Assembly: GCF_019448235.1 (NCBI RefSeq)
Contig: NZ_CP080409.1
Span: 1,860,001 to 1,924,000 of the forward strand
Reading direction: 5' to 3'
Source of the DNA: Nocardioides panacisoli
Lineage (GTDB): Bacteria; Actinomycetota; Actinomycetes; Propionibacteriales; Nocardioidaceae
DNA: 64,000 bases
In this document: in pieces, positions 1 through 64,000 of the stretch
How the letters are laid out: each line of letters begins with the position of its first letter
Position numbering within the stretch: the stretch's first letter is position 1
Translations under genes and position numbers: made by a program
The notes under the pieces: generated by a model
The model's input: only the letters and a program-made list of their open reading frames with translations
Database searches by the model: none
What the model was told of the DNA's origin: nothing

Positions 1-550
1 GAACCGCTCCCGCCCGCACGGCGCGCGCGACCGGGTCGGCGCCCAGGTTGCTGTCGGCGTGGAGGTCCTGGCCGTGCTCTTCCGCGACGTCGAGAAGGGC
101 GGTGGCAGCAGCGCGCGGGTCCTCGGCGTCGAGCACGACCGGCGCGAGGTCGAGCAGCACGCCGGTCAGGACCCTGGCGAGCTCGGAGCCGTCGGCGGTG
201 GCGACCCACAGCGACGAGACGCCGCCGTCGAGGTCGACCAGCGCCGCCTCGTTGGCCGCGGCGGGGTCGGTGCCGGCGGTCATCACGCGGATGTCCCACG
301 CGCCGGCACGGGTGGGGCGTCCGGCCGTCTGCAGGTCCTCGACCAGGCCCGGCGTGCCGAGTGGGCTGAGGTCGATGCCGTCCAGCGTGGTGTGGGTCAG
401 CTCCGCCCACGCACGGGAGTCGGGGTCGTCCTCGCCCAGCCGCCGGGCCTTGCGGAGTGCATCGGCAGCGGCGGCTTCCCACTCCGCGCGACCGTGCTGG
501 TCCTCCGTGTCGGCAAGGGCGAGGTGTGTCGCGTCTGTGCCACCGGTCAT
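1..550 (-). CDS. mutA: Methylmalonyl-CoA mutase small subunit, N-terminal part (cut by window edge)
   Basis: Reading the minus strand from the ATG at 550 gives an uninterrupted frame of about 183 codons to the window edge, beginning MTGGTDATHLALADTE. The stretches TRAGAWDIRVMTAGTDP and LDGGVSSLWVATADG match the start of the MutA/MutB TIM barrel, where WDIR and the GVSSLW region are characteristic. The low similarity to catalytic large subunits and the acidic N-terminus point to the small, non-catalytic MutA chain. The MutAB heterodimer interconverts methylmalonyl-CoA and succinyl-CoA with adenosylcobalamin. The 3' end and the expected mutB lie off the left edge. The divergent neighbour is a glycosyltransferase with no obvious link. 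Confidence 0.88.
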   Translation of the reverse strand, partial: MTGGTDATHLALADTEDQHGRAEWEAAAADALRKARRLGEDDPDSRAWAELTHTTLDGIDLSPLGTPGLVEDLQTAGRPTRAGAWDIRVMTAGTDPAAANEAALVDLDGGVSSLWVATADGSELARVLTGVLLDLAPVVLDAEDPRAAATALLDVAEEHGQDLHADSNLGADPVARAVRAGAV

Positions 551-685
551 GCTCCGCAGGATAGAGGGCGCCGCTCGGGGTCCCGGTCCGGGATCCGCCA
601 CCTGAGCATCCGGCGCGCCGATCCGCCTGCAGGGCAGGGACGCCCACCGTTCGCTCGCCGGACACCCGGACGTGGAGGACCCGCC

Positions 686-1762
686 ATGTCGTGGCGCGAC
701 GGTGGGCCCATGAGGATCGCGCTGGTCACCGAGACGTTCTACCCGGCCGTGGATTCCACCACGACCACCCTGAAGGCCACCGCCGACCGCTTGGTCGACC
801 TCGGCCACGCCGTGCGGATCATCGCGCCGGGACCGGGCCTGGGCACCTACCGCGGCTGCGACGTGGTCCGCGTCAGGCCGCTCGAGCCGACCGGCCACCA
901 GGTGCGTGCCGCCCTGGACGAGTTCGCACCCGACCTGGTGCAGGCGACCTCCCCCCGGTTCGTGGGGCGCAAGGCGCTCAAGCACGCCCGGCGCACGGGT
1001 ACCCCGACGATCGTCATCGAGCAGTCCCCGGTGCTCGACCTCGCCGCCGACTACTGGCGCGCCAAGGTCGCCGACCGCGCAGACCGGCTGCTCGTCACCG
1101 CGTCGTGGATGGTCGAGCGCGCCGCCGAGCTCGGGGTCGAGGCCGAGTTGTGGGCACCGGGCGTGGATCCGGTCGCGTTCACGCCGACGCTGCGCGACGA
1201 GTGGCTCTACAACTCCTGGTCCAAGGCCAAGTCCAAGCACGGCCCCCGCGTGGTCGTCGGGTACGTCGGCAGCCTCCACAAGCGCCACGGTGTCCGCCAG
1301 CTGGCCGCACTCGCCGACATCGACGGCATCCGCCCCGTGGTCATCGGCGACGGCCCCGAACGGGACTGGCTCGCCAAGCGCCTGCCCGACGCGAAGTTCA
1401 CCGGTCCGCTGCAGACCGGCGACCTCACGATCGCGATGGCCACGCTCGACGTCGTGGTCCACCCCGGGGAGCACGAGACCTGCTGCCACGCGATGCGGGA
1501 GGCCGGGGCTGCCGGCGTACCGGTGGTCGCCGCACGGTCGGGTGGAGCCCTGGACGTCGTCCGCCACCTGGAGACCGGCATGTTCCACGCGCCCGGCTCA
1601 CGGGGCGACCTGCGGCGCGCGGTGCAGGCCGTGGTTGCCGACCCGCAGCGGGACCTGCTGGGGCGCCAGGCGCGCGTGCAGTCCAAGCTGCGCACGTGGA
1701 CCGACGCGGTCGACGAGCTGATCGCCGACCACTACCCCGCCCTGCACCGGGCCGCCGCCTGA
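686..1762 (+). CDS. GT4-family glycosyltransferase (PimB/MgtA-like mannosyltransferase type)
   Basis: Predicted 358-aa cytosolic GT-B glycosyltransferase. The N-terminus (MRIALVTETFYPAVDSTTTT) is the typical first beta strand and loop of the acceptor domain. The donor domain carries VVVGYVGSLHKRHGV followed by the EX7E motif (first Glu in HETCC, second in MREAG, near residues 263-271) and GVPVVA. The family includes actinobacterial GDP-mannose-dependent phosphatidylinositol and glycolipid mannosyltransferases; sugar and acceptor cannot be read from sequence. ATG 686 has GGAGG seven bases upstream; ATG 710 is an alternative that removes eight residues. It is followed by the LysR gene on the same strand without overlap. 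Confidence 0.85.
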   Translation: MSWRDGGPMRIALVTETFYPAVDSTTTTLKATADRLVDLGHAVRIIAPGPGLGTYRGCDVVRVRPLEPTGHQVRAALDEFAPDLVQATSPRFVGRKALKHARRTGTPTIVIEQSPVLDLAADYWRAKVADRADRLLVTASWMVERAAELGVEAELWAPGVDPVAFTPTLRDEWLYNSWSKAKSKHGPRVVVGYVGSLHKRHGVRQLAALADIDGIRPVVIGDGPERDWLAKRLPDAKFTGPLQTGDLTIAMATLDVVVHPGEHETCCHAMREAGAAGVPVVAARSGGALDVVRHLETGMFHAPGSRGDLRRAVQAVVADPQRDLLGRQARVQSKLRTWTDAVDELIADHYPALHRAAA

Positions 1763-1814
1763 GCGCACCGAGGCGCCGGGCCGTCGGCGACCGGCACAGT
1801 GGTAGGCATGACGC

Positions 1815-2774
1815 ATGCTGCTGCGCCAGTTGGAGTACCTCACCTCGCTGGCTCGTGAGCAGCACTTCGGTCGCGCGGCGGTCGCGTGCCACGTGTCGCA
1901 ACCGGCCCTCTCCGCCGGCATCCGCAAGCTCGAGGCGGAGCTCGACGTCCAGATCGTCCAGCGCAGCCAGCGTTTCGAGGGGTTCACCGCCGAGGGCGAG
2001 GCCGTGCTGTCGTGGGCGCTGCGCATCCTCGCCGAACGCGAGGACCTCGACCGCACGCTGAGCCAGATGCGCGGGGGCCTGTCCGGCATGCTCCGGATCG
2101 GGGCGATCCCGACCGCGCTGACCCTCGCGCCGCTGCTGACGACACCGATGCGGGAGCGGTACCCCGGCGTCCGCTTCCACCTGGCGTCGATGTCCTCGCG
2201 CGAGATCGTCGAACGGCTCAACGACTACGACATCGAGGTCGGCATGACCTACGTCGACGGCGAGCCCCTGGGCGGGGTGCGGGTCGTGCCGCTCTACCGC
2301 GAGCGCTACCTCTTCCTCACACCCGACGACGGCGCCCTGGCCGACCGGGCCGAGGTCGGGTGGGCCGAGGCGGCCGGGACGCCGCTGTGCCTGCTGCTGC
2401 CGGTGATGCAGAACCGGCGCATCCTCGAGCGCAACTTCGCCGAGGCGGGCGCATCGGTCGCACCGGTGCTCGAGACCGACACCGTCTCGGCGCTGTACTC
2501 CCACGTCACCTCGATGGGCCTGTCGAGCATCATCCCGCACGCGTGGCTGCACGCCTTCGGGCTCCCGCCCGGCACTCGCGCCGTGCCGTTGGCACCGGCT
2601 GCCCGCAGCCACCAGGTCGGGCTCGTGCTGCCACGCCACGACCGCGACTCGCTGCTGGCCCGAGCCCTGCTCGCGACCGCCGCAGAGGTCGACATCCCCG
2701 CCACGCTCATCGCCACGCTGCGCCGCGAGGTGCCTGCGGCGATAACAGCGGCCGATCAACCGATCGAGAATTGA
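1815..2774 (+). CDS. LysR-family transcriptional regulator
   Basis: The 319-aa protein has a winged HTH over residues 1-60 (LEYLTSLAREQHFGRAAVAC, then SQPALSAGIRKLEAEL) and a LysR substrate-binding domain from about residue 90. It lies 95 bp upstream of the OFA transporter gene, on the same strand. The formate dehydrogenase genes lie beyond on the opposite strand, so a role in controlling formate or oxalate transport and oxidation is inferred from position. ATG 1815 is used because the ATG at 1808 is out of frame. The ligand is unknown. Confidence 0.9.
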   Translation: MLLRQLEYLTSLAREQHFGRAAVACHVSQPALSAGIRKLEAELDVQIVQRSQRFEGFTAEGEAVLSWALRILAEREDLDRTLSQMRGGLSGMLRIGAIPTALTLAPLLTTPMRERYPGVRFHLASMSSREIVERLNDYDIEVGMTYVDGEPLGGVRVVPLYRERYLFLTPDDGALADRAEVGWAEAAGTPLCLLLPVMQNRRILERNFAEAGASVAPVLETDTVSALYSHVTSMGLSSIIPHAWLHAFGLPPGTRAVPLAPAARSHQVGLVLPRHDRDSLLARALLATAAEVDIPATLIATLRREVPAAITAADQPIEN

Positions 2775-2777
2775 ACT

Positions 2778-2807
2778 TTGACCTGACTCAGGTCGCCTCC
2801 CTACCGT
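2778..2807 (+). promoter_or_regulatory. Putative promoter with embedded palindrome, upstream of OFA transporter
   Basis: TTGACC (2778-2783) is separated by 18 bases from TACCGT (2802-2807), a fair match to sigma-A type -35/-10 boxes. A perfect 15-base palindrome GACCTGACTCAGGTC (2780-2794) overlaps the -35 box and spacer, a typical position for a repressor operator. The start codon of the transporter is 62 bases downstream of the -10. The binding protein is unknown; the LysR neighbour is one candidate, but the site does not have the T-N11-A form alone. Confidence 0.5.
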
Positions 2808-2869
2808 CAGCAGGTCGGCTGTGACGTCACGCACAGCCCCTCGGATCTCGACTTCTGGAGGCACTCGGA

Positions 2870-4252
2870 GTGTCAGCGCTGAACTTCCTCGATCGTGAGC
2901 ACTCGGTCGCACCCCCGGGCTACAGCCGCTGGCTGATCCCACCGGCGGCCCTGGCCATCCACCTGTGCATCGGTCAGGTGTACGCGACCAGCGTGTACAA
3001 GATCGCCCTGGTCGAGCACTTCGACACCAGCCTCACCGCCGTCGGCTACATCTTCTCCGTCGCCATCGTGGTGCTCGGCGTCTCCGCCGCGCTGTTCGGC
3101 ACCTGGGTGGACCGGGTCGGCCCGCGGCGCACCATGTTCACCGCCGCCTGCTGCTGGGGCGCCGGCTTCCTCGTCGCCGCCCTCGGGATCCAGCTGGGAC
3201 AGCTGTGGATCGTCTACCTGGGCTACGGCGTACTCGGAGGAATCGGGTTGGGGCTGGGCTACATCTCGCCCGTCTCCACGTTGATCAAGTGGTTCCCCGA
3301 CCGCCCGGGCCTTGCCACCGGCATGGCGATCATGGGCTTCGGCGGTGGCGCGATGGTCGCCTCGCCCCTGTCCCAGGAGCTGCTGGTCGCCTTCGGGGGC
3401 AGCGAGTTCGGCGGCGACGCGGTGATGAAGCTCTTCGTCACGCTCGGCATCGTCTACTTCGCCTTCATGATGTTCGGTGTCTTCACCGTGAGGGTGCCGG
3501 CGCCCGGATGGGCCCCGGCGGGCTACGACCCCGAGGCGGCCACGCAGAAGAAGATGGTCACCCGGGCGCACGTCTCGGCGGCCAACTCGATCCGTACGCC
3601 GCAGTTCTGGCTGGTGTGGATCGTGCTGTTCTGCAACGTCACCGCCGGCATCGGCATCCTGGAGAACGCCCAGCCGATGCTGCGGGACTTCTTCCGCGAT
3701 GCCACCACCGGTGACTCCGCCGTCGCTGCCGGCACCGCCGCCGGCTTCGTCGGCCTGCTGTCGCTGGGCAACATGGGCGGCCGCTTCGTGTGGTCCTCGG
3801 TGTCGGACTACATCGGCCGCAAGATGACCTATCTGATGTACCTCGGCGGGGGGATGCTGCTGTTCTTCGGCGTCTCCGCGATCGGCAGCAGCTCGACGGC
3901 CGTCTTCGTGGCACTGATGTTCCTGATCATCTCCTTCTACGGTGGCGGCTTCGCCACGGTGCCCGCCTACCTGCGCGACCTGTTCGGCACCTTCCAAGTC
4001 GGCGCGATCCACGGCCGGCTGCTGACCGCGTGGTCCGCGGCCGGCGTGGCGGGACCGTTGATCATCAACGCGATCCTCGACGCGCAGGGCAAGGAGCCCG
4101 GCGCGCTGCTGGCCGGCGACTACCGCAGCCCGATCCTGATCATGGTCGCCATCCTGGCCGTCGGCTTCGTGGCCAACCTGCTCATCAAGCCCGTGGCGGA
4201 GCGCTTCCACGAGCCCGAGGACGTCGTCGAGGCCGCGGGCACCGCCCGCTGA
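2870..4252 (+). CDS. OFA-type MFS transporter (oxalate/formate antiporter family)
   Basis: A 460-aa polytopic inner-membrane protein with about 12 hydrophobic segments. MFS motif A is present as GTWVDRVGPRR (residues 77-87). N-terminal IHLCIGQVYATSVYK and the glycine-rich GVLGGIGLGLGYISPVSTLIKWFPDRPG block are characteristic of the OFA family (OxlT relatives). The family exchanges or imports small carboxylates; because the next genes encode FdhD and a formate-dehydrogenase-like enzyme, formate or oxalate is the likely substrate (inference). GTG 2870 has GGAGG eight bases upstream. A 41-aa membrane protein follows 27 bp downstream. Confidence 0.88.
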   Translation: MSALNFLDREHSVAPPGYSRWLIPPAALAIHLCIGQVYATSVYKIALVEHFDTSLTAVGYIFSVAIVVLGVSAALFGTWVDRVGPRRTMFTAACCWGAGFLVAALGIQLGQLWIVYLGYGVLGGIGLGLGYISPVSTLIKWFPDRPGLATGMAIMGFGGGAMVASPLSQELLVAFGGSEFGGDAVMKLFVTLGIVYFAFMMFGVFTVRVPAPGWAPAGYDPEAATQKKMVTRAHVSAANSIRTPQFWLVWIVLFCNVTAGIGILENAQPMLRDFFRDATTGDSAVAAGTAAGFVGLLSLGNMGGRFVWSSVSDYIGRKMTYLMYLGGGMLLFFGVSAIGSSSTAVFVALMFLIISFYGGGFATVPAYLRDLFGTFQVGAIHGRLLTAWSAAGVAGPLIINAILDAQGKEPGALLAGDYRSPILIMVAILAVGFVANLLIKPVAERFHEPEDVVEAAGTAR

Positions 4253-4279
4253 GCCCGACTGGAACGAGAGGACCCGCAC

Positions 4280-4405
4280 ATGCAGGCAGAGCACCAGTCC
4301 GACCACACCGCACGGATCGCCATCTCGTGGGCGCTGGTCAGCATCCCGTTGGCCTACGGGCTCTACAACGCGATCCAGGCCGCCGCCCAGCTCTTCACGG
4401 GCTGA
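4280..4405 (+). CDS. Small single-span membrane protein, probable partner of the OFA transporter
   Basis: A 41-codon reading frame starts MQAEHQSDHTARIAISWALV and ends AAAQLFTG. It has a polar N-terminus and one hydrophobic helix (residues 13-30, ISWALVSIPLAYGLYNAI). A purine-rich GAGAGG lies upstream of the ATG, which is 27 bp after the transporter stop on the same strand. Short membrane proteins directly downstream of OFA transporters are recognised in annotation as the MFS transporter small subunit, and this one fits in size, position and topology. Function beyond association with the transporter is not known. Confidence 0.72.
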   Translation: MQAEHQSDHTARIAISWALVSIPLAYGLYNAIQAAAQLFTG

Positions 4406-4430
4406 CCCGGGGCCTCCGGGCAAGCGCAAG

Positions 4431-4469
4431 GACCGAGCGGGTCGTCAGGGAGTGACGACCCGCTCGGTC
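4431..4469. terminator. Bidirectional terminator between the OFA operon and fdhD
   Basis: A perfect 17-bp inverted repeat (4431-4447 and 4453-4469) has a 5-base loop GGGAG. It sits between the convergent OFA/small-subunit genes and fdhD. The fdhD stop codon (4445-4447) is inside the left arm, so the stem also covers the last seven fdhD codons' complement. There is no clear T-run on either side, as is usual in high-GC actinobacteria. Confidence 0.75.
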
Positions 4470-5272
4470 GCGCTGTAGAGGTTCATCGACGCCCCGCGCA
4501 GGAACCCCACCAGGCTCAGCCCCTGCTCACGCGCAAGGTCCACGGCCAGCGACGAGGGGGCCGAGACGGCGGTGAGCATCGGGATCCCGGCCATCACCGC
4601 CTTCTGGACCAGCTCGAAGGACGCACGCCCACTGACCATCAGGATGGTCTCCCGCAGCGGGAGCCGCCCCTCGCTGAGGGCGGCGCCGATCACCTTGTCG
4701 ACGGCGTTGTGCCGTCCGACGTCCTCCCGGACGTGGATGGGCTCGCCGTCGGCACTGAAGAGCCCGGCCGCGTGGAGGCCGCCGGTGCTCTCGAAGACCT
4801 TCTGCGCCTCGCGCAGCCGGTCCGGCAGCTCGGCCAGCGTTGCCGTCGTGACCCGCAACGGGTCCTCGGCCACCCCCCACCGCGTCGAGGTCCGCACCGC
4901 CTCCAGGCTGGCCTTGCCGCACAACCCGCACGAGGAGGTCGTGTAGAAGTTGCGCTCCAGCGCGAGGTCGGGCACGGCGACGCCGGGCGCGAGGCCCACC
5001 TCGACGATGTTGTAGGTGTTCGACCCGTCCTCGGTCGCGCCGGCGCAGTACCGGATCGAGGCGACCTCCTCCGCGGAGCCGACCACGCCCTCGCTGACCA
5101 GGAACCCCACGGCCAGGTCGAAGTCGTGCCCGGGCGTGCGCATCGTCACCGTCAGGGCGCGCCCGTCGAGGCGGAGCTCCATCGGCTCCTCGACGGTGAG
5201 GGTGTCCGGGCGCCTGGTCACGGCCCCGTCCCGCACCCGCACCACCGGCCGGCGGTCGGTCACGCGACCCAC
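4445..5272 (-). CDS. fdhD: Formate dehydrogenase accessory sulfurtransferase FdhD
   Basis: The 275-aa protein contains the CGLC motif (C115 and C118, in TTSSCGLCGKAS), the sulfur-transfer cysteines of FdhD. It also has the conserved EDVGRHNAVDKVIG and LMVSGRASFELVQKA blocks. FdhD passes sulfur from a cysteine desulfurase to the bis-MGD cofactor of formate dehydrogenases. It starts with GTG 5272, three bases after the stop of the fdhF-like gene, so the two are cotranscribed. Corynebacterium glutamicum has a comparable fdhF-fdhD locus needed for formate oxidation. Its stop codon lies inside the terminator stem. Confidence 0.95.
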   Translation of the reverse strand: MGRVTDRRPVVRVRDGAVTRRPDTLTVEEPMELRLDGRALTVTMRTPGHDFDLAVGFLVSEGVVGSAEEVASIRYCAGATEDGSNTYNIVEVGLAPGVAVPDLALERNFYTTSSCGLCGKASLEAVRTSTRWGVAEDPLRVTTATLAELPDRLREAQKVFESTGGLHAAGLFSADGEPIHVREDVGRHNAVDKVIGAALSEGRLPLRETILMVSGRASFELVQKAVMAGIPMLTAVSAPSSLAVDLAREQGLSLVGFLRGASMNLYSATERVVTP

Positions 5273-5275
5273 GGG

Positions 5276-7588
5276 TCAGTCACTCCCGGAGCCGGGGGCG
5301 CCGCTCCCTGCGGGCTCGAGGCGGACCACGACCCCCTTGGAGGTGGGCGTGTTGCTGGTCTCCGCGACGCTGTCGAGCGGCACCAGCACGTTGGTCTCGG
5401 GGTAGTACGCCGCCGCGGACCCGCGAGCCGTCGGGTAGGCCACGACGCGGAAGCCGGGTGCGCGACGCTCGACGCCGTCGTGCCACACGCTCACCAGGTC
5501 GACCACGGACGAGTCGGCGACCTGCAGGTCGGCCAGGTCGGCGGCGTTCACCAGCACGATGCGGCGCCCGCCCCGGATGCCCCGGTAGCGGTCATCGGGT
5601 GCGTAGGGGATGGTGTTCCACTGGTCGTGGGAGCGCAGGGACTGCAGCACCAAGTGACCCGGCGGCGGCGTGAGGTCGACGAAGTCGTTGCACGAGAACA
5701 TCGCCCGGCCGCTCTCGGTCGGATAGGTGCGGGCGTTGATCGGGTTGGGGAGCCGGAAACCCTTGCCGATGCGCTCGTTGAAACGCTCGAAACCCGGCAC
5801 GACCCGCGCGATGCGATCGCGGATGAGTCCGTAGTCGTCCTCGAACTCCTGCCACGGGATCGGCGGACCGCTCTCCCCCAGCGTGCGCCGGGCGAGGCGG
5901 GAGATGATCGACACCTCGCTGAGCAGGGCGGGTGAGGCCGGCGCGAGCGGCCCGCGCGACGCATGGATCTCGCTCATGGAGTCCTCCACCGTCACGAACT
6001 GCTCGCCGGTCGCCTGCACGTCCTTGTCGCTGCGACCCAGCGTCGGGAGGATCAGGGCGGTCTCCCCGCACACCGTGTGGGACCGGTTCAGCTTCGTCGA
6101 GATCTGCACGGTGAGCCGGCACCGGCGCAGCGCGTCCTCGGTGACGTCGCTGTCGGACATCGCCCGCACGAAGTTGCCGGCGACGCCGACGAAGACCTTG
6201 GCGCGGTCGTCGCGCAGGGCACGGACGGCGGCGACCGAGTCGACGCCGTGCTCGCGCGGGGGCGAGAACTGGAACTCCTCGGCCAGCCGGTCGAGGAACG
6301 CGTCCGGCATCCGCTCCCAGATGCCCATGGTGCGATCGCCCTGGACGTTGCTGTGGCCGCGCACCGGGCAGACACCTGCGCCGTCACGGCCGAGGTCGCC
6401 GCGCAGCAGGAGGAAGTTCACGATCTCGCGGATGGTCGGCACGCCGTGCCGGTGCTGGGTCAGACCCATGGCCCAGCACACGATGATCCGCTTGCTGCCC
6501 AGCACCGCGCGGTGGGCCTCCTCGATCTCCTCCCGCGTGAGCCCGGTGGCGGAGAGGACGTCGTCCCAGGAGACGTCGCGGACCTGCGCGGCGAACTCCT
6601 CGAAGCCCGTGGTGTGCTCGGCGATGAAGTCGTGGTCGAGCACGGTGCCGGGGTTGGCGTCCTCGGCCTCGAGCAGCAGGCGGTTGAGCGCCTGGAACAG
6701 CGCGAGGTCACCGCCGGCACGGACCTGGAGGAACTGGTCGGCGATCTCGGTGCCGCGTCCGATCACGCCGCGGGGCTTCTGGGGGTTCTTGAACCGGAGC
6801 AGCCCGGCCTCGCGCAGTGGGTTGACGGCGATGATGCGGCCGCCGTTGCGCTTGGTCTCCTCCAGTGCCGACAGCATCCGCGGGTGGTTGCTGCCGGGGT
6901 TCTGCCCCACCACGAAGACCAGGTCGGCCTGGTGGATGTCGTCGAGGGAGACGTTGCCCTTGCCGACTCCCAGCGTCTGCCCGAGGGCAGACCCGCTCGA
7001 CTCGTGACACATGTTGGAGCAGTCGGGGAGGTTGTTGGTGCCGTAGGCGCGGACGAACAGCTGCAGCAGGAACGCCGCCTCGTTGTTCAGCCGGCCGGAG
7101 GTGTAGAAGATCGACTCGTCCGGGGAGTCCAGGCCGCGCAGCTCGTCAGCGACCAGGTCGAGGGCCTCGTCCCAGCCGATGGGCTCGTAGTGGCTCCCAC
7201 CGGGGCGCTTGACCATCGGCTCGGTGAGCCGGCCCTGCTGATTGAGCCACTGGTCGCTGCGGCCGTCCAGGTCGGCGACGGAGTGCTCGGCGAAGAACTG
7301 CGGCGTGACCCGCTGCGTCGTGGCCTCGTCGTTGACGTGCTTGGCGCCGTTCTCGCAGTACTCGTTCAGCGCGCGGTGGCTCGGGTCGGGCCACGCGCAG
7401 CCGGGGCAGTCGATGCCGTCGGCCTGGTTGAGGCCGAGCAGCGTGCGCGCCGTACGGGCCGGGGAGTTCTCCGACAGCGAGTACTTCAACGCATGCGTGA
7501 CGCCGGGGACCCCGGCGGCCCATGCCTTGGGCTCACTGACCTCGATGTCCTCGAGCGAGCCCTCCCGTGCACCGTCCCCGGACCTCAT
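5276..7588 (-). CDS. fdhF: FdhF/YdeP-family molybdopterin oxidoreductase (probable formate dehydrogenase)
   Basis: A 770-aa cytosolic bis-MGD oxidoreductase. An N-terminal CPGC (C61, C64) replaces the full four-cysteine Fe-S motif of classical FdhF, and NMCHESSG near residue 193 is the active-site region of the YdeP branch; no TGA/Sec codon is present. C-terminal SLRSHDQWNT and LVPLDSVAETSNTPTSKG are typical of the family. The C. glutamicum homologue FdhF oxidises formate in vivo with an unresolved electron acceptor. ATG 7588 is chosen: the in-frame TTG at 7624 coincides with a TTGACA -35 box placed correctly for a leaderless transcript at 7588. fdhD follows after 3 bp. Confidence 0.88.
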   Translation of the reverse strand: MRSGDGAREGSLEDIEVSEPKAWAAGVPGVTHALKYSLSENSPARTARTLLGLNQADGIDCPGCAWPDPSHRALNEYCENGAKHVNDEATTQRVTPQFFAEHSVADLDGRSDQWLNQQGRLTEPMVKRPGGSHYEPIGWDEALDLVADELRGLDSPDESIFYTSGRLNNEAAFLLQLFVRAYGTNNLPDCSNMCHESSGSALGQTLGVGKGNVSLDDIHQADLVFVVGQNPGSNHPRMLSALEETKRNGGRIIAVNPLREAGLLRFKNPQKPRGVIGRGTEIADQFLQVRAGGDLALFQALNRLLLEAEDANPGTVLDHDFIAEHTTGFEEFAAQVRDVSWDDVLSATGLTREEIEEAHRAVLGSKRIIVCWAMGLTQHRHGVPTIREIVNFLLLRGDLGRDGAGVCPVRGHSNVQGDRTMGIWERMPDAFLDRLAEEFQFSPPREHGVDSVAAVRALRDDRAKVFVGVAGNFVRAMSDSDVTEDALRRCRLTVQISTKLNRSHTVCGETALILPTLGRSDKDVQATGEQFVTVEDSMSEIHASRGPLAPASPALLSEVSIISRLARRTLGESGPPIPWQEFEDDYGLIRDRIARVVPGFERFNERIGKGFRLPNPINARTYPTESGRAMFSCNDFVDLTPPPGHLVLQSLRSHDQWNTIPYAPDDRYRGIRGGRRIVLVNAADLADLQVADSSVVDLVSVWHDGVERRAPGFRVVAYPTARGSAAAYYPETNVLVPLDSVAETSNTPTSKGVVVRLEPAGSGAPGSGSD

Positions 7589-7624
7589 GGGGCCAGCATC
7601 CCGCCGGTCACGAGACGGTGTCAA
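7589..7624 (-). promoter_or_regulatory. Putative leaderless promoter of the fdhF-fdhD operon
   Basis: On the minus strand TTGACA (7624-7619) is followed after 18 bases by GATGCT (7600-7595), then six bases and the ATG at 7588. The spacing puts the transcript start at or next to the A of ATG, which fits the lack of a clear Shine-Dalgarno sequence there. The -35 is a perfect consensus; the -10 is weak (three of six). Confidence 0.5.
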
Positions 7625-7696
7625 AGAACCTTCGGTGATCGCACGATCGACGCCACCGATGGGCGGCCGTCGCTCCCGACCACCGCGTACGGCGCC

Positions 7697-8467
7697 TCAG
7701 TCGCGACCGTCGTAGTCGCGGTTGCGCAGGCCGATCTTGTTGCCGAGCCAGACCAGCGGGTCGTACTTCTTGTCCGCCACGCGCTCCTTCATGGGGATGA
7801 TGGCGTTGTCGGTGATCTTGATGCCCTCCGGGCACACCTCGGTGCAGCACTTGGTGATGTTGCAGAGCCCGATGCCGCCGGCGCCCTGGGCGAGCTCGCG
7901 GCGATCGTGGGTGTCCAACGGGTGCATGTCCAGCTCGGCGAAGCGCAGGAAGAACCGCGGACCGGAGAACGCCGGCTTGTTCTCCTCGTGGTCACGGACC
8001 ACGTGGCAGGTGTCCTGGCACAGGAAGCACTCGATGCACTTGCGGAACTCCTGGCCCCGCTCGACGTCGACCTGGGCCATGCGGCGCTTGCCGTCGGCGT
8101 CGCGCGGCGGAGGCGCGAAGGAGGGCACCTCCTTGGCCTTCTCGTAGTTGAAGGAGACGTCGCAGACCAGGTCGCGGATCACCGGGAACGCCCGCATCGG
8201 GGTCACCGTGATGGTCTCGCTCGGGTCGAAGTCCGACAGTCGCGTCATGCACAACAGCCGCGGCTTGCCGTTGATCTCGGCGCTGCAGGATCCGCACTTG
8301 CCGGCCTTGCAGTTCCACCGCACCGCGAGGTCGCCGGCCTGGGTGGCCTGCAGCCGGTGGATCGCGTCCAGGACGACCTCACCCTCGGAGACCTCGACGG
8401 TGTAGTCACCGAAGTCGCCACCGGACTGGTCGCCGCGCCACACGCGCATGCTCAGGTCGTAGCCCAT
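7697..8467 (-). CDS. sdhB: Succinate dehydrogenase iron-sulfur subunit, Sdh1 type
   Basis: A 256-aa SdhB/FrdB family protein. Ligands are visible for the [2Fe-2S] cluster (CKAGKCGSC then LLC), for the [4Fe-4S] cluster (CIECFLCQDTCHV, with His rather than Pro after the last Cys) and for the [3Fe-4S] cluster (CNITKCCTEVCPEG). Order SdhC-SdhA-SdhB and sequence type match the mycobacterial Sdh1 locus (Rv0249c-Rv0247c region). It carries electrons from the flavin to menaquinone. It begins nine bases after the sdhA stop and is last in the operon; 108 bp separate it from fdhF. Confidence 0.92.
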   Translation of the reverse strand: MGYDLSMRVWRGDQSGGDFGDYTVEVSEGEVVLDAIHRLQATQAGDLAVRWNCKAGKCGSCSAEINGKPRLLCMTRLSDFDPSETITVTPMRAFPVIRDLVCDVSFNYEKAKEVPSFAPPPRDADGKRRMAQVDVERGQEFRKCIECFLCQDTCHVVRDHEENKPAFSGPRFFLRFAELDMHPLDTHDRRELAQGAGGIGLCNITKCCTEVCPEGIKITDNAIIPMKERVADKKYDPLVWLGNKIGLRNRDYDGRD

Positions 8468-8476
8468 CGCTGCCTC

Positions 8477-10360
8477 CTAGTCCTCGAAGTACTGCTTCAG
8501 CTCGTCGGGCATCTCGGGCAGCGACTTCTCGGCGAGGTCCACGCCGTCGCCGGTGCTGTTGAGCGTCACCACGAGGTTCTTCGCACCCCACTCCGGGTCC
8601 GGGCCGGGATAGTCGTTGCGAGTGTGGCCACCACGGGACTCCTTGCGGGCGAGCGCCGCCTTGGCCACGCATTCGCCCACCAGGAGCATGTTGCGCAGGT
8701 CCAGCGCCAGGTGCCAACCGGGGTTGTACTGCCGGTGGCCCTCGACGGCCATGCGCGCCATGCGGGCCTTGAACTCCTCGACCTTGACGATCGCCTGCTC
8801 CAGCTCCGGCCCCTCGCGGATGATCCCGACCAGGTCGTTCATCGTCTGCTGCAGGTCCTGCTGGATCGTGTAGGGGTTCTCCCCACCCTCCACCTCGAAG
8901 GGCGCCAGGGCGTCGCGTTGGGCGGCGGCGATGTCGTCCTCACTGATGCGCGGAGGCTCCGGCAGGCCGGCTGCGTGGGCAGCGGCGGCGTCCCCGGCAC
9001 GCTTGCCGAAGACGATCAGGTCCGACAGGGAGTTGCCGCCGAGACGGTTGGAGCCGTGCATGCCGCCGGAGCACTCCCCCACGGCGTACAGGCCCGGGAC
9101 CACCGACGCCTCGGTCTCCGGGTCCACCTCGATCCCACCCATGGCGTAGTGGCACGTCGGGCCGATCTCCATCGCCTCGGCGGTGATGTCGACGTCGGCC
9201 AGCTCCTTGAACTGGTGGTACATCGACGGCAGGCGCTTGCGGATGAACTCCGGCGTACGCCGCGAGGCGATGTCGAGGTAGATGCCGCCGTGGGGCGTCC
9301 CGCGACCTGCCTTGATCTCGGCGTTGATGGCCCGTGCGACCTCGTCGCGGGGCAGCAGCTCCGGTGGCCGACGGTTGTTCTCCTTGTCGTCGTACCAGCG
9401 GTCGGCCTCCTCCTCGGTGTCGGCCGTCTCCGCCCGGAAGTACTCCGGGATGTAGTCGAACATGAAGCGGTTGCCCTCGGAGTTCTTCAGCACACCGCCG
9501 TCCCCGCGCACCGACTCGGTGACCAACAAACCCTTGACCGACGGCGGCCACACCATCCCCGTGGGGTGGAACTGGACGCACTCCATGTTGATCAGGCCCG
9601 CGCCCGCGCGCAGCGCGAGCGCGTGGCCGTCGCCGGTGTACTCCCAGGAGTTGGAGGTGACCTTCCATGCCTTGCCGAAGCCACCGGTGGCCATCACGAT
9701 CGACGGCGACTCGAACACCACGAAGCGCCCGGTCTCGCGCCAGTACCCGAAGGCGCCCGCGACCGCCCCGGTCCCCGAACCTGTCGAGGGGTCCTTGAGC
9801 ACGTCGGTGACGGTGCACTCCATGAACACGTCGATGCCGAGCGCGACCAGCCGCTGCTGCAGGGTGCGGATGATCTCCAGCCCGGTGCGGTCGCCGATGT
9901 GCGCGAGCCGTGCGTACTTGTGCCCACCGAAGTCCCGCTGGCTGATCAGCCCGTCCTCGGTCCGGTCGAACAGCGCCCCCCAGTCCTCCAGCTCCATGAC
10001 CCGTTCCGGGGCCTCCTGCGCGTGCAGCTGCGCCATGCGCCAGTTGTTGAGCATCTTCCCGCCACGCATGGTGTCGCGGAAGTGCACCTGCCAGCTGTCG
10101 TCGGGCCAGAGGTTGCCCATGGCGGCGGCGCAGCCGCCCTCGGCCATCACGGTGTGGGCCTTGCCCAGCAGGGACTTGCACACCACGGCCACCCTCGCCC
10201 CGGCCTCGTGCGCGGCGATGGCGGCGCGCAGGCCGGAGCCCCCGGCGCCGATGACGATGACGTCGTACCGGTGGCGTTCGATGCCGCCGCGGGCGTCGCC
10301 GGACATCTCGTTGCCCGTCATCGGATGCCTGTCCCCGGTGGTTGAGCCTGTCGAAACCAT
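8477..10360 (-). CDS. sdhA: Succinate dehydrogenase/fumarate reductase flavoprotein subunit, Sdh1 type
   Basis: A 627-aa flavoprotein. The FAD Rossmann motif GAGGSGLRAA is near residues 38-47. The histidine that takes covalent FAD is H69 in KAHTVMAEGG. The catalytic region QFHPTGMVWP and the C-terminal HGSNRLGGNSLSDL are intact. The start at ATG 10360 overlaps the TGA of the membrane subunit as TGATG, with GAGG eight bases upstream. The first ten codons (MVSTGSTTGD) are encoded by a copy of a dispersed repeat; ATG 10321 and 10306 are alternatives that would exclude it. A second repeat-like peptide, DPSTGSGTG, is near residues 193-201. Confidence 0.93.
   Translation of the reverse strand: MVSTGSTTGDRHPMTGNEMSGDARGGIERHRYDVIVIGAGGSGLRAAIAAHEAGARVAVVCKSLLGKAHTVMAEGGCAAAMGNLWPDDSWQVHFRDTMRGGKMLNNWRMAQLHAQEAPERVMELEDWGALFDRTEDGLISQRDFGGHKYARLAHIGDRTGLEIIRTLQQRLVALGIDVFMECTVTDVLKDPSTGSGTGAVAGAFGYWRETGRFVVFESPSIVMATGGFGKAWKVTSNSWEYTGDGHALALRAGAGLINMECVQFHPTGMVWPPSVKGLLVTESVRGDGGVLKNSEGNRFMFDYIPEYFRAETADTEEEADRWYDDKENNRRPPELLPRDEVARAINAEIKAGRGTPHGGIYLDIASRRTPEFIRKRLPSMYHQFKELADVDITAEAMEIGPTCHYAMGGIEVDPETEASVVPGLYAVGECSGGMHGSNRLGGNSLSDLIVFGKRAGDAAAAHAAGLPEPPRISEDDIAAAQRDALAPFEVEGGENPYTIQQDLQQTMNDLVGIIREGPELEQAIVKVEEFKARMARMAVEGHRQYNPGWHLALDLRNMLLVGECVAKAALARKESRGGHTRNDYPGPDPEWGAKNLVVTLNSTGDGVDLAEKSLPEMPDELKQYFED
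9769..9801. repeat. Repeat-like segment inside sdhA
   Basis: On the minus strand the segment reads CTCGACAGGTTCGGGGACCG, resembling the element at the 5' end of the same gene (TTCGACAGGCTCAACCACCG). It encodes the loop peptide DPSTGSGTG between two conserved strands of the FAD domain. It is degenerate, so assignment to the repeat family is tentative. Confidence 0.35.
10337..10358. repeat. Dispersed short palindromic-type repeat at the sdhC/sdhA junction
   Basis: GGTGGTTGAGCCTGTCGAAA followed by CC occupies 10337-10358. Read on the minus strand its end abuts the shared TGATG, so it forms codons 2-8 of sdhA. Related cores TCGAC(A/G)GGCTC(A/G) occur at 24391-24402 and 48275-48286. Such elements are scattered in high-GC actinobacterial genomes (from general familiarity, not searched). 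Confidence 0.6.
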
Positions 10361-11163
10361 CAGAAGAACCTCAGATCGCTGATGCGGTCGGTGGCCAGCA
10401 GGTAGACGTAGAGATCGACCAGGGCGATGGAGAACAACGAGATCCACGCGTAGCGGGAGTGCTTGGTGTTCAGCTGCGACACCCAGGTCCAGAGCCGGTA
10501 GCGGACGGGGTGCTTGGAGAAGTGCCGCAGCCGACCGCCCACGGTGTGGCGGCACGAGTGGCACGAGAGCGTGTAGAGCCAGATGTAGACGGCGTTCACC
10601 ACGAACAGCACCGACCCCAGGCCCATGTGGCCCCACTCGCCGTCGGCGTTGCGGAAGGTCCGGATCGCGTCGATGGAGAGCAGGAACGCGAAGACCACCG
10701 CGACGTACCAGAACCAGCGGTGCACGTTCTGCAGGATCAGCGGGAACCGCGTCTCGCCGCTGTAGGAGCGGTGGGGCTCGGCAACGGCGCACGCCGGCGG
10801 CGAGAGCCAGAACGCCCGGTAGTAGGCCTTGCGGTAGTAGTAGCAGGTCATCCGGAACCCCAGCGGCCAGATCAGGATGATCAGCGCCGGGGAGAGCTGC
10901 CACCAGTCCCCCACCGGCTGGCCGAGGTCGGAGGCCGACTCGGGGCAGCTGGTCGCCAGGCAGGGCGCGTAGAACGGCGAGAGGTACGGCGTCGTGTAGT
11001 AGCCGCTGCCGAGGAACGCCCGCCACGTCGCGTAGACCACGAAGGCCCCGAACACCACGAACGTGACCAGGGGCAGCAACCACCACCGGTCGTTGCGCAG
11101 CGACCTCTCACTGATGTCGGCGCGGCTCGGACTGTTGACACCGTTGGAGGTGCTGGTGCTCAT
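10360..11163 (-). CDS. sdhC: Succinate dehydrogenase membrane anchor subunit, Sdh1 type
   Basis: A 267-aa integral membrane protein with hydrophobic segments around residues 28-48, 90-105, 145-165, 180-200 and 240-258. Histidines in LQNVHRWFWY and LYTLSCHSCRHT are candidate heme or Fe-S-adjacent ligands. It does not look like the classic SdhC/SdhD pair; it resembles the single larger anchor of mycobacterial Sdh1. It is first in a three-gene operon with SdhA and SdhB. ATG 11163 has GAGGA upstream. It diverges from the second sdh operon across a 192-bp region. Confidence 0.82.
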   Translation of the reverse strand: MSTSTSNGVNSPSRADISERSLRNDRWWLLPLVTFVVFGAFVVYATWRAFLGSGYYTTPYLSPFYAPCLATSCPESASDLGQPVGDWWQLSPALIILIWPLGFRMTCYYYRKAYYRAFWLSPPACAVAEPHRSYSGETRFPLILQNVHRWFWYVAVVFAFLLSIDAIRTFRNADGEWGHMGLGSVLFVVNAVYIWLYTLSCHSCRHTVGGRLRHFSKHPVRYRLWTWVSQLNTKHSRYAWISLFSIALVDLYVYLLATDRISDLRFF

Positions 11164-11274
11164 CGGCGTTCCTCACGGGAGACGGAACTGCTGGATCGAG
11201 TGAGGCAGAGTCTGCCGAGTCCGAGCCGAATGTGAAAGGGGCCACACCGAAGCGTTCGAGGACTTCGCGGCGGG

Positions 11275-11293
11275 TCAGGCAAGCCTCACCTGA
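11275..11293. promoter_or_regulatory. Possible DtxR/IdeR-type iron box between the two sdh operons
   Basis: TCAGGCAAGCCTCACCTGA matches 13 of 19 positions of the DtxR/IdeR consensus palindrome and has self-complementary ends TCAGG/CCTGA. It lies in the divergent promoter region of two Fe-S-rich enzymes, where iron control would make sense. The match is partial and could be chance. Confidence 0.3.
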
Positions 11294-11341
11294 TGGATCC
11301 ATCTCACACCCCTGCCGCCCCCCACGGCGCGAGCAGGACGC

Positions 11342-11358
11342 TAGGCTGAGCGGCTGTG
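11342..11358 (+). promoter_or_regulatory. Probable -10 element giving a leaderless sdhC transcript
   Basis: TAGGCT (11342-11347) is followed by eight bases and the GTG start at 11356. No Shine-Dalgarno sequence precedes the GTG. This TAGNNT-N7/8-start arrangement is typical of leaderless actinobacterial mRNAs. No -35 box is obvious. Confidence 0.45.
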
Positions 11359-12072
11359 GCAACCTCGACACCGAACCGCCCGACCCTGGTCTCCGGGGCA
11401 CGGGCCGCGCGCACGACGATCGCCCTGAAGCTGCTGATGGCCGTCAGCGGCATCATCTTCATCGGCTTCGTCCTCGCCCACATGTACGGCAACCTCAAGG
11501 CCTTCTCGGGTGAGGAGGCGTTCAACGACTACGCCCACCACCTGCGCGAGCTCGGCGAGCCGATGCTCCCCCACGAGGGCGCGCTGTGGATCATCCGCGT
11601 GGTGCTCCTGCTCTCGCTGGTCGTCCACGTCGCGTGCGCGGTGGCGCTGTACCGGCGGGCCCAGAAGGCGCGCCCCGTGCAGTACCAGGTCAAGAAGAAC
11701 ACCGGCGCCATCCCGGCGGCCCGCATGATGCGCTTCGGTGGCCTGACCATCCTGCTCTTCCTCATCTGGCACCTGCTCAACTTCACCATCGGCAAGGTCA
11801 ACCCGCAGGGCGGTCCGACCGACGAGGGCCCCTACGCCCTGATGGTCGACAGCTTCGAGCTGTGGTGGATGACGCTGATCTACCTCGCCGCGATGGCGGC
11901 ACTCGGGGCCCACCTCCACCACGGGCTCTGGAGCGCCTGCCAGACACTCGGCATCACGGGGTCGGCACGTGCCCGCGCCCGGACCAAGCTGTTCTCGCTG
12001 GCCCTCGCGGTCGTCATCGCCGGTGGGTTCGCGCTCGTCCCGATCGGCGTACTCGCCGGCATCATCGACTGA
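11356..12072 (+). CDS. sdhC: Succinate dehydrogenase cytochrome b subunit (SdhCAB type)
   Basis: A 238-aa di-heme-type cytochrome b anchor of the Bacillus/Corynebacterium SdhC class. There are five likely membrane helices; histidines that could ligate heme lie in [37 protein letters not shown] and HLHHGLWSA. It anchors the SdhAB headpiece and passes electrons to menaquinone. It is first in a sdhC-sdhA-sdhB operon; sdhA follows after 25 bp. GTG 11356 is the start, probably translated from a leaderless mRNA. Confidence 0.92.
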
Positions 12073-12097
12073 CGGATTGGTAGAGGGAACTGAACAC

Positions 12098-14124
<2,027 letters not shown>

Positions 14125-14128
<4 letters not shown>

Positions 14129-14868
14129 AGCTCACCCTCAAGATCTGGCGTCAGCCCGACGCCTCGGCCAAGGGCGCGATGCGCACCTACGAGCTCGACG
14201 ACGTCTCGCCGGACATGTCGTTCCTGGAGATGCTCGACGTCCTCAACGAGGAGCTCAACGAACAGGGCGAGGAGCCGATCGCGTTCGACTCCGACTGCCG
14301 TGAGGGCATCTGCGGGATGTGCTCGCTGATGATCAACGGCGACGCCCACGGCCCGGAGGTGACCACCACCTGCCAGCTGCACATGCGGTCCTTCAGCGAC
14401 GGCGACACGATCACCATCGAGCCCTGGCGCGCCGCGGCGTTCCCGGTCGTCAAGGACCTCGTGGTGGACCGGTCGGCGTTCGACCGCATCATCCAGCAGG
14501 GCGGCTACGTCTCGGTCAACACCGGCGCGGCGCCGGAGGCCCACTCGGTGCAGGTGCCCAAGGACGCAGCGGACCGCGCCTTCGACGTGGCGACCTGCAT
14601 CGGCTGCGGCGCCTGCGTCGCGGCGTGCCCCAACGGGTCGGCGTCGCTGTTCGTGGGCGCGAAGATCACCCACCTCGGCGAGCTCCCCCAGGGCCAGGCC
14701 GAGCGTGACGGCCGCGTGGTCGACATGGTCGCCCAGCACGACCACGAGGGTTTCGGCGGGTGCACCAACATCGGTGCCTGCACGGCCGCCTGCCCCAAGG
14801 AGATCCCGCTGGACGTCATCAGCCAGCTCAACAAGGACCTGCGCTCCTCGATGATGCGCGGTCGCTGA
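14125..14868 (+). CDS. sdhB: Succinate dehydrogenase iron-sulfur subunit (SdhCAB type)
   Basis: A 247-aa protein with all three cluster motifs: [2Fe-2S] ligands C58, C63, C66 and C83, [4Fe-4S] in [12 protein letters not shown] and [3Fe-4S] in [12 protein letters not shown]. The GTG start shares four bases with the sdhA stop (GTGA), so translation is coupled. It ends 14 bp before a strong terminator. Together with the two upstream genes it makes a complete three-subunit enzyme. Confidence 0.95.
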
Positions 14869-14882
14869 GGACGAACTGGTCA

Positions 14883-14925
14883 ACGACGAAGGGCCCCGGC
14901 GCGATGCGCCGGGGCCCTTCGTCGT
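14883..14925. terminator. Strong bidirectional terminator after sdhCAB
   Basis: A perfect 20-bp inverted repeat (14883-14902 and 14906-14925) closes on a 3-base loop GAT. It separates the sdhCAB operon from the convergent small membrane protein gene. It is one of the longest hairpins in the window. Confidence 0.88.
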
Positions 14926-14940
14926 ACGACGTCGACCGCG

Positions 14941-15159
14941 TCAGGTGCGGCGCCAGGCCTTCCAGCCCAGCGCCCCGAGCACAGCGGCGATCGCGAAGTT
15001 CACCACGATCAGCACGGTGTGCGCGATCCAGTAGCCGGCCGCCCGGTCCTCCCCCGACTGGGCCGCCTGGACCAGGTTCCTGGCGAAGTTGCCGAACGTG
15101 ACCACGTTCCAGGCGGCCACGGCCAACAGCAGCACGGCGTGCTTGCGTTCGAACTGCAC
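14941..15159 (-). CDS. SCO4848-family small membrane protein
   Basis: A 72-aa protein (MQFERKHAVLLLAVAAWNVV...) with two predicted membrane helices (about residues 7-27 and 45-65). Length, the WNVVTFGNFARNL segment and topology match the SCO4848 family of actinobacterial membrane proteins of unknown function. GTG 15159 is preceded by GGGGAGGAG five bases upstream, which decides the start over longer in-frame options. It follows the YihY gene by 19 bp on the same strand. Confidence 0.7.
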   Translation of the reverse strand: MQFERKHAVLLLAVAAWNVVTFGNFARNLVQAAQSGEDRAAGYWIAHTVLIVVNFAIAAVLGALGWKAWRRT

Positions 15160-15178
15160 GGGTCTCCTCCCCTGCGCC

Positions 15179-16231
15179 TCAGCGGCGCGGTCGTTTGCGG
15201 AGCATCGCTGCGAGGGTCGCGGCACCCACGGCACCCGCGGCGAACGGGCCGCTGACCTTGCCGCGCGTCTCCCGGCGTGCCACCACGGCGGCCTGCTCCT
15301 CCACCGCCTCGGCCAGCTCGGCGACCTGCGCGGCCTCCTCGGCCGCCGCCTCGGCCTCGCGCTGGGCCACCGCCTGCGGCCCGGTGTGGGCGAACGCGGC
15401 GGCGTACATCAGGACCCGAGCGAAGTAGTTGATCCACACCACGAGGACCAGGGCGATGCCGAACACCTGGAAGGCGGGCTGCTCCCGGGTGGCGGCGAGC
15501 AGGTACGTCGCCGCCTGCTTGAGCACCTCGAACCCGAAGGCACCGAGGAACGCGCCCTTCCACAGCGATGCCGTGGGGAGCGGCGGCTGGGCGAGCAGGC
15601 GGAAGATCCAGAAGAACAGGACGGTGTTGGCGCCGAGCCCCACGACGATCGCCAACAGCTTCAGCAGCCACTCCAGGTCGCTGTCGAGCCCGAGCTGCGC
15701 GAGCACCCAGGTCGAGGCGGCGTTGACCACGCCGGCGACGCTGACCGCGAGCAGCATGGTGATGCCGATCAGCGCCAGTGAGCCGAGGTCGCGCAGCTTG
15801 CCGAGCACGAAGTTGGGGTACTCGTCGGTGGGCATCTCGAACACCACGAGCAGGGCGTTGCGCATCGCCGACAGCCACCCGAGGCCGGAGTAGAGCACGA
15901 GCACGAAACCGACCGACGCGATGCCCTCGGCGTTCTCGCGCACGGTGTCGATCAGCTCGCCGTCGGCGATGCCGGGGAGCACGTCGTTGATCGCGGTGAT
16001 CAGCCGTGCCTCGAGGTTCATCGACGGTCCGGGGTTGATGCGCGCCACGAACCCGATCACCGCGAACGACAGGGCGAGGATGGGGAAGACGGAGATGAAC
16101 CCGAAGTAGGTGATCGCGCCGGCCTGTTGGTTGGCCTTCACGGCCCCGACGTGCTCCTGGGTCCGGATGAGGTGGTCCAGGAACGGGACGCGGGACCGGA
16201 CGGTGGCAACGCGGTCCTTGAGCGAGGGCAC
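15179..16231 (-). CDS. YihY/BrkB-family inner-membrane protein
   Basis: A 350-aa polytopic protein with about six helices and the YihY signature AITYFGFISVFPILALSFAV near the N-terminus, plus VLVVWINYFARVLMYAAAFA late. The C-terminal 60 residues are an Ala/Glu-rich charged tail followed by a short hydrophobic patch and basic end. The molecular function of the family is not settled; it is not RNase BN despite older names. GTG 16231 lies five bases after the stop of the 2H phosphoesterase gene, with GAGG before it. Confidence 0.85.
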   Translation of the reverse strand: MPSLKDRVATVRSRVPFLDHLIRTQEHVGAVKANQQAGAITYFGFISVFPILALSFAVIGFVARINPGPSMNLEARLITAINDVLPGIADGELIDTVRENAEGIASVGFVLVLYSGLGWLSAMRNALLVVFEMPTDEYPNFVLGKLRDLGSLALIGITMLLAVSVAGVVNAASTWVLAQLGLDSDLEWLLKLLAIVVGLGANTVLFFWIFRLLAQPPLPTASLWKGAFLGAFGFEVLKQAATYLLAATREQPAFQVFGIALVLVVWINYFARVLMYAAAFAHTGPQAVAQREAEAAAEEAAQVAELAEAVEEQAAVVARRETRGKVSGPFAAGAVGAATLAAMLRKRPRR

Positions 16232-16236
16232 GGTCC

Positions 16237-16751
16237 TCAGGCCTCCCCGAGATCGAAGCGACGGGTGTGACGCCAACGGCCGTCGGCGCCCTGGGTGTAA
16301 AGGTGGAACTCTGCCACGTCGAAGGCGCGGTCGTAGCCGGCGAAGTCCTCGAACGCCCGGTCGAGGACCTCCTGGTCGACGTCGTAGGCCACCGTGACGT
16401 GGGGGTGGTAGGGGTAGGCGAGCTCGACGTCGAGCGGACCGCTGCGCACGGCCGCCGCCAGCTGCTCGGTGCGCGCGATGCCCTCGGCGAGCACCACGAA
16501 GACGACCGGCGACACAGGCTGGAAGGTGGCGGTGCCCCGCAGGTGGACGCGGTACGGCGCATGCCCGGCCGCCGCGGTCGCCAGGTGCTCCTCGATGGCC
16601 ACCAGGTCGCCGTCGTCGACCTCGGTCGGCGGGAGCAGGGTGATGTGGCTGGGCACCTCCGCAGGGTTCTGGTCACCGATCCCGAACCGGTAGCCGTCCA
16701 ACTCCGACAGCGCCGGTTCGGGGAGCGTGACCAGGACCCCGACGGTCGGCA

Positions 16752-16752
<1 letters not shown>
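16237..16752 (-). CDS. 2H phosphoesterase (2'-5' RNA ligase-like)
   Basis: The 171-aa protein has the two HxTx motifs of the 2H superfamily: SHITLLPP near residue 36 and HPHVTVAYD near residue 117. Members hydrolyse or ligate 2',5' or cyclic nucleotide bonds; the physiological substrate is unknown. ATG 16752 overlaps the trpS stop by one base (TGATG), so it is translated with trpS, and the YihY gene follows. Confidence 0.85.
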
Positions 16753-17873
<1,121 letters not shown>

Positions 17874-18719
17874 TCAGTCGCGCGCACTCCGGCGCGCCCG
17901 GTCCTCGTACGCCGCCCGCGCCGCCGAGTCCGCTGCCGACAGCACCGCGTCGGCGCGGGTCGCCTTGGCCAACGCGCGCTGCACGAAGCGGGGCAGCGCC
18001 AGGGTGGACTTGCTCAGGCCCTGCGACCAGCGCGGGACCCACAGCTCGGCCCGGGGGCGCTCCAGCGCCGACTCGATGACCTCGGCGACCTCCTCCGGCG
18101 TGACCGGGCGTACGCCGCGGGTCGGCGGCACGCCGGCGGCCAGCTCGGTCTGCACGACGGTGGGCAGCACGACCGTGACGTCGACGCCGTGGGGCTCCAG
18201 CTCCTGGCGGGTCGCCTCGCTGAACCCGACCACGCCGTGCTTGGAGGCGGAGTACGTCGCCCCGTCGGGCACCGCGATCCGCCCGACGGCCGAGGCGACG
18301 TTGACGACGTGGCCGCGACCGCGTTCGACCATGCCGGGCGCCACGGCCTTGGTCCCGTGGATGGGGCCGAGCAGGTTGACGTCGATGATGGCGCGGGTCA
18401 CCCGGTCCGGCTCCTTGAGCACCGAGCCCAGCGGCATGATGCCGGCGTTGTTGACCAGCACGTCGAAGGGCCCGAGGTGGTCCACGGCCCGCAGGAACTC
18501 CTGCCAGGAGTCCGGGTCGGTCACGTCGAGGGAGGCGGCTGCCGCCCGGTCGCCGAACGGGGCCACGACCTCGGCGGCGAGGTCGAGGTCGACGTCGCCC
18601 ACGGCGACCCGGGCGCCGCGGCGTGCGAGACGCTCCACGACGCAGCGGCCGATGCCGCGGGCGCCGCCGGTGACGATGATCGAGCGCTCGGCGATCGGCG
18701 CGGGGGTGGATGCGGGCAT
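17874..18719 (-). CDS. Short-chain dehydrogenase/reductase
   Basis: A 281-aa classical SDR. Cofactor motif TGGARGIG is at residues 18-25, NNAG follows near residue 90, and the catalytic Ser (NVASAVGRI) and YSASK are present; D after beta-strand 2 (GDVDLD) favours NAD(H). The C-terminus has RARAAYEDRARRSARD-like basic helices. ATG 18719 overlaps the P450 stop (TGATG), so both are translated from one mRNA and may act on successive steps. Substrate unknown. Confidence 0.9.
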   Translation of the reverse strand: MPASTPAPIAERSIIVTGGARGIGRCVVERLARRGARVAVGDVDLDLAAEVVAPFGDRAAAASLDVTDPDSWQEFLRAVDHLGPFDVLVNNAGIMPLGSVLKEPDRVTRAIIDVNLLGPIHGTKAVAPGMVERGRGHVVNVASAVGRIAVPDGATYSASKHGVVGFSEATRQELEPHGVDVTVVLPTVVQTELAAGVPPTRGVRPVTPEEVAEVIESALERPRAELWVPRWSQGLSKSTLALPRFVQRALAKATRADAVLSAADSAARAAYEDRARRSARD

Positions 18720-20071
18720 CAGGCGGCTCCTCGGGTGCGGGTGAGGTCGACGGGCTGGCCGTCGGTCGGGAAGGGGAGCGAGTGGTGGTCCAGCGGCGCG
18801 ACGTAGTCGGGGTGGACGTGCCACTCGTGGTGGCGCAGCAGGTGGTGGAGGATCGCCTTGACCTCGAGGCCGCCGAAGTGGAGGCCGATGCACTTGTGCA
18901 CGCCGCCGCCGAAGGGCTCCCAGGCGACGCGGTGGCTCTTGTCCTCGCGCCGGTGGGGAGCGAACCGCTCGGGGTCGAAGCGGGTCGGCTCGCTCCACAG
19001 CTCGGGCATGAGGTGGGAGAACTGCACGCCGACCATGACGTGGGTGCCGGCCGGGATGCGGTGTCCGACGACCTCGGCGTCCCGCTCGGCACGGCGTACG
19101 AGGACGGGCACCGGTGCCCGCAGTCGCAGGGCCTCCTTCATCACCCAGTCCAGCGCCTCGAGCGACTCCAGCTCCGCATGGCTCGGTGCCGGGCCGAGCG
19201 CGAGGGACTCCTCCCGGCACCGCTGCTGCCAGTGCGGGTGCTGGCCGAGGTACTGCAGCATCGTGGCGGTGGTGATGGTGGAGGTGTCGTGGGCCGCCAT
19301 CATCAAGAAGATCATGTGGTTGACGACGTCGTCGTCGCCGAACCGCTCGCCGTCCTCGCCCTCGATGTGGCACAGCACCGAGAAGATGTCGTCGGTGCGC
19401 TCGGCGCGCTTGGCGGGAAGGTAGCCGCGGAGGAACTCCTCGAGCACGCGCCGGCCGCGGTGGGCCCTCCCCCACCGGGTGAGGGGGACGTTGGCGCGGA
19501 CGACGCCGGAGGCGGCCTGCACGCAGTCGATGAAGGCCCGGTTGACCCGGTCCATCTCCTCCCGCGTGGTGTGCTCGGCCCCGCCCATGAAGAGGTCGGC
19601 GGCGATGTCGAGGGTGAGCTGCTTCAACGCGGGGTAGGACCGGAAGTCCTCGGTGCTGTCCCAGTCGGCGGTGCCGCGGGCGATCGCGGGGTGCATGGCG
19701 TCGACGTAGGTCGCCAGCCGGTCGCGGGTGAAGGCCTCCTGCATGATCCGCCGGTGGGCGTGGTGCTCGGCGAAGTCCAGCAACATCAACCCGCGGTCGA
19801 AGAAGGGACCCACGATGCGGCCCCACGCCGGTCCGTTGGCGAAGGCCTTGTCACGGTTGCGCAGCACCGCGTCGCACGCGTCCGGGCCGAGCACCATGAC
19901 CGCGCGGTCCAGCAGCGCGTTCATCGGTGAGACCGGTCCGTAGTGCTCCCACTGGTGCTCCATGAGGGCCACGGGGTCGCGCAGGTAGTCGAACAGCCGT
20001 CCGACCACGGGCAGGCCCCGGTCCCGGGGCCGCAGCTCGGGTACCTCACGAAGTGGCGGCGCGTGGGTCAT
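18719..20071 (-). CDS. Cytochrome P450
   Basis: A 450-aa soluble P450. The I-helix oxygen-binding motif AHDTST, the ExxR of the K helix (KEALRLRAPVP) and the heme loop FGGGVHKCIG with C394 are all intact. It is coupled to the downstream SDR gene, and divergent to a TetR regulator across 45 bp. No ferredoxin gene is adjacent. ATG 20071 has AAGGTGG upstream; GTG 20080 is three codons earlier and overlaps that sequence. The substrate cannot be told from sequence; lipid or steroid-like catabolism is possible. Confidence 0.93.
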   Translation of the reverse strand: MTHAPPLREVPELRPRDRGLPVVGRLFDYLRDPVALMEHQWEHYGPVSPMNALLDRAVMVLGPDACDAVLRNRDKAFANGPAWGRIVGPFFDRGLMLLDFAEHHAHRRIMQEAFTRDRLATYVDAMHPAIARGTADWDSTEDFRSYPALKQLTLDIAADLFMGGAEHTTREEMDRVNRAFIDCVQAASGVVRANVPLTRWGRAHRGRRVLEEFLRGYLPAKRAERTDDIFSVLCHIEGEDGERFGDDDVVNHMIFLMMAAHDTSTITTATMLQYLGQHPHWQQRCREESLALGPAPSHAELESLEALDWVMKEALRLRAPVPVLVRRAERDAEVVGHRIPAGTHVMVGVQFSHLMPELWSEPTRFDPERFAPHRREDKSHRVAWEPFGGGVHKCIGLHFGGLEVKAILHHLLRHHEWHVHPDYVAPLDHHSLPFPTDGQPVDLTRTRGAA

Positions 20072-20089
20072 GGCAGCCACCTTGATTCA

Positions 20090-20105
20090 GACAGGAGGCT
20101 CTGTC
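20090..20105. promoter_or_regulatory. Putative TetR operator between P450 and tetR genes
   Basis: GACAG-GAGGCT-CTGTC is an inverted repeat in the 45-bp gap between the divergent P450 and TetR genes, 11 bases upstream of the tetR ATG. Its half-site GACAG/CTGTC also forms the core of the palindrome at 54537-54557. Confidence 0.45.
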
Positions 20106-20116
20106 AACCTTTGTCC

Positions 20117-20737
20117 ATGAGTGGTCAGACCGGCGTCTATCGCGGCGTGAGCGCTGCCGATCGCGCCGCGCGCCGGCGCTCCGAGCTCCTCGAGGCCACG
20201 CTCGCGGTCTGGGCCGACCCGGAGCGACGTACGACGATGACCGCGGTCTGCCAGGAGGCCCGGCTGACCGAGCGCTACTTCTACGAGAGCTTCCGTGACC
20301 TGGACGACGCGCTCACGACCCTGATGGACGTCATCGCCACCGAGATCGAGGACACCTGCACCGCCGCCTCCGAGGCCGCGGGCGAGGACGCGGCACGACG
20401 GACCCACGCGATGCTCGCCGCACTCCTCGGCCTCCTCCAGGCCGACCCCCGCAAGGGGCGGGTGGCGCTGGTGGCGGCCACCGCCGCACCACGGCTGCGC
20501 CAACGGCGCACCGAGCTGCTGCACCGGTTCGCCCACCGCGTCGCGGAGGAGGCACGCCTGACGCCCGGCCTGCGCACCACGGGCGGACACGAGGACGACG
20601 TCGCCGGCCTCCTCTTCATCGGCGGCGTCGCCGAGCTCGTGACCGGATGGCTCGACGGCACCGTGGCCGCCACCCCCGAGGAGATCGTCGCGACCGCCAG
20701 CCGCAGCCACCTCGGCCTCTTCGGCTACGCCGGGTGA
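20117..20737 (+). CDS. TetR-family transcriptional regulator
   Basis: A 206-aa protein with an N-terminal TetR HTH (LLEATLAVWADPERRTTMTA, then ARLTERYFYESFRDLDDALTTLMD; residues 22-70) and an all-helical C-terminal ligand domain. It is transcribed away from the P450-SDR pair, the usual layout for a local repressor responding to a small hydrophobic ligand. The ATG at 20117 is chosen because the longer frame would run through the intergenic region and the P450 5' end. Confidence 0.88.
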   Translation: MSGQTGVYRGVSAADRAARRRSELLEATLAVWADPERRTTMTAVCQEARLTERYFYESFRDLDDALTTLMDVIATEIEDTCTAASEAAGEDAARRTHAMLAALLGLLQADPRKGRVALVAATAAPRLRQRRTELLHRFAHRVAEEARLTPGLRTTGGHEDDVAGLLFIGGVAELVTGWLDGTVAATPEEIVATASRSHLGLFGYAG

Positions 20738-20750
20738 ACCCGGCGCCGGC

Positions 20751-23700
20751 TCAGCCGGCCAGGTGCCCCCAGCGGGGCGCCAGCTCGGCCCACGGGCCCG
20801 TGGCGGCAACCTCGCCGTCGACGAGCACGACGACGCGGTCGGCCTGCGCGAGGGCGGCGACCTTGGCCGTCGCGCCGACGACGGTCAGGTGGCGGTGACG
20901 CAGGCTGCGCCACAGCTCGACCTCGGTCGCCGCATCCAGCGCACTCGACACGTCGTCGGCCAGCAACAGCTCCGCATCCGCCGCGAGTGCACGGGCGAGC
21001 GCGAGGCGCTGCACCTGTCCCCCGGAGAGGCGGACGCCACGATGACCGACCATCGCGTGCTGGCCGCCGGCGGTGTCCACGTCGGTGTCGAGGCGGGCGT
21101 CGGCGACCGGCCGGTCGAAGCTGCGGGCGTGGCCCAGCCGCACGTTGTCGGCGAAGGTGCCGGACAGGACCCGCGGCACCTGCGCCACGTGGGCGACCTG
21201 GCCGGGCCGCAGGAACTGCTGCGGGTCGCCGATCTCCTCACCGTTCCAGCGCAGGTCGCCGCGGTGGTCGACGAGTCCGGCCAGCGCGGAGAGCAGGCTG
21301 GACTTGCCGGAGCCGACCTGTCCCACCAGCAGCACCAACTCGCCGGGCAGCACGGTGAGGTCGACCCCGGACGCGCCGATGGTGCCGTCGTCGTGGATCG
21401 CGCTGAAGCCACGCAGCTCCAGGCGCTCCAGCGGGACCCGGTCGACGGTGGTCGGTTCGGGGGCGTCACCGGTGACCAGGTCGATGCCGGCGGGGAGGAC
21501 CATCAGGTCGCCACCACCGGCGTACTGCGTCGTCACCCGCTGCCACACACGGGTGCCGGGGGCCTCGGTGACCACCGAACCCGCGACCCGGCCGAACCAG
21601 TCGAAGCCCGAGACGGCGTTGGCCACCAGCAGCGCCGTGGCCAGGCCCCACCAGCCGCCGAGGTAGGCCGCCCACGCCGCGACGACGCCGCACTGCACCA
21701 TCACGATGGGGACGCCGTCCAGCAGCGCCTGGACGCGGTGCTCGGTGATCGCCGCACGGATGCGGCCGCTGTCGACGCGGCGCACCTGCGCGTGGACCGC
21801 GGGCGTCGCCGAGGCGAGCTTGACGGTGCGGGCCGACTCCAGCGCCGAGACCAGCATGCGACCGAACCGCGCCCGGGCCGCGGAGGCCGCCGCGGCGGAG
21901 CGGCCCGCGACGGGCCGCCCCAGGGTGGAGGCGAGCGCGGAGACCACCATCACCGCGAGCAGCACCCCGCCGGCCAGCCAGCTCGCCGCGACCGCGGCCG
22001 TCACCGCCGCGACGGCGAGGCCGTTGAGGAAGTCCACCCAGCGGTCGGCGTAGCGCGCGAACCGGTCGGCGTCCATCGAGCGGGCCACCACCTCGCCGGG
22101 TGGCGTGCGGTCGAGCCGGTGTTGGCGAGTCTGGCCCAGCAGCACCGACATCCGGGTGCGCAGCATGACCTCGATCCACCAGCGCGGGTAGCGGCGGATG
22201 GCGTCGGCCAGCAGCAGCGGACCGACCAGCAGCAGGAATGCCAGCAAGCCCACGAGCAGGAACGGTTGGCCGCCCTCGCGCAGGTCGACCACGACGTGGC
22301 CCCACAGCCAGCCGGTCAGCGCCCCCTGCGGCGCGGTGAGCGCCGTGACCAGGAAGAGGGCAGCGCCGAGGTAGCCCCAGCTCGGGCGGACCGCGAGGGC
22401 GCGCCAGATGCCGCGTGCCAGGGACGGACCGTCGGCGATCTCGGGCGGAGGCGGGGGCGGGCCCGTGCGGCGACGGCCGCCGACCGTGGTGCCGGCCGCC
22501 GTGTCGGGGGCATCCGCTGCCGCAGCCGTGGCGTCCAACGGCATCCGGGCGCGGGCACCGTGCTCGGCGCGGCTGGCCTCGACCAGCGACCGGAAGGGGC
22601 CGGGCGTCGCCGCCAGGTCGACACGACGCCCCTGCTGCACGATGTGGCCCTGGTCGAGCACCGCGACCAGGTCGGCGCGCTCGGTGGTGGAGAGCCGGTG
22701 CGCCACCAGCATGCCCGTGCGGCCCCGCAGCAGTCGCTCGGCCGCGGCCACGACACGCGCCTCGGTCGCCGGGTCCATGCGAGCGGTCGCCTCGTCGAGC
22801 ACGACGACGCGGACGTCGCGGACCAGCAGGCGTGCGAACGCGACCAGCTGCTCCTCCCCCGCCGACAGCGTGGTGCCGCCGGGGCCGAGGATGGTGTCGA
22901 GCCCGTCGGGCAGGCCCGCCACCCACGGCCCGAGGCCGAGCTCGGCCACCGCGGCCTCGACGCGCGCGCGGGTGTCCGGGGCGAAGAGGGCGATGTTGTC
23001 GGCGAGCGTGCCGGCGAGGATCTCGGTGCGCTGGGTGACCACGCCGACCGCCGACCGCAGCGCGGCCAGGTCGAGGTCGAGGACGTCGCGACCTCCCACG
23101 AACACGGTGCCCGGGGGCGGCTCCACCGCGCGGGAGAGCAGCGAGGCGACCGTGGACTTGCCCGACCCGGTGCGGCCCACGAGTGCGACCGTCTGTCCCG
23201 CGGGCACCCGCAGGTCGAGGTCGCGCAGCGCGAACGAGCCCTCCTCGTAGGTGAACTGCAGGTCACGCAGCTCCAGTCCGAGGCCGCCCTCGGGGAGCGC
23301 GTCGCCGCCCACCGGCTCGGCGTCGGCGGCCATCATCTGCCGGATGCGGACGATCGCGCCCAGCCCGGCCTGGAGGTCGGGCAGGTGCTGGGCCAGCATG
23401 CTGATCTGGCCGACGAAGGCCGAGGTCACCAGGAAGAGGGTGACCAGGCGGGCCACCGACAGCCCGTCGGTGGTCGCGACGGCGACACCGGCGACCACCA
23501 CCGCGGCCAGCAGGCCGTGGAGGAGGACGCCGGCGCGGGCGGTCACCCGGCTCTCGGCCTGCAGCACCGAACCGAAGCGCTCGTGGACCAGCGCCGAGAG
23601 CCGGGCCAGGCGGCGTACGACGTGGGGCTGGCCCAGGCTGGTGCGCAGGTCGTCACGCCCGGCGATGCCCTCCTCGAGGGCGGCGGCGTGGTCGGTCCAG

Positions 23701-24299
23701 GCCATCTCCTCCACGACCTTGCGCCGCGAGATCTCCCCCAGCAGCGGCCGGATCGCCAGGCCGGTCAGGACGGCCAGGAGCGGGAACAGGATCCAGGCCG
23801 GCCACCAGGCGATGCCGGCGATGCACCACATCGGCAGCACCCCGAAGACGGTGCGGAACAGCTGCCACACGTGGATGCGCAGCAGCGTGCCGACCTCGTG
23901 GGTGTCGTCGTCGACGCGGTCGAGGACCTCGCCGACGGCCTGCTCGGTGAGCTGCGCCAAGGGCTGGGACAGCGCGCTGGTCAGCAGGTCGTCGCGCAGC
24001 CGTCCCTCGGCCCGGTCGACCACGGTCGCCCAGAAGACCTTGCCGACCGTGTCGACGAGGGCGCCGCCGATCACCAGGGCACCGAGCAGTCCGACCCCGA
24101 CGGTCGTGGGTTCCTCGGCCAGTCGCCCGGCGACGACCGTCCCCAGCGCCTGGCCCAGCGAGGCGACGGCGGAGGCGAACAGCGCCAGCAGCGTCAGTGG
24201 CCGACGCAGCCGTCGCCAGTCGACCCGGCGCCGCGGATCCATCGGCGGCGGGGCAGGCGTGATCGGGGCCCGAGAGGGCGAGGCGGTCGTCGCGGTCAT
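20751..24299 (-). CDS. Tandem ABC exporter (two TMD-NBD halves in one chain)
   Basis: A 1182-aa fused ABC transporter with order TMD1-NBD1-TMD2-NBD2. NBD1 has Walker A GRTGSGKST (about 373), signature LSAGEEQ, Walker B VVVLDEAT with catalytic Glu, and the switch His (MLVAHRLST). NBD2 has Walker A GQVGSGKSS (about 992) and a perfect LSGGQVQR. Its Walker B is LLLADDVSS (Asp for Glu) and it lacks the switch His (VVGATAK). One ATP site is therefore consensus and the other degenerate, as in heterodimeric exporters. Substrate is unknown. An MFS exporter gene lies 82 bp upstream on the same strand. Confidence 0.9.
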   Translation of the reverse strand: MTATTASPSRAPITPAPPPMDPRRRVDWRRLRRPLTLLALFASAVASLGQALGTVVAGRLAEEPTTVGVGLLGALVIGGALVDTVGKVFWATVVDRAEGRLRDDLLTSALSQPLAQLTEQAVGEVLDRVDDDTHEVGTLLRIHVWQLFRTVFGVLPMWCIAGIAWWPAWILFPLLAVLTGLAIRPLLGEISRRKVVEEMAWTDHAAALEEGIAGRDDLRTSLGQPHVVRRLARLSALVHERFGSVLQAESRVTARAGVLLHGLLAAVVVAGVAVATTDGLSVARLVTLFLVTSAFVGQISMLAQHLPDLQAGLGAIVRIRQMMAADAEPVGGDALPEGGLGLELRDLQFTYEEGSFALRDLDLRVPAGQTVALVGRTGSGKSTVASLLSRAVEPPPGTVFVGGRDVLDLDLAALRSAVGVVTQRTEILAGTLADNIALFAPDTRARVEAAVAELGLGPWVAGLPDGLDTILGPGGTTLSAGEEQLVAFARLLVRDVRVVVLDEATARMDPATEARVVAAAERLLRGRTGMLVAHRLSTTERADLVAVLDQGHIVQQGRRVDLAATPGPFRSLVEASRAEHGARARMPLDATAAAADAPDTAAGTTVGGRRRTGPPPPPPEIADGPSLARGIWRALAVRPSWGYLGAALFLVTALTAPQGALTGWLWGHVVVDLREGGQPFLLVGLLAFLLLVGPLLLADAIRRYPRWWIEVMLRTRMSVLLGQTRQHRLDRTPPGEVVARSMDADRFARYADRWVDFLNGLAVAAVTAAVAASWLAGGVLLAVMVVSALASTLGRPVAGRSAAAASAARARFGRMLVSALESARTVKLASATPAVHAQVRRVDSGRIRAAITEHRVQALLDGVPIVMVQCGVVAAWAAYLGGWWGLATALLVANAVSGFDWFGRVAGSVVTEAPGTRVWQRVTTQYAGGGDLMVLPAGIDLVTGDAPEPTTVDRVPLERLELRGFSAIHDDGTIGASGVDLTVLPGELVLLVGQVGSGKSSLLSALAGLVDHRGDLRWNGEEIGDPQQFLRPGQVAHVAQVPRVLSGTFADNVRLGHARSFDRPVADARLDTDVDTAGGQHAMVGHRGVRLSGGQVQRLALARALAADAELLLADDVSSALDAATEVELWRSLRHRHLTVVGATAKVAALAQADRVVVLVDGEVAATGPWAELAPRWGHLAG

Positions 24300-24381
24300 G
24301 ACGCCCCGACGATACGGAAACGCACCGACATCACGCGCCTGGTTTTCGCCGCCCGGCGGCGCTGCGAGGGACGAGCCGCGG

Positions 24382-25623
24382 TCACGCGGTCTCGACGGGC
24401 TCGCGACCCACCCACCGGGCCTGCCCCGCACGCCGGTGGACGACGGCGGAGAGCAGCAGGATGCCCAGGCCGAGGGCCGCGAGGGCGGCGCCGACCAGGG
24501 CCGGCGAGCGGTAGCCGAAGCCGGCGGCGATCACGACACCACCGAGCCAGGCGCCGAGGGCGTTGGCGACGTTGAGCGCGGCGTGGTTCATCGCGGCGCC
24601 GAGGGTGACCGCGTCACCGGCGACGTCCATCAGCCGCAGCTGCAGGTTGACCACCATGACCGACCCGATGGCGGTGACGGCGAAGACGACCGGGAGCAGG
24701 ACCCACCCCAGCGGAGCGAGCAGCCAGAACGCGCCCATCACCGGGATGGTGCCGGCGGCGGCACCGAGCAGGGAGCGCATCACCGACCAGGCGGCCAGCT
24801 CGCCGGCCAGCCAGGTGCCGGCGACCATGCCGAGACCGAACGCGAGCACGAAGATCGGCACCACCGAGGACGGCAGGCCGGCCACCGTGGTGACGGTCGG
24901 CGAGATGTAGGAGTACACCGCGAACAGGCCACCGAAGCCCACCGCGCCCGCGGCCATCGTCAACCACACCTGGGGGTTGGTGAAGAACGACTTCGCCTCG
25001 CTGCGACCGGTGGCCTCGGGGTTGCCGGGGATCGAGGGGACGAACGCCGCGACGAGCGCCAGCGTCAGCACGCCCAGGGCCGCGGTCAGCAGGTAGGACG
25101 CGCGCCAGCCCACCTGCTGCCCCACCCAGGTGGCGGCGGGGACGCCGATCACGTTGGCGACGCTGAGGCCCAGCATCACCGCGGCGACGGCGCGGCCGCG
25201 CCGCTCCGGGGTGACCAGGCTGGCCGCGACCAGGGAGGCGACACCGAAATACGCACCGTGCGGGAGGCCGTCGAGGAACCGCGCCAGCGCGAGCATCTCG
25301 TACGACGTCGCCACGGCGCTGAGCAGGTTGCAGGCGGCGTACGCCCCCATCAGTCCCAGCAGGAGGGCACGGCGCGGGAGCCCGGCCCCGAAGAAGGACA
25401 GGATCGGGACGCCGACGACGACGCCCAGCGCGTAGGCGGAGATGACGTGGCCCGCCGTCGGGACCGACACCTCGATGCCGGCCGCGATCTCGGGCAGGAC
25501 GCCCATCGCGACGAACTCGGTGGTGCCGATGGTGAAGCCGCCGACCGCGAGCGCGAAGATCGCCCACGAGGCGCGGGTCCGGTCGCTGGTGTCGGTCTCG
25601 CGCCGAGTCGCCGTGGTGCTCAC
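24382..25623 (-). CDS. MFS drug/arabinose-type exporter (DHA1 family)
   Basis: A 413-aa protein with 12 predicted helices. GGFTIGTTEFVAMGVLPEIA at the N-terminus and the ARFLDGLPHGAYFGVASLVA block place it with AraJ/Cmx-like DHA1 transporters, a family of drug and sugar exporters. GTG 25623 is chosen; ATG 25656 adds 11 residues. Both have only weak ribosome-binding sequences. The last codons (REPVETA) are encoded by a repeat-like segment. Substrate unknown. Confidence 0.85.
   Translation of the reverse strand: MSTTATRRETDTSDRTRASWAIFALAVGGFTIGTTEFVAMGVLPEIAAGIEVSVPTAGHVISAYALGVVVGVPILSFFGAGLPRRALLLGLMGAYAACNLLSAVATSYEMLALARFLDGLPHGAYFGVASLVAASLVTPERRGRAVAAVMLGLSVANVIGVPAATWVGQQVGWRASYLLTAALGVLTLALVAAFVPSIPGNPEATGRSEAKSFFTNPQVWLTMAAGAVGFGGLFAVYSYISPTVTTVAGLPSSVVPIFVLAFGLGMVAGTWLAGELAAWSVMRSLLGAAAGTIPVMGAFWLLAPLGWVLLPVVFAVTAIGSVMVVNLQLRLMDVAGDAVTLGAAMNHAALNVANALGAWLGGVVIAAGFGYRSPALVGAALAALGLGILLLSAVVHRRAGQARWVGREPVETA
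24388..24408. repeat. Repeat-like segment at the MFS exporter 3' end
   Basis: The plus strand reads GGTCTCGACGGGCTCGCGAC and one more C. It shares the core TCGAC(A/G)GGCTC with the element at the sdhC/sdhA junction and encodes the C-terminal REPVE residues of the exporter. Confidence 0.4.
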
Positions 25624-25798
25624 GTGTGTCTGCAACCTGTGGACCGGGCGCGACATTCCCCGAGGGGCGAGTCGTCTCGCCGGGGCCCGACGATGACGAT
25701 GCGCGAATCGTCTGCGGATCCCGTGCCCGCCCGGTAGCGTCCCGCTCCAGCGGACCCCGTGCGCGCAGCGCACCCGACTCGTTCCGAGGAACCCGCCC

Positions 25799-27823
25799 GT
25801 GCCCCTCACTGCTTCCCCCACCCGCACCTCGATCGGCGGCCGTGTCCTCGCGCCACTGGCGGCCGTGGTCACCACCCTCGCGCTGGCTGCCACCGTGGCG
25901 CCCGCCGCCGGCGTCCCGGCCGGTGCCGGAGCGCGCGGCGACACCGAGTGCACCACCCTCTTCGCCGGTCCGACCCAGGTGGCCCGCGCAGAGCGGAGGA
26001 AGCCCGCCGCCTTCGCCGCCGCGGCGCGCGGCAACCCCGCTGACGTGGCGAAGGCGGCCGAGGATCCGTCCGCCTGGTTCGACGTGTGCGGCAAGGTCTA
26101 CTACGTCGAGCCGGCCGCGGACCCCGCCGACATCGCCGCCGCCGATGCCGCGCAGGAGGCCGCAGCCGCCGCTTCCGGGCCGGTCGCGGCGTACGCGGAC
26201 ACCTTCACGTTGAACTCGCTGCCCGGCTCGGACCACACGATCTACCTCGACTTCGACGGCGGCACGGTCACCGGCACCGCCTGGAACGGCACCGGCACGG
26301 AGCGCATCGACGTCACCCCCTACGACGACGGCGGCACGACCGACGCGAACTTCACCGACGCCGAGCTCCGCGACATCCAGGACACCTGGTCCGTCGTGGC
26401 GGCGGACTACGCCGCCTTCGACGTCAACGTCACCACCCAGTGGCCCGGGCAGGACGCACTCACCCGCAGCGACGAGACCGACGACACCTACGGCTCCCAC
26501 GTCATGATCACCAACGGCCCCGGGAACCCGATCTACGACGATTGCGACTGCGGCGGCGTCGCCTACGTCGACGTGTTCGACATCGACTACGGCCACGGCT
26601 TCTACCAGCCGGCCTGGGTGTTCGCCGGCGGCACCGGCCCCAACGGCAAGAGCATCGGCGAGGCCACCTCCCACGAGGTCGGGCACAACCTCGGCCTGCT
26701 CCACGACGGGACGACCAGCACCGCCTACTACGACGGTTCCGACCCGTGGGCGCCGATCATGGGCGTCGGCTACTACCAGCCCGTCACCCAGTTCTCCCGC
26801 GGCGAGTACGCCGACGCCGACAACACCGAGGACGACATCGCCCTCATCACCGATGTCGTCCCCGAGCGCGCCGACGACCACGCCGACAGCGCCGAGGGCG
26901 CCGCCGCCACCGAACTCGCCGCCGGGGAGCCCGCGGCCGGGCTGGTCTCGAGCAGCGACGACGTCGACGCCTTCACCTTCACCGGCGCCGGGACGGCCGA
27001 GGTCGAGGTCGCCGTCCCCGCCCACAGCGACCTCGACGTCGCGCTCACCGTCAGCGACGCCACCGGCCGCCGGCTCGCCGAGGTCGACCCGCAGGTCACC
27101 TGGACCTCCGCGAGCACCGCGTCCGGGCTGGGCGCCTCCTGGTCCGGCACCCTGCCGACCGCGGGCGGCACCTGGGTGCTCACCGTCGAGGGCACCGGCA
27201 ACGACGGCTCCGGGCTGGCCTACAGCGACTACGGCTCGCTGGGCGCCTACACCGTCACGGTCACCGACCGGGCCACCGCCGAACCCGACCCGGTCGACGT
27301 CCGGCGGCAGACACGGACCGCCTTCGCGGGCGCCCGCACCAGCACCCGGCTCGAGGCCTCGGGAGGTGACGGCACCTACGCCTGGGAGGTGGTCGGGGGA
27401 TCCCTGCCCCCGGGCATGGGGATCGGCCGCCGCGGCTACCTGTTCGGCACCCCCAGGTCCGCGGGCACCTGGCGCCCCCAGGTGCTCGTCACCTCCGGCA
27501 CCGGCGACGCCGTCGTGCACGGCACCGCGCGGATCGTGATCACCGTCGAGCCGAGGTTCCGCTACACGACCCGCGCCTGGCTGCCGGTGGCCCAGCGCGG
27601 CCGATGGTTCAAGGCCGTCATCCGCACCGACGGCGCCCACGGGCAGGTCCGGTGGCTCAAGGTCCGGGGCAGCCTCCCCCGAGGCCTGTGGCGCACGACC
27701 AAGGGGGACCGGATCGTCATCAAGGGCCGCGGCAAGCAACGCACCAGGACCAAGATCACGCTGCGTGGCATCGACCGGACGGGACGGCAGGTGCAGCGGA
27801 CCTTCGTCGTCCGCGTGCGCTGA
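25799..27823 (+). CDS. Secreted metzincin-like zinc metalloprotease with C-terminal accessory domains
   Basis: A 674-aa exported protein. A Sec signal peptide (hydrophobic residues 14-37, Ala-rich cleavage region) is followed by a propeptide-like Ala-rich stretch. The catalytic domain has [13 protein letters not shown] (zinc ligands H292, H296, H302) and a Met-turn PIMGV (M321), the metzincin pattern. Cysteines in [10 protein letters not shown] may form a disulfide. The rest has a pre-peptidase C-terminal-like beta domain (about 380-480) and a putative Ig-like region ([17 protein letters not shown]), then a very basic end. GTG 25799 has GAGGA eight bases upstream. The peptide substrate is unknown. 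Confidence 0.82.
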
Positions 27824-27834
27824 TCAACGGCGTG

Positions 27835-27858
27835 GGTGTGCCCCCGCGGGGGCACACC
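27835..27858. terminator. Bidirectional terminator between the protease gene and icd
   Basis: A perfect 24-base palindrome (GGTGTGCCCCCG and its complement) lies 12 bases after the protease stop and five bases before the icd stop. It would fold on either strand. Confidence 0.75.
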
Positions 27859-27862
27859 TGCC

Positions 27863-30064
<2,202 letters not shown>

Positions 30065-30116
30065 GTTCCGGCTCTCCTCAGTCTGCTCAGTCTGCGACTC
30101 TGATGCTGTCATTGTG

Positions 30117-30130
30117 TCTCGACGTCAAGA
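30117..30130. promoter_or_regulatory. Palindromic motif upstream of icd
   Basis: TCTCGACGTCAAGA is a 14-base palindrome with one mismatched pair. On the minus strand it contains TTGACG, a possible -35 box about 60 bases before the GTG start of icd. The matching -10 is not convincing. It is a candidate operator for control of icd. Confidence 0.4.
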
Positions 30131-30182
30131 TATCTCACGCGGCAGGCCGCCGCGCAACTCCGCCAGCCTTCCATCCGCCCGG

Positions 30183-30860
30183 TCAGCCGTCCAGATCACT
30201 GCGCTGCAGCGATCCCGAGGTGCCGACACCGGTGCTGGACCAGGACTGCAGGCCGATGCCCGCGGCGTACTCCTCGGTGCGGGAGTTCTCCCCCCGGTAC
30301 ACCTCCAGCTCCACCGTGCCGGCACCGTCGACACCGGTCACCTCGGCCCGTACGTCGAGTCCGCCGGCGACCGCCATCCGGTAGCCGTCACCGAAGCGCG
30401 GCTCGGCCGCCATCACCAGGCCCGCCTCGGCGCCGGCCTCGCCGGCCCGCCAGCCGTCCTCGCTGCCGAACCACCACACGTTGCCCTCGATGTCCTGGGC
30501 GTACCAGTCGGTCCCGGGCGTCGTGGTGACCAGCTCGTCCTCCCCCACCAGCGGCTCGGTCCTCACCGCGGTCGTGGCCACGCCGAGCACCTCCGGCCCC
30601 TCCGAGACCGTCACGCGCACCTGGTAGGACGACGGCTCGCCGGTGACGGCGTACACCCACTCGGCACCGACGGGCAGCGGGAGCCAGCGGTTGTCGACCT
30701 CGGCGACGAAGTCCGCCGGCTCGGGGCTCGGCGTCGGGATCTCGAGGGTGTCGACGCCGGTCGGCGGGCTCGGTGCCGAGGCCGAGCATCCGGCCACGGT
30801 GATGCCGAGGGCGAGCAGGGGGGCTGACACCAGGTGTCGACGGGCACCACGACGGACCAT
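30183..30860 (-). CDS. Predicted lipoprotein of unknown function
   Basis: A 225-aa protein beginning MVRRGARRHLVSAPLLALGI, with a lipobox ending VAGC (about residue 24), so it is exported and lipid-anchored. After a Pro-rich linker comes a single beta-rich domain with WLPLPVGAEWVYAV and WYAQDIEGNVWWFG. No catalytic motif was recognised. It lies between icd and the divergent mdh, with no operon link visible. ATG 30860 puts the basic n-region and lipobox at normal spacing. Confidence 0.72.
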   Translation of the reverse strand: MVRRGARRHLVSAPLLALGITVAGCSASAPSPPTGVDTLEIPTPSPEPADFVAEVDNRWLPLPVGAEWVYAVTGEPSSYQVRVTVSEGPEVLGVATTAVRTEPLVGEDELVTTTPGTDWYAQDIEGNVWWFGSEDGWRAGEAGAEAGLVMAAEPRFGDGYRMAVAGGLDVRAEVTGVDGAGTVELEVYRGENSRTEEYAAGIGLQSWSSTGVGTSGSLQRSDLDG

Positions 30861-30964
30861 GCGTCCATGGTCCCCCACCCGTGGCCGAGTGCCGCGCGGG
30901 GCCCGGGCGCTGCTAGCGTCACCAGCAGATTGCGACCCCACCGCGGAGACACGAAGGAGAACTC

Positions 30965-31951
30965 GTGAGCGACACGCCCCTGAAGGTGGCCGTGACCGGA
31001 GCCGCCGGTCAGATCGGCTACAGCCTCCTGTTCCGCCTCGCCAGCGGTGCGCTGGCCGGCGACCGACCCATCGAGCTGCGCCTGCTCGAGATCACCCCGG
31101 CCCTGAAGGCCCTCGAGGGCGTCGTCATGGAGCTCGACGACTGCGCCTTCCCGAACCTGGCCGGTGTCGAGATCGGCGACGACGCCGAGAAGGTCTTCGA
31201 CGGCGTCAACCTGGCCCTGCTCGTGGGCGCACGTCCGCGCGGCCCGGGCATGGAGCGCGGTGACCTCCTCGAGGCCAACGGCGCGATCTTCACCGAGCAG
31301 GGCAAGGCGCTGAACAAGGTCGCCGCTGACGACGTCCGCATCGGCGTGACCGGCAACCCGGCCAACACCAACGCGCTCATCGCGCTGCGCAACGCCCCCG
31401 ACATCCCCTCGGAGCGGTTCTCGGCACTGACCCGCCTCGACCACAACCGGGCCATCTCGCAGCTGGCGACCAAGACCGGCTCGCCGGTGACCGACATCAA
31501 GAAGATGACGATCTGGGGCAACCACTCCGCCACCCAGTACCCCGACGTCTTCCACGCCGAGATCGGTGGCCGGAACGCTGCCGAGGTCGTGAACGACGAG
31601 GCCTGGGTCGCCGACGACTTCATCCCCACCGTCGCCAAGCGCGGTGCGGCCATCATCGACGCGCGCGGCTCCTCCTCGGCCGCCTCGGCCGCATCGGCCA
31701 CCGTCGACGCCGCCCGCGACTGGCTCTACGGCTCCGCCGACGGTGACTGGGTCTCCATGGCGGTGCTCTCGGACGGCTCCTACGGCGCCCCCGAGGGCAT
31801 CGTGACCTCCTACCCCGTCACCACCTCCGGTGGCGACTGGGAGATCGTGCAGGGCCTGGAGATCAACGAGTTCTCCCGCAGCCGCATCGACGCCTCCAAC
31901 GCCGAGCTGGTCGAGGAGCGCGACACGGTGACCGAGCTCGGACTCATCTGA
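30965..31951 (+). CDS. mdh: Malate dehydrogenase
   Basis: A 328-aa NAD-dependent MDH of the group found in actinobacteria and animal cytosol. [15 protein letters not shown] (residues 10-24) is the Rossmann loop, and the substrate arginines are in [21 protein letters not shown] and the catalytic His (H187, [11 protein letters not shown]) are intact. It converts malate to oxaloacetate in the TCA cycle. GTG 30965 follows GAAGGAG. A terminator lies 18 bases after the stop. Confidence 0.96.
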
Positions 31952-31969
31952 GTCCGTCCCCCTCGCTGC

Positions 31970-32002
31970 ACGGGGCCGTCCCCTCCGGGGGGGCGGCCCC
32001 GT
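31970..32002 (+). terminator. Terminator after mdh
   Basis: ACGGGGCCGTCCC pairs with GGGGCGGCCCCGT (one G-T pair) around a short loop, 18 bases after the mdh stop and before the convergent DUF3017 gene. Confidence 0.75.
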
Positions 32003-32016
32003 CGTGCGTCCGGGCG

Positions 32017-32334
32017 CTACGGCGCGAGTGGGAGCGCCGGCTGCTCGGGGATGGTGCCGGCCAGGAAGATCAGCAGGGCGCCGACGACGGTGAGCAGCCC
32101 GACGTCCACCGGTCGGCTGCGCACCGCGAGCATCCCGGCCTCGTGGGTGGGCATCAGCCCACGCAGCACGGCGAGGCCCAGCAGGGAGCCCGCGACCACC
32201 CGGACCCCGATGCGCCAGTCGACGAAGGCCGTGAGGGCGATCCCGGTGAGTGTCACGGCCAGCATCACCAGGTAGCAGACGCCGCCGATCGTCGACGGGT
32301 AGCGCCGCGGCTGGGCGAAGGGGTCCTCGCTCAC
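32017..32334 (-). CDS. DUF3017 membrane protein
   Basis: A 105-aa protein ([20 protein letters not shown]...) with three predicted helices. Size, sequence type and position after folD match the actinobacterial DUF3017 family, whose function is unknown. The GTG start overlaps the folD stop by four bases (GTGA), so expression is tied to folD. Confidence 0.78.
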
Positions 32335-33194
32335 GCCGACGCGGCCGCCGCGTTCTGCTCCGCGATCGCGACGACGTTGGCCAGCAGCATCGCGCGCGTC
32401 ATCGGGCCGACACCGCCGGGGTTGGGCGAGACCCATCCGGCGGTCTCCCAGACGTCCTCGGCCACGTCGCCGGCGATCTTGCCGTCCACGCGCGAGACGC
32501 CGACGTCGAGCACCGCGGCCCCCGGCTTGACCATGTCGCCGGTGATGATGCCGGGTACGCCGGCGGCGGCCACCACGATGTCGGCCTTGGCGACGTGCGT
32601 GGCGAGGTCGACGGTGCCGGTGTGGCACAGGGTCACGGTCGCGTTCTCGCTGCGGCGGGTCAGCAGCAGGCCCAGCGGGCGTCCCACCGTGACGCCGCGG
32701 CCGATCACGACGACCTCCGCGCCGGCGATCGGCACGTCGTGGCGGCGCAGGATCTCCACGATGCCGTAGGGCGTGCACGGCAACGGGGCCTCGGTGCCGA
32801 GCACCAGCCAGCCCAGGTTGGTGGGGTGCAGGCCGTCGGCGTCCTTGGCCGGATCGATCAGCCCGAGCACCCGGTTCTCGTCGCGCCCCCGGGGCAGCGG
32901 CAGCTGGACGATGTAGCCGGTGCAGGCGGGGTCGGCGTTCAGGTCGGCCACCGCCTGCTCGATCTCGGCCTGGCTGGCGGTCTCGGGGAGGTCGATGCGC
33001 AGCGAGGAGATGCCGACCTCGGCGCAGTCCTTGTGCTTGCCGCCGACGTACCACCGCGAGCCCGGGTCGTCACCGACCAGCACCGTGCCGAGCCCGGGCG
33101 TGATGCCCTGCTCGGCGAGCTTCTCGATGCGTCCGCGCAGCTCGTCCTTGATCGCTGCTGCCGTCGCCTTGCCGTCGAGCCTCTGCGCCGTCAC
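32331..33194 (-). CDS. folD: Bifunctional methylenetetrahydrofolate dehydrogenase/cyclohydrolase
   Basis: A 287-aa Fol[15 protein letters not shown] contains the catalytic Tyr and Lys, [12 protein letters not shown] and [14 protein letters not shown] are folate-site signatures, and [16 protein letters not shown] binds NADP. It interconverts 5,10-methylene-THF and 10-formyl-THF, the one-carbon donor used by PurH and PurN next door. GTG 33194 is the start; purH ends 20 bp upstream in the same direction, so the ZTP riboswitch before purH may also influence folD. Confidence 0.96.
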
Positions 33195-33214
33195 GCGCTC
33201 ATCCTTTCAGAGTG

Positions 33215-34825
33215 TCAGTGGGCGAAATGCCGGGTGCCGGTGAAGTACATCGTGACGCCGGCCGCCTCGCAGGCGGCGATCGTCTCCTCGTCACGGACCG
33301 ACCCGCCGGGCTGGACGATGGCGCGGACACCGGCGTCGAGCAGGATCTGCGGGCCGTCGGGGAACGGGAAGAACGCGTCCGAGGCGGCGACCGCACCCGT
33401 CGCGCGCTCGCCGGCGCGCTCGACGGCCAGCCGGCAGGAGTCGACCCGGTTGACCTGGCCCATGCCGATGCCGACCGAGCCGCCGCCCGCGGCGAGCAGG
33501 ATCGCGTTGGACTTCGCCGCCCGGCAGGCCCGCCAGGCGAAGGCGAGGTCGGCGAGCGTCGCCTCGTCGGCGGCCTCGCCGGTGGCGAGCGTCCACGAGG
33601 CGGGGTCGTCGCCCTCGGCCTGGAAACGGTCCACGTGCTGCATCAGCAGTCCCCCACTGATCGGCCGTGTCTCCACGGGCGTGGACTCCGGCGGCGCCTC
33701 GGCGCGGAGGATGCGGATGTTCTTCTTGCCCATCAACACCTCGACGGCGCCGTCGTCGTAGCCCGGCGCCACGATGACCTCGGTGAAGATCTCGGCGACC
33801 TGCTCGGCCATCGCGACGGTCACCGGACGGTTGACGGCGATCACACCACCGAACGCGGAGACCGGGTCGCACTCGTGGGCGCGGCCGTGCACCTCGGCGA
33901 TGTCGCCGCCCTCGGTGCCGACCGCGATGCCGCACGGGTTGGCGTGCTTGATGATCGCCACCGCCGGCTCGGCGAAGTCGTACGCCGCGCGTCGCGCCGC
34001 GTCGGTGTCGACGTAGTTGTTGTAGGACATCTCCTTGCCGTGCAGCTGCTCGGCGCCGGCGAGACCGGCGGGCCCGGACCCGGTGGTGTAGAGCGCTGCC
34101 GGCTGGTGGGGGTTCTCGCCGTACCGCAGGCCGGCGGCCCGGTCCCAGGTCGCCCCGACCCAGGCGGGGAAGCCGCTGCCGTCGGAGGTGTCGGTGAGCA
34201 CGTTGCCCATCCACGAGGCCACCTGCACGTCGTAGGTGGCGGTGTGGACGAACGCCTTGGCGGCCAGGTGCTCGCGCTCGGCGAGGGTGAAGCCGTCGCC
34301 GCGCGCTGCCTCGAGTGCCCGGCCGTAGTCGGCACCGTCGGTGACGATCGCGACCGATGCGTGGTTCTTGGCGGCCGCGCGCACCATCGAGGGGCCACCG
34401 ATGTCGATCTTCTCGATGCAGTCCTGCACGCCGGCGCCGGAGGCGACGGTGTCGGCGAACGGGTAGAGGTTGACCACGACGAGGTCGAACGGTGCGACGT
34501 CGAGCTCGTCGAGCTGCGCCACGTGGGCAGGCAGGCGACGGTCGGCGAGGATGCCCGCGTGCACCCGGGGGTGCAGCGTCTTGACCCGGCCGTCGAGGCA
34601 CTCGGGGAACCCGGTCAGGTCCTCCACCTTCGACACCGGCAGGCCGAGCTCCTCGATGAGCTTCGCCGAGCCCCCGGTGGAGACCAGCTCCACTCCGGCG
34701 TCGTGGAGGCCGCGGGCGAGGTCGGCGAGACCGGTCTTGTCGAAGACCGAGACCAGGGCTCGCTTGATCGGGACGGCGTCGACAGTGCCAGCAGGGGTGT
34801 CAACAGGGGTGGCCGGGTCACTCAC
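33215..34825 (-). CDS. purH: Bifunctional AICAR formyltransferase/IMP cyclohydrolase
   Basis: A 536-aa protein. The N-terminal MGS-like IMP cyclohydrolase domain ([32 protein letters not shown]) is followed by the AICAR transformylase domain with [10 protein letters not shown] (Lys and His of catalysis) and [10 protein letters not shown]. It performs the last two steps of IMP synthesis using 10-formyl-THF. Start GTG 34825. Its 127-bp leader carries a ZTP riboswitch; purN lies just upstream and folD downstream. Confidence 0.97.
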
Positions 34826-34837
34826 GGGGCGCTCACT

Positions 34838-34938
34838 CTCATCGGTCGGGCGTCGAACCAGATGAGGGCACCCAGGCGGACGATGCCGACTCTCGCACTC
34901 CCCGGTGGTTGCTCCACCCGCGCCAGTCGTGTGCCCTC
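34838..34938 (-). promoter_or_regulatory. ZTP (pfl) riboswitch in the purH leader, with putative expression platform
   Basis: Read on the minus strand, the leader contains ACGACTGGCG, then GGTGG-AGCAA-CCACC, GGGGAGTGC and CCGCCTGGG, the invariant blocks of the pfl motif in the right order. An outer helix GAGGGCAC/GTGCCCTC (34938-34931 with 34871-34864) closes the aptamer. A second hairpin CTCATC/GATGAG (34866-34861 with 34843-34838) shares three bases with that helix, so the two are mutually exclusive. It ends beside the purine-rich region before the GTG at 34825. The family binds ZMP/ZTP and controls purine and folate genes; the switching mechanism here is inferred. Confidence 0.9.
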
Positions 34939-34951
34939 AGCGTAGCGGCGT

Positions 34952-35569
34952 TCAGCCTCCCAGCCGAACCCGGCGGCCGTCCACGGTCCAGCCCTCACGG
35001 GCCATCCGGCCCACGCTGTCGACGAGCAGGGCGCGCTCGACGACCTTGATCCGCTCGTGCAGCGTCTCGACGGTGTCGTCGTCGGCGACACCGACGGTCT
35101 CCTGCGCCACGATCGCGCCGGTGTCGACGCCGGCGTCGACGACGAAGAGGGTGCAGCCGGTGACCTTCACGCCGTACTCCAGGGCGTCGCGCGGGCCGTG
35201 CATCCCCGGGAAGGCCGGAGACAGGGCGGGGTGGGTGTTGACCGTGCGGCCGCCGAACCGGGCCAGGAAGTCCTCCCCCACCAGTTTCATGAACCCCGCG
35301 AGCACCACGAGGTCCGGCTCATGGTCGGCGACCCGGTCCGCGAGGGTGCGGTCCCAGCCGGCCCGGTCGTCGTGGTCGCGGACCCGCTCGACGAAGGTCG
35401 GCACCCCGACGCGTTCGGCGCGGGCGAGCCCCTCGATGTCGTCACGGTCGGCGCCGACGGCCACCACCTCGGCGCCGTACGCCGGGTCGGCGGTCGCGTC
35501 GAGCAGGGCCTGGAGATTCGTGCCCGAGCCGGAGACGAGCACGACGAGGCGCGCGGGACGGTCAGGCAC
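34952..35569 (-). CDS. purN: Phosphoribosylglycinamide formyltransferase
   Basis: A 205-aa GAR transformylase. LVSGSGTNLQALL binds phosphate, AGFMKLVG lies before the active site, NTHPALSPAFPG holds the catalytic Asn and His, and VDAGVDTGAIVAQ has the catalytic Asp. HPALSP differs slightly from the common HPSLLP. It transfers formyl from 10-formyl-THF in the third step of purine synthesis. purH follows across the riboswitch leader; the DUF6350 gene is 9 bp downstream of its start in the upstream direction. Confidence 0.95.
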   Translation of the reverse strand: MPDRPARLVVLVSGSGTNLQALLDATADPAYGAEVVAVGADRDDIEGLARAERVGVPTFVERVRDHDDRAGWDRTLADRVADHEPDLVVLAGFMKLVGEDFLARFGGRTVNTHPALSPAFPGMHGPRDALEYGVKVTGCTLFVVDAGVDTGAIVAQETVGVADDDTVETLHERIKVVERALLVDSVGRMAREGWTVDGRRVRLGG

Positions 35570-35578
35570 GCGGCGAGT

Positions 35579-36874
35579 CTAGGGCGTACGCCGCGCCGCC
35601 CGGAGGCGACCCAGCCCCGGGATGCGCGCCCCGTGCTCGGTCCACCACCAGGCCCCGAGCGCGCCGACCAGGCCCCCGATGCCGAGTGCCGCGACGGCGT
35701 GGAGCAGCACCTCCGCCGAGAACGGGCCGACCGCCTGCAGGCGCCCCGGGCCCACGGCACCGCCCGAGAGCGAGGTCAGCCAACCCAGCAGGAAGCCGGC
35801 GAGGATGCCGCCGACGCCTCCGCGGACCGCTGCCCGGTCCCAGGTGACCGCGGGCAGGCGTCGGTGGGCGCGCGCGGCGGCGAGGGCGGCGACGACGGCC
35901 GGGGTGCCCATCACCAGCACGGCGACGGTGTCGCCCAACCCGGCGGCCGGCAGCGCGGCGAGGAGCGGGAAGAGCGGGAGCGGGCCGAGGACGACCGCGG
36001 CCGGCCCGACGACCGTGCCGGTCCCGAGCGTGAACCCGGGGCCGAGCAGGTAGGCGCTGGACCACAGCGTGGCGTTGGGAGCAGCGGTCAGCGAGAGGGC
36101 GGAGACCAGCGCGGCGTCACCGGCGCCGGTGTCGAGCTGGGAGACGATGTTGGCGGCGGTGGCGAAGTCGGCCACGAGGGCCACGACCCACGCCAGCGTC
36201 GCGAACACCAGCCAGGTGACCAGCAGGCTCCGGCACACCGCTGCTGCTGCCCGCACTGAGGGCGGCAGCAGTGTGACCCACACGGCCGCCCGACCACTCC
36301 CCGCGGCGATGGCGGGGAGGCCCACGAGCGTGGTCAGCAGCAGCGACCAGCCGACGGCACGCGGCGTGCTGGGCACGGTCGCGGCGGTCGAGGTGAGGGT
36401 GGCGGTGAGCACGGTGACCAGGACGTAGCCGGTGACGAACAGCAGGGCCGCGGTCGGCACGGTCCAGTCACGTTCGCCGTCCTGGATCCGACCGGCGTCG
36501 GGACCGTGGTCGGCGATCGACTCCCCCACCCGGTGCCCCACCCGCCACACCGACCAGGCGGCGAGCAGGGTGAGCCCGAGCGGCACCGCGGTGATGCGCA
36601 CGCCCTCGATGGTGATGCCGGAGCCGTGCGCGAGCAGCCACCCCGAGGCACCCACGCGGAGCGCGCCGCTGGGGCTGCCGTGGGTGCCGGCGTCGGTGAG
36701 GAACCACCCCACGACACCGACGGCGAGCAGCACCAGGAGCGGTCCGGCAGCTGCGATCGCGCCACCGAGGGTGGCCGTCGGGACGAGCGGGCGGCGGGTC
36801 GCGAGGCGGCGGCGTACGTCGGCCTCCGTGCTGGACGACGTCGCCGACGATCGGGGCGGATGCAGCAGCGTCAT
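35579..36874 (-). CDS. DUF6350 polytopic membrane protein
   Basis: A 431-aa membrane protein with about ten hydrophobic segments and a cytoplasmic, Ser/Arg-rich N-terminus. Its position just upstream of purN-purH fits the actinobacterial DUF6350 family, whose function is unknown. ATG 36874 is the first reasonable start; a longer frame upstream runs antisense to the sigma-like fusion gene and is not supported. purN starts 9 bp after its stop, so it probably heads the purN-purH-folD run. Confidence 0.75.
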   Translation of the reverse strand: MTLLHPPRSSATSSSTEADVRRRLATRRPLVPTATLGGAIAAAGPLLVLLAVGVVGWFLTDAGTHGSPSGALRVGASGWLLAHGSGITIEGVRITAVPLGLTLLAAWSVWRVGHRVGESIADHGPDAGRIQDGERDWTVPTAALLFVTGYVLVTVLTATLTSTAATVPSTPRAVGWSLLLTTLVGLPAIAAGSGRAAVWVTLLPPSVRAAAAVCRSLLVTWLVFATLAWVVALVADFATAANIVSQLDTGAGDAALVSALSLTAAPNATLWSSAYLLGPGFTLGTGTVVGPAAVVLGPLPLFPLLAALPAAGLGDTVAVLVMGTPAVVAALAAARAHRRLPAVTWDRAAVRGGVGGILAGFLLGWLTSLSGGAVGPGRLQAVGPFSAEVLLHAVAALGIGGLVGALGAWWWTEHGARIPGLGRLRAARRTP

Positions 36875-36946
36875 GACCGTTTCATCATCGCGGTTGGGGA
36901 CCGCTCCTCGTGGCCGCCACGCCGCGCCGGATACCGTAGGAGCGAC

Positions 36947-38854
36947 ATGAGCGACGCCCCCACCTCCCGCGACCCCGCCGCGGAGTTCGACGAGTTCTAC
37001 CGGCTCACCCGCGACCGGCTGCTGCTGCAGACCTTCGCGCTCACCGGTGACCTCACGGCGTCGCGCAGCGGCGTACGTGACGCGTTCGTCGTGGCGTGGC
37101 ACCACTGGCCCAAGACGGCCCGCGCGACCGATCCCGAGTCCACGGTGCGGACCACGGCCTGGCGCCACGCACTGCGTCGCGCGACGGCCCGCCGTTGGCG
37201 CCGTGACCAGGACTTCGACGCCGAGGCGAATGCGGTACTGGACGGGCTGGCGGACCTGTCGCTCGTGCAGCGCAAGGTGCTGCTGCTCACCCAGCTGGCC
37301 GGCACGTCGCTGCAGGCCGCCGCCCGCGAGGTGGCGTTGCCACTCGAGGCGGCGTCGCGCGAACTCGGCACCGGCGCGGCCGACTTCGCCCGCGTCCGGG
37401 CGATCGACACCGCGGAGATCCCGCAGGCCCTCGCGTCCCTCTCCTCGGCGACCCGCACGGTGCGGTGGCCCCGCAGCAGCATCATCACGCGGGCGGGCGG
37501 AGCCCGGCGCCGCGCCCACACGGTGGCCGGTGCCGTGGCGGTGGCGGCCACCCTGGTCGTGGCGGGCATGGCCGTGGGCGACTCCTCCGGCGTACGCCCC
37601 ACGTTGGACCGCCAGGTGGAGCGTCCCAGCAACGGCGTGGTGGCCGATCCGCAAGTCACGCTCCCGGACACCGAGTTGCTGCCGGCTGGTCCCGTCCAGA
37701 CCTCGCTCGGCGGACGCGGCTGGAAGGAGCGGTCGACCAAGGACAACTCCGACGGAGACGGTCGGGTGCTGGCATGCCAACAGGCGCGCTACGTCGACCC
37801 CGACGGCGAGGCGGCGTGGGTGCGCACCTTCCGCGACGGGCCGCGCGGCAACGACGAGACCCGGCGCGTGATCCAGGTCGCCGAGGCGTCGGCCGACCAG
37901 GATTCGGCGCGGACGTCCTACCGCCGTCTGCGTGACTGGATGGCGGGCTGTGCCCCGGAGTCGAACGAGGGCCAGAACCTGCCGCAGCACCGCCTCGTCG
38001 CGACCTTCGACATCGAGGACGTCGGCAACCAGGCGCACCTGTTCCTGCTGCGCAACGACCAGACCGGCGTCACCTACGCCACTGCCATGGCGCGCACCGG
38101 GCGACTGGTCACTGCGGTGTCACTGGAGACGGCGGCATTGGCGATGCGGACCAACCGGGACGCCGTGGCCGACCTCGTGGGGTCGGCGGTGCAGCGGATG
38201 TGCAAGTTGCCCGCGGCGGGCAAGTGCGCCGGTGACGCTGCACTCTCGGAGGTGCCGCCGTTCCCGGCCGGTGAGAATCCCGCGCTGCTCTCCACCTGGG
38301 ACCTCCCGCCGGCAGGGCGGGACACCGGGACGTGGGTGGGTCCGCCGGTGTCGGCGCTGACTGCCGAGAGCGGTGAGATCGGCGTCGTGAGCTGTTCCAC
38401 GGTGGGCCTGGCCGGCAAGTTCAAGGGGGCGGGCTACCGTCACGGTGCGCTGCGATCGTTCGTGCTGCCCGAGGCCAACCTCCCGGTCGAGTTCGGCCTG
38501 ACCCAGGCGGTGGCGTCACTGCCGGCAAAGCGCGCGAGCCAGTTCGTCGGCGACGTCCGCGGCAAGATCGCGGAGTGCCCGGACTCCGACGCGGGCGCCG
38601 GCACGAAGGTCCGCCAGTTGCTCCGCCGCGACAACGGCGACCGCTCGATCACGGCGTGGCAGCTGCGCACCGAGCTCCCCGACGACCAGGTGCTGACCTA
38701 CGACATCGCGATCCTGCGCGACGGGACCTCGGTCTCGGCGCTGCTGTTCGTCTCGGTGCCCCGCGCCCAGATGAGAGACGGCAACTTCGTCGGCCTCGCC
38801 GAGCGTGCCCTGGAGCGGCTGGACGAGCTGCCCGGCTACCAGAAGAAGCGCTGA
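36947..38854 (+). CDS. Fusion of a degenerate ECF sigma-like domain, one membrane helix and an extracytoplasmic sensor domain
   Basis: A 635-aa protein. Residues 14-165 align with an ECF sigma factor, and EFDEFY, ALTGD, VRTTAWRHALRR and RWRRDQD are shared with the separate sigma factor at 40395. The sigma-4 part (LSLVQRKVLLLTQLAGTSLQ) is degenerate in its recognition helix. A membrane helix (about 192-210, VAGAVAVAATLVVAGMAVG) is followed by a 420-aa exported region. That region holds two mixed beta units with cysteine pairs, similar in layout to the sensor at 40900. ATG 36947 has TAGGAG upstream. Function is unknown; a membrane-held DNA-binding regulator or a former sigma/anti-sigma pair are the two readings. 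Confidence 0.75.
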   Translation: MSDAPTSRDPAAEFDEFYRLTRDRLLLQTFALTGDLTASRSGVRDAFVVAWHHWPKTARATDPESTVRTTAWRHALRRATARRWRRDQDFDAEANAVLDGLADLSLVQRKVLLLTQLAGTSLQAAAREVALPLEAASRELGTGAADFARVRAIDTAEIPQALASLSSATRTVRWPRSSIITRAGGARRRAHTVAGAVAVAATLVVAGMAVGDSSGVRPTLDRQVERPSNGVVADPQVTLPDTELLPAGPVQTSLGGRGWKERSTKDNSDGDGRVLACQQARYVDPDGEAAWVRTFRDGPRGNDETRRVIQVAEASADQDSARTSYRRLRDWMAGCAPESNEGQNLPQHRLVATFDIEDVGNQAHLFLLRNDQTGVTYATAMARTGRLVTAVSLETAALAMRTNRDAVADLVGSAVQRMCKLPAAGKCAGDAALSEVPPFPAGENPALLSTWDLPPAGRDTGTWVGPPVSALTAESGEIGVVSCSTVGLAGKFKGAGYRHGALRSFVLPEANLPVEFGLTQAVASLPAKRASQFVGDVRGKIAECPDSDAGAGTKVRQLLRRDNGDRSITAWQLRTELPDDQVLTYDIAILRDGTSVSALLFVSVPRAQMRDGNFVGLAERALERLDELPGYQKKR

Positions 38855-38864
38855 CCCCGGCCGC

Positions 38865-40271
38865 TCACGCGGCGTACGTCGGCGGCGGCGCCCGGGGCGG
38901 CAGGTAGGTGAAGCGCCCGCTGTCGTCGACCCGCGGTGGTGGGATCCAGACGGGCCGGTGGGACGAGGGGTCTATGCGGATCTGCCAGGGGGTCTCGTGG
39001 ACCACGGTGTGGTGCGCACGGCAGAGCAGGACCAGGTTGGCCAGCGAGGTGGCGCCACCGTCGGCCCAGTGCACGACGTGGTGGGCATCGCAGGCGATCG
39101 GTAGGCGGGTGCAGCCGGGGAAGGCGCAGTGCTGGTCCCGCAGCACCAACGCGTGCCAGATCGCGGTGGTGACGAGCCGCTGGGTCCGCCCGACGTCGAG
39201 GACCTGGCCGCGGCTGCCGAGGACGGCCGGGAGGATCTCGGCGTCGCACGCCAGCCGGCGCACGGCTCCCACCGACAGTGAGTCGCCGCCGGCCAGTCGG
39301 CCCTCGCCGCGGCATGTCGATGTGGCGGCGAGCTGCTCGCGCAGGTCGTCGTACCGCATGGTGACCACGACGCGCGCAGCCGTGCCATGGGTCTGCGGCA
39401 CGGAATCGGCGGCGACGAGTCGACCGGCGGCCTCGACCAGGGCGTCCCAGAGCCGTACGCCGGCATCGCGGGGATCGCGACCGTCGTGGGCACAGGTGGG
39501 ATCGGGGCAATTGCGACCGACGCGCCGGCCCTCTCGGTCGCGCTGGCCGATCGTGCCGGGCTCACCGCCGCAGGCACCGGAGTCCGTCGGCCGCGGCGCG
39601 GCCAACGGCATCAGCGCGGTCTTGACCAGCTCGGCCTCCTCGGCGGTGGCGTAGCCCCGGATGCGGACCCCGCCCAGGCCGTCGGCGCTGAAGGCGAGGT
39701 GGCGCGCGCGGTGGGCGCCGCGCTCGGTCAGCTCCTTGTCGCGCTCACCACCCAGCAGGCGCCCGTCGGGGTCCAGCTCGGCCACGACGCCGGGCATCGC
39801 ACGGTCGAGGTCGGTCGCGTCGTACCCGTGCTGCGCGACGCGGTCGAGCATCGTGCTCGCCGCCGTGGCGCGGAACTCGGGGTCGCGCGGCAGGGTCGCG
39901 ACCCGGTTGCCGATCACGCGGGCCTGCGCCAACGAGATGTCACCGGCGGACAGCGCACTGCGCACCTCGGGAAGCTCACGCGTCTGCCGCGCGGTGCGGA
40001 CCAGTCCACCGCCGGCGCCCTTGTGACCACCGGTCACGTGGGTCAGCAACTCCTTCGCGCCGGCCCACCCCAGGTCCTGGGCGGCACCGGTGTCCTCCAG
40101 GCGGTCGGCCAGCGTCACCAGCACCGCGTCGAGCGCCGCCCGGGCACGCGCCACGTCCGCGGCCGCGGCGGGCAGGTCGCCGGCCTCGATCTCTGCCGCC
40201 GATCGCGCGAGCCGCACCGCAGCGTCGGCGACCTCGGCGGCCGACGAGGCGGGAGCGGTGCTGGGCGACAT
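38865..40271 (-). CDS. DUF222/HNH endonuclease family protein (13E12 type), SOS-boxed
   Basis: A 468-aa protein. An all-helical DUF222 region (residues 20-330) is followed by an HNH nuclease motif, CAFPGCTRLPIACDAHHVVH and then GGATSLANLVLLCRAHH, with both zinc-type cysteines and the catalytic HH. Family members are the multi-copy 13E12 proteins of actinobacteria, several of which are LexA-controlled in Mycobacterium. A perfect SOS palindrome lies 13 bases before the ATG at 40271. It sits between two sigma/sensor modules and may be an insertion between them. Biological role is unresolved. Confidence 0.87.
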   Translation of the reverse strand: MSPSTAPASSAAEVADAAVRLARSAAEIEAGDLPAAAADVARARAALDAVLVTLADRLEDTGAAQDLGWAGAKELLTHVTGGHKGAGGGLVRTARQTRELPEVRSALSAGDISLAQARVIGNRVATLPRDPEFRATAASTMLDRVAQHGYDATDLDRAMPGVVAELDPDGRLLGGERDKELTERGAHRARHLAFSADGLGGVRIRGYATAEEAELVKTALMPLAAPRPTDSGACGGEPGTIGQRDREGRRVGRNCPDPTCAHDGRDPRDAGVRLWDALVEAAGRLVAADSVPQTHGTAARVVVTMRYDDLREQLAATSTCRGEGRLAGGDSLSVGAVRRLACDAEILPAVLGSRGQVLDVGRTQRLVTTAIWHALVLRDQHCAFPGCTRLPIACDAHHVVHWADGGATSLANLVLLCRAHHTVVHETPWQIRIDPSSHRPVWIPPPRVDDSGRFTYLPPRAPPPTYAA

Positions 40272-40283
40272 CTTCCGATGGTA

Positions 40284-40299
40284 TCGAACACGTGTTCGA
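40284..40299. promoter_or_regulatory. LexA (SOS) box upstream of the DUF222/HNH gene
   Basis: TCGAACACGTGTTCGA is a perfect 16-base palindrome that matches the mycobacterial/actinobacterial SOS consensus TCGAAC-N4-GTTCGA exactly. It is 13 bases from the HNH gene start and about 95 bases from the divergent sigma gene. LexA binding would repress the HNH gene until DNA damage. Confidence 0.85.
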
Positions 40300-40394
40300 A
40301 TCGCAAGGAATCCACGGCTCGATCGGGCACGCCTGCAACCGTTGACCCTGCTGTCGCGTAGAGCATGGTGAGGACAGCGATCTCAGGGGGCGCC

Positions 40395-40907
40395 GTGGAC
40401 GAGCAGGAGTTCGACGAGTTCTACGCTGCGTCGTTCCGCCGGGTCACCACCCAGGTCTACGCGCTCATCGGGGACGCGGAGGAGGCCGCGGACTGCGTGC
40501 AGGAGGCGTTCGCCCGGGCCTGGTCGCACCGTCGCAAGCTGGACCGTGCCGAGTACCCCGAGGCGTGGGTGCGTACGACGGCCCACCGGCTGGCCATCAG
40601 CCGATGGCGCCGGCGGCGCCGGGACCGTGGGGCACCGGACCGCGCCGTGGGGGGTGCGCTCGCCACGCGCGAGGTGGACGAGACGCACGTCGCGCTGGTC
40701 GCGGCGCTGCGGCAACTGCCGCCGGCGCAACGCGAGGCGCTCGTCCTGCACCACATCGCCGACCTCCCGGTCCACCGCGTCGCTGTCGAGGTCGGCGCCC
40801 CGGAGGGCACCGTCAAGGCCCGCCTGAGCCGCGGGCGCACCGCACTCGCCGCCCTGCTCACCGACGATCCGTCCGGTGGCATCGCAGGAGGAATCAACCA
40901 TGCCTGA
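40395..40907 (+). CDS. ECF RNA polymerase sigma factor (SigE/SigM-like)
   Basis: A 170-aa sigma-70 family protein with region 2 (EFDEFYAASFRRVTTQVYAL, then DCVQEAFARAWSHRRKL) and region 4 (LRQLPPAQREALVLHHIADL, then APEGTVKARLSRGR) intact. GTG 40395 has GGGGG four bases upstream; ATG 40365 would add ten residues. The next gene starts inside its last codons (8-base overlap), so the two products are made together. The second gene encodes a membrane protein with a short cytoplasmic N-terminus that may bind the sigma factor. Confidence 0.87.
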   Translation: MDEQEFDEFYAASFRRVTTQVYALIGDAEEAADCVQEAFARAWSHRRKLDRAEYPEAWVRTTAHRLAISRWRRRRRDRGAPDRAVGGALATREVDETHVALVAALRQLPPAQREALVLHHIADLPVHRVAVEVGAPEGTVKARLSRGRTALAALLTDDPSGGIAGGINHA

Positions 40908-42285
40908 CCCCATCGAGCACATGCAGCACCTGCGCGACGCGATGCCCGACGCACCGATGCCGTCGGCTGCCGCCGTACGTCGTCGCGGTGACCGGCTGCG
41001 CCGCCGCCGGACGGTGGGGCTCACCGGAGCGACCGCGCTGGCCGTGGTCGCGGTCGTCGCTCCGCTCGCGATCCTGACCGGTGGCGACGACGCCGGGCAG
41101 GTCGATCCTGCGGCTCCCACCACCACGGGCGGCGCGCCGAGCATCAGCCGGTCGGACCTGATGACCGACGCCGAGACCGAGTTCGACCTCAACGAGCAGT
41201 GGCAGGTCGGCGAGACCTTCGCGGGCGACGGCCAGGCGGTCGCCAACGCGTGCCAGGAGTCCTCCTTCGCCGATCTCGGTGCCGGAGCGGTGTTCCAGCG
41301 GACGTGGAGCCTGGAGGTCCACTCGCTGACGCAGGTCATCGCCGAGTTCGACTCCGCCGCCGATGCGACGGCGGCCCGGGAGGAGGTCCGCGGCTGGCTC
41401 GCCGACTGCACGCCGGCGGGTGCCTCCGGGACCTCGACGAGTGACCTGCCGGCCGCCGACGACGTCGCGGACGGGTCCGCGGTCCTGGCCCGCACCACCT
41501 ACCGCCTCGACGGGCCGACCGGTGGCGAGGCCTTCAACGACCACGCGTTGGTGACCGGCGCCGCCGTGACCGGGGACCGGCTGACGGTGCTCTCCCACGA
41601 CATGCCCACGGCGGACTACGACCCGATCTGGGGGATCACGTCACCGGTCGAGCGCATGCTGGGCCCGGCCTTGGACCGCGTGGCACGCTCGGCCACGGCC
41701 AGCGATGGAGCCGGCCCCACGGGCACCGAATGGCGACTCGACATCCCGGCGGACTTCCCCGTCGACCGCGACCTGACCTCGCCGGAAGGGGATCCGATCA
41801 ACGGCCCCGGGCCCGACGCGATGGGCGTCAACCCGTTCAACATCTGTCCCGGTGCCGGGGACGGCAAGGCCGACTGGCCGGCGCCGTTCGTGGACCGCCT
41901 GGCAGCGGCGGCCACCGGCCCGGAGTTCGCCGACTCGCGCGAACTGGTCCTGTTCCCGGACGAGGAAACCGCGGCCGGCGTCCTGGAGGCCCTCGAGGCC
42001 GATGCCGAGCGGTGCGCGGACAAGGAGGAACAGGTCTGGACCGCCCACCCGGACAACCGGCCACCCCGCGGCGCCGACGGTTTCCTCGTGCTCTCGCGCA
42101 CGTTCTCCACCGCCCTCGGCGGCGACGTCTACCACCTGGTCCAGGTCGGCAACGCCGTGCTGGCCGTGGACTCCTACGGCGAGTGGGAGCTCTCCTCGAC
42201 CGTGCCGATCGCCATCGAGGAGCTCTACGCGATCACCGACCCGCTCTCGGCGGAGATGTGTGTCTTCGCCGCCGACGGCTGCTGA
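40900..42285 (+). CDS. Single-span membrane sensor protein paired with the ECF sigma factor
   Basis: A 461-aa protein. A 38-residue cytoplasmic N-terminus (MPDPIEHMQHLRDAMPDAPM...) precedes one helix (about 39-59) and a 400-aa extracytoplasmic part. The latter contains two alpha/beta units reminiscent of PknH-type extracellular sensor domains, with Cys residues near NACQESSF, LADCTP, NICPGAG, ERCADKE and EMCVFAADGC. ATG 40900 has AGGAGGA upstream and overlaps the sigma stop by eight bases. It could be an anti-sigma factor, but no HxxxCxxC zinc motif is present, so this is inference. Confidence 0.72.
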   Translation: MPDPIEHMQHLRDAMPDAPMPSAAAVRRRGDRLRRRRTVGLTGATALAVVAVVAPLAILTGGDDAGQVDPAAPTTTGGAPSISRSDLMTDAETEFDLNEQWQVGETFAGDGQAVANACQESSFADLGAGAVFQRTWSLEVHSLTQVIAEFDSAADATAAREEVRGWLADCTPAGASGTSTSDLPAADDVADGSAVLARTTYRLDGPTGGEAFNDHALVTGAAVTGDRLTVLSHDMPTADYDPIWGITSPVERMLGPALDRVARSATASDGAGPTGTEWRLDIPADFPVDRDLTSPEGDPINGPGPDAMGVNPFNICPGAGDGKADWPAPFVDRLAAAATGPEFADSRELVLFPDEETAAGVLEALEADAERCADKEEQVWTAHPDNRPPRGADGFLVLSRTFSTALGGDVYHLVQVGNAVLAVDSYGEWELSSTVPIAIEELYAITDPLSAEMCVFAADGC

Positions 42286-42290
42286 GACGC

Positions 42291-42327
42291 ACGCAGGGCC
42301 CGCCCCCGACGGGAGCGGGCCCTGCGT
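42291..42327. terminator. Terminator between the sigma/sensor pair and sucD
   Basis: ACGCAGGGCCCGC (42291-42303) pairs perfectly with GCGGGCCCTGCGT (42315-42327) around an 11-base loop that can extend the stem. It lies between two convergent genes. Confidence 0.8.
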
Positions 42328-42362
42328 GGCTGCTGGTCCGGACAGGCGCGACCAACGCGGGA

Positions 42363-43271
42363 TCAGAGGTCCTTGAGGATCTCCCGCATCAGCTCGGCGG
42401 TCGCGGACGGCGTCTTGCCGACCTTCACGCCGACGGCCTCGAGGGCCTCCTGCTTGGCGGCCGCGGTGCCCGAGGAGCCCGACACGATGGCGCCGGCGTG
42501 GCCCATGGTCTTGCCCTCGGGGGCGGTGAAGCCCGCGACGTAGCCGACGACCGGCTTGGTCACGTTGTCCTTGATGTACGCCGCGGCGCGCTCCTCGGCG
42601 TCGCCGCCGATCTCGCCGATCATCACGATCGCCTTGGTGTCGGGGTCCTTCTCGAAGGCCTCGAGCGCGTCGATGTGGGTGGTGCCGATGACCGGGTCGC
42701 CGCCGATGCCGATGGCGGTGGAGAAGCCGTAGTCACGCAGCTCGTACATCATCTGGTAGGTCAGCGTGCCCGACTTCGACACCAGGCCGATGGGGCCCTT
42801 GCCCGCGATGGTGTGCGGCGTGATGCCGGCCAGCGACTCCTCCGGCGTGATGATGCCGGGGCAGTTCGGGCCGATCATCCGCGTGCCGGCGTGGTTGGCG
42901 TCGGACTGCAGGTAGGACCACACCTCGGCGGTGTCCTGCACCGGCACGCCCTCGGTGATGACCACCATCAGGCCGATCCCGGCGTCGACGGCCTCGATGC
43001 AGGCGTCCTTGGTGAAGGCCGGCGGCACGAAGAGCACCGACACGTCGGCGCCGGTCTCAGCCATCGCCTCCTTCACCGATCCGAAGACGGGCAGCTCGAC
43101 GTCGGCACCGTTGCTGTCGGCGTGGGTGACGGTCGTGCCGGCCTTGCGGGCGTTGACGCCACCCACGATGTTGGAGCCGGCCTGCATCATCAGCGCGGTG
43201 TGCTTGGCACCCATGCCGCCGGTGATGCCCTGGACGATGAGCTTGGAGTCCTTGTTCAGGTAGATCGACAT
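42363..43271 (-). CDS. sucD: Succinyl-CoA ligase [ADP-forming] subunit alpha
   Basis: A 302-aa protein. [13 protein letters not shown] is the CoA-binding loop, [12 protein letters not shown] holds the cysteine region, and [13 protein letters not shown] plus [14 protein letters not shown] contain the phosphohistidine His (MGHAGA). With SucC it makes succinate and ATP or GTP from succinyl-CoA. It follows sucC by 20 bp. Confidence 0.97.
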
Positions 43272-43291
43272 AGTTTGTTCTCTCCTCCGCC

Positions 43292-44455
43292 TCAGCCGTT
43301 CGCCAGCTCGGCGGCCTTGTCAGCGGCGCCGTCCATCGTGTCCGCCATGGTGACCAACGGGTGGTTCCGCTCGGACAGGATGCGCCGGCCCTCCTCGACG
43401 GCGTTGCCGTCGAGACGTACGACGAGCGGCTTGGTGGCCTCGTCGCCGAGGATGTCGAGCGCGCCGACGATGCCGTCGGCGACCTCGTTGCAGGCGGTGA
43501 TGCCGCCGAACACGTTGACGAAGACCGACTTCACCTGCGGGTCGTTCAGGATGACGTCGAGGCCGTCGGCCATGACCTGCGCGTTGGCGCCGCCACCGAT
43601 GTCGAGGAAGTTCGCCGGCTTCACGTCGCCGTGCTTCTCACCGGCGTACGCGACGACGTCGAGCGTGGACATGACCAGCCCGGCGCCGTTGCCGATGATG
43701 CCGACCTGACCGTCGAGCTTGACGTAGTTGAGGCCCTTGTCCTTGGCCTTGGACTCCAGGGGGTCGGCCTCCTCGCGGATCTCGAACGACGCGTGGTCCT
43801 CGTGGCGGACCTCGGAGGCGTTCTCGTCCAGCGACACCTTGCCGTCCAGGGCCTCGAGCTTGTCGCCCTCCAGACGGGCCAGCGGGTTGACCTCGACGAG
43901 CGTGGCGTCCTCCTCCACGAAGGTCTTCCACAGCGTCAGCACCGTCTCGACGGCCTGCTCGGTGAGCACCTCGGGGAAGGCGGCCTCGGCGACGATCTCG
44001 CGGGCCTTGGCCTCGTCGACGCCGGCACCCGGGTCGATCGGGATCTGCTTCACGGCGTCGGGGTTGGTCTTGGCGACCTCCTCGATCTCGACGCCGCCCT
44101 CGACGGAGGCGATGCAGAGGTACCGACGGTTGGAGCGGTCCAGCAGGAAGGAGAAGTAGTACTCCTCCTCGATGCTCGCGCCCGGAGCGATCAGGACCCG
44201 GCCCACGGTGTGGCCCTTGATGTCCATGCCGAGGATGTTGCTGGCGTGCTCGAACGCCTCGTCGGGCGTCTTCGCGAGCTTCACGCCGCCGGCCTTGCCA
44301 CGGCCACCGGCCTTGACCTGGGCCTTGACGACCACGACGCCGAGCTTCTCGGCGGCGGCCTTGGCGTCCTCCGGGGTGGTGGCGACGATGCCCTCGGTGA
44401 CCGGGACACCATGCTTGGCGAAGAGCTGCTTCGCCTGATACTCCATCAGGTCCAC
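43292..44455 (-). CDS. sucC: Succinyl-CoA ligase [ADP-forming] subunit beta
   Basis: A 387-aa ATP-grasp protein: [20 protein letters not shown] at the N-terminus, [20 protein letters not shown] for nucleotide binding, LVEVNPLA for metal binding, and [16 protein letters not shown] late. GTG 44455 (VDLMEYQ) has GAGGA nine bases upstream and matches the usual MDLMEYQ start of homologues; ATG 44446 is three codons in. It is first in the sucCD operon. Confidence 0.96.
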
Positions 44456-44785
44456 TGAATTCGTCCTCTTGGTTCGGGTACGGGCTCTGGCGGGTGGCCG
44501 GCCGACGAGCGACAGCCCATCCTCGGGCACCCTAGACCGGATCGGCCGCAGGGCTCCACCGGACCCCCGATGTGCGTGATCTCCCTCTCATGCCCTAGCC
44601 TTCGGGGCGGTGACAGTGCCGCGGAACCGTGCGGATCGTGTGGTTGCGTTCACAGTTGCAGGCGTGGGCGATTTCGTCATGGGGTGCGATCCCCGTACGT
44701 TCGTCACTTGCGCTTCGCTGACACGCCACCACGGAGTCATCTCGCGGGGAAGCGCCCGGCCAGCACGTCGAGCAACGGAGACAGC
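44456..44785. other. 330-bp intergenic region between sucC and the M23 peptidase gene
   Basis: Divergent promoters for sucC and the peptidase gene must lie here. CCTAGCCT near 44596 is a possible -10 for the peptidase transcript, which would leave a leader of about 180 bases. That leader has several GC-rich segments able to fold, including GGGGTGCGATCCCC. I could not match it confidently to a known riboswitch or small RNA. No coding frame with a ribosome-binding site was seen. Confidence 0.5.
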
Positions 44786-45691
44786 ATGGGAAGCCACCGA
44801 GCGGATCAGCGCAGCACCTCGCGCGCCCGCCGGGCCGACCGAGCCCCCGCCCCCACGAGCGAGCACCACACCACCGACACCGGTGAGGTCCCCACCGTCA
44901 CCGCGGAGATCCCCGTCGTCAGCGCCGCAGGCGGCAAGCGCCGCGCTCTCAAGCACGTCGGCCGTGCCCGCACTCCCCTGCCGTTCCTGCCCTCGCTGCG
45001 TGCCGCCGTCGGCGTCACCGTGCTGGCCGTCGCGGCCGGCGGCGTCGTGACCGCTCCCGACATCACCACCACCTCCAACGAGGTGCGCCTCTCCGCGCCG
45101 AGCGCCCTGCTGGGCAGCAACAGCGCCGGCACGCTCGGCGAGCTCGACCGCGGCGAGGTCATCAGTCGCAACGGCGGCCGCGAGGCCGAGGGTGACGACC
45201 TGGTCGCCAAGGCCGAGGAGCAGGCCGCCGAGCGCGAGGCCCGGCTGGGCCAGCTCGCCGAGGCCGCCCAGGAGGAGGCCGGCGAGATCGCCAAGAACGC
45301 GTGGGTGACGCCGCTGACCAGCTACCGGCTGACCGCCACCTTCGGCGAGTACGGCCTGTGGTCCAGCGCCCACACCGGCCTCGACTTCGCCGCGCCGTAC
45401 GGCACGCCGATCCGCGCCGTCGCCGGTGGCACCGTCACCGAGGCCGGCTACGACGGCTCCTACGGCAACAAGACGGTCGTGACGCTCGAGGACGGCACCG
45501 AGCTGTGGTACGCCCACCAGTCGTCGTACGGCGTCAGCACCGGCGACGAGGTCCGCTCCGGCGAGGTCATCGGCTACGTCGGCTCGACCGGCAACTCGAC
45601 CGGCTCCCACCTCCACCTCGAGGTCCGTCCCGGCGGCGGCGACCCGGTCGACCCCTACCGCGCGCTCGTGGTCAACGGCGTCCAGCCCTGA
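44786..45691 (+). CDS. M23-family peptidase (peptidoglycan endopeptidase-like), membrane-anchored or secreted
   Basis: A 301-aa protein. A long Arg-rich N-terminus (about 70 residues) precedes one hydrophobic helix (AAVGVTVLAVAAGGVVTA, about 72-90). A charged Glu/Ala coiled-coil-like stretch (125-170) leads to a LytM/M23 domain with HTGLDFAAPYGTP (zinc His and Asp) and HLHLEVRPGG (HxH). Family members cut peptidoglycan cross-bridges, sometimes as inactive activators; here the zinc residues look intact. ATG 44786 has CGGAG upstream. The unusually long cytoplasmic N-terminus is notable. Confidence 0.87.
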   Translation: MGSHRADQRSTSRARRADRAPAPTSEHHTTDTGEVPTVTAEIPVVSAAGGKRRALKHVGRARTPLPFLPSLRAAVGVTVLAVAAGGVVTAPDITTTSNEVRLSAPSALLGSNSAGTLGELDRGEVISRNGGREAEGDDLVAKAEEQAAEREARLGQLAEAAQEEAGEIAKNAWVTPLTSYRLTATFGEYGLWSSAHTGLDFAAPYGTPIRAVAGGTVTEAGYDGSYGNKTVVTLEDGTELWYAHQSSYGVSTGDEVRSGEVIGYVGSTGNSTGSHLHLEVRPGGGDPVDPYRALVVNGVQP

Positions 45692-45701
45692 CCCGAACCT
45701 C

Positions 45702-45741
45702 CGAGCGAGCGCAGCGACCGACGCGAGCCGGCCCTCCGGCT
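45702..45741. repeat. Repeat-like segment and small hairpin between M23 and pcrA genes
   Basis: CGAGCGAGCGCAGCGACCGA and following bases (45702-45729) resemble the GAGCG-rich repeat segment inside fbiC. It merges with a hairpin AGCCGG-CCCT-CCGGCT (45726-45741) that includes part of the pcrA stop. It could act as a bidirectional terminator for the convergent genes. Confidence 0.45.
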
Positions 45742-48229
45742 ACAGCTTCTCGACCGGCGCGTAGCGCAGCAGGAGCCGCTTGACGCCCTCGGAGCCGAAG
45801 TCGATCGAGGCGACCGACTTCTCCGCCCGACCCTCCACGGCGACGACCGTGCCGAGGCCGAAGCTGTCGTGGGTGACCTTGTCCCCGGGCTCCAGCGACG
45901 GGATCGGGCGCGACTGCTTGGCCTTGGACGCGGCATCCGCGCGCGCTGCCGCGCTGGAGAAGTTGCGCCGCCCGGCCGCGGTCGGCGCACCGAGCCGGGT
46001 CGTCCCGCCTGCGGCGTCGCCGCCACCGCCGCGCATCGCGGGGCGGGACCAGCGGGTCTGGTCGGCCTCGGTCCGGCGCCAGTCCACCAGGTCGATGGGC
46101 AGCTCGGCGAGGAAGCGTGAGGCGGGGTTGTGGGCGGGAGCGCCCCACGCGGACCGCACGATCGCGCGCGTGGCATAGAGCCGCTGGCGCGCTCGCGTGA
46201 TGCCGACGTAGGCCAGCCGCCGCTCCTCCTCCAGCTCCGGACGGTCACCCAGCGCCCGCGAGTGCGGGAAGATGCCGTCCTCCAGGCCGGTCAGGAAGAC
46301 GACGGGGAACTCCAGCCCCTTCGCGGTGTGCAGCGTCATCAGCGTGACGACCCCGGCGTCGGGCTCCTCGGCGTCCTCGGGGACGTCGGGCAGCTGGTCG
46401 GCATCGGCGACGAGCGCGACCCGCTCCAGGAAGTCGGCCAGTCCGGGCGTCTCGGTGCCGGCCACGGTGTCGTCGGGATCCGCGGGGTCCGCCGACGGGC
46501 CGGCCACCGGCTCCTCGGCGAACTCCCGTGCCACGGCCACCAGCTCGCCGAGGTTCTCCACCCGGGTCTCGTCCTGGGGGTCGTCGGACTCCTCGAGTGA
46601 GCGGAGGTAGCCCGAGCGGTCCAGCACCGACTCCAGCACCACGTCGGGCCGCTCCCCCGCCGCGACCATGGACTGGAGCTCGGAGACCAGTGCCACGAAG
46701 GCCGCGATGCTCTTCTGCGACCGCGTGGCCAGCCCGGGTGCCTCCTCGGCGCGCTGCAGCGCCTCGAAGAAGGTGAGCTGCTCCCGCTCGGCGAGCTCGC
46801 TGACGGCGGCAACCGCACGATCACCGATGCCGCGCCGCGGCGTGTTGAGGATCCGGCGCAACGACACCTGGTCGTCGGGGTTGACCAGCACCCGCAGGTA
46901 GGCCAGCGCGTCGCGGATCTCCCGCCGCTCGTAGAAGCGCACCCCACCGATGACCTTGTAGGGCAGGCCGGTGCGGATGAAGATCTCCTCGAACACCCGG
47001 GACTGGGCGTTGGTGCGGTAGAAGACCGCGACGTCGCCCGGCCGCACACCGTCGTCGGTGAGCTGGTCGATGGTGTCGGAGACGAACCGCGCCTCGTCGT
47101 GCTCGTCGTCGGAGACGTAGCCGACGATCCGCTCCCCCTCACCGGAGTCGGACCAGAGCCGCTTGTCCTTGCGGCCGGTGTTGTTGCCGATCACCGCGTT
47201 GGCCGCGGTCAGGATCGTCTGCGTCGACCGGTAGTTCTGCTCCAGCAGCAGAGTCCGGGCGTCGGGGAAGTCCTGCTCGAAGTCGAGGATGTTGCGGATG
47301 TCGGCACCACGGAAGGCATAGATCGACTGGTCGGCGTCCCCGACCACCATCAGCTCGGCGGGCTCCGTCGTCCGGGCCGGCTCGACCGCCGACGGATCCC
47401 CGGTCGGGACCTCCTCGAGGCTCTGTCCGCACAGCTGGTGCACGAGGGCGTACTGCGCGTGGTTGGTGTCCTGGTACTCGTCGACCAGCACGTGGCGGAA
47501 CCGACGCCGGTAGGTCTCGCGCACGTCGGGGTGCTCGGCGAAGAGTCGCACCGTCTCGGAGATGAGGTCGTCGAAGTCCAGCGCGTTCGCCTCGCGCAGC
47601 CGCCGCTGGTAGAGCTCGTACGCCGCCACGTAGGCCTCGTCGCTGCCCGTGCGGGCCTCGGCGCGCGCCTCGGCGGGGTCGCGCAGCTCGTTCTTGTGGT
47701 TGCTGATCCAGCCCAGGACCGGTCCCGGCTGGAAGCGGCGCGGGTCGAGGTCCAGGTCGCGCAGCACGAGCGCGATGAGTCGCTTCTGGTCCTGGGCGTC
47801 GTAGATGGAGAAGTTCGACTTCAGCCGCTCGTGCCCGAGGTGCGCGACCTCCTTGCGCAGGATCCGCACGCACGCGGAGTGGAAGGTGCTGACCCACATG
47901 ATCCGGGCGCGGTTGCCGACCAGGTCGGTGACCCGGTCCTTCATCTCCGCGGCCGCCTTGTTGGTGAAGGTGATGGCCAGGATCGAGCCCGGGTGGGCGC
48001 CACGCTCGGAGATCAGCCAGGCGATGCGACGCGTGAGCACGCGGGTCTTGCCCGACCCGGCGCCGGCGACGACGAGCAGCGGTGCACCCGCGTGCTGGAC
48101 CGCCTCGCGCTGGGGGTCGTTCAGCCCCTCCAGCAGCTCCTCGCGACTCGGCCCCCGGCGCGTGGTGCGCGGCTCCTCCGCGACGGGCGTGAGGTGGTCG
48201 AATCCCGGGAGTGGCTTCGGCGTACTCAT
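45740..48229 (-). CDS. pcrA: ATP-dependent DNA helicase PcrA/UvrD
   Basis: An 829-aa superfamily 1A 3'-5' helicase. Walker A AGAGSGKT is near residue 56, followed by TFTNKAAAEM, VDEYQDTN (motif II), GDADQSIYAFRGAD (III), YRS and LMTLHTAKGLEFPVVFL (V) and VGITRARQRLY (VI). The C-terminal Tudor-like region (GDKVTHDSFGLGTVVAVEG) is the PcrA RNA-polymerase-interacting type. An acidic insertion (EEPVAGPSADPADPDDTVAG) lies near residue 585. It acts in nucleotide-excision repair and in clearing stalled complexes. No SOS box was found upstream. Confidence 0.95.
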   Translation of the reverse strand: MSTPKPLPGFDHLTPVAEEPRTTRRGPSREELLEGLNDPQREAVQHAGAPLLVVAGAGSGKTRVLTRRIAWLISERGAHPGSILAITFTNKAAAEMKDRVTDLVGNRARIMWVSTFHSACVRILRKEVAHLGHERLKSNFSIYDAQDQKRLIALVLRDLDLDPRRFQPGPVLGWISNHKNELRDPAEARAEARTGSDEAYVAAYELYQRRLREANALDFDDLISETVRLFAEHPDVRETYRRRFRHVLVDEYQDTNHAQYALVHQLCGQSLEEVPTGDPSAVEPARTTEPAELMVVGDADQSIYAFRGADIRNILDFEQDFPDARTLLLEQNYRSTQTILTAANAVIGNNTGRKDKRLWSDSGEGERIVGYVSDDEHDEARFVSDTIDQLTDDGVRPGDVAVFYRTNAQSRVFEEIFIRTGLPYKVIGGVRFYERREIRDALAYLRVLVNPDDQVSLRRILNTPRRGIGDRAVAAVSELAEREQLTFFEALQRAEEAPGLATRSQKSIAAFVALVSELQSMVAAGERPDVVLESVLDRSGYLRSLEESDDPQDETRVENLGELVAVAREFAEEPVAGPSADPADPDDTVAGTETPGLADFLERVALVADADQLPDVPEDAEEPDAGVVTLMTLHTAKGLEFPVVFLTGLEDGIFPHSRALGDRPELEEERRLAYVGITRARQRLYATRAIVRSAWGAPAHNPASRFLAELPIDLVDWRRTEADQTRWSRPAMRGGGGDAAGGTTRLGAPTAAGRRNFSSAAARADAASKAKQSRPIPSLEPGDKVTHDSFGLGTVVAVEGRAEKSVASIDFGSEGVKRLLLRYAPVEKL

Positions 48230-48272
48230 GTCACCCTCAGCCTACGGCCGGGCACCCCCCGCCGCCGCGACC

Positions 48273-48288
48273 GGTCGACGGGCTCAGG
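48273..48288. repeat. Repeat core overlapping the stop of the small membrane protein gene
   Basis: GGTCGACGGGCTCAGG carries the TCGACGGGCTCA core shared with the sdhA-junction element. The TCA in it is the complement of the TGA stop of the 119-aa membrane protein gene. Confidence 0.4.
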
Positions 48289-48643
48289 CGTGCGTGGGCG
48301 ACCACATGACGGCCACCACCACGTTGATGACGGCCAGCGCGACCATCCCGACCCACAGGCCCTGCGGGATGCGCTCCTTGCGCAGGTTGGCCATCACCAG
48401 CACCAGCAGCACCAGGCCGATGACCAGCTTGACGCCGACCTTCGCGTGGTTGACCGGGTCGTCGCCGGCCTCGAGCACGCCGACGAGGAACAGACCGGCG
48501 AGGAACGCGGTGCCGACACCGTCGCGCATCGCCCCGTTGACCCGCTTCTCCTGGCCGCCGCTCGCCTGGACGAGGAGTCCACCGATCAGGGCAGAGAACC
48601 CGAGGATGTGAATGACCAGCAGGACCAGGCGCAGCGTCTCCAT
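48284..48643 (-). CDS. Small four-helix membrane protein of unknown function
   Basis: A 119-aa protein (METLRLVLLVIHILGFSALI...) with four predicted helices and the segment VGVLEAGDDPVNHAKVGVKL between helices two and three. Similar small integral membrane proteins occur in other actinobacteria without assigned function. GGTGG lies five bases before ATG 48643. It stands alone between pcrA and the M15 lipoprotein gene, all on the minus strand. Confidence 0.68.
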   Translation of the reverse strand: METLRLVLLVIHILGFSALIGGLLVQASGGQEKRVNGAMRDGVGTAFLAGLFLVGVLEAGDDPVNHAKVGVKLVIGLVLLVLVMANLRKERIPQGLWVGMVALAVINVVVAVMWSPTHA

Positions 48644-48664
48644 GCGCACCACCCTATCGAGCGC

Positions 48665-49564
48665 CTACCGGCCGTTCGCACTGAAGTGCTGGTAGTCCTT
48701 CAGGGTCCGCCAGTCGCCTCCCCACGACCAGCCGATCCGGGCGAACTCGCGCACGGCCAGCCCGTCGCCGGCGACCATCCCCGGACGCTCCCAGTCGCGG
48801 TCGAGGTAGGCGCGGGCCAGCTCGGGCAGCACCACGTCGTCCCTGCGGTAGGGGTTCTGGAACGGGTTGAGGTCGATCGCGAGCCCGAGCGCGTGTGCGG
48901 ACCAGGAGTCGGTGCCGCGGGCGGCGCGACACACCAGACCGGCGGTGTTGTTGCCGTCGCCGGTCGGGGCCGCCTCGAGGTCCGCGGTGGTCGGCAGCCG
49001 CATCTCCTCGATCGGGAAGTCGGCGGCGTAGAGCGCCTCGAAGACCGACACGACCCCCTCGGCCTCCGAGGCGGCCACGACGAGCTCGCCGGTGTGCGCG
49101 GCGCCGTCGAAGCCGCGGAAGCTCACCGTGAGGTGGCGCAGGTCCTCCAGCGGCACCGGGCACCGCGGCGACCACGTCTCCCCCATCCGCTGACGGACCT
49201 CGGGAGTGATCGCGGCGATGCTGGACCGGAACCGGCCGCCCTCCGGCGGCGGCAGCCGGTCCTCGGTGCGGAAGCGCCGCTCACGCAGCTCGGGCGGCGT
49301 CGCGGGCATCTCGCCGAACCCGTCGGGCCGCAGCGGCAACGGCGACGCCCCCAGCTCCCAGTCCGAGTACGCCGGGCCGCGCGGCTCCGGGTCGGTCGGG
49401 GTCGGGCTCCTGCCCTCGCGCGCACTGGAGGGGGACTCCGATGCCGCGCTGGGGAAGGATCGGTCCACGGTCGGCATGTCGTCCGACGGCCCGCTGGCAC
49501 AGGCAGCGGCGACGACGGCCAACAGGACCATCAGCGCGACGCGGCTGGCGGCCGGGAAGCTCAC
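48665..49564 (-). CDS. M15-type peptidoglycan peptidase lipoprotein
   Basis: A 299-aa protein starting MSFPAASRVALMVLLAVVAA, with a lipobox-like AAAC (about residue 23), a Ser/Pro/Thr linker and a C-terminal Peptidase_M15_4 domain. Zinc-site elements SAHALGLAIDLNP (HxxxxxxD), GWSWGGDW and YQHFS are in order. Such enzymes cut peptide stems (D,D- or L,D-carboxypeptidase, or L-Ala-D-Glu peptidase). GTG 49564 overlaps the response regulator stop by four bases (GTGA), so it is translated with the two-component system and is a plausible effector of it. Confidence 0.82.
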   Translation of the reverse strand: MSFPAASRVALMVLLAVVAAACASGPSDDMPTVDRSFPSAASESPSSAREGRSPTPTDPEPRGPAYSDWELGASPLPLRPDGFGEMPATPPELRERRFRTEDRLPPPEGGRFRSSIAAITPEVRQRMGETWSPRCPVPLEDLRHLTVSFRGFDGAAHTGELVVAASEAEGVVSVFEALYAADFPIEEMRLPTTADLEAAPTGDGNNTAGLVCRAARGTDSWSAHALGLAIDLNPFQNPYRRDDVVLPELARAYLDRDWERPGMVAGDGLAVREFARIGWSWGGDWRTLKDYQHFSANGR

Positions 49565-50223
49565 AGCAGCCGGCGGTCCGAGGCCCAGCGGGTCAGCTCG
49601 TGGCGTGAGGAGAGCTGCAGCTTGCGCAGCACGGCCGACATGTGGGTCTCGACGGTCTTGATCGAGATGAAGAGCTCCTTGGCGACCTCCTTGTAGGAGT
49701 AGCCGCGCGCGATCAACCGCATCACCTCGCGCTCGCGCTCGGTGAGCCGGTCGAGGTCCTCGTCCACGCTCGCCACCTCGATGGAGCCCGCGAAGGCGTC
49801 GAGCACGAAGCCCGCCAGCCGAGGCGAGAAGACCGCGTCTCCCTCGGAGACCCGCACGATCGCGTCGACCAGCTCCTCGCCGGTGATGGTCTTGGTGACG
49901 TAGCCGCGCGCACCGCCCCGGATGGTCCCGATCACGTCCTCGGCCGCATCGCTGACCGAGAGCGCCAGGTGGCGCACCTCGGTGGGACCACACCGGCGCA
50001 TGACCTCGGCACCCCCGCCTCCCGGCAGGTGGACGTCGAGCAGCACCACGTCCGGGGCCCCGCGGCCGATGACGGCCACGGCCTCGTCGACGTCGGCGGC
50101 CTGCCCGACGACCTCGATGCGGCCCCGGGCGCTCGCCTCGAGCTCGGCGATGACCCCACGGCGGAACATCGCGTGGTCGTCGACGACCACCACGCGCACC
50201 ACACCCGACGGTTGCTCGGTCAC
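49561..50223 (-). CDS. LuxR/NarL-family response regulator
   Basis: A 220-aa protein with a receiver domain (VVVVDDHAMFRRGV; phosphoacceptor Asp in VVLLDVHLPGGG; YVTKT with the conserved Lys) and a C-terminal LuxR HTH (LTEREREVMRLIARGYSYKE, then LFISIKTVETHMSAVLRKLQ). GTG 50223 shares four bases with the kinase stop (GTGA). It is the middle gene of the kinase, regulator and M15 lipoprotein operon. Confidence 0.95.
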   Translation of the reverse strand: MTEQPSGVVRVVVVDDHAMFRRGVIAELEASARGRIEVVGQAADVDEAVAVIGRGAPDVVLLDVHLPGGGGAEVMRRCGPTEVRHLALSVSDAAEDVIGTIRGGARGYVTKTITGEELVDAIVRVSEGDAVFSPRLAGFVLDAFAGSIEVASVDEDLDRLTEREREVMRLIARGYSYKEVAKELFISIKTVETHMSAVLRKLQLSSRHELTRWASDRRLL

Positions 50224-51485
50224 TGCTCGGCCTCCTCAGTCGTGCCCGACAGGTGCAGTCGCACCTCGGTCCCCTCGCCGGGCCCGGAACGGATCTCGGC
50301 GGTGCCTCCGTGGCGGGCCATGCGGTCGATGATGCTGCCCCGCACGCCGAGCCGCCCCTCCGGGGTGGCGTCGGGGTCGAACCCGGCGCCCCGGTCACGC
50401 ACGAAGACGTCGAGGGAGTCGTCGGTGATCTCGGCGTAGACGTCGACCCGGTCCACGCCGGCGTGCTTGGCCGCGTTCGTGAGGGCCTCGCGTGCGGCGG
50501 CCACCACGGGTCGTTCGCCCTCGCCGAGGTCGCGGTCGCCGACAGCGACGACGTCCACCGCGATGCCCCACCGGTCCTCGAGGTCCGCGGCGATCGCGCG
50601 CAGCGCACTGGCGACCGTGCGCTCGTCGGCCGTCTCGCCGGAGTAGAGCCAGGACCGCAGGTCCCGCTCCTGTGCCCGCGCGAGCCGGGACGCGTCGGCC
50701 GGGTTCTTCTGGATCAGTGCCAGCGTCTGCAGCACCGAGTCGTGCAGGTGCGCGGCGACGTCGGCCCGTTCCTGCGTCCGGACCCGCTCGGCGCGCTCGT
50801 CGGTGAGCTCGGTCGCGAGCCGGTAGACCCACGGCCCCGCGACCACGAGGATGCCCGCGACGCCCAGCAGCGTGGCGATGGTGATGTCACGCGCCAACGA
50901 GAACGACCCACCCCGCAGCGCGAACAGCACCAGCGCCCCCAGCACCAGGACGGCTCCCGCGGCGAGCCGTGCGTACGCCGCCCACCCGCCACGACCGAGC
51001 ACGACCCGGGAGATGTCCACCCGACCGGTCGCGTCGAGCCAGCGTTCGCGCTGCGCCTCGTCGGCCTGCCGCCACAGCAGGGCGACACCGACGATGCCGA
51101 TCGCGACCGGCCACACCCAGGTCGCGCCGCCACCCAGCACGAACAGCAGCCCCAGTCCGACCGCGCCGAGAGCGACGATCGGTCCGGCGTCACGGACCCG
51201 CGGCCGATGCCGTGGGCGGCGGCCGTCGCGGCTCGCACTCTCCAGGCCCGGCGGGGCGGCCGGGCGCGGCGGACTCGCCGGGAGCATCACCCAGAGGCCG
51301 GCGTAGAAGGCGATGCCGATACCGCCCGCCGCCGCGGCGAGCACGAACCCCACGCGTACCCACAGCACGGGCACCGCGAGGTGGTGGGCCAGGCCCGCCG
51401 CGACGCCCCCGATGAGCTGGTCATCGGGGTCGCGGTGGGCGCGGCGCACCTCGCGCACCGGCGGTGCGGACGGGACGGTCGACAT
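50220..51485 (-). CDS. PspC-domain histidine kinase
   Basis: A 421-aa membrane sensor kinase. An N-terminal PspC domain (LIGGVAAGLAHHLAVPVLWV) is followed by further helices to about residue 210. The dimerisation/phosphoacceptor region HLHDSVLQTLALIQKN is of HisKA_3 type, and the HATPase_c domain has EALTNAAKHAG (N box) and DRGAGFDP (G1). Kinases of this build sense envelope stress in actinobacteria. ATG 51485 starts the gene, with 144 bp to the divergent PspC/LiaF-like gene. Confidence 0.92.
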   Translation of the reverse strand: MSTVPSAPPVREVRRAHRDPDDQLIGGVAAGLAHHLAVPVLWVRVGFVLAAAAGGIGIAFYAGLWVMLPASPPRPAAPPGLESASRDGRRPRHRPRVRDAGPIVALGAVGLGLLFVLGGGATWVWPVAIGIVGVALLWRQADEAQRERWLDATGRVDISRVVLGRGGWAAYARLAAGAVLVLGALVLFALRGGSFSLARDITIATLLGVAGILVVAGPWVYRLATELTDERAERVRTQERADVAAHLHDSVLQTLALIQKNPADASRLARAQERDLRSWLYSGETADERTVASALRAIAADLEDRWGIAVDVVAVGDRDLGEGERPVVAAAREALTNAAKHAGVDRVDVYAEITDDSLDVFVRDRGAGFDPDATPEGRLGVRGSIIDRMARHGGTAEIRSGPGEGTEVRLHLSGTTEEAEQ

Positions 51486-51629
51486 GGTGCCTCCATCGTC
51501 ACACGTCGGGTGGCGACGGGGCAGCGGGAATGACCCTGACCCCACCCTGAGGCACCCCCGCAGGAAGCGGGGCGGGATCAGGGCTGTCCCCGATGGTCCG
51601 CCGCCGGGTGATGGCGCAGGATCGTGTCC

Positions 51630-52883
51630 ATGAGTTCCCCACCGCCCGGCGACGCCGGCACCCCCGGCGGCGGCCCGACCGCGACACCGCCTCCGCCGCC
51701 CCCGCCCGGTCCCCGGGTGACGCGCGACGAGATCCGCGACCTGCCGCGGCTGCGGCGGAGCGCCAGCGACCGCAAGGTGGCCGGTGTCGCCGGCGGCATC
51801 GCCCGGCACCTCGACATCGACCCGGTGGTCGTGCGCATCGCCTTCGTCGTGCTGGTCTTCTTCGGCGGCGGCGGGTTGCTGCTCTACGGCGCCTGCTGGC
51901 TCTTCGTGCCCGAGGACCGCACCCACCAGGCGGTCGTCAACGTCGACGGTCGCAGCCGCGCCACGATCCTCGTGGTCGCCGGCGGCCTCGCCGCCCTGGC
52001 TGCGGTGGGCGACACCCTCGGCGGCTTCGGGTTCCCCTGGCCGCTGGCCATCGCGGCGGTGGTCGTCGCGATCTACCTCGCCGTACGACGCCACCCCGGC
52101 GGCGACCGCCCCGACGCTGAACGCGGGAGCGGGCCCGACGCGGATGCGGCGTCGTACGCGTCCGGCTACACCGACGCCTACACCGATGCCTACGCCTCGG
52201 CGTACGGCGGCACGTGGGCCGGCCCCGAGGACTCCCGTGACGTCGTGTGGCGCGACCCGCGCCGTGCGGGGCCGCTGTGGTTCGGCTTCACGCTCGCGCT
52301 GGCCGCCGTGGCCACCGGGGTGCTGCTCACGCTGCAGCTGGCCGGCCTCGCCGTGCCGCTGGCGGCGTACCCGGCCGTGGTCGTGGCCGCCTGCGGTGTG
52401 ATGCTGCTGGTCGGCGCCTTCTACGGCCGCGCCGGTGGCCTGGTCCCGCTCGGCCTGCTGGCCGCGATCGCGACGCTGGTGCTCTCGGTGAGCGTGCCGC
52501 TCTCGGACAGCATGGTCAGTGTCGGCCAGACGCGGGTGACGCCCGAGCGGCTCTCCCAGCTCGAGGATGACTACGCGGTCGGCATGGGCGAGATCAAGCT
52601 GGACCTGACCGAGGTGGACCTCGACGACCTCGACGCGACCGACCGGCACGACCTCGACCTGGACCTCGGCATCGGCCACGTCCAGGTGCTGGTGCCCGCC
52701 AGCGGCCTCGCCGTGCAGGGCGAGGCGGACATCGTCGTCGGTGAGATCAAGGTCTTCGGCGACACCTACTCCGACTCGGCCGACCGCATCAGCTACGGCG
52801 AGGACGACTGGCCGGTGCTGCACATCGACGCCGACGGCCGGATCGGACAGATCGAGATCATCACCCCCGAGGACCTGCCATGA
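51630..52883 (+). CDS. PspC-domain protein with LiaF-like C-terminal domain
   Basis: A 417-aa membrane protein. A Pro-rich N-terminus leads to a PspC domain (RKVAGVAGGIARHLDIDPVV). Four further helices and a Tyr/Ala/Asp-rich spacer (ASGYTDAYTDAYASAYGG) follow. The C-terminal beta domain (GEIKLDLTEVDLDDL, LGIGHVQVLVPA, VGEIKVFG) resembles the LiaF/toast-rack fold. LiaF-type proteins restrain a partner kinase; the divergent PspC kinase is the natural candidate (inference). ATG 51630 is used; GTG 51624 is two codons earlier. The next gene overlaps its stop (ATGA). Confidence 0.87.
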   Translation: MSSPPPGDAGTPGGGPTATPPPPPPPGPRVTRDEIRDLPRLRRSASDRKVAGVAGGIARHLDIDPVVVRIAFVVLVFFGGGGLLLYGACWLFVPEDRTHQAVVNVDGRSRATILVVAGGLAALAAVGDTLGGFGFPWPLAIAAVVVAIYLAVRRHPGGDRPDAERGSGPDADAASYASGYTDAYTDAYASAYGGTWAGPEDSRDVVWRDPRRAGPLWFGFTLALAAVATGVLLTLQLAGLAVPLAAYPAVVVAACGVMLLVGAFYGRAGGLVPLGLLAAIATLVLSVSVPLSDSMVSVGQTRVTPERLSQLEDDYAVGMGEIKLDLTEVDLDDLDATDRHDLDLDLGIGHVQVLVPASGLAVQGEADIVVGEIKVFGDTYSDSADRISYGEDDWPVLHIDADGRIGQIEIITPEDLP

Positions 52884-53218
52884 ACTGGAGCGAGCACCCC
52901 GAGGACCTCCCCGAGGAGGAGTACCGGGCCACGACGGACGAGTACGAGTCCTACCCGCCCCGGGAGGAGCCGACCACGCCCACCACGACGATGCCGACCG
53001 TGACGTCGGGTCGGCACCCGGTCAACGTCGGCCACCTGGTCATGGGAGTGGCGTTCCTGGGGCTGACCCTCGTGTGGGCGCTGGTCGTGAGCGATGCCGT
53101 GTCGCTGGCCGACCACCAGTGGCTGCTGCCCGCACCGTGGATCATCGCCGGTGCGGCGGGCCTCGCCGCGTCGGCGGGCAGCCGGGCACGTCGGGCCACG
53201 ACGCCGCGGCGTCCGTGA
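52880..53218 (+). CDS. Small membrane protein downstream of PspC/LiaF-like gene
   Basis: A 112-aa protein with a 48-residue acidic, Pro/Thr-rich N-terminus and two hydrophobic segments (about 50-70 and 82-100), then a basic tail. The ATG overlaps the previous stop as ATGA, so it belongs to the same transcript. No family was recognised; a role in the envelope-stress module is inferred only from position. Confidence 0.7.
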   Translation: MNWSEHPEDLPEEEYRATTDEYESYPPREEPTTPTTTMPTVTSGRHPVNVGHLVMGVAFLGLTLVWALVVSDAVSLADHQWLLPAPWIIAGAAGLAASAGSRARRATTPRRP

Positions 53219-53230
53219 CACGCTGGGGGC

Positions 53231-53785
53231 ATGCGCACCGACCAGGGAGCAGCGTGGCCTCGGACCGCGGCCGCCGTGGTGGTGACCATCGCCGTGGTGG
53301 CGGTCGTCGTCGCGGCGGTCAACCTGTCCGGCAGCGGCGACGAGGAGACCGACTCGGCCACTGACCCGGCGAGCCAGACGCCGCCACCCCCGCCGGAGTG
53401 CCCCGAGGCGCCCGCCGAGGGTGAGACCGACCCGATCGACGAGATCGACCCGGACGCGCCGGACGCGGTGCCCGCGGGGGCGACCTCGGTCCGCTTGTGC
53501 CAAGGCGTCGGCACGAAACTCAGGGAGCCCGACCTGCTGATGGAGCACAGCGTCGCGCGCCTGACGAAGTACATCAACCGGCTCGAGCAGCGCGGCGAGA
53601 AGCCCGAGATGTGCACCCAGGACATCGGTCCCGGCTACCGCTTGGTCTTCGGCTACCCCGACGGCAGCGAGTTCACCGTCTCAGGCAAGAGCTACGGGTG
53701 CCGCGAACTGGTCGTCGGCAGTGCCTACCGCATCGGCGGTGAGGACCTGCTCTACTCGTTCCTGACCTGGCATCACGAGCCCTGA
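53231..53785 (+). CDS. Membrane-anchored extracytoplasmic protein of unknown function
   Basis: A 184-aa protein with an N-terminal signal anchor (AAAVVVTIAVVAVVVAAVNL, residues 13-32), an Asp/Pro-rich linker and a 110-residue exported domain. Cysteines at VRLCQGVG, EMCTQDIG and YGCRELV may form disulfides. ATG 53231 is 12 bp after the previous stop, suggesting the same transcript. Its 3' end overlaps the convergent npdG gene by 13 bases. No known family was recognised. Confidence 0.7.
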   Translation: MRTDQGAAWPRTAAAVVVTIAVVAVVVAAVNLSGSGDEETDSATDPASQTPPPPPECPEAPAEGETDPIDEIDPDAPDAVPAGATSVRLCQGVGTKLREPDLLMEHSVARLTKYINRLEQRGEKPEMCTQDIGPGYRLVFGYPDGSEFTVSGKSYGCRELVVGSAYRIGGEDLLYSFLTWHHEP

Positions 53786-54468
53786 CCCTCGACCGGGAGT
53801 CCGGTCACCCGGATGCCCGAGTGGGCCTTGTAGCGCCGGTTGATCGAGATCAGCACCGCCGTGAACGGCTCGAGCTGGCGAGCGAGCCGCAGCTTGCCGC
53901 CGTCGATGCCGCGCCGACCGGTGACCGCGGCGGCGAGGTCCATGGCGACCTGCTTGGTGTCCTTGACGTCGCCGACGACGATGACGTCCTCGTCGAGGAA
54001 GTCCTCCTCGCTCCACAGCCCGATGGCGGACACGTTGTGGAACGCACCGACGACCGTGGCCTCGGGAGCGAGCTCCTGGGCCGACTCGGCCGCCGACCCC
54101 TCGCCGCCGTTGATCACCTGGCCGTGGGCTCCGCGCTTGTCGAAGGCCAACGGGTTCACGCAGGAGATGACGGTCTTGCCCGCGAGGTCGAGCGAGGCGA
54201 CCAGCTCGTCGTGGCCGTCGTACGGGACCGCGAGCAGCACGACCTCGCACTGGGCGACGGCATCGGCGTTGGCGGCGCCCGTCACGGTGCCGGCACCGCT
54301 GATGCCCTCGAGGCGATCGGTGACCTCGGCGGCCACGGCCTCGCCCTTCTCGGCGGTCCGCGACCCCAGCACCACCCGGTGCCCGGCTCGCGCGAACCGG
54401 TAGCCCAGTCCCTTGCCCTGCGGGCCCGTGCCGCCGATGACGGCGACCTCGTACGTCGTGTCAGTCAC
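53773..54468 (-). CDS. npdG: NADPH-dependent F420 reductase
   Basis: A 231-aa F420:NADP+ oxidoreductase. The Rossmann motif VIGGTGPQGKGLGYRFA is at the N-terminus, and LGSRTAEKGEAVA supplies residues for the NADP phosphate. LLAVPYDGH, SCVNPL and GAFHNVSA are family blocks. It shuttles hydride between NADPH and coenzyme F420. GTG 54468 has GAGGAGG six bases upstream and is preferred over a longer start. It diverges from the F420-dependent LLM oxidoreductase gene across a region with a perfect palindrome. Confidence 0.92.
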   Translation of the reverse strand: MTDTTYEVAVIGGTGPQGKGLGYRFARAGHRVVLGSRTAEKGEAVAAEVTDRLEGISGAGTVTGAANADAVAQCEVVLLAVPYDGHDELVASLDLAGKTVISCVNPLAFDKRGAHGQVINGGEGSAAESAQELAPEATVVGAFHNVSAIGLWSEEDFLDEDVIVVGDVKDTKQVAMDLAAAVTGRRGIDGGKLRLARQLEPFTAVLISINRRYKAHSGIRVTGLPVEGQGS

Positions 54469-54536
54469 TGGTCCTCCTCGTTCCGCAGCGTCCCACACCG
54501 TGGGCAGTCCGGTGGACCCGGTCTCACCCTTGCGAT

Positions 54537-54557
54537 TGTGACAGTAATACTGTCACA
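54537..54557. promoter_or_regulatory. Perfect 21-base palindrome, probable operator between npdG and LLM oxidoreductase genes
   Basis: TGTGACAGTA, a central A, and TACTGTCACA form an exact inverted repeat, 43 bases from the LLM oxidoreductase start and 69 bases from the npdG start. Form and length are typical of a TetR or FadR-class operator. No regulator gene is adjacent. The inner half-sites GACAG/CTGTC match those in the P450/tetR gap. Confidence 0.7.
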
Positions 54558-54599
54558 GTTGATCCGCCCCTCGAACACGGTCCCCGGAAAGGGATGACA

Positions 54600-55628
54600 A
54601 TGAAGCTCTCGATGCCGCTGGTCTACGCCGGCAACCCCCGCGAGTCCGCCGACCAGGTCGCCGCCCTGGAGAAGGCCGGGCTCGACCGGATCTGGGTCGC
54701 CGAGCCCTACGGGTTCGACGCCCCGACGCTGATGGGCTACCTCGCCGCCAAGACCGAGACGGTCGAGATCGGCGCCGGCATCCTCAACGTCTTCTCCCGC
54801 ACGCCCGGCGCGATGCTGCAGACCGCGGCCGGGCTCGACAACGTGACCGGCGGCCGGGCCGTGATCGGCCTGGGCGCCTCCGGCCCGCAGGTCATCGAGG
54901 GCTTCCACGGCCTGCCGTACGAGCGTCCGCTGGGCCGCACGCGGGAGATGATCGACATCCTGCGGATGGGGCTGCGCCGCGAGAAGCTGGAGTACGACGG
55001 CCGCAACTTCACCCTGCCGCTGCCCGCCGACCAGGGCCTGGGCCTGGGCAAGCCACTGAAGCTGCTCAACCAGCCCGAGCGCCCCGACGTCCCGCTGTGG
55101 GTCGCCGCCCTGGGCGACAAGAACGTCGCGATGACCGCCGAGGTCGCCGACGGGTGGCTGCCGTTCCTCTTCCTGCCCGAGAAGGCCCACCAGGTGTGGG
55201 GCGAGTCCCTGGAGCGCGGCAAGGCCAAGCGCTCCCCCGAGCTCGGTCCGCTGCAGGTCGCCGCCGGCGGCGCGGTCGCGATCGGCGAGGACGTCAAGGG
55301 CGTCCTGGACTTCATGCGGCCCGTCTACGCGCTCTACGTCGGCGGCATGGGCTCGCGGGAGAAGAACTTCTACAACCAGCTCGCCTGCGACTACGGCTTC
55401 GAGGCCGAGGCCAAGAAGATCCAGGACCTCTACCTGTCCGGCAAGAAGAAGGAGGCCGAGGCCGAGGTGCCCCTCGCCTGGCTCGAGGCCGGCAACCTCG
55501 TCGGGCCCGAGTCCTACGTCAAGGAGCGCATCGAGGCGTTCCGCGAGGCCGGCGTCACCGAACTCCAGGTCACCCCGATGACCGAGGACCCCGCAGCAAC
55601 CATCGCCCAGATCAAGGAGTGGCTCTGA
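54600..55628 (+). CDS. LLM-class F420-dependent oxidoreductase
   Basis: A 342-aa luciferase-like monooxygenase family protein (TIM barrel). MKLSMPLVYAGNPRESADQV at the N-terminus, WVAEPYGFDAPTLMGYLAAK, and GLGASGPQVIEGFHG are typical of the F420-dependent branch. It likely reduces or oxidises a substrate with F420; which one is unknown. AAGGG lies six bases before ATG 54600; ATG 54594 is two codons earlier. Its stop overlaps the acyl-CoA dehydrogenase start (TGATG), suggesting work on an acyl-CoA or fatty compound. Confidence 0.9.
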   Translation: MKLSMPLVYAGNPRESADQVAALEKAGLDRIWVAEPYGFDAPTLMGYLAAKTETVEIGAGILNVFSRTPGAMLQTAAGLDNVTGGRAVIGLGASGPQVIEGFHGLPYERPLGRTREMIDILRMGLRREKLEYDGRNFTLPLPADQGLGLGKPLKLLNQPERPDVPLWVAALGDKNVAMTAEVADGWLPFLFLPEKAHQVWGESLERGKAKRSPELGPLQVAAGGAVAIGEDVKGVLDFMRPVYALYVGGMGSREKNFYNQLACDYGFEAEAKKIQDLYLSGKKKEAEAEVPLAWLEAGNLVGPESYVKERIEAFREAGVTELQVTPMTEDPAATIAQIKEWL

Positions 55629-56776
55629 TGCCCGACCAGCCGTCCATCTACGAGACCGAGCACGAGGACTTCCGTGCGACCGCCCGCGCCTTCATGGACA
55701 AGGAGGTCGCGCCGTACCACGAGCAGTGGGAGAAGGACGGTCAGGTCAGCCGCGAGCTGTGGCGCAAGGCCGGCGACACCGGCCTGCTGTGCTTCGACGT
55801 CCCCGAGGAGTACGGCGGCCTCGGCGTCAAGGACTTCCGCTACAACATGATCGTGGCCGAGGAGCTCGCCCGGGTGGGTGCCAACGGCCCGGGGTTCGCG
55901 GTGCACACCGACATCATCGTCCCCTACATCACCGCCCTCGGCACCGAGGAGCAGAAGCAGCGCTGGCTGCCCGGGCTCGTCTCGGGCGAGCTGATCTCCT
56001 CGATCGCGATGACCGAGCCGGGCGCCGGGTCGGACCTGCAGGGCATCCGGACGACCGCGGTCGACAAGGGTGACCACTACGTGCTGAACGGGTCGAAGAC
56101 CTTCATCAGCAACGGCATCCTCTCCGACGTGGTCATCGTGGTCGCCCGCACCGACCCCGACGCCGGACACCAGGGCATCAGCCTGCTGGTCGTCGAGCGG
56201 GGCATGGCGGGATTCGAGCGCGGCCGCAACCTGGAGAAGCTCGGCCTGAAGGCCCAGGACACCGCCGAGCTGTCCTTCGACGACGTCCACGTACCCAAGG
56301 AGAACCTGCTCGGCGAGGAGGGCCAGGGCTTCATCTACCTGATGCAGAACCTGCCCCAGGAGCGCGTCTCCATCGCCTGCATCGCCGTCGCCGCGATCGA
56401 GCACGTCCTCAACATCACGCTGGACTACGTCAAGGAGCGGGAGGCGTTCGGCCGCCCGATCGGCAAGTTCCAGAACACCCGTTTCACCATCGCCGAGCTG
56501 GCCACCGAGGCCTACGTCGCCCGCACGTTCGTCAACCACTGCGTGGAGAAGCTCAACGCCGATGACGTCGACACCTCCCTGGCGTCGATGGCGAAGTGGT
56601 GGACCACCGAGCTGCAGAAGAAGGTCGTCGACGAGGCGCTGCAGCTCTTCGGCGGCTACGGCTACATGACCGAGTACCCGATCTCCCGGGCGTACGCCGA
56701 CACCCGGATCCAGACGATCTACGGCGGCACCACCGAGATTCAGAAGGAGATCATCGGCCGGTCGCTCGGCCTCTGA
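55628..56776 (+). CDS. Acyl-CoA dehydrogenase
   Basis: A 382-aa flavoprotein with all acyl-CoA dehydrogenase domains. SIAMTEPGAGSDLQGIRTTA and KTFISNG belong to the middle domain. The C-terminal LFGGYGYMTEYPISRAYADT and QTIYGGTTEIQKEIIGRSL include the FAD-binding and catalytic-base region; the Glu in TTEIQ lies at the short/medium-chain position. It oxidises acyl-CoA to enoyl-CoA. Translation is coupled to the LLM oxidoreductase by TGATG. Confidence 0.94.
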   Translation: MPDQPSIYETEHEDFRATARAFMDKEVAPYHEQWEKDGQVSRELWRKAGDTGLLCFDVPEEYGGLGVKDFRYNMIVAEELARVGANGPGFAVHTDIIVPYITALGTEEQKQRWLPGLVSGELISSIAMTEPGAGSDLQGIRTTAVDKGDHYVLNGSKTFISNGILSDVVIVVARTDPDAGHQGISLLVVERGMAGFERGRNLEKLGLKAQDTAELSFDDVHVPKENLLGEEGQGFIYLMQNLPQERVSIACIAVAAIEHVLNITLDYVKEREAFGRPIGKFQNTRFTIAELATEAYVARTFVNHCVEKLNADDVDTSLASMAKWWTTELQKKVVDEALQLFGGYGYMTEYPISRAYADTRIQTIYGGTTEIQKEIIGRSLGL

Positions 56777-56868
56777 GCCGAGCGCCCTGCGGGGCGCGCC
56801 CGTGAGTCGGTCCGGTTGGGACCACGTTGATAGCCTGAGCCGGTTCTCAGCACCCGACCGAACGAGCC

Positions 56869-59010
56869 ATGACCAACTCAGACACGGCCACGGGCCGCCC
56901 CAGGGCCGCGAAGGTCAAGTTCCGGGGTGACATCCAGGGCATGCGGGCCCTGGCGGTGCTGCTCATCATCGCCTACCACGCCGGCCTGGACCTCTACCCC
57001 GGCGGTTTCGTCACCCTCGACATCTTCTTCGTGATCTCGGGGTTCCTGATCACCTTCCTGCTGTTGAAGGAGATCAACCGGACGGGCACGCTGTCGCTGA
57101 GCACCTTCTACCAGCGCCGGGCCCGCCGCATCCTGCCCGCTGCGACGGTGACGGCGCTCGTCACACTCGCGGCGACCTGGTTCTGGCTCAACCTCATCGC
57201 CGCCGAGGAGGCGGCGTACGACGCGGTGTGGGCGGCGATGTTCGCGGCCAACATCCGCTTCGCGACCGAGAACACCGACTACTTCGCCCAGGGCGAGGCC
57301 CCGTCGCCGTTCCAGCACTACTGGTCGCTGTCGGTCGAGGAGCAGTTCTACGTCTTCCTGCCGCTGCTGCTGCTCGCCTGCGTGGCGTACGCCGCCAAGC
57401 GGGCGGCCACCGGCACGCGGGCCGACCGCGACCCCACGCGCACGATCTTCGTCGCGCTCGCCGTGATCACCGCGCTGAGCTTCGCGTGGTCGATCTACGC
57501 CTCCACGGTCAGCCCGCAGACGGCGTACTTCTCCACGCTCACCCGCATCTGGGAGTTCGGCGTCGGTGGCCTGCTGGCCGTCGTCGCGCCGAAGTACGCC
57601 GGCCCACTCACCGCCCGCGCCCGCAACCTGCTGGGGGTCCTGGGGCTGGTGGCGATCGCGGTCGCCGCCTTCATCATCACCCCGCAGACCGCGTTCCCCG
57701 GCTACGCGGCGCTGCTGCCGGTGCTCGGCACCGCGGCGATCATCTTCGCCGGCACCGAGATGAGCGAGGCGAAGGTCCCCGCGACCCAGCGCGCGCTGGG
57801 CTGCAAGCCGATGCGCCTGATCGGGGACGCGTCGTACTCGCTCTACCTGTGGCACTGGCCGATCATCATCGTGGCCACCCAGTACGTCGGCCGCGACCTG
57901 AGCGCGCGCGGGATGGTCTTCGCCATCGCCATCATCTTCGCGGTCTCCTTCGCCAGCTACTACTGGATCGAGACCCCGCTGCGGCGGGGGCTGCCCAAGA
58001 GCTGGGGCGACGGCCTGGTGCTCTACCCCGCGACGGTGACGATGGTCTGCGCCGCCAGCGTGCTGATCACCGTGACCACCCACGTCGAGATCGACGGCGG
58101 TGGTGGCGCCATCACCACCGAGGAGTTCGACCGGGCGCCGAGTGGTGACGAGCTGGACAGCAACCCGGTCGTGGCACAGGTCCAGGCATCCGCCCGGGCA
58201 GCGCAGGAGGGCGCCGACGTCCCGGCGGACCTCAATCCACCCCTGCTCGAGCTCAAGGACGACATCGCCGACGTCGGCGACTGCGACTACGGCGCCGCTC
58301 CCTGGAGCCTGTGCCCCCGCGGCGACACCGAGTCCGACCGCACGATGGTGGTCCTGGGCAACTCCCACGGCCGGCACTGGATCCCGGCCATCGACAAGAT
58401 CGCCGAGCGCGCCGGCCTCAAGGTCTACTACCTGGTCAAGTCCCAGTGCACGGCCGTCCGCGCGGACCTGCTCCGTGCCGGTGCCGACGAGATCTGGCAG
58501 GAGTGCGAGGACTTCAACGACTGGGCGCAGACCCAGATCGAGGAGATGGAGCCGGAGGTCGTCGCGGTCTCCACCACCGCCGGCACGGGCGTCCTGGTGG
58601 ACGGCGAGCGGGAGACCGACATCGACGTGCTGCTGCCGGCCGTCCGCGACGGCTTCGAGAAGCTCATCACCGAGGTCCAGCCGCACACCGGCGAGGTGGT
58701 CATGCTCGGCGACATCCCCCGCCGGTCCGACCGGATCGGGGAGTGCCTGAGCAACCGTGGAGTGAACCTCGGCGACTGCGCCGGCGGCCCCAGCGGACGC
58801 CAGGGAAAGTTCACCACCGCCAGCGAGGAGGCCGCCGAGAAGACCGGCGCCCGCTACGTCGACACCTGGCCGTGGTTCTGCTCCGACGGGGTGTGCCCGC
58901 CGGTCATCGGCGACACCATCCCCTACCGCGACCGCAACCACATGACCACCGAGTACGCCGAGCAGCTGGCCGAGCCCCTGGGCCGCGCCATGAAGCTCTG
59001 GAACGGGTGA
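56869..59010 (+). CDS. OafA/YrhL-type acyltransferase with C-terminal SGNH domain
   Basis: A 713-aa protein. An acyltransferase_3 membrane domain (about residues 18-400; [20 protein letters not shown] with the catalytic His, [26 protein letters not shown]) is fused to an exported SGNH hydrolase-like domain. That domain has [13 protein letters not shown] (block I) and [10 protein letters not shown] (block V Asp and His). Such proteins O-acetylate surface polysaccharides, peptidoglycan or glycolipids. The GATAGCCT near 56828 is a possible -10 with a 35-base leader; the ribosome-binding site is weak. It is not tightly linked to its neighbours. Confidence 0.9.
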
Positions 59011-59043
59011 TGGACCGGGTCCGGGCGACACCCGCCCGGGCGC

Positions 59044-59059
59044 TAGCCTGAGGGGGATG
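59044..59059 (+). promoter_or_regulatory. Probable -10 element giving a leaderless fbiC transcript
   Basis: TAGCCT (59044-59049) is followed by exactly seven bases (GAGGGGG) and the ATG at 59057, which is leaderless spacing. The GGGGG run directly abuts the ATG, too close for a normal Shine-Dalgarno. No clear -35 box was seen. Confidence 0.45.
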
Positions 59060-61696
59060 GCTGACGGCCCCACTCCCCAGCAGATCCGGCGTTCCCTCGC
59101 GCGCGCGGAGCGCGGCGCCGCGCTCGATGTCGAGGAGGCCGCCGCACTGCTGGCCGCCACCGGTGAGGACCTCGACCGGCTGACCGCGGCGGCGGGCCGG
59201 GTGCGTGATGCGGGCCTGGTCGCGGCCGGGCGACCCACGACGGTCACCTACTCGCCGAAGGTCTTCATCCCCGTCACCCGGCTGTGCCGCGACCGGTGCC
59301 ACTACTGCACCTTCGTCGAGACGCCGAAGCAGGCAGCACGGGAGGGCCGGGCGCCGTACCTCTCCCCCGACGAGATCGTCGACATCGCCCGCCAAGGCGC
59401 CGACCTCGGCTGCCTGGAGGCCCTGTTCACCCTCGGTGACCGTCCCGAGGACCGGTGGCCCGAGGCGCGCGAGTGGTTGGACCAGCAGGGCTATGACTCC
59501 ACCATCGCCTACGTGCGTGCGATGGCGATCCGGGTGCTGGAGGAGACCGGGCTGCTGCCCCACCTCAACCCCGGCGTGATGTCGTGGACCGAGCTCAACC
59601 GGCTCAAGCCGGTGAGCCCGTCGCTGGGCATGATGCTCGAGACCACGTCACGGCGGCTGTACGAGACCAAGGGCGAGGCCCACCACGGCTCCCCGGACAA
59701 GGACCCCGACGTCCGGCTCCGGGTGCTCGACGACGCCGGGCGCCACTCGATCCCCTTCACCACCGGCCTGCTGGTCGGCATCGGCGAGACACTGGCCGAG
59801 CGCGCCGAGACGATCTTCGCGCTGCGGCGCACCTCCCGTGACTTCGGAGCGGTGCAGGAAGTGATCGTGCAGAACTTCCGCGCCAAGCCCGACACCGCGA
59901 TGCGCCACAGCGACGACCTCGGGCTGGAGGAGTTCCGGGCCGCGATCGCGGTCACCCGCCTCGTGCTCGGACCGCGCGCCCGGGTGCAGGCACCGCCCAA
60001 CCTGGTGGACTCCTCGGAGGGCTCGACGGAGTGCCGCCTGCTGCTGGAGGCCGGCGTCGACGACTGGGGCGGCGTGTCGCCGGTGACGCCGGACCACGTC
60101 AACCCCGAACGCCCGTGGCCCTCGCTGGACCGGCTGCGCGACATCACCGCGGAGTGTGGGTTCGAGCTGCGGGCACGCCTGACCGTCCACCCCGAGTACG
60201 TCGTCGGCGCACTCCAGCGCGGTGAGCCCTGGCTGGACCCCCGCGTCGCCGGCCACGTCGCCGCACTGGCCGACGCCGACGGCCTCGCCCTGCCCGACGC
60301 CCGCCCCACCGGCCTGCCCTGGCAGGAGCCCGACGGCGGCCTCGAGGGCCAGGGCGGCTTCGGCCGCACCGACCTGCACGCCGCGATCGACCAGACCGGC
60401 CGCACCGAGGACCGCCGCGCCGACTTCGACACCGTCTACGGCGACTGGGACGCCATCCGCGAGGCCGCCGCGCAGACCTCGGCGGGCCTCGACACGGCCA
60501 CCAGTGACGAGCCCGACCTCGCGGGTCGAGCCGACGCCCAGCAGCCCGACCTTGCTGGTCGAGCCGACGCGAGCGCCAGCGAGCGGCGTGTCGAGACCCC
60601 CGCAGCTCTCACGACCGCCGGCCACGACGCCCTGCGTGCGGCGGAGGCCGACCCGGGCAACCTCAGCGACGAGCACGCGCTGACCCTGATGACCGCGGAG
60701 GGGGACCTGCTGGACCAGGTCGCCCGGCTCGCCGACGACCTGCGCCGCGAGACCGTCGGCGAGGAGGTCACCTACGTCGTCAACCGCAACATCAACTTCA
60801 CCAACGTCTGCTACGTCGGGTGCCGCTTCTGTGCCTTCGCCCAGCGCAAGAGTGACGCGGACGCCTTCTCGCTGTCCTACGCCCAGGTCGCCGACCGCGC
60901 CCAGGAGGCCTGGGACCTCGGCGCGACCGAGGTCTGCATGCAGGGCGGCATCGACCCCGAGCTGCCGGCGACGGCGTACTTCGACCTGGTGCAGGCGGTC
61001 AAGCAGCGCGTGCCCGAGATGCACGTGCACGCCTTCAGCCCGATGGAGGTCGTCAACGGCACCGCCCGGACCGGGCTCTCGGTCGAGGACTTCCTGATCA
61101 AGGCCCGCGAGGCCGGCCTCGGCTCCCTGCCCGGCACCGCCGCGGAGATCCTCGACGACGAGGTGCGTTGGGTGCTGACCAAGGGCAAGCTCCCCGCCGC
61201 GACCTGGATCGACATCGTCTCCACCGCCCACCGCATCGGGCTGCCGACCACCTCGACGATGATGTACGGCCACGTCGACAACCCCCGCCACTGGGTCGGC
61301 CACCTCCGCGTCCTGTCCCGCATCCAGGACGAGACAGGTGGGTTCACCGAGTTCGTCCCCCTCCCCTTCGTGCACAACTCCTCCCCGATCTACCTCGCCG
61401 GCGTCGCGCGGCCGGGCCCCACGATGCGGGACAACCTCGCCGTCCACGCGATGGCACGGATCCTGCTCCACGGCCGCATCCGCAACATCCAGACCTCCTG
61501 GGTCAAGCTCGGCGTCGAGGGCACCCGCGCGATGCTCAACGCCGGCGCCAACGACCTCGGCGGCACCCTGATGGAGGAGACGATCTCCCGCATGGCCGGC
61601 TCCGAGCACGGCTCGGCCAAGACCGTCGCCGAACTGGAGGAGATCGGCGCCGGCATCGACCGCCCCGTCCGCGAGCGCAGGACCCTCTACGACTGA
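59057..61696 (+). CDS. fbiC: FO synthase, bifunctional CofG-CofH
   Basis: An 879-aa fusion with two radical SAM domains. The N-terminal CofG half has CRDRCHYC (about residues 77-84) and the C-terminal CofH half has CYVGCRFC (about 585-592). Together they make FO (7,8-didemethyl-8-hydroxy-5-deazariboflavin) from tyrosine and a flavin-pathway diaminouracil, the core of F420. The linker contains a tandem repeat encoding PDLAGRADA twice (about 487-505) and then [10 protein letters not shown]. Its TGA overlaps the photolyase ATG (TGATG). Confidence 0.96.
60512..60598 (+). repeat. Tandem repeat/REP-like insertion in the fbiC linker
   Basis: Two direct 26-base copies (60512-60537 and 60545-60570) differ at two positions and share GGTCGAGCCGACGC. 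They are followed by GAGCGCCAGCGAGCGGCGTG and TCGAGACC, giving an imperfect GGTCGAG...TCGAGACC inverted repeat. The 87 bases are in frame and fall between the two enzyme domains. Confidence 0.65.
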
Positions 61697-63045
61697 TGCC
61701 GACCACCGTGATGTGGTTCCGCCGGGACCTGCGCCTGGGCGACCACCCTGCCCTGCTCGCCGCCGCCGAGCAGGGCGACGTGGTGCCGCTCTTCGTCCTC
61801 GACGACGCCCTCTGGACACCGGCCGGCGTGCCGCGACAGCAGTTCCTGCTGCAGTCGCTGCGCGCGCTGGACACCGACCTGCGCGAGCACGGCCCGGGCT
61901 TGGTCGTGCGCCGGGGCCGGCCCGAGGAGGTCGTTGCGGCGGTCGTCGAGGAGGCGGGCGCCTGCGCGGTCCACATCAGCGAGGACTTCGGGCCCTACGG
62001 ACACGCTCGGGACGACCGCGTGCGGGACGCGCTCGGCGAGGACGTGCCGCTGGTGGCGACCGGGTCGCCGTACGCCGTCTCCCCCGGCCGGGTGACCACC
62101 CAGCAGGGAGAGACCTACAAGGTCTTCACCCCGTTCAGCCGCGCCTGGGCCGAGCACGGGTGGCGTGCCCCGGCCGAGAGCGATCCCTCGCAGGTGACGT
62201 GGCGCAGCGTGCGGAGCGAGGATCTGCCGAAGGAACCGCAGGGCGACGCCGACCTGCCCGAGGCCGGCGAGGAGGCGGCGCTGCAGCGGTGGCGCGACTT
62301 CCTCGACGAGCGCGAGCACTACGACGACGAGCGCGACCAGTTGGGCAAGCAGTCCACCTCCGGCATGTCGCCCTACCTGCGGTGGGGCGCGATCCATCCG
62401 CGCACACTGCTCGCCGATCTCGGCCCCGACGACGCCTCGCTGCGCAGCGAGATCGCGTGGCGGGAGTTCTACGCCGCCGCGCTGTGGGCCTGGCCCCACG
62501 CCGCGCGGGAATACCTCAAGCCCGAGTACGCCCGGATGCCCTACGTGACCGGCAACAAGCGCAAGGCCCGCTTCGAGGCGTGGTGCGAGGGTCGCACCGG
62601 GTTCCCGGTGGTCGACGCGGCGATGCGGGAGCTGCTCGCGACCGGACTGATGCACAACCGGGCCCGGATGGTCGTGGCCTCGTTCCTCGTCAAGGACCTG
62701 AAGATCGAGTGGACCTGGGGCGCCCGACACTTCATGCGGCACCTGGTCGACGGTGATCTCGCCAGCAACCAGCTCAACTGGCAGTGGGTCGGCGGCTCGG
62801 GGTTGGATGCGGCGCCGTACTTCCGGATCTTCAACCCGACCAAGCAGGGCGAGAAGTTCGATCCGGACGGTCACTACGTGCGCCGGTGGGTGCCCGAGCT
62901 CGCCGACGTCGAGGGTCGCGCCGTGCACACGCCGTGGACGCTGTCGACCGGAGTGCCGGAGGGTTACCCGGAACCGATCGTGGACCACAAGGCGGAGCGC
63001 GAGTCCGCCCTCGAGGCGTATCAGGAGCTGCGGACGCCCCGGTAG
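61696..63045 (+). CDS. phr: Deoxyribodipyrimidine photolyase (class I CPD type)
   Basis: A 449-aa cryptochrome/photolyase family protein. MWFRRDLRLGDHPALLAA starts the antenna domain. The FAD domain has SGMSPYLRWGAIHPR, IAWREFY and LMHNRARMVVASFLVKDL, then NQLNWQWVGGSGLDAAPYFR and IFNPTKQGEKFDPDG, the standard class I signature with the Trp chain. It repairs cyclobutane pyrimidine dimers with light. The ATG overlaps the fbiC stop (TGATG), so FO made by FbiC could serve as its 8-HDF antenna (inference). Its 3' end overlaps the convergent oxidoreductase gene by 25 bases. Confidence 0.93.
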   Translation: MPTTVMWFRRDLRLGDHPALLAAAEQGDVVPLFVLDDALWTPAGVPRQQFLLQSLRALDTDLREHGPGLVVRRGRPEEVVAAVVEEAGACAVHISEDFGPYGHARDDRVRDALGEDVPLVATGSPYAVSPGRVTTQQGETYKVFTPFSRAWAEHGWRAPAESDPSQVTWRSVRSEDLPKEPQGDADLPEAGEEAALQRWRDFLDEREHYDDERDQLGKQSTSGMSPYLRWGAIHPRTLLADLGPDDASLRSEIAWREFYAAALWAWPHAAREYLKPEYARMPYVTGNKRKARFEAWCEGRTGFPVVDAAMRELLATGLMHNRARMVVASFLVKDLKIEWTWGARHFMRHLVDGDLASNQLNWQWVGGSGLDAAPYFRIFNPTKQGEKFDPDGHYVRRWVPELADVEGRAVHTPWTLSTGVPEGYPEPIVDHKAERESALEAYQELRTPR

Positions 63046-64000
63046 ATCCCGCGACGCACGATCCACGGCTGCAGCACCCGGTCCACGCTCCACGCCGGGA
63101 AGCGGAACGGGTGCCCCGAGGGGGCGAAGACCTGCAGGCCGTCCGGCTGTGGTCCGAGGACCGAGCCCCAGCGGGACCGGGCCGGGGTGAACTCGCGCAG
63201 CGCTCGTCCGCGCAGGTGGGCCCGCACGTTGCGGGCGAGCAGCCGGTCGGCGCGGTTGCGTGCCGAGGAGCGCAGCGGGTCGGTGGCGGCCGCGTCGCCG
63301 ATGGCGAAGATCGCCGGGTCCACCGGTGACTGCAGCGTCGGTGCCACCCGCACGAAGCCGTGGTCATCGAGGAGCTCGGCCGGCAGCCAGTCGGTGTTCG
63401 GGGTGACTCGTCCCACCGCCCACAGGACGGCGTCTGCCGGGGTCGGCGGCTGGCCCGTGGTCCAGTGGACCGGGCCGGTCGTGATGCGCGTGAGGTCCGC
63501 GGGCAGGTCGGCCCGGTGGCCACCGTGGAGGTCGACGCCGCGGTCGCGGAGGCGGCGGCGTACGTGCCGCCAGACGCGGGGGTGGTGGTGTGCGAGCGGA
63601 CGATCGCCGGGGAAGTGCAGCGACACCTCGGCCTCGGGCCAGCGCAGGGCCAGGTGGGCCGCACTCCCGACCGCGGCCGCGCCGCCGCCGACCACGACGA
63701 TGCGACCCGCGTCGGCGAAGCGGTCGTGGGCCGCGGCGAGCTCATCGGCGACCTCGCCATCGTGCTGGAGGTGGGGACGACGCCAGAAGCCGTTGGTGAC
63801 GCCGGGCGCGAGCACGAGGACGTCGTAGGGCTCCTCGCCCCACGTGCCGTCGGCACGACGCAGCGCCAGTCGACGCGCGTCCCGGTCCACCCCGGTGGCC
63901 GCGGCGTGCACCGTGCGGACGCGGTCGAGGCGGCGGTACTGCGCGAAGTCCATCCAGTAGTCCCGGGCCCACCGCTCCGGGTGCGCGAGCCGCAGGCCGA
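63021..64000 (-). CDS. FAD-dependent pyridine nucleotide-disulfide oxidoreductase-like protein (5' end cut by window edge)
   Basis: The minus-strand frame is open from the right edge to the TCA stop at 63021, giving about 326 residues. VLVLAPGVTNGFWRRP, the second Rossmann motif RIVVVGGGAAAVGSAAHLAL and the FAD C-terminal motif PAIFAIGDAAAT match NDH-2/AIF-like oxidoreductases (FSP1/AIFM2 branch). The first GxGxxG lies beyond the window, so the in-frame ATG at 63953 is unlikely to be the true start. The redox partner is unknown. Confidence 0.85.
   Translation of the reverse strand, partial: GLRLAHPERWARDYWMDFAQYRRLDRVRTVHAAATGVDRDARRLALRRADGTWGEEPYDVLVLAPGVTNGFWRRPHLQHDGEVADELAAAHDRFADAGRIVVVGGGAAAVGSAAHLALRWPEAEVSLHFPGDRPLAHHHPRVWRHVRRRLRDRGVDLHGGHRADLPADLTRITTGPVHWTTGQPPTPADAVLWAVGRVTPNTDWLPAELLDDHGFVRVAPTLQSPVDPAIFAIGDAAATDPLRSSARNRADRLLARNVRAHLRGRALREFTPARSRWGSVLGPQPDGLQVFAPSGHPFRFPAWSVDRVLQPWIVRRGIYRGVRSS

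Follow-up and report, generated by a model that had tools for sequence, protein, structure and literature searches.

One gene in the window (the whole stretch of DNA that was analysed, 64,000 nucleotides of the Nocardioides panacisoli genome) encodes a protein of 635 amino acids that is probably a fusion of an ECF sigma factor with an anti-sigma factor, working more like a sigma mimic. The gene and the parts of its product, P0001, are as follows.

36947..38854, plus strand: fused gene, 635 aa, made up of a pseudo-sigma domain, an anti-sigma-like tail, a transmembrane (TM) helix and an exported sensor
36986..37204, plus strand: sigma region 2-like part, residues 14-86, with R44 where close relatives carry Q and a helix 2.2 of net charge +1
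37232..37390, plus strand: sigma region 4-like part, residues 96-148, with S137 and E139
37391..37522, plus strand: cytoplasmic tail, residues 149-192, basic ahead of the membrane and a homologue of the tail with which the split Actinopolymorpha-type sensor begins
37523..37579, plus strand: single TM helix, residues 193-211, hydropathy 2.19 at residue 193
37679..38236, plus strand: exported domain D1, residues 245-430, a relative of domain 1 of the downstream sensor (hhalign 96.3%, E 1.6e-9)
38237..38836, plus strand: exported domain D2, residues 431-630, of the same domain type with a weaker match (against domain 1 of that sensor 82.7%, E 9.4e-6)

The open reading frame at 36947-38854 on the plus strand was exact, with an ATG start and AGGAG just 5' of it; a promoter scan, itself uninformative, returned no sigma-70-type site. 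The sigma2/sigma4-like domain of P0001 spans residues 14-148. Hydropathy gave one peak (windows 190-196), and by the same rule 77 of 82 homologues had one TM helix and 5 had two. The six cysteines of P0001 (277-544) all lie past the TM helix and were invariant in 82/82 homologues. As the first of them, Cys277, is already beyond the membrane and the cytoplasmic part holds none, the fused protein has no zinc anti-sigma domain. A sequence-only reading of this DNA had described an extracytoplasmic sensor with a sigma-like domain tethered to it, and the sigma-like domain, the single TM helix and the exported part with all six cysteines agree with that description. In Pfam scans P0001 gave no match to PknH_C (PF14032), no receiver domain was found in P0001 and seven other family members, and no added DNA-binding domain in these eight. 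Database names of the homologues ranged from hypothetical protein to sigma24-type or SigE family sigma factor (P0183).

Two genes downstream of the fused gene provided the first comparison.

40365..40907, plus strand: sigma2, a canonical SigE-type ECF sigma factor (Sigma70_r2 47.6 bits and Sigma70_r4_2 51.2 bits, both above the cut-off)
40900..42285, plus strand: sensor2, a membrane sensor and putative anti-sigma factor with PknH_C-like exported domains (PknH_C 22.9 of 27 bits)

The start of sensor2 overlaps the stop of sigma2 by 8 nt, and sigma2 scored 140 bits against TIGR02983, just below the cut-off of 141.55. Residues 13-132 of P0001 were 36% identical to sigma2 (BLASTP, E 2e-14), which bears out the likeness to the downstream ECF sigma factor on which the sequence-only reading had been built. 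The profile of the N-domain family matched canonical sigma factors at 99.8% (hhalign, E 2e-27), while three unrelated control pairings, two with the N-domain and one with the tail, gave 0.1-0.3%. These comparisons indicate common descent of the N-domain with SigE-type ECF sigma factors. Against the curated models P0001 remained below the cut-off, with 34.8 bits for TIGR02983 (cut-off 141.55) and 11.7 bits for Sigma70_r4_2 (cut-off 25.7), and it had no Sigma70_r2 match at E<=1. When seven other members of the fused family were scanned, one exceeded the r4_2 cut-off (P0006, 28.4). In the precomputed Pfam annotation of the best 120 of 214 homologues, r4_2 occurred in 23/120 and r2 in 0/120.

The kinship of the exported part to sensor2 is distant, and clearest for D1. 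The sequence-only reading had likened this part to the downstream membrane sensor; by profile the likeness was recovered (97.2%, E 4.5e-11), by BLASTP it was not significant (best E 0.34), and it was uneven between the domains. PF14032 was found at E<=0.1 in 23/30 members of the sensor2 alignment, and D1 is related by profile to domain 1 of sensor2. Against sensor domain 2, D1 and D2 gave 30.5% and 33.8%, and against each other 51.1% (hhalign). The fused tail matched the sensor tail of the Actinopolymorpha-type family f4 at 85.4% (hhalign, E 5.8e-6; unrelated control 0.1%) and the tail of sensor2, in the window itself, at 64.6% (E 6.3e-5). The exported domain of the f4 sensor was homologous to D1 (95.9%) and not clearly to D2 (22%). 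At the sequence level, then, neither did the N-domain prove unlike sigma domains nor the exported parts unrelated.

The surroundings of the gene were surveyed by tblastn at 60 loci. Its neighbours in the window, other than sigma2 and sensor2, are as follows.

35579..36874, minus strand: DUF6350 membrane protein, divergent neighbour 72 nt from the fused gene (PF19877, 210 bits; synteny)
38865..40271, minus strand: DUF222/HNH gene between the fused gene and sigma2 in N. panacisoli (PF02720, PF01844)
42363..44530, minus strand: sucD and sucC, the opposite border of the syntenic block (Pfam; synteny)

The survey revealed the gene order purH-purN-DUF6350-[X]-sucD-sucC. Position X is taken in Nocardioidaceae by the fused gene, which in many loci is followed by sigma2 and a sensor; the gap from the fused gene to sigma2 was 55-163 nt in most such loci listed and reached roughly 1.5 kb or beyond elsewhere. 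The DUF222/HNH gene had no match in the 60 loci searched and is not part of the fused-gene system. In family f4, of which 3/7 loci are Actinopolymorpha, X consists of two genes, one for a canonical sigma factor and one for a sensor, which share 11 nt in 7/7 loci (L118-L124). In families f3 and f2 of the same order (L061-L067) X is an exported sensor in which a sigma domain was not found, and sensor-only forms also occur in some genera of Nocardioidaceae. Since the same site holds an overlapping split sigma and sensor in Actinopolymorpha-type genomes, the fused gene is best read as a fusion of sigma and sensor genes. That one module exists both as two genes and as a single chain had been noticed within the window and is supported; in f4 a split pair with homologous halves sits at the very same locus. 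The fused protein thus has the architecture of a sigma/anti-sigma fusion, split in relatives, with the sensor tail as the putative anti-sigma part.

In order to see how far the sigma domain has been altered, 26 diverse fused N-domains from the loci were compared with 68 canonical sigma factors (38 sigma2-type, 7 from f4 and 23 SigE-type). The last 23 were those used of 30 SigE-type loci and were selected by the motif GT[VI]KSQ, so that counts of K137, G134 and T135 are circular in that set. A further alignment, A1, contained 82 members of the fused family, left after 136 had been filtered at 80% identity; where the source names an organism, it is mostly Nocardioides. According to PMC4598750, helix 2.2 touches the beta' coiled coil, region 4 binds the -35 element and the region 3.2 linker of sigma70 threads the RNA polymerase channel. 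All three places were changed. Residue 44 of helix 2.2 was Q in 67/68 canonical sigma factors, as against 1/26 diverse fused domains and 0/82 in A1, where 81 carry R. The net charge of this helix (residues 36-46), with canonical group means of -1.8, -3.0 and -3.6, was 0 to +2 in 82/82 members of A1 and -2 to +1 in the 26 diverse fused domains. At residue 137, the recognition-helix lysine, K was present in 45/45 sigma2-type and f4 sigma factors and absent from 26/26 diverse fused domains, and neither K nor R occurred in A1 (0/82), which has E137 in 70/82 and E139 in 72/82. The net charge of the recognition helix (residues 133-147) had canonical group means of +2.6 to +4.0; it was -3 to 0 in 82/82 members of A1 (mean -1.6) and -4 to +3 in the diverse set (mean -1.2). 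The R68-R109 spacing was 51-57 in 68/68 canonical sigma factors, compared with 41 in 82/82 members of A1 and 40-41 in 25/26 diverse fused domains (L060 has 55), and the sigma2-sigma4 linker of the fused family is about 12 residues short. Region 2.4 is still basic in A1 (mean +4.5).

The sequence-only reading had called region 4 degenerate, which agrees with the missing K/R137 and the helix mean in A1; region 2.2 and the linker have changed as well. The fused protein thus falls outside the SigE type: P0001 misses the curated cut-offs, and A1 lacks the acidic helix 2.2 with Q, the basic -35 helix and the usual linker. With both helix charges unusual and the linker short in 82/82, the fused protein is probably no classic sigma factor, as had been supposed.

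A working membrane-tethered sigma factor freed by regulated proteolysis, like IutY (ECF243) or the ECF52 member SCO4117, would have the same gross layout of sigma domain, tail, TM helix and exported sensor, and sigma/anti-sigma fusions freed in this way have been described (PMC8999054, PMC5826349). Ten sigma factors with soluble C-terminal extensions, taken from Streptomyces-like genomes, served as a control. All ten keep helix 2.2 at -3 to -4 with Q, a 4.2 charge of +2 to +4 and an R68-R109 spacing of 63-84; the changes are thus not brought about merely by the presence of a C-terminal extension. They carry N, R or A at 137, not K, with the helix still basic, and of the 20 comparison sigma factors to which they belong, 17 had a readable helix 2.2, with Q44 absent in 3, all three among the seven readable rows without extension. 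Some ECF sigma factors thus do without Q44 or K137, a point that favours the freed sigma factor, and more reliance can be placed on linker length and helix charge. It is on these that A1 departs in 82/82 members and the ten extended sigma factors do not, and the lack of a cytoplasmic cysteine, and hence of a zinc anti-sigma domain, also argues against release by proteolysis, an explanation that we consider improbable. A search for an ECF52-like control found a TM helix after the sigma part in 0/20 long open frames from four genomes.

The tethered domain had further been proposed to be the DNA-binding part of a one-component transmembrane regulator; DNA would then be bound through region 2.4 or a remodelled region 4. 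Here the evidence did not support the sequence-only reading: with K/R137 gone and the helix mean far from the canonical values, the recognition helix is neutral or acidic in 82/82, and the eight family members scanned with Pfam offered no extra DNA-binding domain. The basic region 2.4 speaks for such a regulator, and the scatter of recognition-helix charges among the 26 diverse fused domains (-4 to +3) leaves some room for DNA binding. A syntenic Streptomyces-like protein carries an XRE-type HTH in addition and may use this other domain to bind DNA. On balance we regard a DNA-binding role as unlikely.

The fused form is widespread and conserved. A protein search yielded 214 homologues among 8000 scored candidates, and the best 120 listed cover 95-100% of the query. 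The fused gene was matched in 37/37 genomes of the same genus and, at E<=1e-12, in 133/149 genomes of the family. A full-length match in a single frame was obtained in 119/149; two of these were recovered as a single open frame in two pieces, and in six rows the match includes one stop codon. The remaining 14 matching genomes showed contig ends, an assembly gap (G029), split frames (G103), and partial or exported-part-only matches. A sequencing error or gene-call artefact, to which the G103 halves in different frames and the gap in G029 might be taken to point, is refuted by the single-frame, full-length matches across the family and the coverage of the best 120 homologues, and has practically no probability left.

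Mean pairwise identity within A1 (82 members) fell from 71% in the sigma2-like part, the best conserved segment of the fused protein, to 61% in the sigma4-like part, 52% in the tail and some 45% in the exported domains. Over nine distinct close pairs, dN/dS of the sigma part was 0.15-0.29 and lay below that of the exported part in 8/9, in a choice of pairs (sigma parts above 80% identical) that favours the sigma part. The sigma part is kept, not decaying. These figures weigh, with the same reservation on the choice of pairs, against the explanation that the sigma part is a structural relic which caps or stabilises the sensor tail, while the sensor does its work on the outer side of the membrane, perhaps together with DUF6350 in controlling the envelope or division. 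The sensor-only forms at the same locus in f2, f3 and some genera of the family would suit a relic, as would DUF6350, the constant divergent neighbour of the fused gene; we give this explanation little credence. We take DUF6350 to be PerM, and the perM operon presumably lies near sucCD in mycobacteria. The mycobacterial perM operon encodes the division proteins PerM and Rv0954 (PMC8093794). Rv0954 was considered as a homologue and rejected, as it has four TM helices, cytoplasmic termini and another architecture (PMC8093794), leaving a positional parallel only.

Degenerate sigma domains at this locus were also found in other lineages. Among the fused-profile matches listed from outside the order, it was the sigma part that matched. 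Streptomyces-like genomes (family f22, the genus being judged from a Tap-like HTH match) encode a protein in which an XRE-type HTH precedes a degenerate sigma domain; a TM helix and an exported stretch of some 60 residues come after that domain. In 11 such rows Q44 and K137 were both absent (0/11 each), the spacing was 44-45, R139 was present in 11/11 and the recognition helix was mildly basic (mean +1.6). All ten loci tested adjoin sucD-sucC, and 8/10 match DUF6350 (tblastn). Another forty genomes, drawn from other families at one or a few each and hand-picked among the matches listed, some ended by the contig, included ten with such a sigma adjoining DUF6350, a weak sigma match at L207 being excluded. 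Family f23 was represented by 16 loci: 11 with tandem modules, one with two canonical sigma genes and four with one. In the 11 tandem loci the sigma factor adjoining DUF6350 has a gene of its own and shows E137, Q44 and a spacing of 41-48, and its neighbour sigma is canonical. These 11 were defined by E137 and Q44, and most of the genomes were picked for short fused-profile matches, so those residues are not independent counts. Their charges are intermediate (2.2, -2 to +1; 4.2, +1 to +2); the full charge change on both helices was seen in the fused family only.

In the tree built without the trait columns the 11 half-degenerate sigma factors nest within the f23 sigma factors (98/94), apart from the fused clade (92/72) and from the Streptomyces-like clade (99/97). 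The fused and Streptomyces-like sequences were joined in a quick tree (94.6) and apart in the tree without trait columns. K137 was thus lost and the linker shortened at one locus in at least two, perhaps three lineages, as judged from trees of 105-150 columns, and the repeated shortening suggests a shared selective reason. A recent duplication of sigma2 was also considered as the source of the fused sigma domain. The tree speaks against it, setting the fused sequences (FUS) outside sigma2 plus the Actinopolymorpha-type sigma (93/83), yet the constrained trees FUS+sigma2 and FUS+Actinopolymorpha-type were not rejected by the AU test (p-AU 0.72 and 0.79).

Homology of the sigma and sensor parts, the split pair in a sister family and, for the Nocardioides-weighted A1, the altered helices and linker are established by sequence comparison. 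The explanation that we prefer, tentatively and with nearly even confidence, is that an ECF sigma gene became fused with the adjoining anti-sigma/sensor gene and that the sigma part then turned into a sigma mimic. A frame shift within the overlap of the split genes would join them. The product is best understood as a sigma mimic tethered to the membrane, with a logic like that of PhyR, and not as a functioning sigma factor or as a regulator that binds DNA in the -35 manner. The pseudo-sigma would be unable to bridge both sigma sites on RNA polymerase, and transcription would not be started. An envelope signal may be sensed by the PknH_C-like exported domains and relayed inward by the single TM helix and the basic tail. 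The pseudo-sigma would then work by protein binding, either closed on its own tail or opened from it, for which the geometry of CnrH-CnrY offers an analogy, and its targets could be the short anti-sigma tails in the SigE-type sigma/sensor pairs of the genome, one or several of which it would titrate in the way that PhyR titrates NepR. The charge scatter in the 26 diverse fused domains, the basic region 2.4 and the surviving sensor-only forms limit the sigma-mimic reading.

As for the partner, sigma2 was matched at E<=1e-45 in 32/149 genomes of the family (with at most 23 candidates scored per genome), far fewer than carry the fused gene. Sensor2 was therefore rejected as the general titration partner, sigma2 being absent at that threshold from 117/149 genomes where the fused gene persists. 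At E<=1e-3, TIGR02983 was matched 23 times in the N. panacisoli genome and as many as 76 times in relatives, not always above the cut-off; candidates for a SigE-type partner besides sigma2 are therefore plentiful. A broader version would have the DUF6350-linked sigma factor become a pseudo-sigma repeatedly in actinobacteria, separate in f23, fused to a sensor in Nocardioidaceae and to HTH and TM parts in Streptomyces-like genomes, giving Nocardioidaceae receptors whose sigma-mimic output titrates the anti-sigma tails of other sigma factors. As a whole this is possible and somewhat doubtful.

Several known systems resemble the fused protein in part. IutY (ECF243) and the actinobacterial groups ECF48, ECF52 and ECF53, as described in PMC8999054, likewise hold sigma domain, membrane helix and exported part in one chain born by anti-sigma fusion. 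For these, release of the sigma factor by proteolysis is assumed, whereas the fused family has altered sigma marks, a comparison made by description only; moreover, ECF48, ECF52 and ECF53 bear a zinc-finger domain, while the fused protein lacks cytoplasmic cysteines and has a PknH_C-like exported domain. No membrane-tethered degenerate sigma domain was found in the literature searched and the tables of PMC8999054. Fused sigma/anti-sigma proteins are regarded as sigma factors awaiting proteolysis. Since the strongly conserved fused protein has lost marks that its nearest sigma relatives keep, it may be misleading to annotate it as a sigma factor, and a receptor whose output domain is a sigma mimic would be a new route for passing an envelope signal.

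PhyR of the alphaproteobacterial general stress response carries a conserved ECF-like domain that is degenerate in the regions binding RNA polymerase and promoter, and this domain titrates an anti-sigma factor (PMC8103513). Unlike PhyR, the fused protein is membrane-bound with an exported sensor and has no receiver domain, and its anti-sigma binding is only proposed. In CnrH-CnrY the anti-sigma factor embraces a closed sigma factor (PMC4598750), and the fused tail could wrap likewise; CnrH and CnrY, however, are separate proteins with a functional sigma factor, whereas the fused protein would adopt such a geometry within a single chain. The Streptomyces-like protein with XRE-type HTH, degenerate sigma domain and TM helix shares the position between DUF6350 and sucD-sucC, the loss of K137 and Q44 and the spacing of 44-45, but differs in the extra HTH, in lacking a PknH_C-like exported domain, in an unlike tail (0.4%) and in keeping R139 and a mildly basic helix. 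The SigE-type sigma/PknH_C-like sensor pairs (40365-42285 in the window and the Actinopolymorpha-type locus) have a homologous sigma factor, tail and exported domain; they differ in being two overlapping genes with canonical sigma marks, and the Actinopolymorpha-type pair occupies the same locus as the fused gene. Since the split, the half-degenerate and the fused stage all occur at a single syntenic locus, the path from switch to decoy can be tested.

The following gene separates the fused gene from sigma2, the canonical SigE-type ECF sigma factor gene of the window:

38865-40271, minus strand, DUF222/HNH gene, between the fused gene and sigma2

In a tblastn survey of the loci, this DUF222/HNH gene was found at 0 of 60 loci. 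Since it was absent from all the loci surveyed, it looks like a lineage-specific insertion.

In family f23, the order sigma1-sensor-sigma2-sensor was found in tandem, adjoining the DUF6350 gene (loci L209, L239, L243-L250 and L253). The sigma1 of these tandem loci has E137, at the recognition-helix position, and a short linker, yet it is encoded by its own gene and is unfused. The exported sensor was kept at the same locus in L061-L067, L052 and L054-L058, where no sigma domain was detected. In a single genome (G103; locus L048, 4851-6804), the sigma-like part and the sensor were located in separate frames, reflecting either a re-split gene or a sequencing error.

SigE-type sigma matches were highly abundant: at a threshold of E<=1e-3, the window genome had 23 and its relatives had as many as 76, not all of them over the family cut-off. 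Among homologues of sensor2, the sensor encoded after sigma2, the PknH_C-like exported domains appeared by eye to differ in count and order (P0123, P0147, P0160 and P0166).

The Streptomyces-like loci (L168-L177, L179 and L242) encode a protein composed of an XRE-type HTH (Pfam identification for L174 only), a low-complexity stretch, a degenerate sigma domain and a TM helix. This protein occupied the same locus in those checked, L168-L177 and L242.
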